In this document: piece by piece, positions 1 to 27,710 of the stretch
Layout of the letters: each line of letters starts with the position of its first letter
How positions within the stretch are numbered: position 1 is the first letter of the stretch
From: a virus
IMG/VR virus record: IMGVR_UViG_3300032287_003012
Coordinates: 1 to 27,710 of that record
Length of the DNA stretch: 27,710 nt
Strand: one strand, 5' to 3'
The notes under the pieces: model-generated
Database searches by the model: none
Told to the model about the DNA's origin: nothing
What the model saw: only the letters and a program-made list of their open reading frames with translations
Translations under genes and position numbers: made by a program

Positions 1-1789
1 AATTCATCAGCGTGTTAAAGACCGGATCAGCACAGCGAACCCAATACACTCGCCCAGGGTGGTTTGCGTAGCCAAGTTGAAGCAGATAAACCCAAACGTT
101 GTACTGGCCCTGCGCTCCAATTGGGATTGGGTATTCCGTGCCGAACGTCATCCCGCCGTCATTCGACCACCGAAGCAGTAATTGAGGGTTGATGCCAGCC
201 GCTAGGCACGCTTGAAGCGTTGCGCCAACTTCCGTACCGGTCGCCGCGTTGCTTATCGTAACCGTCGTATTTGCAACGATGGCCGTGATGAACGAGTCAT
301 TTGGAATGTTGGCGGAGCCGGTTACTAGCTGATTAACGTAAAGTCCGGTTGTGTCGGCAACGACAATAGTGGCTGACGTGTTGGTAAGGTCACCCGTAAA
401 CGTCACGGCTGCCGTTTGCGCTCCGACGCCCCGTTGGAGTTCAAATTCAATGCGATTGTGAATGGAGCGCTTGCCCCATGTCGGCCCGTGCGGAGTGATC
501 CGGTCGCAGACGATGGGCTGAAGGATCTGGTCCCCGGTGATCGGGTCCGCGCCGCAGTCAATGTAAACGCCCTCCGCCATTTGGTAGATTGCGCCGGGGT
601 TGCCGTCGATGCCGTTGCTGCCTACAAGATGCTTTCCAAAGCAGAAAGCATGGGACACCTCAGCGCGGCCCGGTGCGATGGATACAGCATCCTGAAGGCC
701 ACCGCCCGGCGCCATGTAGCTGCGTTCCGTCCAGATCGGCTTTCCAAGCAATGCCGATGCCGTCGCGTCGTAAAGCCACGTTGCGGAGATTACGTCGTTG
801 CCAGCCGTAAGGCCAGCGTGCGGGAACGTGAATTGCACGAACTGGTGGCCCTGCCAGATATACGCAAAGCCAATAGCGTCATCAATTTGCGTGTACGACT
901 GCCACCAGCGCTCCACGCCGAAGTTGCTGATTCGTTGCGGCTGGAACGCCGCCGAGCGCCAGCACGCCCGCTGCCCTCGCGCATCCTCGCCAATCCAAAT
1001 AAGAGAATCATCAAGGGTGATAAACGCAGCCGGGGCCGCTATGCCAGTTTCGATGAACGTGGAATTGTAGCTGGCAAACGGATCGCCGCCAATACCGTTG
1101 CTACCGACGTTCTGATAAATCTGGGACCGTCGAGCGCCCATCAAGTAGATGTATTCCCGCCAGCTTTTAAGCGCCCGCAGCTTGTCGGCCTGCCCCGCGA
1201 GAATTGCCTTGTTGGCTGCGTTCCAATACTCTATTTGCCCGACTACATGATCGTCGTCGCCGCCCCATTGGAAAGCGTTCGAGTCCGGTATCACGTTGAG
1301 CGCGTAGCCGTCTTGGAAGCTGCCCGAGACGCACCCGAGGTAATCCGCGTTGCCCTGAAGGCTGACAAGCGAACCAACGCCCGCGCCGTCCGGAATGTAG
1401 TAGCCTTCTCCGCCGCCAAGCGTTCCGGCCCCAATAAAAATCTGTCCGTTACCGTTGGCGTACATGACGCAAGGCCCGCCGTCGTCTACAACGTCGCCAA
1501 TGTCGATAAATGCGCCGGCTGAATCAATCTCAAATACTTTGGACCCGTTGACGCCAAAGCAGCGCCCGCGCAGTTCCAGCAGCCCGCGGTTAGGCTGATT
1601 GAAAGGAGCAGGCACCGGCAGCGTACAGAATGGCGCGTTGCCAGGGCATGGCAGCGCCAGCATCTTAAACTTGCCTTCGGAGTCCGCCGCCTCGTTGGGC
1701 ACGAGGAACCAGTTCACCATTCGTTCAATTGCAGCTTGCGCCGACGCCAGCTGGTAACTAGGCCCAACGATTTGTGGAAAGGCTGGCAT
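1..1789 (-). CDS. P22 gp10-like tail hub / packaged-DNA stabilisation protein (partial, C-terminus off the left edge)
   Basis: The frame stays open from an ATG at 1789 to the window edge, about 596 codons. The N-terminus (MPAFPQIVGPSYQLASAQAA) and the region near the edge (LLLRWSNDGGMTFG, then GQYNVWVYLLQLG) match my memory of the P22 gp10 / Phage_stabilise family. That protein closes the portal-gp4 channel after packaging and carries the tail needle and spikes. An upstream TAA at 1790-1792 fixes the start. A later ATG at 1720 would remove the conserved N-terminus. The gene follows two gp4-like adaptors, which is the P22 order. At about residues 458-530 a beta-rich block (key stretch DSFITAIVANTTVTISNAAT) splits the usual junction between FELQRGVG and NPQLLLRW. 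The same block occurs in both gp4-like proteins. The first 76 bases are overlapped by an HNH gene. Confident on family, less on exact function. Confidence 0.8.
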   Translation of the reverse strand, partial: MPAFPQIVGPSYQLASAQAAIERMVNWFLVPNEAADSEGKFKMLALPCPGNAPFCTLPVPAPFNQPNRGLLELRGRCFGVNGSKVFEIDSAGAFIDIGDVVDDGGPCVMYANGNGQIFIGAGTLGGGEGYYIPDGAGVGSLVSLQGNADYLGCVSGSFQDGYALNVIPDSNAFQWGGDDDHVVGQIEYWNAANKAILAGQADKLRALKSWREYIYLMGARRSQIYQNVGSNGIGGDPFASYNSTFIETGIAAPAAFITLDDSLIWIGEDARGQRACWRSAAFQPQRISNFGVERWWQSYTQIDDAIGFAYIWQGHQFVQFTFPHAGLTAGNDVISATWLYDATASALLGKPIWTERSYMAPGGGLQDAVSIAPGRAEVSHAFCFGKHLVGSNGIDGNPGAIYQMAEGVYIDCGADPITGDQILQPIVCDRITPHGPTWGKRSIHNRIEFELQRGVGAQTAAVTFTGDLTNTSATIVVADTTGLYVNQLVTGSANIPNDSFITAIVANTTVTISNAATGTEVGATLQACLAAGINPQLLLRWSNDGGMTFGTEYPIPIGAQGQYNVWVYLLQLGYANHPGRVYWVRCADPVFNTLMN

Positions 1790-2400
1790 TTAACTTTGCC
1801 GCCTTGCGCGTTCCGGCAGATCCGGCAACATGGCTTTCCTTTGTGAGTCGATAGGTTTTCTGGCTTCCAGTCGTGACCGTTTTTGCAGTGAGTGCGTGGC
1901 GGCGCATCTCCGTAAATGGTATTGCGCACTCTTGGAGCTCCGACGACACGAAGCCGCGAGCATTCCCGGCAGTGGCGAGCTCCTGCTTTGCTCACCCAAG
2001 TGTTTTGAGGCGAAAACTCGTGGCCTATCTTGCAATGATTTTTTTCTGCCATTCGTTGCTTGTGAACTAAACCAGCCCGCCCGCGTTTGGCATTCTCTTT
2101 TCTCGTCACTGGTTCGAGATGATTGGGGTTCACGCATTTCCGATGGGCACAACTCTTGCCCCCATTGCATGACAGGTCTTTTGAATGGCATACGTGATCG
2201 AGCTCCAACCCATTCTGAACTGGGCCGACAAATGCCTCGAATGAATACCGATGTGCTCGGTGTAACTTCCCCCGCACCATGACTTGGCCATAACCCTGCC
2301 TGTCCAAGCTGGCTGACCAATGCCAGCAGCCCGTGAGCTCGTCCACGCAAATGTGAGCAAGTATTCGTTGTTGCGGCGTAGCGTTTCTGCTGGACTTCAT
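1714..2400 (-). CDS. Free-standing HNH homing endonuclease with two zinc-finger-like C-terminal modules
   Basis: This 228-residue protein has an HNH core of the HNH_3 type. GCWHWSASLDRQGYGQV is followed by LELDHVC (catalytic histidine region) and CVNPNHLEPVTRKEN. Between LDH and CVNPNH sits an extra Cys/His loop (SCNGGKSCAHRKC) that the second HNH of this window lacks. Two downstream modules of the form HCKxGH...C-x2-C (about residues 122-148 and 168-195) probably bind zinc and contact DNA. Family knowledge: such enzymes nick DNA at insertion sites and spread into related phages. The gene starts 22 bases after the gp4-like B stop without a clear Shine-Dalgarno. Its last 25 codons run into the gp10-like gene in another frame. 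It is not a virion gene despite its position. Confidence 0.85.
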   Translation of the reverse strand: MKSSRNATPQQRILAHICVDELTGCWHWSASLDRQGYGQVMVRGKLHRAHRYSFEAFVGPVQNGLELDHVCHSKDLSCNGGKSCAHRKCVNPNHLEPVTRKENAKRGRAGLVHKQRMAEKNHCKIGHEFSPQNTWVSKAGARHCRECSRLRVVGAPRVRNTIYGDAPPRTHCKNGHDWKPENLSTHKGKPCCRICRNAQGGKVKCQPFHKSLGLVTSWRRRKLQLNEW

Positions 2401-2410
2401 TCTTTAATTG

Positions 2411-2425
2411 TAGCATAGTATGCTA
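2411..2425. repeat. 15-base palindrome between gp4-like B and the HNH gene
   Basis: TAGCATA-G-TATGCTA is a perfect inverted repeat with 7-base arms and one central base. It contains the stop codon of gp4-like B and lies just upstream of the HNH start. It could be an operator, a processing stem, or a trace of the endonuclease insertion. The sequence alone does not decide. Confidence 0.4.
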
Positions 2426-3403
2426 GTATGGAGACCCTGTGAGCAAAAGTCCCCAGTCACATACAGCCCGCGTTGATTTCAGCGAACCGCCAAAGTCGTT
2501 ACGCATCCGAGGCGATGGCGCATTGACGGCCTGAACCGCCGCCCGAGCCTTTGCCGCCTGTCCGCAGATGAACTGAAACGGCAGCTTGTTCACAAACACA
2601 CTGTTCGTGGCAAGCGGCCAAAGTTCCCGCGCAAGGTTCCAAATGACAACTTCGGCATACCCTGGGGGCGCTGAATACGTCTGGGTCAAGCTGGTGGGTG
2701 GCGTCAGAAATCCCCATGTGAAGATTTCAAGCGAGTTGCCATTAAGCGGGGGGAACACGTTAATGACTCCCTGCGGAAACTGCGGGTCGTAATAGAACGA
2801 GGTCGCAACGTTAATGGCATTAAACTGCACCACCGGAATACGCGCCCATTCTTCCGCGCTCATCGGTGAAAGCGGAATGCGTGTTGGCTGCGTCGGGTTG
2901 GCGCTCGTCAGCAGCAAATTCATGCGAATGATTGACTCTGGACGCGGTCCCGTAAAGGACGCCACTACCGTGCCGGTAATCGGTCCGCTGGTCGTTGCGG
3001 CTGCGCTTAGTGTGATGCTGGTATCAATGCTGATGCCCTGAATGGTGGTCAATGCAGGGATTCCGCTGCCCGTGATGCTTTGCCCGATGTTCAGCCCTGC
3101 CGTGTTGGTGCACAACGCGGTAACGGAAGTTTGCAGCGTCAGGGCAACTGTGAAGGTCGGTCCGATGCTGAACTGGACGTTTTGACCATAGATCCCATCA
3201 AGGCTAGTTGAGGTGGAAACTGGGTAAACATAGTCTGGGATGCTGAAAGCGTTGGTCCGTTTGGCATTATAACCATCATAGATAACCTTCCAGGCATCCA
3301 GCCCATCGTTTAGCAGGTCGGCCCCTGCAGTGGCCCCTGGGCGAAGCTGCCCGCACCGGCGAAAAGCCTGGTAAATGTAGTCGCCGCACGTTACAAGTGC
3401 CAT
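2423..3403 (-). CDS. P22 gp4-like tail adaptor / head-completion protein, copy B
   Basis: This 326-residue protein opens with a helical N-terminus (MALVTCGDYIYQAFRRCGQL) and a segment ending NDGLDAWKVIYDGYNAKR. This is the pattern of gp4-type tail accessory factors, which bind the portal ring and extend the channel to gp10. The C-terminal part (SFYYDPQFPQGVINVFPP, then YAEVVIWNLARELWP) fits the same family. Residues about 84-152 hold the beta-rich insert shared with its two neighbours (NIGQSITGSGIPALTTI, then ITLSAAATTSG). Here the insert lies before the RPESI motif. The start ATG shares its A with the TAA of copy A, so the two are translationally coupled. Copies A and B are adjacent paralogues, and P22 itself has one gp4. 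They may form mixed or stacked rings. Confidence 0.7.
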   Translation of the reverse strand: MALVTCGDYIYQAFRRCGQLRPGATAGADLLNDGLDAWKVIYDGYNAKRTNAFSIPDYVYPVSTSTSLDGIYGQNVQFSIGPTFTVALTLQTSVTALCTNTAGLNIGQSITGSGIPALTTIQGISIDTSITLSAAATTSGPITGTVVASFTGPRPESIIRMNLLLTSANPTQPTRIPLSPMSAEEWARIPVVQFNAINVATSFYYDPQFPQGVINVFPPLNGNSLEIFTWGFLTPPTSLTQTYSAPPGYAEVVIWNLARELWPLATNSVFVNKLPFQFICGQAAKARAAVQAVNAPSPRMRNDFGGSLKSTRAVCDWGLLLTGSPY

Positions 3404-4323
3404 TAGGCACCCGCCACTGGCTGGCTACCGGGAGCAGCCACCATTTGCGGAGGCATCTGTCGATTAAATGAGTTCGTTGCCCGCAACCTTGCTTCGGACT
3501 TCTGCCCTTCAGCAGCCACAATTTGCGCCACCTGCGGCATAACGGCCACGCCAAACGTCGAGAGCAACCGAAACGCGGTGGCCCATTCGATAGCATCCTG
3601 AACCGACGGCGGAATGTTGTAGTTTGTCGCCAACGCCCAAGTGCTGAAGTTGACGGCCATGTCCAGTTCGAGCGCCACAGGTGCCGTGCTGGGAACCGGG
3701 AACAGATACAGATTCATCGTGCCGGTGCTTCCGCTGCTGAGATAGTCCGGGTAAATTTCGTCTGGTGTCCGCGCCGTAGCACCTAAATCGTTGTGGTCGT
3801 AGTACTTGCCAGCTTCCACAATCCTTATTTCATTGCGGTTGCCGGTCGTGGCGTAGATGGTCCCAGTTAACGTTGCCGTGGCTGTAGCCGCGTTGCTGAT
3901 AGTGGCCGAGGTATTGGTAACGATGGCTGTGATAAAGCTGTTTGCGGGGATGCCTGCTCCAATGACCTGCTGACCCAATGCAAGGTTTGCCGTCGCCGGG
4001 ATGCTGGTGAGCACCTTGCTTCCGCTGGTGGTTGTCGCCGTGAACGCCACCGTACCGAGCGCAAACGCCTTGTAAATCCGCGCCGGTCGGCTGGTAGCAA
4101 AGTCTCCACCGCTTCCGATGGAGTAGACGGCTTGCCCAGCGTTAAGCGCGGCCTGATACGTTTCCTGCCCCCAGATCAGCCCCTCGTCAACGCTCCACGC
4201 ATTCCACATCACATTCAACACGTTGAGAACGGTATTTGAATCGGAAGCGCCAGCCGAACCATCCGGGGGATTTAGCCCCAAGTGGCTCATGATGTTGTTT
4301 GCGAGTTGTTGTCCAGATGGCAT
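3403..4323 (-). CDS. P22 gp4-like tail adaptor / head-completion protein, copy A
   Basis: This 306-residue protein has an N-terminus (MPSGQQLANNIMSHLGLNPP, then NVLNVMWNAWSVDEGLIWGQ) typical of gp4-like adaptors, with a loop carrying YSIGSGGDFATSRPARIYKA. Residues about 91-160 are the shared beta-rich insert (LGQQVIGAGIPANSFITAIV, then ATISNAATATATLTG), placed here after the RPARI motif. The C-terminal half (MNLYLFPVPSTAPVALELDM, then IPPSVQDAIEWATAFRL) is the usual adaptor fold. The start ATG directly follows the TAA of the second HNH gene. A GGAAG inside the end of that HNH gene can serve as its Shine-Dalgarno, so the HNH insertion kept translation possible. The assigned role, joining portal to tail hub, is inferred from family and gene order. 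Confidence 0.72.
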   Translation of the reverse strand: MPSGQQLANNIMSHLGLNPPDGSAGASDSNTVLNVLNVMWNAWSVDEGLIWGQETYQAALNAGQAVYSIGSGGDFATSRPARIYKAFALGTVAFTATTTSGSKVLTSIPATANLALGQQVIGAGIPANSFITAIVTNTSATISNAATATATLTGTIYATTGNRNEIRIVEAGKYYDHNDLGATARTPDEIYPDYLSSGSTGTMNLYLFPVPSTAPVALELDMAVNFSTWALATNYNIPPSVQDAIEWATAFRLLSTFGVAVMPQVAQIVAAEGQKSEARLRATNSFNRQMPPQMVAAPGSQPVAGA

Positions 4324-4800
4324 TTATTTCTTCCAGGCTTTGCGGGTTGCGCAAGACACTCTATTGCATTCGCGGCACTCTCGGGAATCCGCCCGGTTGG
4401 GGTGACGGTGCGTCAATGTGTTGCCAGTAGTGTATTCATGCCCCCGAGGGCAGTGTGTGATTTTAGACTTTGCGCAATTTATCTTGCGGTCAATTTTAGG
4501 CGCTGCACCGCGCAGGCAGTTTTCGCGATGCGTAACGGGTTCCATGTGGTCTGGATTGACACAATCACGATTTCGGCACAGGTGGTCAAGCTCTAAGCCG
4601 TGCTGGTGCTCTCCATGGAACAGAGAAAACGACACGCGATGCGCAAGTTGGCTTTTCAGCCTAACGCTAAGCATCCCGTACCCGTTCGGATTTTTGGCTG
4701 AAGTCCAGATCCAGCATGGTGTCCCGTTCCATTCTTTACCTGTCGAGGCGTCTATCTTTCGCAAAAACCGCTCAAATACGCTACCCTTTACGTAAGCCAT
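4324..4800 (-). CDS. Free-standing HNH homing endonuclease with one zinc-finger-like module
   Basis: This 158-residue HNH_3-type protein has CWIWTSAKNPNGYGMLSV, then LAHRVSF, GLELDHLCRNRDCVNPDH and MEPVTHREN. LDH and NPDH carry the expected catalytic and metal-binding histidines. A C-terminal module (HCPRGHEYTTGNTLTHR, then ECREC) is the same type as the two in the other HNH protein. Residue conservation between the two is clear but they are not recent copies: the LDH-to-CVNP loop is short here. The start has a near-perfect Shine-Dalgarno (AGGAGG, 6 bases before ATG). A strong hairpin at 4829-4860 separates it from the preceding virion gene. It sits between the coiled-coil protein and the first gp4-like adaptor. 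Confidence 0.87.
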   Translation of the reverse strand: MAYVKGSVFERFLRKIDASTGKEWNGTPCWIWTSAKNPNGYGMLSVRLKSQLAHRVSFSLFHGEHQHGLELDHLCRNRDCVNPDHMEPVTHRENCLRGAAPKIDRKINCAKSKITHCPRGHEYTTGNTLTHRHPNRADSRECRECNRVSCATRKAWKK

Positions 4801-4828
4801 GCGATCCTCCTATGATCGTTTGGTACAG

Positions 4829-4860
4829 GCCCTGCAAAGTGCTTCAACACTTTGCAGGGC
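4829..4860. terminator. 13-base-pair perfect hairpin between a virion gene and the HNH gene
   Basis: GCCCTGCAAAGTG and CACTTTGCAGGGC pair perfectly around a 6-base loop. On the + strand it is followed by TGTTATTATTTTA, which resembles a terminator tail. On the transcribed - strand no T-run follows, so there it may be an attenuator, an RNA-processing stem or a 3'-end stabiliser for the capsid mRNA. It lies between the stop at 4871 and the HNH Shine-Dalgarno. Confidence 0.6.
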
Positions 4861-4870
4861 TGTTATTATT

Positions 4871-5326
4871 TTACTCCGTTTTCTTCTTTGAGGTCTTCAG
4901 CAGTTCGGCCAGCATGTCGCGAGTTTCTTTTGCTTCTGCGGCCATGCGGTTCAAGGTTTCCTGCTGAACGACGATCTGAGCCTGAAGCTGATTGTTCGTG
5001 TCCATTAGGTTTTTCTTTTCCGTCGCCGGATCAAGTACCGCAACCTGAACGACGGGATATGGTTCGTCACGCCAGCCGTCCTGAAGCGCAACGGATTTTT
5101 CGGTTGCGTTCATAACGACCTTCTGGCCTTTCTCGCCGGGGTCGGGCTTGTAGAGCATTGTTGGGAAGCTCTGGTGAAGATAGGGTGCGCGGGGTTCGTT
5201 GTGGTCCAGCCCTTCGCTCACTTGAAGCAGCTCGTCGCCCTGCTTCGCATTGTGGAGGCGGTGTTCCTTGTGGGCCTGTTTGAAGCCCCCCGCCTGCTGC
5301 ATACCGCCAAAAACCTGAATTGCCAT
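4871..5326 (-). CDS. Hypothetical virion-operon protein with C-terminal coiled coil
   Basis: The protein has 151 residues from the ATG at 5326, which follows TTTGGAGACGAT, a good Shine-Dalgarno. A GTG at 5395 would add 23 residues but lies upstream of the hairpin at 5350-5381 and lacks a ribosome site. The N-terminus is glycine-rich (MAIQVFGGMQQAGGFKQAHK). The last 50 residues form a heptad-like helix (NNQLQAQIVVQQETLNRMAA) ending in a lysine cluster (KTSKKKTE). I do not recognise the family. Position between the decoration-like protein and the tail adaptors suggests a head-completion or assembly role, but that is inference only. Confidence 0.6.
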   Translation of the reverse strand: MAIQVFGGMQQAGGFKQAHKEHRLHNAKQGDELLQVSEGLDHNEPRAPYLHQSFPTMLYKPDPGEKGQKVVMNATEKSVALQDGWRDEPYPVVQVAVLDPATEKKNLMDTNNQLQAQIVVQQETLNRMAAEAKETRDMLAELLKTSKKKTE

Positions 5327-5349
5327 ATCGTCTCCAAACTGAAGTTGTT

Positions 5350-5381
5350 CCGGGTTCCTCGAATAATGCTGAGGAACCCGG
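5350..5381. terminator. 11-base-pair perfect hairpin downstream of the decoration-like gene
   Basis: CCGGGTTCCTC and GAGGAACCCGG pair around a 10-base loop (GAATAATGCT). It sits between the stop at 5406 and the next start at 5326. There is no T-run on the - strand, so it is more likely an attenuator or mRNA-processing stem that lowers expression after coat and decoration genes than a full stop. Confidence 0.6.
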
Positions 5382-5405
5382 CTGATTAGTGCCACTTACG
5401 GCACC

Positions 5406-6125
5406 TTAAACGTAGCTCGGCCAAAACTTGGCTGCGTTAGTGTCGTACAGGAACGTCAACGCCCGCCCGGTGACCGCCGTACCAGCCAAACCGATGTTGC
5501 CAGCGGTAGTCCAAGTAAAGTTGCCATCGGGGATGATCGTAAACGAACCGCCCGCGAATCCCACAGGGATAGTGAATCCGGTCACCGCCGCCGTTCCGTC
5601 CACATGGAATAGTCTGCCGCTGGGAAGAATTGCCCCAGCCGCAGATGAAACCAACGTAGTCGGACCGCTGACAGAGCCGGGGTTGTTCCAGCCTGGTTGC
5701 CAGACGCCATTCACGTCCTGAAGCCACTGAAGGCCATTGGTGGCATTAAGCCACGGAGTGACAACCGGAGCGCCGGGATACGAACCCGCGACGCTCGGAT
5801 CTCCAACCGGATCAGTTTCAAAGAAACTGCCGTTGAAGTTCCCGCCAAAGTTGGCCGCCGCATTTGGAGAGGGAGCGATGACAACAATCGAACCCGTATT
5901 AAATGATTGGCGGAACAAGCTGGAACGCGCCACTGAAACCTGCGTCCCGCTGAGTCCAACCACGTCCATCAATTCGCCCTTTGTCTGGCCCGGATTGATA
6001 ACGTAGATGGCTTGACGGAAGTTGGAAACCGGAGCCGTGAGATTGGTTGCCGAGGCAACCGTAAAGCTGGACGCGCCCTGATTGAACGATCCGCTTACTG
6101 TGGTTTGAGTGATGGTATTCGCCAT
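5406..6125 (-). CDS. Putative capsid decoration / head-fibre protein
   Basis: This 239-residue protein directly follows the coat gene with a strong Shine-Dalgarno (AAGGAG). The N-terminal domain (SGSFNQGASSFTVASATNL, then INPGQTKGELMDVVGL and VARSSLF) and the C-terminal beta domain (GFAGGSFTIIPDGNFTWTTA, then RALTFLYD) are both beta-rich. The latter resembles domains I recall at the ends of phage head-fibre or decoration proteins, often written as GxxTGSVTLIPD...TTAGN. No catalytic motif is visible. Being next to the coat gene with its own strong ribosome site fits a high-copy surface protein. Decoration of the capsid is inferred, and a minor structural role is the alternative. Confidence 0.55.
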   Translation of the reverse strand: MANTITQTTVSGSFNQGASSFTVASATNLTAPVSNFRQAIYVINPGQTKGELMDVVGLSGTQVSVARSSLFRQSFNTGSIVVIAPSPNAAANFGGNFNGSFFETDPVGDPSVAGSYPGAPVVTPWLNATNGLQWLQDVNGVWQPGWNNPGSVSGPTTLVSSAAGAILPSGRLFHVDGTAAVTGFTIPVGFAGGSFTIIPDGNFTWTTAGNIGLAGTAVTGRALTFLYDTNAAKFWPSYV

Positions 6126-6137
6126 GATGGTTTCTCC

Positions 6138-7367
6138 TTAACCGTAAACAACGCCCGCGAACAGATCCGCGTACGTCGCCCCAAACCCGTAAATCACATC
6201 AGATCGGTCAGTCTCATAACCCGCATACGGGCCGCTGGACTGCCACTGCTTGATGTTCCGAAGGAAGATGCCCGGAGTTCCCATTTCGTCACCGCCGACA
6301 ATGGTGCATTCGACGTTAGACGGTTTGTGGAGCTTCAGGAACGCGGAGGTGTAAGCCTCCTCCTGCATGAACAGTGCCGTATTTGCAGTGGCACCGGAAG
6401 CGCCCGCAATCGTGATGATCGCGTTATCAGCCGGGGCGGTGCAATTCTGGAACTGGCCGCTGGAGATGATCGGCGGGTAGATCTGGATGGTAGCAGCGCC
6501 GCCCGAATCCGTGACGGCCTGAGTCACCGCAAACTGCATCAGGTTCTGGCTTCCGCTGTACACGTTATGCGTACCGCTTGGGTTGACCTTGAAACAGCCA
6601 GCAATGGTGAATTTGTCCGTGGTGGTAAGCGACAAGCTTGCAGCCGTCCAACCGTCAGTGATAAGGCTGGAGCCGGTCTGGCTGGCACCGTTCACGCGCC
6701 CGGTTCCTGCGTAGGTTCCCACGGTGATACCGGGAATCTGTTCAGAACGAGCGAAGGTGAACCCGGCATACTTGCCGATGACGCCTTCGAGATACGGCTT
6801 GGTCTGGTCGGGCTGGAACAACGTCTGGGACAAGCCCACCAAGTTCTGCTCGAATTCAGACGGCCAAATGATGGCGCGGTTCTGATCCGGTGCCAGCAGT
6901 TTGTTCAGCGAGGTGCGTGCCCCGTTGTAGGTGCTGGTCGAGGTCGGAAGAGTTCCGGGCGTGCCGACGAAGTTGGGGGATGTGGCCTGAATGAACTGCT
7001 CCAGATCGGCTTCGACCTGATTCGCAATCATGACGCCCATCGGACCTGAGTACTTTTTGTGGAAGCGGCTCATGTCGAAGAACAAGTTTTCGTCGGTGTC
7101 GTTGTAGATGAAATCGCCGCCGCGCCAGTACGAAATTGTCAGCGGGACGGTGGTCTGCACAACGGGTTCTGGTTGGAATCCTTGGCCCTGACGGCCCTGA
7201 GGACGCCACGGACGAGGGATCTGTAAGGTGGTACCGATTGGGGTGGACTGCTCGAAATACTTCTGATACTCCCGGCTGACCATGCGCAAGGCAGGGCAGT
7301 TGTTGTAGAGCACCCGAAGAGTTTCCGACGCCACTTCCTGCCGTACTGGCAGTGAATTGATAGGCAT
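6138..7367 (-). CDS. Major capsid (coat) protein, P22 gp5-like
   Basis: This 409-residue protein is in the size range of the P22 coat. Several stretches match the Phage_coat_Gp5 family in my knowledge: PVVQTTVPLTISYWRGGDF followed by NDTDENLFFDMSRF, then KYAGFTFARSEQIP, then TDGWTAASLSLTTTDKFTIA introducing the inserted I-domain-like region, and the C-terminal DRSDVIYGFGATYA. The fold is HK97-like with an insertion domain. Scaffold lies immediately upstream and a strong Shine-Dalgarno (AGGAG) precedes the ATG, as expected for the most abundant virion protein. No N-terminal delta domain or protease gene is apparent, so maturation by scaffold exit as in P22 is likely. Confidence 0.85.
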   Translation of the reverse strand: MPINSLPVRQEVASETLRVLYNNCPALRMVSREYQKYFEQSTPIGTTLQIPRPWRPQGRQGQGFQPEPVVQTTVPLTISYWRGGDFIYNDTDENLFFDMSRFHKKYSGPMGVMIANQVEADLEQFIQATSPNFVGTPGTLPTSTSTYNGARTSLNKLLAPDQNRAIIWPSEFEQNLVGLSQTLFQPDQTKPYLEGVIGKYAGFTFARSEQIPGITVGTYAGTGRVNGASQTGSSLITDGWTAASLSLTTTDKFTIAGCFKVNPSGTHNVYSGSQNLMQFAVTQAVTDSGGAATIQIYPPIISSGQFQNCTAPADNAIITIAGASGATANTALFMQEEAYTSAFLKLHKPSNVECTIVGGDEMGTPGIFLRNIKQWQSSGPYAGYETDRSDVIYGFGATYADLFAGVVYG

Positions 7368-7425
7368 ACCGCGCTCCTGAAAGTGAGTTCCGAGAACGTC
7401 TGGCTGTTATTGTCGAGCGCTGAGG

Positions 7426-8358
7426 TTATCTTCCGAACTGTGCCTGATTACGCTTCTGCATCCAGGCTACTGACCCGATTGCAGGTTCATCAGGTGCCGG
7501 TGAACCACCCCGCGCCGCAACTTCCGCTGACGGCTTCGGTTTAGCAGGTTTAACCTCCTGCTGCGGTTCCGCCCGGCCTTCCGGCTTCTGCGGGGTGCTT
7601 GCGGTCTTTACCTTTTCAGGTGTGGCTTGCGCGGCCTCAGGTTTATCATACGCCTTTTCGAGCCGTCCTTCAAGACGGTGAAAGGCACGGATCTGTTCTG
7701 CGGGCTTCAGGTCCAACATTTCCTGAAGTTTGTTGGGATGTTTTGCGAAGTGGTGGAGCGCGAACGCCCGAACGTCGCTATTGGATAGCAGCGCCATGAA
7801 GGTTTTTTGCTGAGTCGGGTCAAACTCTGGCGCGTCCTCGTCGTCCATCGCATTTTTCGCCACTTCGTCCCAATCGGGAATAAGCGCGATATCGGCGACG
7901 GCTTTTTCGTCCATCGCCTGCAAGTAAGCGGCGCGGGATTCCTGATCCTTCGCGTTTTCAGCCAATTGGCCCTGCTGTTTTGCTTCCTGCTGGCGATCCC
8001 ACTTCTGGGTTGCCCGGAGGTATTCAGCGTCGGTGCCGTAGTCGCTGCGATCCGGCTCTGCGTCATCTGCGGGCGCTGCGTGTCGAGTAGCGCCGCGGAG
8101 CGTGTCCAGTTCCGCTTGAAGCTGTTCTCGCATCGCCTGTTCACGTCCAATGGCACGCTGAAGGCGCGACATGCTGCGCGACATGCGCGGCTGTTCGGGT
8201 TCTTCGGCTTTCACAGTGGCGACGGGTTCAGGCTTGCCCGGTGTCGGCTTCTCCGATTCCGTCACAACGGCCGGCACGCCCTTGTTTCGGGCTTCCATAA
8301 ACGCCTTGCTGTCAAATACGGGTTCTTCTACTTCTACCTGTTCTGCTACTGCGCTCAT
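7426..8358 (-). CDS. Capsid scaffolding protein
   Basis: This 310-residue protein lies between portal and coat, the standard place for scaffold. Composition is highly charged and helical: an acidic N-terminus (EQVEVEEPVFDSKAF), a coiled segment (MSRSMSRLQRAIGREQAMRE) and a long Pro/Lys/Glu linker (KTASTPQKPEGRAEPQ, then EVKPAKPKPSAE). The C-terminus is short and basic (WMQKRNQAQFGR), which in P22 is the coat-binding end. It would fill the procapsid and then exit. ATGA overlap with the portal gene couples their translation. Identity rests on position and composition, because scaffolds are poorly conserved. Confidence 0.75.
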   Translation of the reverse strand: MSAVAEQVEVEEPVFDSKAFMEARNKGVPAVVTESEKPTPGKPEPVATVKAEEPEQPRMSRSMSRLQRAIGREQAMREQLQAELDTLRGATRHAAPADDAEPDRSDYGTDAEYLRATQKWDRQQEAKQQGQLAENAKDQESRAAYLQAMDEKAVADIALIPDWDEVAKNAMDDEDAPEFDPTQQKTFMALLSNSDVRAFALHHFAKHPNKLQEMLDLKPAEQIRAFHRLEGRLEKAYDKPEAAQATPEKVKTASTPQKPEGRAEPQQEVKPAKPKPSAEVAARGGSPAPDEPAIGSVAWMQKRNQAQFGR

Positions 8359-10553
8359 AGTGATCCTTCTTCGCCCGTAGGCTCCGGTTGCGCTGCCGCC
8401 TCAACGGCTGGCATGTTCTCTTGCTGCTGCTGCTGTTGCTGGTCGGCTATCTGCGCCTGTTGTGCAGCCATCTGCTGTTGCTCAAGCTGGTCCTTTTCGT
8501 GAGCAATGTGGGTAATAGCCAGCGCATCAGCCGCCGCCCGCGCTTCATCCTGCTGCGTTGCCCCAATCTCTGCGATGGCCAGCTTTACAGCGTTGTTTTC
8601 CGATGCAATGCGCTCCCTTGATTCGATCTCGGGCATCTTCGCAGCCAACGCCTGCGCCAACTTCTGGATGGTTTCCTGAGATCCCTGCAACTGGGTCTGC
8701 ATTACCTGAAGCTGTTGGCCCATCTGCTGCGGGGTCATTTCCGCGTTCTGGTCAGGTGCGATCAGATCCGCGATGCCTTCCATCTGCGGGTTGCCTTGGC
8801 CAATCATGCGAACCAGCTTCGCCGTAACTGCCGGGTTCGCAAGGATTTGCGGGTTGATCTTGATGGCTTCGAGCAGCATCGAAAGCGCCTGATCCTGACG
8901 AGTCTGGAAGTTCGGCCCCGCCACAACGCGAACAGAATACTCGCCCAGAGTAAGGTCGTTGCGCTTGCCCTTCTTGCCTGTCTGAGGGTCAATGCCATCA
9001 GCCGGGAAGATCTGGTTAATCGCTACCGTTTCATGCTGGGAGTCAGGCCGCACAATCTGCACAACCTGCGGCCCGGTCATAATCTTGGGGAAAATGACGC
9101 ACATCTGCTGGTACATGATAGTTTTGACACGGTGCAAGTTGTCGGCATAACTGAAATTTGCCACGTTCGACTCGCTGCGGAGTTGTTCAATAGCCTTGCC
9201 AGACTGATTGCCCTTGTCCTCGCCCAAGCTGGACGAATACATGCTGGTGACGGCCTTAAATTGCTCAGTAAAGAACCCGCCCAGCGCCAGCAGCCATTGA
9301 ATCGGCGCTTCCCATTGGTTTTTCTGCGGCGCCGGTAATAGAACCTGCTGCCCTAGTTCGTTTGTTGCGAACGTTGGCGTAACTTCGAGATACGCCCAAA
9401 CTTCGGTGTTCGCAGTCTGCCAGCGCGGGTCGTCAAACTGGCCCTTGTAACCGATATACCCTGACTTGTTGGCAAGGCCCGCGATTTCCGTCGCCGTGGT
9501 CGCCACGTAGTTTAGCGCCCTGTTCGAGTCCAGCCCCGGAGAAATCAGGCTCAACCGATGCAACTTGCCGTCAATGTAGATTTCAGGCCCAAGAACGGGA
9601 AATAGCGGGATCAACGAACCTTCCCAATCCGTCTCGTCCAGCACTTCCAGCGCATCCACAAGGTACTTCTTGATGGTTCGCTTGGGTGCCTTGCGGCTGC
9701 GTGCTTCGTCGCCCGTCAATCGCTTGGCGTTGATCGGTACAGGCTCGTCATCGTAGCGCCAGATGTAGTCGGAGTACAGCCGGGAGGTCCGGTCTTCTTC
9801 CTCGACAAGGTAAAACTCGCAGACGTAGAAAGGGCCACGCCAGCGCCCGTCGCCGTCGTCACGCGCCCCGGTCCACTCAATCATGGACATGGTATCGTCA
9901 GTCCCGATACCCATCGCATCGCGTAACCAACCTTGCGCCATCTGGACGCCGCCTGGTTCCCTGACGCGCCGCTTTCCAAACGCCATTTCGTATTCGTCGC
10001 CCGAATACATGACAATTTTTCCTGCCCATCGCGCATCCTGACGATTCGCCATCCGCGCTTTCGGGTCAAAGAACACGGTACTTGGGTCTTCCACTGACTT
10101 GATGACGATACGCTGCCGGTCGTCCCGGTCGTTTGCGTACTCGGTCGCCATCTCGATTACGCCAAAACCGCTCGTGGCGCTGTACTTGATGGCCGTGGCG
10201 TCCGCAACTTCCGCCATACTGCGGTATTCCACCTCGCGAATCAGCCCCTCAATGATGTCGGGTTCTGCCGCGTGCTCCGTCTCGCCAACAGGCTTACATT
10301 GCGGCCCCGGAGGGTTCAGACGAACGTCGCCCTCCACCTGATCCACCGCAGGCTTGCACTTGTTAATGGTGATGTAGGGACGCCCGGCCTGTTTTCGGCT
10401 GGTGATTTCGCTGTCCCGCCATTGCAGATCCCCGCCAACATAGAAGCCAAGCCGAATGCGCTCTTCCTCGCGTATAGCGACGTTGGATTTCTTCCATGCC
10501 GCCCAGCAACGTCGGGCGAAAACGGGGATCTGGTCTTTAGGGATGGTCGGCAT
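8355..10553 (-). CDS. Portal protein, P22-like
   Basis: This 732-residue protein matches the length of P22 gp1 (about 725). The portal dodecamer is the DNA entry channel and the docking point of the terminase. Recognisable parts include an N-terminal region (EEERIRLGFYVGGDLQW, then RPYITINKCKPAVDQVEGDV), a core with SVEDPSTVFFDPKARM, and TAVTSMYSSSL-type sequence near the middle (QFKAVTSMYSSSLGEDKGNQ). The last about 130 residues are a helical barrel-like segment rich in Gln and Ala, ending in a run of seven Gln encoded by CAG/CAA repeats (8421-8441). The long P22 barrel also lies at the C-terminus. It is coupled to the scaffold gene by an ATGA overlap. Confidence 0.85.
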   Translation of the reverse strand: MPTIPKDQIPVFARRCWAAWKKSNVAIREEERIRLGFYVGGDLQWRDSEITSRKQAGRPYITINKCKPAVDQVEGDVRLNPPGPQCKPVGETEHAAEPDIIEGLIREVEYRSMAEVADATAIKYSATSGFGVIEMATEYANDRDDRQRIVIKSVEDPSTVFFDPKARMANRQDARWAGKIVMYSGDEYEMAFGKRRVREPGGVQMAQGWLRDAMGIGTDDTMSMIEWTGARDDGDGRWRGPFYVCEFYLVEEEDRTSRLYSDYIWRYDDEPVPINAKRLTGDEARSRKAPKRTIKKYLVDALEVLDETDWEGSLIPLFPVLGPEIYIDGKLHRLSLISPGLDSNRALNYVATTATEIAGLANKSGYIGYKGQFDDPRWQTANTEVWAYLEVTPTFATNELGQQVLLPAPQKNQWEAPIQWLLALGGFFTEQFKAVTSMYSSSLGEDKGNQSGKAIEQLRSESNVANFSYADNLHRVKTIMYQQMCVIFPKIMTGPQVVQIVRPDSQHETVAINQIFPADGIDPQTGKKGKRNDLTLGEYSVRVVAGPNFQTRQDQALSMLLEAIKINPQILANPAVTAKLVRMIGQGNPQMEGIADLIAPDQNAEMTPQQMGQQLQVMQTQLQGSQETIQKLAQALAAKMPEIESRERIASENNAVKLAIAEIGATQQDEARAAADALAITHIAHEKDQLEQQQMAAQQAQIADQQQQQQQENMPAVEAAAQPEPTGEEGSL

Positions 10554-10946
10554 TTAGTTCAAGGGTCGCATATTCTTCGGGACTTTCCCGTCAACGCGGA
10601 AGGAACCGTTCACAGCCAGCGACGTTTCGCCTCCCGGCATCACAATCGCCATTCCCGCCTCAATATCATGCTCGTAGATTAGCGAGGCTGACCCATGCGC
10701 CAATGACTTGACGTAATCAAGCGCGTGACCGTGGCTCAGGAACAGCCGCGATTCCCGCTTATTCGGGTTGAAGCCCTCAACACTCATCTTTTCCGCGCAT
10801 TCAGCCGCGTACATGCCATCGGGCAGCGTCCAAAGGGTCGCGCATTGCCGCGACGGAATCAACAGCAGCAAATGCGTAGCGCCTGCCGGGATACGGTCCT
10901 TGATGCGCTCGAATACTGGCGCAAGGTCAACTATCTGTTCACTCAT
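10554..10946 (-). CDS. Hypothetical protein in the packaging operon
   Basis: This 130-residue protein lies just upstream of the portal gene, with its TAA adjacent to the portal ATG. I do not recognise it. It has no membrane segment and no cysteine cluster. There is an N-terminal amphipathic region (VDLAPVFERIKDRIPAG) followed by a hydrophobic strand (ATHLLLLIPS). The even hydrophobic pattern suggests a compact alpha/beta fold. Position between terminase and portal genes suggests a minor virion or packaging-related role, without direct evidence. Confidence 0.6.
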   Translation of the reverse strand: MSEQIVDLAPVFERIKDRIPAGATHLLLLIPSRQCATLWTLPDGMYAAECAEKMSVEGFNPNKRESRLFLSHGHALDYVKSLAHGSASLIYEHDIEAGMAIVMPGGETSLAVNGSFRVDGKVPKNMRPLN

Positions 10947-10952
10947 GCGCGT

Positions 10953-11147
10953 TCACTTCCAAGCTCGTTCTGTTTCTGCACTCTGTTTAGCTCCTCCATC
11001 TCGGATTCCTTGCCTCACTTCCTCATGCGTAAGTATAACGCCCCGCGCGGCCAATCGCTGCTGTGCTTCGACAGCTTGGCAGTTCAGGCACCGGCGCTTG
11101 TTGTCCGATACCTGCCGCCCGCAATTGTCCGCGCAGGGCTTACTCAT
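10953..11147 (-). CDS. Small zinc-ribbon-like protein
   Basis: This 64-residue protein carries a compact cysteine cluster at the N-terminus (KPCADNCGRQVSDNKRRCLN, followed by C), giving C-x3-C-x10-C-x2-C, a likely zinc knuckle. A charged helix follows (VEAQQRLAARGVILTHEEV). The ATG shares its A with the TAA of the beta-helix gene upstream, so translation is coupled. Function is unknown. It may bind nucleic acid or a partner protein during head assembly. Confidence 0.6.
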   Translation of the reverse strand: MSKPCADNCGRQVSDNKRRCLNCQAVEAQQRLAARGVILTHEEVRQGIRDGGAKQSAETERAWK

Positions 11148-12145
11148 TACCGCGTCACGTCAACAGCGAGGCCGTAGGTGCCAGCCGTAACGCTGCCGCT
11201 GATGGCCGTCACGTTGCCGGAGTCGGTCGCGTTCCAGTCGGTTGCCCCGAACACGCCAGTTTTCGCGCCCACGAGCAGGACCGTGCCGCCATTGCTGACG
11301 ACCACGAAAGCCTGGGTGAGGTTGGTCGAACTGGAATCAATCGGGTTGACGAACTGCGTATCCTCGAACACGAGTTCGCGGTCCAGCGAAGCAGCCGGAG
11401 CACGCAGGAACACGTTGTTCGTCGCGCTGTTGGTGTAGGTTGTCACCCGGCAATTACGGAACCAGTTCCGGGTCGCCGCAGCCGAGCAGACGATCTGAGA
11501 GTTTGCAGCCGCCCCGAGGGTGACCGTGTTCAGACCGATGGTGCAATCCTGAAACAGGTTCTCAGCCGCACCAGCCAGCGAAAGCGAGTAGGCACCCGCG
11601 ATATCGTTTGCCGCGTTGCCGAAGCCCGCAATGTGGCAGTTCTCAAATACGTTGCGCTGGCCAGAAACGACCATGCAGCCGAGAGGCAGCGCAGAAGCAA
11701 CGCCCATGAAAAACTCGATGTTGCGAAACGCGCAACCGCTGGCGCTGACGTTGATGAGCGCCGCAGCCGTCGCGTAGGTCGAAGCAAACGCGATTCGTGA
11801 ACGCTGGCTGTAAATCGGCCCGTCGTTGACGCCGATCAGGTGGACCAGATCCTTGTTCCACAGGAGCGAAGTCGTCTGGTAGTCCGTGGTTTCCGCCGCC
11901 GCGTTGCCGGAAGCGCAAAGCATGATGGTGTCGTTCTGGCCCGCTACGCACTTTGAGAACGCAGCCGGAACCGAGCGATACGGGTTTTCCCGCGTGCCGT
12001 TTCCGCTCACGTCATCGCCTGTTCGCGGGTTGACGAAGAAGATATTGCCCTGCGTCGGAAGGAAGGCCGAGGCGAGGGTGTTGATGGTGCTTAACGTGGA
12101 CTGCTGGAGCGATCCGCCGTTATTCTGTGTGGTGAGTGATGGCAT
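11147..12145 (-). CDS. Right-handed beta-helix-type protein, possible receptor-binding or decoration protein
   Basis: This 332-residue protein has the sequence character of a parallel beta-helix. An entry motif, IFFVNPRTGDDVSGNGT then ENPYRSVPAAF, resembles that of pectate-lyase-like phage spikes. It is followed by coils with regular N/C/F ladders (GCAFRNIEFFMGVA; RNVFENCHIAGFGNA; ENLFQDCTIGLNTV; RNWFRNCRVTTYTN), each about 30 residues. Such folds bind or cut surface polysaccharide, or simply form a rigid projection. No catalytic acid pair can be assigned by eye. Its place between terminase and portal genes is unusual for a tailspike, which normally lies at the end of the late operon. Expression is late, as part of the virion operon. 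Confidence 0.65.
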   Translation of the reverse strand: MPSLTTQNNGGSLQQSTLSTINTLASAFLPTQGNIFFVNPRTGDDVSGNGTRENPYRSVPAAFSKCVAGQNDTIMLCASGNAAAETTDYQTTSLLWNKDLVHLIGVNDGPIYSQRSRIAFASTYATAAALINVSASGCAFRNIEFFMGVASALPLGCMVVSGQRNVFENCHIAGFGNAANDIAGAYSLSLAGAAENLFQDCTIGLNTVTLGAAANSQIVCSAAATRNWFRNCRVTTYTNSATNNVFLRAPAASLDRELVFEDTQFVNPIDSSSTNLTQAFVVVSNGGTVLLVGAKTGVFGATDWNATDSGNVTAISGSVTAGTYGLAVDVTR

Positions 12146-12151
12146 TGCCGG

Positions 12152-12448
12152 TTACTTCTTTCTCCGGGTAAATACTGGTCCCGGTGCCGTTTTGCCCGGT
12201 TTGGGCTGCATGTCTTCGATAGATCCGGTCGCGTCCGAGGATGGCTCGTACTTCGCCGCCATTTTTGAAAGGTCGATCATCTCGTGTGGCGTGAACAGAT
12301 GCGAGTGTTTTTCTTCCAGAGCCGCTATGCTGGCCCACGCCCTACGGTCAGCGACGGCCGGCGCTTCTGGCGCGACAATCTTCCCGATGCCGTCGCAACT
12401 CTGGCACCAGTCGCCGCTATTGCCGCAGGTCGGGCAGTTGACGATCAC
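12152..12448 (-). CDS. Small zinc-finger protein, GTG start
   Basis: This 98-residue protein begins at a GTG that directly follows the TAA of the 39-residue gene upstream. Its N-terminus (VNCPTCGNSGDWCQSCDGIG) is a CxxC...CxxC zinc site of the DnaJ-like or rubredoxin-knuckle kind, with glycine spacing typical of CxxCxGxG modules. The remainder is helical and charged with a basic C-terminus (FTRRKK). Function is not known. Its place after the large terminase gene is compatible with a packaging accessory. Confidence 0.65.
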   Translation of the reverse strand: MIVNCPTCGNSGDWCQSCDGIGKIVAPEAPAVADRRAWASIAALEEKHSHLFTPHEMIDLSKMAAKYEPSSDATGSIEDMQPKPGKTAPGPVFTRRKK

Positions 12449-12449
12449 C

Positions 12450-12569
12450 TTAGCAACGCTCCATCAGGTCGCCGATGTTGACCTTTTCGCCGCTCTTGCC
12501 CTTGGCTTTCGCCGCCGCCTGCATCTGCGCCGCCGTCATGGGCTTCTTCTTCGGTGTCGGGTGTGCCAT
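12450..12569 (-). CDS. 39-residue basic, alanine-rich small protein
   Basis: The short frame encodes MAHPTPKKKPMTAAQMQAAA, then KAKGKSGEKVNIGDLMERC. It lies between the large terminase stop (12591) and the GTG start at 12448, and it fills that gap exactly. The peptide is strongly basic with a short helix. No recognisable family. The upstream region lacks a good Shine-Dalgarno, so expression may depend on coupling to the terminase gene. Confidence 0.5.
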   Translation of the reverse strand: MAHPTPKKKPMTAAQMQAAAKAKGKSGEKVNIGDLMERC

Positions 12570-12590
12570 TTGGGTTGAGGATATCACAGT

Positions 12591-13868
12591 TTAGCCGAAC
12601 GGCGAATACGCGCGTTGATAGGGTCGAGGCGGCGCCGGCGGCTTTGGTGGTGCCATCGGCCCGGTCTTATATCCCATCGCGAATGACCGCAGCGCGTCCG
12701 CCCCGTGCGAGTTGTCGTCGTGGATCGGCTCCCGCGTCAGGCTCCGGTCGCCTGTTTGCGGGTTCACCGTGGCCGTTTCGCCGTAGCGGTAGTACCGGAG
12801 GCGGTTCAGGCCGTCCGCGCACTTGTCCGCGTCAAACCAGCACGTCCCGAGCATTTCGCGCACCTTGTCGATGCCTGAATCCCGAGAAGCCCGCGGCAGG
12901 ATCTGGACCTTCCGGCCCCGCTGGTGCATCGTGGTTTCGAGCGCCCCTGTTAGCACTTTGCTGGCAGCATCCCACGGGAAGTAGTCCTCACCGTAGCGGT
13001 AACCCTTTGCCTCGCATAGGCTTAGGTAGTGGTCTAACGGTTCGTGCCGCGCCTCGTAGTAGTCGATAACGCGATGCTGGCCAGCAATCGACTGGATGAA
13101 CCAGACGGCCATGATATCGCTATCCCCAAGATCCCAACCGCATCGGACCACAACGCCGGGAGTGTGCGCAACCTGGCCGATACGTCCCTGAGATTCTGCC
13201 AAGCGCAGCTGAACCGCGTAGACGGAGCCGGTGATGTTGCGTTTCGGCTGGCCTAAGTAGACGTGCGCGAATTCGTCGGGGTCTTCCCGCTCCATCTGCG
13301 CTCTTTCCGTGTCCAAGACCTTCGAGCGCCACGGGTTGTCTTCGTAGTTGATGACGATTTCGATGAATCCCGCATCAGGTGGCCGCAGGACGGTCTTCTG
13401 CCACGTTGGATCGGTTTCCAGTGATGGGTTCCACGTCAGCCAGATCTCCGAACCTTCACGTCGGACGGTAGGCGGCACCTTACGCCATGAATCGGAACTC
13501 ATGGTCTGCGCTTCCTCCACCCAGACGATGGTCGCGCCTTCCAGCGATTTGAGCGCGTCGGGGTTTTTTAGCCCGCGGAAGACGATTTCAGTTCCCGTTC
13601 CGCGGTGCCTGAGCAGCGCCTTTTCGATGTGCCAGTGCTGCGTCATGCCGAGCGCTTCGATCTGGTCGCAGAGCAGCCGGTAAACCGAGTCCTTGATGCT
13701 CTCCATCGTTTCCCGGCAACAAACGATGAATTCCTTCCCGCTTGCGCCCTTTTCAAGAAGCGCCCGCGCCACGCCCCAGCTCTTCCCGCCGTCGCGCCCG
13801 CCGCGGATAGACTTCCAGCGTGCCGGCGTGAACAATGGGCGGAGCTTAGCAGGGAATTGGACTGTCAA
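12591..13868 (-). CDS. terL: Terminase large subunit
   Basis: This 425-residue packaging motor has an ATPase domain with Walker A GGRDGGKS (residues about 23-30) and Walker B ATIVWVEEA (about 112-120). It also has an RNase H-like nuclease domain with the three acidic positions expected: GWDLGDSD, PWDAASK and DNSHGADALRS. Overall it fits the Terminase_3 / SPP1 G2P-like group. It drives ATP-dependent DNA translocation through the portal and cuts concatemers. The start is TTG at 13868, overlapping the upstream TGA (TTGA) and preceded by GAGG. No closer ATG in this frame gives a full Walker A. Headful packaging is likely but cannot be shown here. Confidence 0.93.
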   Translation of the reverse strand: MTVQFPAKLRPLFTPARWKSIRGGRDGGKSWGVARALLEKGASGKEFIVCCRETMESIKDSVYRLLCDQIEALGMTQHWHIEKALLRHRGTGTEIVFRGLKNPDALKSLEGATIVWVEEAQTMSSDSWRKVPPTVRREGSEIWLTWNPSLETDPTWQKTVLRPPDAGFIEIVINYEDNPWRSKVLDTERAQMEREDPDEFAHVYLGQPKRNITGSVYAVQLRLAESQGRIGQVAHTPGVVVRCGWDLGDSDIMAVWFIQSIAGQHRVIDYYEARHEPLDHYLSLCEAKGYRYGEDYFPWDAASKVLTGALETTMHQRGRKVQILPRASRDSGIDKVREMLGTCWFDADKCADGLNRLRYYRYGETATVNPQTGDRSLTREPIHDDNSHGADALRSFAMGYKTGPMAPPKPPAPPRPYQRAYSPFG

Positions 13869-14065
13869 GGTTTCCTCATTCGCCCCATGGTCGCATTCTC
13901 AACAAGCCGGATGTCCTTGTTGGCATACGTCCAGCATTCCCCGGAAGACACGAGGAACGTTACCCACTGCAGATCCTGGTCCATGCCGTAATCGATGACC
14001 AGATGCGCTTGTGCGTAGCCGCCGGGCGTCCATAACGGGATAGGCGGGTTCAGCTGGGTTATCAA
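13865..14065 (-). CDS. Conserved small phage protein next to terminase
   Basis: This 66-residue protein starts MITQLNPPIPLWTPGGYAQA and continues HLVIDYGMDQDLQWVTFLV, then GECWTYANKDIR. I recall the same signature (MITQLNPPIPM.TPKG.A.AHLVIDYG...WVCF...GECWTY.N..IR) as a widespread small protein of unknown function in unrelated phages. It is beta-rich and soluble. It sits between the possible small terminase subunit and the large subunit, overlapping both by ATGA or TTGA. A role in packaging or gene control is possible but not shown. Confidence 0.75.
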   Translation of the reverse strand: MITQLNPPIPLWTPGGYAQAHLVIDYGMDQDLQWVTFLVSSGECWTYANKDIRLVENATMGRMRKP

Positions 14066-14394
14066 TTTGGCTCGATGAATTCCAGCCGGTGCGTCACCTG
14101 GACCGCGCCACCATCTGGCCCGCTGAGCGTGGTCACCTGCGCTGGCTTCGCAATGCAGTAGCTCCCGAGATCCCGCGCCGCCCCGAGTACCGCTTGAGCG
14201 TTCCGCAACGGCTTGCGCATAATTCGAGCCGTCACCAGCAGCGCCTCGCGCTCCAGATGCAGCTTGAGCGCCGCGGTGTCCATCGACTCGAGGTCTGAGA
14301 TGTCCGCCGGCGTGTCCGCGTCATCAGCCTTCGGCGGATGCGGGTTTTCTCGATTGTTGCGCCGGAACGCCGGGGAACTTCCTACTCTGCCCAT
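14062..14394 (-). CDS. First gene of the late operon, possible terminase small subunit
   Basis: From the ATG at 14394 this is a 110-residue protein. A TTG at 14412 would add six residues. It has an acidic, proline-rich N-terminal part followed by helices (SMDTAALKLHLEREALLVTA, then KPLRNAQAVLGAARDLG) and a C-terminal strand region (VQVTHRLEFIEPN). Position two genes upstream of the large terminase, size and helix content suggest the small subunit, which recognises the packaging site, but I cannot point to a diagnostic motif. No Shine-Dalgarno precedes the ATG. A TACAAT hexamer lies six bases upstream, so the transcript may be leaderless. Confidence 0.5.
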   Translation of the reverse strand: MGRVGSSPAFRRNNRENPHPPKADDADTPADISDLESMDTAALKLHLEREALLVTARIMRKPLRNAQAVLGAARDLGSYCIAKPAQVTTLSGPDGGAVQVTHRLEFIEPN

Positions 14395-14400
14395 GCCCAC

Positions 14401-14429
14401 ATTGTACGCCAATCGCGCAAAGTTGACAC
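14401..14429 (-). promoter_or_regulatory. Candidate promoter of the late operon
   Basis: On the - strand GTGTCA (14429-14424) is separated by 17 bases from TACAAT (14406-14401). The expected start falls on or next to the ATG at 14394. Its -35 box overlaps that of the rightward promoter. Confidence 0.45.
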
Positions 14430-14459
14430 GTCACCTTAAAATCGCTACGCTTAGAGCGT
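14423..14459 (+). promoter_or_regulatory. Candidate rightward promoter with operator-like palindromes
   Basis: TTGACA (14423-14428) is a consensus -35 and TACGCT (14446-14451) follows after 17 bases. TGAC-AC-GTCA (14424-14433) and ACGCT-TAG-AGCGT (14447-14459) are inverted repeats covering the -35 and -10 regions, as repressor or activator sites would. Confidence 0.4.
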
Positions 14460-14623
14460 CTCGCGCCCCTCAGTACTAGTTACCTCTAAAGCTGAGTAGT
14501 CTTGGCCCTCCCGCGTTGCGGATCACCAGCGGCTGGTTGTTGGGGCTTTTCCCCTATCCACCGAGGCGCACCGCTCGCCCTACTTCCCGCAGAGGCAAAA
14601 CCAAGGGAACGCGAAAACGGACG

Positions 14624-14656
14624 CCCTGAAGCTTTTTTTCTCCCCCCCTGAAGCTT
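14624..14656. repeat. Two 11-base direct repeats spaced by 22 bases
   Basis: CCCTGAAGCTT occurs at 14624-14634 and 14646-14656, separated by a pyrimidine tract. The 22-base period is close to two helical turns, so a protein could bind both on one face. Confidence 0.5.
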
Positions 14657-14741
14657 CTGTTCCATGTTGCGGCCTTGAGTTGATGCCCGTTCCCGTCCTG
14701 AGTCACCCGCAAAAAAAAAGAGCCAGAGCTTAACTTTCCTC

Positions 14742-14771
14742 TTGCTTCATCTATGCAGCATAGTTTATGAT
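14742..14771 (+). promoter_or_regulatory. Promoter of the rightward gene block with internal palindrome
   Basis: TTGCTT (14742-14747), 18-base spacer, TATGAT (14766-14771). The spacer holds the inverted repeat CTATG-CAG-CATAG (14751-14763), a likely operator. An AGGAGA (14779-14784) precedes the ATG at 14794. Confidence 0.5.
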
Positions 14772-14793
14772 GGAACATAGGAGATACGAAACA

Positions 14794-15300
14794 ATGGAAA
14801 TAGTAATCACAGCAGCAATGGAAGCGCACTCAAAGGGTGACGTGATTGACCTGCCATCACGTGAGTACCGTACGCGGGAGCAAAAGTCTTACGGTCCCGA
14901 CACTGTGATCCCGGCTGGCGGGTGGCACATCGTGACAGGCACCAAGGCTGGTACGAAAGGCACGATGGGAGGACGCCGCGCCAGTTTCTACCTGCGGCCC
15001 GCAACAGATCATGAAGTAGCCACTCGACCCGGACGTATCGATCTTGGCTTTAATCCTGCACGCGAAATCGGACGCGCTATCGCGGTCGGGTCCGAATGGC
15101 TGCATGTTGCCAAAATTGCGCACGTCACGGTCCATTCGGCTAACATCTCAGGCCGCGCGTATGTTGGCTTGGGGCGGTTTGTGTCAGCGACTGAGGCTGA
15201 GCGCCTCAATGCGGCATGGTCCAAAAAACAGGCGAAGGCACTCGCCGAACTCACGGCCAAAGTCCAGTCTGATATGGACGCGGAAGGCTACGCCGCATGA
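14794..15300 (+). CDS. Hypothetical protein, first gene of the rightward block
   Basis: This is 168 residues from the ATG at 14794, which follows AGGAGATACGAAACA. An in-frame ATG at 14767 overlaps the -10 box and is not credible. The N-terminal half contains strands and glycine turns (HSKGDVIDLPSREYRT, then GTKAGTKGTMGGRRASFYL). The C-terminal quarter is a charged helix (SKKQAKALAELTAKVQSDMD). No membrane segment or cysteine site. I do not recognise a family. Its location under its own promoter, opposite to both large operons, would fit an early host-directed or regulatory function, but this is inference. Confidence 0.65.
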   Translation: MEIVITAAMEAHSKGDVIDLPSREYRTREQKSYGPDTVIPAGGWHIVTGTKAGTKGTMGGRRASFYLRPATDHEVATRPGRIDLGFNPAREIGRAIAVGSEWLHVAKIAHVTVHSANISGRAYVGLGRFVSATEAERLNAAWSKKQAKALAELTAKVQSDMDAEGYAA

Positions 15301-15521
15301 TCCCCGCCTCCGACCTCTCTGTCCTGCTCCCCTGCGGTCACTATCTGACGCAGGCAGAGCTATTGCGCCTTGCTGCCAGCATCGCAGGCAAGCGCAGCGC
15401 CGGTATCTCGCGGGGACCGCGCCCAGGTACCGGACGGCCCGCAAAGTTGTCACGCTGCCCGAAATGCGGGGACCATTTCGGGGTCGTGGCCATGCGGAAA
15501 CACCGCTGCAAGACAGTTTGA
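15297..15521 (+). CDS. Small zinc-binding protein
   Basis: This 74-residue protein overlaps the upstream gene by ATGA. The C-terminal end holds a C2HC-type site (RCPKCGDHFGVVAMRKHRC) with CxxC, H and C in finger spacing. The middle is basic and glycine-rich (GISRGPRPGTGRPAKLS), suggesting nucleic-acid contact. An N-terminal LLPCGHYLTQAELL adds one more Cys/His pair. Function is unknown. It is probably a small DNA- or RNA-binding accessory. Confidence 0.65.
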   Translation: MIPASDLSVLLPCGHYLTQAELLRLAASIAGKRSAGISRGPRPGTGRPAKLSRCPKCGDHFGVVAMRKHRCKTV

Positions 15522-15540
15522 TTTATTATTGCATGTGCTA

Positions 15541-15592
15541 TTGCGTATCGCTATTGCGCTTTGCTAATATTTAGGAGTGGCAGACAGCCACT
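15541..15592 (+). promoter_or_regulatory. Internal promoter with 5'-end stem-loop
   Basis: TTGCGT (15541-15546), 18-base spacer, TAATAT (15565-15570). GCTATTGCG is repeated at 15537-15545 and 15550-15558 (13-base period). The predicted transcript would begin at AGTGGC-AGACA-GCCACT (15576-15592), a perfect six-pair hairpin directly before the GAGGAG ribosome site of the next gene. Confidence 0.4.
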
Positions 15593-15604
15593 GAGGAGAA
15601 AAAA

Positions 15605-15880
15605 ATGACGACACTGGAACTAAAGCAGGTACAAGGCAGCACGATGACGGAGCTGGTTGATCGGCTTGCTGCCATCGACGCAACAGCCGACCACAACGGG
15701 GGGCTGAAGCTGGACAACCTGCGAGAGCACCACAACATTACGGATGAGATCAAGCGGCGTAAACTCCGTACGCGAATGGAGGCTATGTCCGCAATTAGCG
15801 CCACTATCGGCGACGATGCCCCGCGCCACAGATCCGCCGATCTGGCGTATGGTTCGCGCTGGAATGAGTACCAGCAATGA
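15605..15880 (+). CDS. Hypothetical 91-residue protein
   Basis: The gene starts with a strong ribosome site (GAGGAGAAAAAA-ATG) and ends in an ATGA overlap. The protein is helical and charged: MTELVDRLAAIDATA, then KLDNLREHHNITDEIKRRKL. No cysteine, no membrane segment. It may form a small helical bundle. The strong ribosome site and possible own promoter suggest high expression. No family recognised. Confidence 0.65.
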   Translation: MTTLELKQVQGSTMTELVDRLAAIDATADHNGGLKLDNLREHHNITDEIKRRKLRTRMEAMSAISATIGDDAPRHRSADLAYGSRWNEYQQ

Positions 15881-16230
15881 GCACCGCCCACCTCACGCCC
15901 GAGAGGCGCTCTGAGATTGCACGCAACGCAGCCCTTGCCCGCAAGGGCGGGGGCAATCGCGGCCCTGCGCCCTGCCACTCACCGGACGACCCGACCTGCA
16001 AGCGTTGCCGTGCACGGGCGTCCGAAAAGCGGTGCCGCGCCGCACAAAAAAGTGGGTTGGTGCCTCTCAATTTTCTGCATCTCGACGCGCTCCATGCGCG
16101 ACTGGGCCACGAACGAGCACGCTGGTGCATGGAAAAAACAACCGCAGAACGTGAGTCGCGCCGCGTTACCGTTGCCGGCATTGAGCGGGAGATCCAGTGC
16201 GAGCTGGAATCGCTGGGGTTTGGCGCATGA
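15877..16230 (+). CDS. Hypothetical protein with Cys/His cluster
   Basis: This 117-residue protein begins LTPERRSEIARNAALARKGG, a short basic helix seen at the start of several small phage and bacterial proteins. A cysteine group follows (APCHSPDDPTCKRCRA) that could bind zinc. The C-terminal half is a charged helix (HARLGHERARWCMEKTTAER). ATGA overlaps join it to both neighbours. DNA binding is plausible from composition, with nothing more specific visible. Confidence 0.6.
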   Translation: MSTAHLTPERRSEIARNAALARKGGGNRGPAPCHSPDDPTCKRCRARASEKRCRAAQKSGLVPLNFLHLDALHARLGHERARWCMEKTTAERESRRVTVAGIEREIQCELESLGFGA

Positions 16231-16322
16231 GAGCCGCGCTGATGGCCGTCTTGGCCGTGCTGGTGGGTCTGGCAGTGGCGTCGATACCGCTACTGCCCAT
16301 GCTGTTCTGCGGTGCCGAATGA
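16227..16322 (+). CDS. 31-residue single-span membrane peptide
   Basis: The frame encodes MRAALMAVLAVLVGLAVASI, then PLLPMLFCGAE. It is joined by ATGA overlaps on both sides, which is how real gene junctions in this genome look. Nearly the whole chain is a hydrophobic helix with one N-terminal arginine. A similar peptide (start MRSAL, end GSE) is encoded at 24177. Possible roles are host membrane modification or superinfection control. Confidence 0.5.
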   Translation: MRAALMAVLAVLVGLAVASIPLLPMLFCGAE

Positions 16323-16507
16323 CGCCGACTGAGGCCCGCCGCGCTTGGTACCGTGGCATCGTGCGCGAATTCGGCAAACGCGGAGCCGTGGCGCACTGGC
16401 ACGAAAATCGTCACGACTTGCTGACAGGGACTCCCGAGCTGGAGTCCCTGTATCGGCAGTATCTGGCGGCAATTCAAGCGGCCCGATTAGCGTTTGCCGG
16501 GGCTTAA
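16319..16507 (+). CDS. Hypothetical 62-residue protein, end of the rightward block
   Basis: It begins at an ATG that overlaps the stop of the membrane peptide (ATGA) and runs MTPTEARRAWYRGIVREFGK, then AVAHWHENRHDLLTGTPELE and LYRQYLAAIQAARLAF. It is helical, rich in Arg and Trp, without cysteines. The last codons lie inside a terminator-like hairpin. No family recognised. Confidence 0.55.
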   Translation: MTPTEARRAWYRGIVREFGKRGAVAHWHENRHDLLTGTPELESLYRQYLAAIQAARLAFAGA

Positions 16508-16517
16508 CGGCTCCGGC
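16496..16517 (+). terminator. Terminator-like hairpin at the end of the rightward block
   Basis: GCCGGGGC and GCTCCGGC pair (one G-U) around TTAACG, followed on the + strand by TTGTTC. The T-run is weak. It lies between the convergent rightward and leftward operons, where a stop for both is expected. Confidence 0.4.
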
Positions 16518-16547
16518 TTGTTCAGTTCGCTCATGTTCGTCTCCATT

Positions 16548-16754
16548 TCAAAACTCCAGCACTTCCTGCGAAAGGCGCTTTGCCGCGATCTCGCACGCCG
16601 CCTCGTCGTTCGGCCAGCCCGGACACCCACGGCAGTACCAGCAGCCGCAACCAGGCCACGGTATCGCAGGTTTACCGCCCATGCCGCAAATCTCCAGATC
16701 CTCCGCGAGAGCCTGCCGCAGCCCGCGTTCCTCCGGGTGCCCCGCCAGCAGCAA
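16548..16754 (-). CDS. Cysteine-rich small protein, last gene of the early operon (start uncertain)
   Basis: The frame ends IAAKRLSQEVLEF and contains PGCGCWYCRGCPGWP, five closely spaced cysteines likely to bind zinc. A TTG at 16754 gives 68 residues. An ATG at 16682, nine bases after GGAG and overlapping the upstream stop by 11 bases, gives 44. The stretch before that ATG (HPEERGLRQALAEDLE) looks more like real coding sequence than the competing frame of the upstream gene, so the longer form or a frame change remains possible. Function unknown. Confidence 0.5.
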   Translation of the reverse strand: MLLAGHPEERGLRQALAEDLEICGMGGKPAIPWPGCGCWYCRGCPGWPNDEAACEIAAKRLSQEVLEF

Positions 16755-17160
16755 GGTCGCGGCGTGCTGTTTGCGCGTCCCTGCACCGCTGAAGTTCCGC
16801 GCTCACTGGCCAAAGTCGATAGTTGCCGTTGGGCTGGCTTGTGGCCCTCCATACCGCCTCGGAAATTAGGGCCGGTGTGGCAGTGAGGATAAATCGGGCG
16901 TATGTCAGCCTGCTGTCATTAAGCGCCACCCATTGGAAGTAAAAGTCATCGCTGACAACATCCCACCACTGCTCATCCGTCAGCCGCCCCATCAACTCGT
17001 CCGCGTCGTCGCGAACATGGAATGGGTCGAATTCACCCAAGCAGGCCGGAAGCCCCTCGCAATCAAGCCAGCATTCCCGCCCGCAGGAGTCCGCCCCCCA
17101 CGTCCATCCCATGACCTTCATGGCCAGCTCTATCGTTTTCTGTTCGTTCGTCACTTCCAT
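16672..17160 (-). CDS. Possible phage ABA-sandwich-domain protein
   Basis: This 162-residue protein opens MEVTNEQKTIELAMKVMGWT. That and a later YARFILTATPALISEAVWRA resemble small phage proteins with the Phage_ABA_S domain, which usually begin with an AxKVMGW motif and end in a predicted helix with AICxAAL. Roles of this family are unknown. The last about 45 residues after WPVSAEL become Gly/Ala/Arg-rich and look out of frame, see findings. It overlaps the upstream gene by ten bases. Confidence 0.55.
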   Translation of the reverse strand: MEVTNEQKTIELAMKVMGWTWGADSCGRECWLDCEGLPACLGEFDPFHVRDDADELMGRLTDEQWWDVVSDDFYFQWVALNDSRLTYARFILTATPALISEAVWRATSQPNGNYRLWPVSAELQRCRDAQTARRDLAAGGAPGGTRAAAGSRGGSGDLRHGR

Positions 17161-17348
17161 GTCATCCCCGTCCTTTTCTCCAACGCTTCGAGTTCGTCCA
17201 ACCTCTTCAGCCGCCGGAACGTGTAGCCCGCCGTTCGGATGTGCGCCGGTCCATACTGGTTTAGATTGGCCGCATAGATCCGCGCATACCGAAGGTTCGC
17301 CGCGTCGTGCGTCTCGGTCGCCTGCTGGATTGTCGTGGCAGGTTTCAT
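17151..17348 (-). CDS. Hypothetical 65-residue helical protein
   Basis: It begins MKPATTIQQATETHDAANLR and ends LKRLDELEALEKRTGMTWK. Helical and basic, without cysteines or membrane segments. It follows the primase-helicase gene by 46 bases and overlaps the next gene. It belongs to the leftward early operon. No family recognised. Confidence 0.6.
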   Translation of the reverse strand: MKPATTIQQATETHDAANLRYARIYAANLNQYGPAHIRTAGYTFRRLKRLDELEALEKRTGMTWK

Positions 17349-17394
17349 TTCATCCTCGGATCTCGCCGGGCGTCATCTGCTGTTCTCATCGTCG

Positions 17395-19143
17395 TCATTC
17401 TGCCCTCTGGTCAAACCTTGTTATCGTCTTCATGTGCCAAAGCTCATCGGCAGTTCCCGCGGCCCCGTACCGATTTTTCGCCAGCTTCAACCAGCTACGA
17501 ATCGGCCCGGTCGCCATTCGTTGCGGGTCTTGTTTTGCCTGTGCAAAATCATCGGAGTCGTAGTACAGCAACATGATTCCAGCCGCGTCCTCTTCGATTG
17601 CGCCAGAACCACGAAGATCGGACATCTCCAGCTCCATCCGCTTATCAGCCGCGCTGTTTCGACTCACCTGAGACACAAGTATCAAAGGAACATTTAACTC
17701 GACGGCGATTTCCTTTGTGGCCCGAGAGATAGCCGTGAACTTCTCATAGTCGCCACGTATGCGGCCCGTTGCGCCCATCAGTTGCATGTGATCGACAATC
17801 ACAAGTCCGATACCTGCGCGGTCCTTCATGCGCTTTGACTCCTCCACCAGAAACTCAGGCGTTACCCCTGTTTTTGTCGTGACGTGAAACGGAATGCGGG
17901 AAAATTTATCGGTTGCTTTGCGGAGCGCAGATTCAATCTGCCGCACTTCGTCGTGCTCCGGGCGAAACTTGCGAAGCCATGCGTATCTGGTCAGGTCCAC
18001 TCCCGCCTCTATCCCCGCCATGCGCTGGAATGCGTCCCGGTGCCCCATCTCCATCGAAAACAGTAACGGCGGCACCCGGTTGGTAATCGCGGTACCGGCA
18101 AACTGAAGAGCCAGCGATGTTTTCCCCTGCCCGGTGCGTGCGCCGATCACATACACCTCACCTGGCCGCAATCCCTTTAGCCGTTCGGTCAGCGACGGGA
18201 ATGGCGTCGGGATACCCTCGACCTCAACTGATTTCCAGAACGCATCGAATCCGCCGGCCTCCCGGATGGCCTGAGTGAACGTTCGCATGTACTTGTCGTT
18301 GACGTGGGGGATTTCGCTGTTGAACGCCCATTCAGGCGTCCATTCCTCCGCGTCTCGCCAAAGCTGCCGCAGGTCCGATCCGGTCTTCCCTGATGCCAGA
18401 AAATCGGATACATCACCCTTCAGCGGCAGATCCGGCATCTCGACAATCTTCACAGATGCCGCCACTGTCGCTAGCAGCCCCGCCACAGCCTCAGCGTGCT
18501 TCCTCCCTGCCTCGTCGTTGTCGGGGAAGATTGCGACGTGTTTAGCGGCGAAATGCGGGACCAGTTCCGGGTGGAAGTTTCCGGCACCGCCGTTGTTGCA
18601 GGTCGCCACCCATCCGGCGCGTATCAGATTTAGGCAATCCTTCTCGCCTTCGCAAATGCCGACAACGTTAGCCTCCAGCATTTCCGGCAGGCGAAACGGC
18701 AGTGAAGTGACATTGCCAAGTCCCCATTTCCACTTCCCGCCCGGTTCCGGCCTGCGTTGCAGGAAACGCTTGCGCCCGTCAGCCCCCGGAGTTTTCCTCA
18801 CCACCTGATAAACCAAATTCCCATCGGCATCACGGTAATCGTAAGTCGCCACGATCTCCCTGTCCTGCCAATCGTCTTTCGGTCGCCCTACGATTTCGTA
18901 GACAGTAGCCTTCGCCGCTACAAAGTCGCACGCGGAAAGCTCCATCTCCAAACTAAACACGTCCCAGCCCCGGTTGCACTGCGAATGGCAGTATGATCTT
19001 CCGGTTTCAGGTTCCAGCGAAAAGTTGAGATCCTTGCCATCATGCACGGGACACGGCCCGCGTACATCGCCCTGAATTTTCCGCAGCCCCGGCACCCGAA
19101 CCCGGTAGTATTGGGCGATTTCAGTTTCAGTAAGTTCGATCAC
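17395..19143 (-). CDS. Replicative primase-helicase (zinc finger, TOPRIM and DnaB-type ATPase)
   Basis: This is 582 residues from the GTG at 19143, which overlaps the upstream TGA. An ATG at 19218 would add 25 residues that lie wholly inside the upstream gene and look non-native. Domains in order: a CHC2-type zinc site (C31, H34, C52, C56), TOPRIM with the acidic residue in VVGICEGEKD (about 165) and PDND (about 207-210), then a RecA-like helicase core with Walker A GARTGQGKTS (about 334-343), the Walker B-like VIVDHMQLMG and DLRGSGAIEEDAAGIMLL. This is the fused T7 gp4 / DnaG-DnaB layout. It would prime and unwind at the phage fork and be loaded by the neighbouring organiser. Confidence 0.92.
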   Translation of the reverse strand: MIELTETEIAQYYRVRVPGLRKIQGDVRGPCPVHDGKDLNFSLEPETGRSYCHSQCNRGWDVFSLEMELSACDFVAAKATVYEIVGRPKDDWQDREIVATYDYRDADGNLVYQVVRKTPGADGRKRFLQRRPEPGGKWKWGLGNVTSLPFRLPEMLEANVVGICEGEKDCLNLIRAGWVATCNNGGAGNFHPELVPHFAAKHVAIFPDNDEAGRKHAEAVAGLLATVAASVKIVEMPDLPLKGDVSDFLASGKTGSDLRQLWRDAEEWTPEWAFNSEIPHVNDKYMRTFTQAIREAGGFDAFWKSVEVEGIPTPFPSLTERLKGLRPGEVYVIGARTGQGKTSLALQFAGTAITNRVPPLLFSMEMGHRDAFQRMAGIEAGVDLTRYAWLRKFRPEHDEVRQIESALRKATDKFSRIPFHVTTKTGVTPEFLVEESKRMKDRAGIGLVIVDHMQLMGATGRIRGDYEKFTAISRATKEIAVELNVPLILVSQVSRNSAADKRMELEMSDLRGSGAIEEDAAGIMLLYYDSDDFAQAKQDPQRMATGPIRSWLKLAKNRYGAAGTADELWHMKTITRFDQRAE

Positions 19144-19910
19144 CGGATGAAATCCCCTTTCTTGAAATTCCTGATAATCGCGTCTGGATGTGGGCGTCCG
19201 CCAAGTTGCCCCGGCCATAGCTCAACGCCCTGCGTTGCAAAAAGCCCCTGATCTGGCGCGTCTTCCCATCTCGCCCCATTGATCCACGTTGCCGCGTGAA
19301 TCGGTCGCTCCATCGCTGCGATACGTGCGGACTGCGTTTTTACCCCTGCGACCACCTTTTGGCGATCTTCCGGCTTAACCTTCCGCGCTGCCACCATCGC
19401 CGCTTTCCGGTTTCGCGCTACAGGCCACAACGGCCAGAACTCTTTGCCGAACCACGCATCTGATGCAGCCACGGCAGTGGAGCGTTTTTCGCTCGATGCC
19501 GAAGAGGGTTTAAGGTTTTTCTGTTCTGTATCTGTATCTGTATCTGTATCTGGTGGCGTTACCGCAACAGTTTCACGCCGTTCCTGTAACGTTTCACGCC
19601 GTTCCCGATGCTTTCTGACGCGCTCTGTAGAAGAATCTGAAACGTACTGGCGTTTATCCCAATTCGTTACACGCCATGTTTCACTGATAAAGCCCTTCGC
19701 CAAAAACAGCGCCTTCGTTTCTGCCAGTTCATCCGGCGAAATCCGCAAAGCCCAAAGCAATTCCGTTTCATGGAACGTTGCATTACCGTTACCAGAACGC
19801 AAACAGAACAGCATAACTAAACGGCGCTGCATGTGTTCTGGCATCGACTGAACCTTGGGATCAGTAGCAAACTCGGCGTATAAGCGGAACCACCCGTAAG
19901 CCTTGGTCAT
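19140..19910 (-). CDS. Replisome organiser / helicase-loader-like protein
   Basis: This 256-residue protein lies directly before the primase-helicase. The N-terminal winged-helix-like domain (YGWFRLYAEFATDPKVQSMP, then ELLWALRISPDELAETKALF) is the pattern of phage replisome organisers. A linker contains two ERRET repeats and a DTDTDTDTE stretch encoded by a six-base microsatellite. The C-terminal domain (WPLWPVARNRKAAMVAARKV, then HAATWINGARWED) is the module that I associate with DnaC-like or helicase-binding ends in many prophages. It probably brings the helicase to origin DNA. Coupled to the primase-helicase gene by a GTGA overlap. Confidence 0.7.
   Translation of the reverse strand: MTKAYGWFRLYAEFATDPKVQSMPEHMQRRLVMLFCLRSGNGNATFHETELLWALRISPDELAETKALFLAKGFISETWRVTNWDKRQYVSDSSTERVRKHRERRETLQERRETVAVTPPDTDTDTDTEQKNLKPSSASSEKRSTAVAASDAWFGKEFWPLWPVARNRKAAMVAARKVKPEDRQKVVAGVKTQSARIAAMERPIHAATWINGARWEDAPDQGLFATQGVELWPGQLGGRPHPDAIIRNFKKGDFIR
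19526..19549 (-). repeat. Four tandem copies of a six-base unit in the organiser linker
   Basis: CTGTAT occurs four times in a row (on the coding strand ATACAG), encoding alternating Asp-Thr. Length change would be in frame and would tune the linker. Nearby, GTTTCACGCCGTTCC repeats at 19570 and 19591 and encodes the two ERRET units. Confidence 0.85.
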
Positions 19911-20476
19911 CAGCAGCCAAACCTTTCAGAGCGGGACTGATACACGGCGTCCTGATACAGCGCGGAGAACTCATCACCAGCCCCGTAGCATGGCGCAGCG
20001 TAGAAACGTCCTTCGCGTGCGGCCTTGCTCCACCAGTGGATATCCAGACTGTATGTCAGCCCGTCATCGAATCCGCCAGATACCCCACGGTACGCCTTGA
20101 AGTCTGGAGGGCCAACCAAAAACAAAACATCGACCTTGCCGTTAAGTCCGAACCGCTTTGACTTGTCCTCAATCTGGAGAATGCCGTCCGATGGCTTAAC
20201 CTCACAGAACCATTTGAAATCTGGGAGGTAGAAGTCTGGCAGGTAAAGTTGGCCGTTCGGCAACATCAAGCCTTCAGGTTCATACTCGAATCGAATAGGT
20301 AGCGCGTCATAAAATACTCCCCACCTCGCCTCGGTTCGGCTGCGGAAAGTATAACCCTTGTAGCGCGTCGGAATTGCCGTGATGCGCTGCGTTGGGTCAA
20401 ACGCTTCGGACCTTCGCAGAATTTCTTCCGGGTCCATGCCGTTATCAGGTGCCGGGGCACCGTCGAAAGTTTCCAT
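19910..20476 (-). CDS. PD-(D/E)XK nuclease-like phage protein
   Basis: This 188-residue protein shows the nuclease pattern clearly. E49 lies in YTFRSRTEARWGVFYDAL, followed by the acidic position in LYLPDFYLPDF (D81 or D86) and WFCEVKPSD (E92, K94). Family knowledge: such phage enzymes act on branched or recombining DNA, or degrade host DNA. It lies between the recombination genes and the replication genes and shares one base with the organiser gene. An AGAGGA Shine-Dalgarno supports the ATG at 20476. An exact substrate cannot be assigned. Confidence 0.75.
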   Translation of the reverse strand: METFDGAPAPDNGMDPEEILRRSEAFDPTQRITAIPTRYKGYTFRSRTEARWGVFYDALPIRFEYEPEGLMLPNGQLYLPDFYLPDFKWFCEVKPSDGILQIEDKSKRFGLNGKVDVLFLVGPPDFKAYRGVSGGFDDGLTYSLDIHWWSKAAREGRFYAAPCYGAGDEFSALYQDAVYQSRSERFGC

Positions 20477-20590
20477 TGTTCTTGTCCTCTTGCCCTAAAT
20501 TCGGAAGGATGGCCCGGACGGTGAGGGACAAGACCCACCGCCCGGTTGTATGCCAAAATCCGCGTCGGGGATCAATCCGACACTACTATT

Positions 20591-20968
20591 CTACCACTCT
20601 TTCGGGGTGCGGGTGGCGGCGCTTCCGACGCCTGAGGAGCCGTAGCCGGCACTCGCCGATCCCGCTCCCCCGAAACTTGCAATGTCGAATCCCTCTGCGG
20701 GGATTAACTGGTACTCAAACAGCCCGTTGCTTATGTACCGCCGATTCACAGTGTGCGCCCCGAAGCGGTCTTTCCGCAAGTGCCTGAATTGCGCTGTGAT
20801 CGAGTTGGAGGAGTCGCCGGGGAGCATCCGCTCAAGTTCGGAAATGGTGTACCAACGCTGATCTGCCATCGCTGCGAACACCCGGCGGCACTGCCCGGTC
20901 AGCCGCGCCTGGTCCCGGTCGGCGTCGTAGGCTGGTCCGTCGAACAGCAGTTCCATTTGTCCCGTCAT
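20591..20968 (-). CDS. Winged-helix DNA-binding protein
   Basis: This 125-residue protein has a helix-turn-helix core (RVFAAMADQRWYTISELERM, then SSNSITAQFRHLRKDRFG) followed by a wing (NRRYISNGLFEYQLIP). Such domains occur in phage early operons as small regulators or replication accessories. The C-terminus is a Gly/Ser/Ala tail without clear structure. It overlaps the upstream gene by ATGA. A gap of about 110 bases separates it from the nuclease gene. Confidence 0.65.
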   Translation of the reverse strand: MTGQMELLFDGPAYDADRDQARLTGQCRRVFAAMADQRWYTISELERMLPGDSSNSITAQFRHLRKDRFGAHTVNRRYISNGLFEYQLIPAEGFDIASFGGAGSASAGYGSSGVGSAATRTPKEW

Positions 20969-21450
20969 CGCGCCTCCGGCACGCCGCTCACTTTCTTCCG
21001 CCTGCCCCGCGCCGCTTCCCGTTTTTCAGGCGACAGCGTTTTCATGTACGCACGCTGGTAAGCGTTGCGGATCTGTTTCCGGCAGTCAGCGGAGCAGGCG
21101 TGATGCGATGGCCCGGTCTTGGTAAATGGCTGCTTACAGTGCAGGCAGGGCGCTTGGCCGTACTCGCGTTCACCGCAGGTCATTTCTGCGATAGGGTCCG
21201 GGTTCACTGGCGCGACCTTCCCACGCTCCTGAGTGATGCGCCCAATGGCCCGAAGTCGCTCGACAGACGGCCTGTGGATGTCCGGTGGGGCTTCCCTGTC
21301 AGCGACGTGGATAACGCGGACTGGAGCCATTCCGTAATGATCCCAGTTGCGCCATGTTGGGTTGAGTTCCGCGTGTTTTGCATCGACCCGCGCCCGCATG
21401 TCTGGCGGCATCATCGCCCGTAATTCGTTGATTCTCTTTCGTGCGTTCAC
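20965..21450 (-). CDS. Zinc-finger protein of the early operon
   Basis: This 161-residue protein has a zinc site PCLHCKQPFTKTGPSHHACS followed by ADC, i.e. CxxC...CxxxC, embedded in a basic C-terminal half (RKQIRNAYQRAYMKTLSPEK, then ARGRRKK). The site resembles FCS or ParB-adjacent knuckles and HNH-like treble clefs, but no catalytic HNH residues are seen. The N-terminal region is helical (RKRINELRAMMPPDMRARVD). It probably binds DNA or RNA. Confidence 0.6.
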   Translation of the reverse strand: MNARKRINELRAMMPPDMRARVDAKHAELNPTWRNWDHYGMAPVRVIHVADREAPPDIHRPSVERLRAIGRITQERGKVAPVNPDPIAEMTCGEREYGQAPCLHCKQPFTKTGPSHHACSADCRKQIRNAYQRAYMKTLSPEKREAARGRRKKVSGVPEAR

Positions 21451-21668
21451 TTCGCCGCCCTCTTTGCTTTCGCTTTAGCCTTCGCTTTCGCTTCCGATGC
21501 AGCCTTGCCACGAGCCGCACACTCGGGCAGTTTCGCCGCCCAGCTACCCTTCATAAACTCCACGCCGCAACCGCAGGCGCACGGGGCCACTTTCGGCCAT
21601 GCGCCGCCAAAGTTCAGGGCTGGCTTTCGTTCGCCCATCGGGTAAAATTGAGAGTCATTCCGCATCAT
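21447..21668 (-). CDS. Small Cys-rich protein with Lys-Ala tail
   Basis: This is 73 residues from the ATG at 21668 (ATGA overlap). A longer frame upstream belongs to a neighbouring gene's shadow. A cysteine cluster (KVAPCACGCGVEFMKG) is followed by a tail of alternating Ala and Lys (SEAKAKAKAKAKRAAK) like a histone-tail peptide, encoded by a GCGAAA-type repeat. Zinc binding plus a basic tail suggests nucleic-acid contact. Confidence 0.6.
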   Translation of the reverse strand: MMRNDSQFYPMGERKPALNFGGAWPKVAPCACGCGVEFMKGSWAAKLPECAARGKAASEAKAKAKAKAKRAAK

Positions 21669-21907
21669 CGCACCCACCCGAATACCACCAGCACAAACAC
21701 GCCCGCCAGCGCAGTAAGTGCCAGCGCAGAGACGTGCTTCCAATGCCGCGCCTCGTTCCGGTACCGCGCCCGTTCCTGCGCCAGTTCTACCGCCAAGTCT
21801 TCGCCCTCCATAACTTCCCGCGTCAGCCGGTCGTTGGCAATTTCCGTCACGAGGCACATCTCGCACCCTGCGTCAATTCCACATTCCTTTACCCAGTTCG
21901 ATATCAT
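21665..21907 (-). CDS. Small protein with C-terminal membrane segment
   Basis: This is 80 residues from the ATG at 21907, which overlaps the RusA stop. It has an N-terminal cysteine group (ECGIDAGCEMC), a long charged helix (VMEGEDLAVELAQERARYRN) and a final hydrophobic helix (ALALTALAGVFVLVVFGW). The C-tail anchor would place the coiled part in the cytoplasm. No family recognised. Confidence 0.6.
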   Translation of the reverse strand: MISNWVKECGIDAGCEMCLVTEIANDRLTREVMEGEDLAVELAQERARYRNEARHWKHVSALALTALAGVFVLVVFGWVR

Positions 21908-22302
21908 GCCATCCACCTTTCCACTCTGATTACCGCCCCGGCAGGCACCGGCGAATATTGCGTTGCGTAGTGTTTCCGCGCCTGAACCGAACATATGCGC
22001 GAGTCATCCTCGAACACGCCGGCGTCTGTCAGCGCGTCGAACGTGGACCGGAGGAGCTTGTCGATGTCCGGTTTCACCGAATGCGCCGGCCGTCGCTTGC
22101 CCGTTTTCGGGTGAACAAAGTAGAAGTCCACCTCGATTTCAACCGGCCCAGCAAACCCGCGCCCGACCAGAACCTCAATCGCGGCCCACTTGACGGCCTC
22201 GCGCCACGGCTTCACCTTTTTCGATGACTCGATCATCACCCCGCGCCCGACATGGCGTTTTGACCCTTGCGGTGCGGGAACTCCGTAGACCGTAATCGTC
22301 AT
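21904..22302 (-). CDS. rusA: RusA-type Holliday junction resolvase
   Basis: This is 132 residues from the ATG at 22302 (ATGA overlap). The RusA signature is clear: PAPQGSKRHVG near the N-terminus, then KPDIDKLLRSTFDALTDAGV and EDDSRI, with the conserved aspartates at about 79, 81 and 99-100. RusA dimers cut four-way junctions. With Bet in the same operon it would resolve recombination and packaging intermediates. A start at 22350 would add 16 residues from the preceding gene and is less likely. Confidence 0.9.
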   Translation of the reverse strand: MTITVYGVPAPQGSKRHVGRGVMIESSKKVKPWREAVKWAAIEVLVGRGFAGPVEIEVDFYFVHPKTGKRRPAHSVKPDIDKLLRSTFDALTDAGVFEDDSRICSVQARKHYATQYSPVPAGAVIRVERWMA

Positions 22303-22481
22303 CGGATTACCGCCGCGTTGTCGATGGCCTTTTGAATCCCTGCTTTGCACTCCGCATATCGTTGCGACATCGGCGCAAATGGGTTATCTTTCTGCGCTTC
22401 CGGTCGCCGCGATGCCAGTTCGTTCAGCGTGGTCATGGCGTCGGCCAGATACTCGCGCAACTTGTCGTCTAACGTGAACAT
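22299..22481 (-). CDS. Hypothetical 60-residue protein between bet and rusA
   Basis: It starts at an ATG that shares its A with the Bet TAA and ends in the ATGA of rusA. Helical and soluble: MFTLDDKLREYLADAMTTLN, then MSQRYAECKAGIQKAIDNAA. It could be an accessory to either neighbour. No family recognised. Confidence 0.6.
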   Translation of the reverse strand: MFTLDDKLREYLADAMTTLNELASRRPEAQKDNPFAPMSQRYAECKAGIQKAIDNAAVIR

Positions 22482-23455
22482 TAGAGTTCCGCCCGGATCT
22501 TGCCCAGCAGAAAGTCCCTCTCCGCAACCGGAACTGCATCCCATGACTCATGGCCGAACACTCCCACTAGCCGATCAACTTCGCCCTTGTGTACGTCCAC
22601 CAGCGATGCGTACAGCTTGTCGGTTTCCTCGCGGTCAGCCGCAGCCAGCCTGATGGCCTTCAGTTCCGCTGCCAGCGCCGCGTAGGCCGTCCGTGCGTTG
22701 TCCATCGTCAACTGGTTAGACTTGGCCGCGCCGAACGTCTTCAGCACGCCGTAATACCGCGCCTCGCCGCCCAGTTTCTTGAACTCCGCTTTGATGTCCT
22801 TAAACGACTCCAGCGCCTTAAACGAGATTTTTGCCGGTGGCGCTTCCATTTGCGGCTGTTCGTCCACAAACTCGGCATCATGCACCGGCGGCGCTTCGCC
22901 CTTCATCTTGGCCAGCTTTGCCGCCGCAACGTCCTGCTGCGCTTCGCGTGATCCTGTTGGTTCCTGCGGGCCGATCTCTTCCTCGGTCACCACGCCATTG
23001 ATTGAGAACGAACGCTTCAGCGCCAGAACTTCGGCAACCTTCGAGATCATCGCAGACGGGTATGTCTGCCACACGTTACCCGCTTTTTTGTACTCGTTGT
23101 AGTACGCCTCGCACGTAATGGGATGGCTTCGGTCTTTCCTGTAGACGGAACACGTCGCCTTGACTGGCTTGCTCTGCGCGTCACGTTCAACCTTTGTATC
23201 CATGCCGTCAAACATCGGATGCTCATTCGCAACTCTCAGATAGCCGTCGCGCCCCGCCATCACGCCAACACCAGGCACAAACCATATTTCTTTCAAAAAG
23301 GGGTCCAACCCCGTGCGCTTGCAAACTTCGATAAACATGCGAAACTGCGGTACTGTCGCGCCTTTGCATACCGTCTCTTTCAGCGTGTTCAGCATTGTTT
23401 CATCGTTGTAGCGGTCCACGGCCCCGCCGTCCTGCTTCGCTAGTTCGTTCGTCAT
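22481..23455 (-). CDS. bet: Phage recombination protein Bet / RecT-family single-strand annealing protein
   Basis: This is 324 residues from the ATG at 23455 after GGGAGATACGAA. A GTG-type extension to 23623 would be Cys/Gly-rich nonsense. Bet hallmarks: LNTLKETVCKGATVPQFRMF, KRTGLDPFLKEIWFVPG, MAGRDGYLRVAN and TYPSAMISKVAEVLALKRSF. Bet coats single strands and anneals homologous DNA. The C-terminal third (KLGGEARYYGVLKTFGAAKS) resembles a loader or SSB-interacting tail seen in longer relatives. No lambda-Exo partner was found, but the PD-(D/E)XK protein at 19910 might serve. This is the main recombination gene of the operon. Confidence 0.9.
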   Translation of the reverse strand: MTNELAKQDGGAVDRYNDETMLNTLKETVCKGATVPQFRMFIEVCKRTGLDPFLKEIWFVPGVGVMAGRDGYLRVANEHPMFDGMDTKVERDAQSKPVKATCSVYRKDRSHPITCEAYYNEYKKAGNVWQTYPSAMISKVAEVLALKRSFSINGVVTEEEIGPQEPTGSREAQQDVAAAKLAKMKGEAPPVHDAEFVDEQPQMEAPPAKISFKALESFKDIKAEFKKLGGEARYYGVLKTFGAAKSNQLTMDNARTAYAALAAELKAIRLAAADREETDKLYASLVDVHKGEVDRLVGVFGHESWDAVPVAERDFLLGKIRAEL

Positions 23456-23553
23456 TTCGTATCTCCCTCTACCTTTGCAACCAAGTACCCGAGACCCACT
23501 GCAACCAGCGCCACAATCCACGCAGCCAGCGCCACATACGCCAACGCTTTCAC
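23452..23553 (-). CDS. 33-residue single-span membrane peptide
   Basis: From a GTG overlapping the upstream TGA, the frame encodes VKALAYVALAAWIVALVAVG, then LGYLVAKVEGDTK, ending in the ATGA of bet. One hydrophobic helix flanked by lysines. It exactly fills the space between its neighbours. Function unknown. Confidence 0.5.
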   Translation of the reverse strand: MKALAYVALAAWIVALVAVGLGYLVAKVEGDTK

Positions 23554-23705
23554 TGGTCCCACTCATTTCGCTGCGAACGCCGCTCCAATTCTTGCCGCAT
23601 CCGCTCGTCCTCTGCACGCTCATCCCGGTTCGTCAGGCTTGCCACGCCCAAAGCGCAGCCCAGCAGAATTGCACCGGCCACCAGCGCAATCCAGAATGTG
23701 TCCAT
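23550..23705 (-). CDS. 51-residue membrane-anchored small protein
   Basis: From the ATG at 23705 (TAATG overlap), the protein has an N-terminal hydrophobic helix (FWIALVAGAILLGCALGVAS) and a charged C-terminal helix (RDERAEDERMRQELERRSQR). This is the layout of small phage inner-membrane proteins. A role in lysis timing is unlikely in an early operon. Superinfection control is one option. Confidence 0.55.
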   Translation of the reverse strand: MDTFWIALVAGAILLGCALGVASLTNRDERAEDERMRQELERRSQRNEWDQ

Positions 23706-23959
23706 TATTTCGCCCCCATCAGAGCCAAGTACCCGGCCATCGTGGGAGCGGAGACAAACGCCGCGCATTCCTGCGCGTGGATCTCGGCGGCGCACGTCAA
23801 GCAGTCGCCGCCCTTGTTGAGTTCGTCGGCCTCGCAATACTGCCAGCACGAGTCACAGCGGACCTGCTCCGGTGCGTCAAGATCAACGCCGTAATTTGCC
23901 GCAATGCGGTAGTCTGCGCGGGTGAAACCGCCGTCGTGGTTGTCGTATGGGGTGGGCAT
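23705..23959 (-). CDS. First gene of the leftward early operon, Cys-rich small protein
   Basis: This is 84 residues from the ATG at 23959. An ATG at 23965 would add two. The sequence runs MPTPYDNHDGGFTRADYRIA, then VRCDSCWQYCEADELNKGGD and CLTCAAEIHAQECAAF. The two CxxC pairs form a probable zinc site. No Shine-Dalgarno precedes either ATG. A -10-like hexamer ends at 23966, so the message may be leaderless. Confidence 0.6.
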   Translation of the reverse strand: MPTPYDNHDGGFTRADYRIAANYGVDLDAPEQVRCDSCWQYCEADELNKGGDCLTCAAEIHAQECAAFVSAPTMAGYLALMGAK

Positions 23960-23965
23960 GACCAT

Positions 23966-23993
23966 AGATTAGCACGAACAAAAAGGTTTGCAA
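23966..23993 (-). promoter_or_regulatory. Candidate promoter of the leftward early operon
   Basis: On the - strand TTGCAA (23993-23988), 16-base spacer, TAATCT (23971-23966). The expected start is at or beside the ATG at 23959. The -10 match is modest. Confidence 0.35.
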
Positions 23994-24003
23994 CAAATTT
24001 GTT
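23992..24003. promoter_or_regulatory. Operator-like palindrome between divergent promoters
   Basis: AACAAATTTGTT is a perfect 12-base palindrome. GCAACA (23990-23995) and TGTTGC (24011-24016) form a wider inverted repeat around it. It lies between the two divergent start sites, next to a ribbon-helix-helix gene, and could be its binding site. Confidence 0.45.
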
Positions 24004-24029
24004 TGAAAAATGTTGCCTTGTGCTATGAT
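24003..24029 (+). promoter_or_regulatory. Candidate rightward promoter of the ribbon-helix-helix gene
   Basis: TATGAT (24024-24029) is a good -10. TTGAAA (24003-24008) gives a short 15-base spacer. The start would fall on the ATG at 24037, without room for a Shine-Dalgarno. Confidence 0.4.
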
Positions 24030-24036
24030 TGCCTTT

Positions 24037-24180
24037 ATGAAGAAACCATCCGACACGCAGAACGTAGCCATCCCGCACGCTTTGCATAAGAGAGTTAAAA
24101 CGGCAGCGGCACGCAAGGGCGTCTCAATGCGCATCTTTATTGCTGCTGCCTTGACTGAATGCTTGAAGGTGACCAAATGA
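24037..24180 (+). CDS. Small ribbon-helix-helix (Arc/CopG-like) DNA-binding protein
   Basis: The 47-residue frame encodes MKKPSDTQNVAIPHALHKRV, then KTAAARKGVSMRIFIAAALT and ECLKVTK. The short strand (NVAIP), basic helix (HKRVKTAAARKG) and second helix (SMRIFIAAALTECL) are the ribbon-helix-helix layout, which dimerises to read palindromic operators. A palindrome lies 34 bases upstream. It is the first gene of the mini-operon, apparently without a ribosome site. It may control both divergent promoters. Confidence 0.65.
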   Translation: MKKPSDTQNVAIPHALHKRVKTAAARKGVSMRIFIAAALTECLKVTK

Positions 24181-24257
24181 GGTCCGCGCTAAAGCTGCTG
24201 CTGGGCCTGTTGGCCCTCGCGCCGGTTCTGGCCGTGTGCCTGCTGGGGAGCGAGTGA
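24177..24257 (+). CDS. 26-residue single-span membrane peptide
   Basis: The frame encodes MRSALKLLLGLLALAPVLAV, then CLLGSE, with ATGA at its start and TGATG at its end. Almost entirely hydrophobic with two basic residues at the N-terminus. It resembles the 31-residue peptide at 16227 in both ends and layout. A GGGGAG near its 3' end serves the next gene. Confidence 0.45.
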   Translation: MRSALKLLLGLLALAPVLAVCLLGSE

Positions 24258-24763
24258 TGGAAAGGTTGCACGGTTACGCGCTGCCGTTACGAGCGAACAG
24301 TGACCAAGTGGCGGACGCCAATGGCGACGGAGTGGCAGAAGTGGGAGGAAAAGGCATGATCGAGATCACGAGCAAAGCCGACCTGAACCGGGCGCTGGCC
24401 AACGCGCTGCACCCGGAGCCGCCAGCGTCGGAGCGGCGGGCGATACACGAGAGCGGGGTTTGGCGGTGGGTTAAACCGCAGGCTGGAATAGGTGGGGCCG
24501 TCGTCCGGTTTAGCGGCTGGGAGCCTGCCGACTTCTGCGGCGACCCGTGCGCGTCGAAGCTGCTGCGGGACCGGATGCGGGCGTTGAATTTCTGCTACCG
24601 CTTGACCTGCCAGAAGAGTCGCTACTCGGTTGCCATAGTTGAAAGCGCAACCGGATACGGTGAATTTCACGGTCTATTCGGCGAGTTGATCACGTTTGCC
24701 CTCGCCGCTCTCCGCGCCCTCGGGGTGGAGTTTGAGCTCTGCGAAGGCTGGGACGCTCGATGA
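24257..24763 (+). CDS. Hypothetical protein, possible ABA-sandwich-like
   Basis: This is 168 residues from the ATG at 24257 (after GGGGAG). An internal ATG at 24356 after GGGAGGAAAAGGC is an equally good start and would give 135 residues. The C-terminal part (DPCASKLLRDRMRALNFCYR, then LITFALAALRALGVEFELC) has the strand-helix pattern of ABA-sandwich phage proteins. The region before 24356 looks less structured. It lies in the mini-operon with a ribbon-helix-helix gene. Function unknown. Confidence 0.6.
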   Translation: MERLHGYALPLRANSDQVADANGDGVAEVGGKGMIEITSKADLNRALANALHPEPPASERRAIHESGVWRWVKPQAGIGGAVVRFSGWEPADFCGDPCASKLLRDRMRALNFCYRLTCQKSRYSVAIVESATGYGEFHGLFGELITFALAALRALGVEFELCEGWDAR

Positions 24764-24852
24764 AACACATAGTGGGATTTTCAGGCGGGATCGACTCGCA
24801 GGCGTGCGCCAGATGGGTGCGAAAGCAAATACGGTCTGTGCGAGTAACGTAA
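24760..24852 (+). pseudogene. Truncated phosphoadenosine-phosphosulfate reductase-like (PP-loop) gene
   Basis: Only 30 residues remain: MKHIVGFSGGIDSQACARWV, then RKQIRSVRVT. The SGGIDS motif is the PP-loop of ATP pyrophosphatases. The whole start matches phage PAPS-reductase-like proteins as I know them (HIVSFSGGIDSQAxARWV). Full-length relatives have about 200-300 residues. Here the frame stops at a TAA whose bases belong to the A-run of a terminator. The native family sequence is lost after about residue 23. It overlaps the upstream gene by ATGA, so it was a normal operon member before truncation. Confidence 0.7.
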
Positions 24853-24855
24853 AAA

Positions 24856-24878
24856 CCCCCCGGTGACGAGCCGGGGGG
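24856..24878 (-). terminator. Rho-independent terminator of the lipoprotein gene
   Basis: An eight-pair GC stem (CCCCCCGG and CCGGGGGG) around TGACGAG. On the - strand it is followed by TTTTTA. It lies 43 bases beyond the lipoprotein stop, and its T-run supplies the stop codon of the truncated gene on the other strand. Confidence 0.85.
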
Positions 24879-24920
24879 CGAGGAGAATCACAGGGGAATG
24901 AAACTAATTCAGGATAGCAT

Positions 24921-25553
24921 TTAGGGCGCTGTTACCGCAGCCGCCTTGCTGGCCACTTGTGGCGCTGGCCCGCCTACCGGCAGATTGCAGGTCGCAGCCT
25001 GGGTAATGATCGGAGTTGTCTCCACGTCAACCGCTTGGCCGTTTGGCGCTTCGTTTATCGGGCATTTGCACGACGCCAGCATCACGCCCGTTGGCTTGCC
25101 ATCTGGTCCGATTGCCTCGCCAGCAGGACTACACGCGAACGAATAACACTGCGCCATGCCTTCAGGCAGCGTGTCGCATACATACGGCGAAGCGGTCGTT
25201 CTGTGTTTCCAGTCAGGAGCCTGCGGGATGTTCTTTCTGATTGAGTACGCGCTCCAAACGCCCGTCTTGCCATCTACCATTACTGGATCTACGCACTTGT
25301 TGCCCTGCGGCATGTTGCCGGTGCCAGGGGACGATACGGACGGCCCTCGCATGATCGGACACAGGCAATCAGCCGCCTTCCACGTCGTAATCGTGCCCAT
25401 CGTGTTGACCGTGATTTCACCCTTCGCTGGGGCGCAATTTGTCGCAGCGCACAACGCATAATCGTTTGTGCAAACCTGCACGGGCACGGTAGCCACATCG
25501 CGTGGGCGACACGAAGACGTAATGAGGATGGCAAGCAGCGCGGCGTATTTCAT
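24921..25553 (-). CDS. Cys-rich exported lipoprotein-like protein, moron candidate
   Basis: This 210-residue protein starts with a signal-like segment (MKYAALLAILITSSC). The ITSSC resembles a degenerate lipobox with C15 as the lipid site. The mature part contains two copies of a six-cysteine unit: C28, C35, C40, C63, C65, C87 and C126, C136, C141, C162, C164, C189. Each has a CxCPI motif (CLCPI, CKCPI). Such cysteine density implies disulfides outside the cytoplasm. It has its own strong promoter and terminator and opposes its neighbours, as lysogenic-conversion genes do. Known analogues by layout are superinfection-exclusion lipoproteins, but no sequence family is recognised. Confidence 0.65.
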   Translation of the reverse strand: MKYAALLAILITSSCRPRDVATVPVQVCTNDYALCAATNCAPAKGEITVNTMGTITTWKAADCLCPIMRGPSVSSPGTGNMPQGNKCVDPVMVDGKTGVWSAYSIRKNIPQAPDWKHRTTASPYVCDTLPEGMAQCYSFACSPAGEAIGPDGKPTGVMLASCKCPINEAPNGQAVDVETTPIITQAATCNLPVGGPAPQVASKAAAVTAP

Positions 25554-25598
25554 TTTAGTTTTGTCCTGTTGAGCTTAGGATTTGGTACGCGAAGGATA

Positions 25599-25627
25599 AT
25601 TCTACTGTGATTCGGCTGGCTGGTCAA
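25599..25627 (-). promoter_or_regulatory. Strong sigma70-like promoter of the lipoprotein gene
   Basis: On the - strand TTGACC (25627-25622), 17-base spacer, TAGAAT (25604-25599): each box differs from consensus by one base. An AGGA lies upstream of the ATG at 25553. Confidence 0.75.
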
Positions 25628-25663
25628 CGCCCGTGATCCAGCTCTAAGGCTGGCGCAGAAAGC

Positions 25664-25688
25664 AAAAAGCCCCAGTTTGCACTGGAGC
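25664..25688 (-). terminator. Leftward rho-independent terminator upstream of the lipoprotein cassette
   Basis: On the - strand GCTCCAGT-GCAA-ACTGGGGC (one G-U) is followed by TTTTT. It would stop leftward transcripts arriving from the lysis genes before they enter the lipoprotein cassette. Confidence 0.7.
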
Positions 25689-25806
25689 CTCTGCTATTTT
25701 GCCGCCTCTGTTTATGGGATACTAGAGGTGTGGCTGGATGTATTCAGCATCCAAACCACGGATGAACAGCGGAGCAAACCGCGCCCATCCATTAAGGAAC
25801 AACGTT

Positions 25807-26595
25807 ATGCCAAACGCCGATCCCAACACCATCGTACCATCAACGGGGCCAACTTTCATGGTTACTGCGCTTTCAATCGTCAAGAGCACAACACTTAGCA
25901 TGGGCGCAAAAGTACTGTATCCGCGCCTTGTTCTCTACGCTGGCAAGAACGGCGTTTGCTTCCCGAGCCAAGAACGACTTGCGGAAGATATCGGCGTTAC
26001 GGCCAGACAAGTTCGCCGGTATTTGGCCGAACTGCATGATGCCAATTTGATCGACTGGACGCGGACGAAAACGACCTGCAAGTTCGCGATCTACAGCTTA
26101 GAATTCCCAAGACCGGACAATAACGTCCTATCTGATAGGACAATAACGTCCACTCCAGAGCGGACAATAACGTCCGATAAAAAGATGTCTTTGAATAGAG
26201 GTTTGGTAAAAGATGTTGACATAGACTGCTCCCTTCCGAGGAAGCGAGCCGCTGACATTTCTCTTATGAAAGCAAAGCAGTATCCCGCGCTAAAGCACAT
26301 GCTGGCACAATACCGGGCAACAACACAGAAGCCCAAACTTACCGATTACCCGTCAGATGCTTTAGTGGTCGAGGTCATGCACGCCGCGAATGGGCAGAGC
26401 GAAAGATGGGTAATGGATCAACTGAAGCACCTGCACGATGGCCGTGAGTTTTACTGGGGAGTTCAGGGTGGACCGTACTCATGGGCTTGGTTTCCGAAAG
26501 TGATTGCTCAACGCGATGCCGAGCAGGAAGAACGCCGCTACGTCCCCGATGCTTCTGAGGTCTGGGATTATGACGGTACGCGGGTTGTGAACTAA
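25807..26595 (+). CDS. Winged-helix replication initiator-like protein with iterons inside its gene
   Basis: This is 262 residues from the ATG at 25807 (after AAGGAACAACGTT). An ATG at 25738 lacks a ribosome site. An N-terminal helix-turn-helix domain (GAKVLYPRLVLYAGKNGVCF, then SQERLAEDIGVTARQVRRYL) is the HTH_36-type fold used by phage and plasmid initiators. Next comes a linker encoded by three repeats of GGACAATAACGTCC (residues about 103-123). The C-terminal domain (PALKHMLAQYRATTQKPKLT, then YSWAWFPKVI) probably recruits a partner. This mirrors lambda O, whose gene carries the origin. It heads a three-gene rightward operon. A transcription-factor role is the main alternative. Confidence 0.7.
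   Translation: MPNADPNTIVPSTGPTFMVTALSIVKSTTLSMGAKVLYPRLVLYAGKNGVCFPSQERLAEDIGVTARQVRRYLAELHDANLIDWTRTKTTCKFAIYSLEFPRPDNNVLSDRTITSTPERTITSDKKMSLNRGLVKDVDIDCSLPRKRAADISLMKAKQYPALKHMLAQYRATTQKPKLTDYPSDALVVEVMHAANGQSERWVMDQLKHLHDGREFYWGVQGGPYSWAWFPKVIAQRDAEQEERRYVPDASEVWDYDGTRVVN
26115..26175. repeat. Three iterons within the initiator gene, candidate replication origin
   Basis: GGACAATAACGTCC occurs exactly three times: 26115-26128, 26138-26151 and 26162-26175, with 23- and 24-base periods. Each unit has GGAC...GTCC dyad symmetry. Between the first two lies the palindrome CCTATC-T-GATAGG (26127-26139). A relatively AT-rich stretch (26176-26222) follows, as expected for an unwinding region. Confidence 0.8.
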
Positions 26596-26909
26596 TGGCA
26601 AAAGTGAAGATCACAGAAATTGGCCAACCGTGCCGACACTGCGAAACCCCAGTTGAGCGCAGAGAGCATAAGGTGGCCCCAAAGTCCCGTAAGGGCGGCT
26701 ACTATTACGCTTGGTGGCTGGGGTGCCCCGGATGCAGCGCGATCTATATGGTGGAGTCAGCTAAGGTCATGCTCACACCACGCCCGCCCATAGTCGCATC
26801 AGCGTTTCTCAACCGAGTGAAGAACCGCGAAATCGTAGAACGCAATATTGCCGCAATGTTTGGCAGGCAGCATGGACCCAGCGACGATCTGAACGAGGTG
26901 CCGTGGTGA
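26595..26909 (+). CDS. Zinc-ribbon protein following the initiator
   Basis: This 104-residue protein has its ATG overlapping the initiator's TAA. It contains a zinc ribbon formed by PCRHCETPVERREHK and LGCPGCSAIYMV, separated by an aromatic beta hairpin (KGGYYYAWW). The C-terminal helix is basic. It may help the initiator or bind single-stranded DNA. No precise family. Confidence 0.65.
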   Translation: MAKVKITEIGQPCRHCETPVERREHKVAPKSRKGGYYYAWWLGCPGCSAIYMVESAKVMLTPRPPIVASAFLNRVKNREIVERNIAAMFGRQHGPSDDLNEVPW

Positions 26910-27154
26910 GGACGCCGCTAGAGTTGGCAAAAGGAATCGTTGCAGGTAGCCCCGAGAGTTTTAAGCGGTTGGTTGAAATTCGCCGCGAAGCTTTTCTGGT
27001 TGCTCAAGCACTAATCCGACGTGAGGAGGGCGTGGAGGTAAAACGGTACAGTCCGGGCAGTTGGCAATGCGTGGCATGCAAGTCGCTGTTCTCGAACGCG
27101 CCCAACTACTGCGATGACTGCGGTGCCCGATTCAAGTGGCCTAGCCTCGATTGA
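26906..27154 (+). CDS. Small zinc-ribbon protein
   Basis: This is 82 residues from the GTG at 26906 (GTGA overlap, GAGG seven bases upstream). A GTG at 26903 is possible. An N-terminal helix (ELAKGIVAGSPESFKRLVEI) is followed by a classic zinc ribbon WQCVACKSLFSNAPNYCDDC. It is the last gene of the initiator operon. Its stop overlaps the convergent gene at 27141 by 14 bases, so no terminator fits between them. Confidence 0.65.
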   Translation: MRTPLELAKGIVAGSPESFKRLVEIRREAFLVAQALIRREEGVEVKRYSPGSWQCVACKSLFSNAPNYCDDCGARFKWPSLD

Positions 27155-27425
27155 AGACGAACTTCATGAGCGCCCAGATGGCTACGATGACAGCGCAGAC
27201 GCCAGCGCCAAACGCGCCCCACTTGGACTGCATACCTGCCAGCGCCCGAAGCTCGACCTGAATCCCGTCCATGCGGTCGTGCGCCAGTTTTATGGACGCA
27301 GCCTGCGCCAAGTTTGAGGCTTTTACGTCTTCGCGGAGTCCACGAAGTTCCTCGGGCACCGATTCGACAACCCGGCAGATTTTTGCCCAGTCAGGCGTGA
27401 ACGTTACGTGCGTATCTTCGATCAT
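27141..27425 (-). CDS. Small membrane protein, probable lysis-cassette member
   Basis: This 94-residue protein has an N-terminal soluble coiled region (SVPEELRGLREDVKASNLAQ, then LAHDRMDGIQVELRALAG) and one C-terminal membrane helix (FGAGVCAVIVAIWALMKFVF) with a short basic end. This is the shape of XhlA- or holin-accessory-like phage proteins. It overlaps the upstream membrane gene by ATGA and is transcribed leftward like the late genes. A holin or antiholin role is likely but not proven. Confidence 0.6.
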   Translation of the reverse strand: MIEDTHVTFTPDWAKICRVVESVPEELRGLREDVKASNLAQAASIKLAHDRMDGIQVELRALAGMQSKWGAFGAGVCAVIVAIWALMKFVFNRG

Positions 27426-27673
27426 GCGGGTGGGTCCTGACTTTCTGAAGTCACCGCAGGTGTTTTGGGCTTCGCCCCCGGCAGCGGCTGAGTCTCGATT
27501 CCGAGCGACTTCGTAGCGAACCCGAGGAACGCGCCGGCGAACCCGGCCAGCAAGTTTGAGAACACTTGAAACGTCTGCCCGTCGTTCGGGAAATATTTCT
27601 GGGTGTAGATAATGACGGCGGTGAAAAACACAATGCCGCCCAGCAGCAGTTTTAAGATTGGATCCAGACTCAC
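27422..27673 (-). CDS. Putative holin-like membrane protein
   Basis: This is 83 residues from a GTG at 27673 with GAGG seven bases upstream. Two hydrophobic helices (LLLGGIVFFTAVIIY and VFSNLLAGFAGAFLGFA) are joined by a short polar turn, followed by a proline-rich tail. Two-span proteins with polar tails next to another small membrane gene usually belong to phage lysis cassettes. No endolysin is inside the window. It may lie to the right. Confidence 0.55.
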   Translation of the reverse strand: MSLDPILKLLLGGIVFFTAVIIYTQKYFPNDGQTFQVFSNLLAGFAGAFLGFATKSLGIETQPLPGAKPKTPAVTSESQDPPA

Positions 27674-27710
27674 GCTACCACCTCGATTTCAGTGTACTTC
27701 TCAGATGTCA
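27670..27710 (-). CDS. C-terminal end of an unidentified leftward gene (partial)
   Basis: An open frame enters from the right edge and ends in TSEKYTEIEVVA and TGA. The TGA overlaps the GTG of the holin-like gene (GTGA), the junction style used throughout this genome. Only 12 residues are visible, so no identity can be given. An endolysin or tail gene would be normal here. Confidence 0.45.
   Translation of the reverse strand, partial: TSEKYTEIEVVA

Follow-up and report, generated by a model that had tools for sequence, protein, structure and literature searches.

Copies of one small beta domain inserted into three neighbouring neck proteins in a P22-like podophage

The neck genes and the block they share

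The window analysed here is the whole 27,710-nucleotide stretch of a virus contig (IMG/VR record IMGVR_UViG_3300032287_003012). It carries a P22-like structural cassette on the minus strand, consisting of terminase, portal, scaffold, coat, two gp4/adaptor-like proteins (A and B) and a gp10-like protein. Pfam scans of the window identified the portal (PF16510, E 2e-109) and a P22-type coat protein (PF11651). The gene for the gp10-like head closure or nozzle protein (P0001, 2..1789, minus strand) is open at its 3' end, where it meets the window edge; the genes for B (P0002, 2423..3403, minus strand) and A (P0003, 3403..4323, minus strand) lie next to it. Two HNH endonuclease ORFs (PF13392), also on the minus strand (1714-2400 and 4324-4800), adjoin these genes and are possibly mobile genes which promote local recombination. 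The spacing of the neck genes varies among relatives: L004 lacks the gap that separates B from gp10, and about 500 extra bases separate A from B in L006 and L009.

The gp10-like protein belongs to the PHROG head closure family Hc3 (phrog_578, E 1.9e-53), with Pfam PF11134 matching below cut-off only, and its predicted structure superposes on P22 gp10 over 445 residues (Z 33.7, 2.8 Å). The family phrog_12985 is matched by both A and B, and their homology is also found with an iterated profile. The structure of A, predicted without templates, resembles the adaptors of cyanophage A4 (Foldseek E 2.5e-6), P22 (gp4; Z 12.7, ~110 residues) and T7 (gp11; Z 10.0).

Each of the three proteins contains a block of 66-68 residues. 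In gp10 it occupies residues 462-529 (203..406, minus strand), as placed by coordinates and profile match. The B block comprises residues 86-151 (2951..3148, minus strand) and lies between FSIGP and GPRPESI, while that of A comprises residues 92-159 (3847..4050, minus strand) in the hairpin RPARIYKAF / GNRNEIRIVEAG. When the A block was used as the sole query of the window, it matched only gp10 (51% identity, E 5e-8) and B (42%, E 2e-7), and pairwise protein alignments of the blocks scored 6.4 to 11.5 SD over shuffled sequences. A profile of the block family matched these three window ORFs and no others (E 1e-22 to 2e-20), with a bias of 30 that reflects an Ala/Thr/Ser-rich composition, which inflates weak matches. 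The preliminary description of this DNA had noticed the shared pattern; window search, shuffles and family profile all bear it out, and the three blocks are homologous. The similarity of the B block to those of A and gp10 is found at the protein level only, not in the DNA.

In the model of A, the block forms a separate small domain (residues 91-159) beside the adaptor core. The corresponding region of the gp10 model (residues 456-532) has pLDDT under 50 and falls outside the match to P22 gp10; this low confidence reflects the few sequences that cover the block, in part because the block-only rows in the gp10 alignment failed to align to it. The block is thus outside the predicted core fold in both proteins, rather than integral to it. 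As the core folds close without the block, it would not be needed for ring assembly, and it is probably dispensable for building the rings.

Presence, absence and replacement at the three sites

Homologues lacking the block were found at all three sites, showing that the block is an insertion into otherwise continuous, known neck proteins. The best evidence for insertion and exchange comes from gp10. P22 gp10 and the gp10 proteins of L009 and L138-L147 lack the block, and the junction which the preliminary description gave as continuous in homologues is indeed so, reading FELARGVG-VSASGTATPNPGEN-PMLLLRW in L009 and EMSRGVG-LDGAQFGAN-PQILIRW in L138. Across the viral contigs, 5/82 homologous gp10 ORFs (some of them partial) contain the block, all five in the clade of the window's phage.

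Among near relatives whose flanks are 82-94% identical in DNA, this site may have the window's block, a highly divergent version or no block at all. L004, L005 and L006 have the same block, with 91-100% DNA identity to the window copy (gp10 residues 457-534). In L007 the flanks are 86% and 92% identical in DNA, but the block between them is divergent (36% identity in amino acids, 45% in DNA), and L009 has the short linker VSASGTATPNPGEN and no block between flanks of 85% and 82%; the surveyed relatives are metagenomic contigs, which may be chimaeric, and these last two states are each represented by one contig. Judged by these sequence comparisons, the gp10 block is one that has been gained, lost or replaced recently among near relatives.

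The same junction shows other changes in more distant gp10 proteins. Marine-type homologues (L149-L208) carry short insertions of their own there, with the pattern LLLTEDGD-LVTESGD. In L145 (3872-5599) and L141 (3989-5548), the two halves of the C-terminal region of gp10 are in swapped order, in the manner of a circular permutation, and the swap junction is the loop which holds the block in the window. The L008 contig stops where the gp10 block would start, as is expected if the population varies at that point.

The site in A is also variable. The A proteins of L051, L053, L054 and L055 (240-248 residues) are continuous across it, more distant homologues are also free of the block, and the block is present in A of L061/L118 (68% identity). 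In A of L052 (1306-2310) and L122 (3998-4996), a different, glycine-rich module occupies the site of the block. This second module is also found in gp10 of L055 (6431-8251) and L054 (5995-7806), at a site other than the block's; the copies in A of L052/L122 and gp10 of L055 are 42-50% identical (E 1e-12 to 4e-23). The block profile did not match the second module, and by sequence the two are unrelated. The occurrence of the second module both at the A site and in gp10 shows that neck loops accept more than one module.

The B block is found in every relative recovered at 57-99% identity, and L146 has two copies of it in B. Homologues of B from L121, L129, L144 and L145 are free of it. The block at this site may by now be fixed and functional. 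Its conservation in all relatives down to ~57% identity could be read as a sign of an ancient, integral block that most homologues have lost and that looks inserted only because of sequence drift. We consider this very improbable. P22 gp10 and gp4 and most other homologues have no block, the A site holds an unrelated module instead in some relatives, and A and B, homologous proteins of probably the same fold, take the block in two distinct loops (following RPARIYKAF in A, preceding GPRPESI in B). For A and gp10 such a history is already contradicted. The different loops in homologous proteins further argue for separate insertions in A and B, as opposed to inheritance through an A/B duplication.

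Relatives of the block and the course of its spread

Searching the PDB with the block profile returned one match with E below 0.1: residues 12-73 of 8eci_1 (E 8e-4 with 8 seeds, 4e-5 with 18). This chain is gp7, a capsid decoration protein from Arthrobacter phage Bridgette, and its gene adjoins the capsid gene. Residues 91-159 of the A model superpose on 8eci_1 9-75 with Z 8.8 and an rmsd of 1.7 Å (66 residues, 36% identity; Bridgette gp7 is thus similar by both profile and superposition). Further structural matches of the block region, to a tail tube (9n71, Z 7.5), a tailspike (6e0v, Z 6.8) and a tail tip (8vjh, Z 6.5), may reflect only a common arrangement. The block appears to be an autonomous small beta domain of the capsid-decoration-protein kind. 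Scans of Pfam and NCBIfam gave no model for it (matches to PmbA and SH3DP were weak), and none of 8 block members matched a Pfam Ig-like family.

A tblastn search of cultured phages with the A block found nothing, and a consensus-like B block matched a few fibre and virion proteins. Since the 8-row block alignment was too diverse to give patterns for searching the contigs, one consensus-like block was used there instead. The domain also occurs in fibre/collar proteins and other virion structural proteins, with two tandem copies in L060, and in tandem in PATR-repeat surface-type proteins of Verrucomicrobia. Giant Verrucomicrobia ORFs with PATR/autotransporter repeats contain ~10 copies (L107:1-6195) and ~8 copies (L109:1-6150). 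In virion proteins of phrog_2941 (L065, L069, L073, L095, L105), the block follows a PLDYLSTYSLAIY strand. We make no claim for these phrog_2941 proteins as adaptors, as profiles did not link them to A or gp10 and the match of their N-terminal part to the SU10 adaptor was weak (E 0.004). Profile comparison likewise gave no link between the block-bearing phrog_3287 proteins (L020 group) and A or gp10. The block is a widespread phage domain, not unique to the window's phage. This single domain, to which the Pfam and NCBIfam scans gave no name, connects tail fibres and neck proteins with a capsid decoration protein and with surface-type repeats of bacteria.

This distribution bears on how the block reached three neighbouring genes. 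The preliminary description had counted 40 matching bases of 50 between the gp10 and A copies (243-292 versus 3887-3936), which is exact, and concluded that copying between them was not ancient. A recent duplication or gene conversion within one genome, from A (or B) to gp10, would account for this local match, for a DNA similarity between the A and gp10 blocks that exceeds all 1000 codon shuffles, and for a degenerate DNA pattern of the stretch that is confined, among viral contigs, to the clade of the window's phage. However, the two proteins are only ~51% identical over the block, the gp10 block scores higher with the B blocks of other phages (63, 60 and 57 bits with L053-L055) than with its own A block (46 bits), and the gp10 block of L007 is distant from every copy in L007. 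The block tree leaves most of its branching without resolution, so we claim no direction of copying. We regard spread within one genome as unlikely. Because the block is widespread in phages, acquisition of the gp10 block independently of A is as likely as seeding between A and gp10. The earlier view of a mobile module being spread among neck proteins thus stands for a separable insert in three proteins and for recent gain, loss or replacement at gp10; recent seeding from A to gp10, or the reverse, is at most a possibility.

A proposed variable neck surface and its known parallels

The reading we favour, with a probability of about 0.72, is that surface loops in three P22-like podophage neck proteins each took up, in separate events, an autonomous decoration-type beta domain. 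Such a domain would enter loops of the two gp4/adaptor-type proteins and of the gp10 nozzle independently, and homologous recombination in the conserved flanks would then replace it; phages seem to swap the block freely as an accessory part. Its kinship with a decoration protein and its insertion in hairpins make it plausible that the block projects from the neck surface. This exterior placement follows by analogy with the dock loops and nozzle Ig-like domains of SU10 and with the Bridgette decoration protein.

In P22 and SU10, the adaptor ring has 12 subunits and the nozzle ring 6. On these numbers, up to ~30 copies of the block would be displayed on the neck exterior, where they might bridge neighbouring subunits, with a cementing effect, or weakly bind polymers of the host surface or the environment. 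A more specific proposal is that the block is an adhesion domain comparable to those in the neck passage structures of lactococcal phages: it would be selected for variation and let the neck bind weakly to polysaccharide or the host envelope. It is a special case of the function within our preferred reading, with the same anatomy. Fast replacement at the gp10 site is consistent with it, as are the domain's presence in tail fibre/collar proteins, its tandem copies in PATR-repeat surface-type proteins of bacteria, and the exchange of domains already known from neck passage proteins (PMC10684548). The sole relative of solved structure, however, is a decoration protein of the capsid and is described as a bridge between hexons around the penton (PMC13033339), and we hold adhesion to be possible, leaning somewhat against it. 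More tentative still is a broader proposal in which the neck of podophages in this group would be a modular platform, with at least two unrelated beta modules inserted, replaced and removed at several adaptor and nozzle loops by ongoing recombination; each virion would then have a variable collar by which attachment or stability is tuned.

Neck and nozzle rings are usually regarded as conserved assembly parts. Here the same decoration-type domain lies in three adjacent neck proteins, and at one of these sites near relatives have it, lack it or have replaced it. On this basis it can be tested directly whether modules of this kind serve as cement or as adhesins, or are neutral passengers.

The individual features of the locus have parallels in known systems. 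P22 gp10 and gp4 share the core folds, in a cassette with a similar coat and portal, but the P22 proteins have no block, and the window's phage has two gp4-like genes. Bridgette gp7 has the same small beta domain as a separate protein placed on the capsid, whereas the three neck proteins of the window contain the domain internally and hence do not count as decoration proteins of the capsid. The Ig-like domains found as insertions in structural proteins of phages (Fraser et al. 2006, as cited in PMC10684548) are likewise promiscuous accessory beta domains, which some virion proteins have and others lack; the block matches no Pfam Ig model. The domain exchange documented for neck passage structures by Smug et al. 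2023 (PMC10684548) is likewise recent swapping in a neck component of close relatives; there the exchanged domains are C-terminal and receptor-binding, while the block lies in internal loops of adaptor and nozzle. SU10 is similar in architecture, with dock loops that project radially from the adaptor and with Ig-like domains as insertions in its nozzle protein (PMC9509320); unlike the block, these nozzle domains serve to build the nozzle itself, from a position between blades 2 and 3 of the propeller. The present case extends known phage domain shuffling, and insertions inside adaptor and nozzle proteins set it apart.
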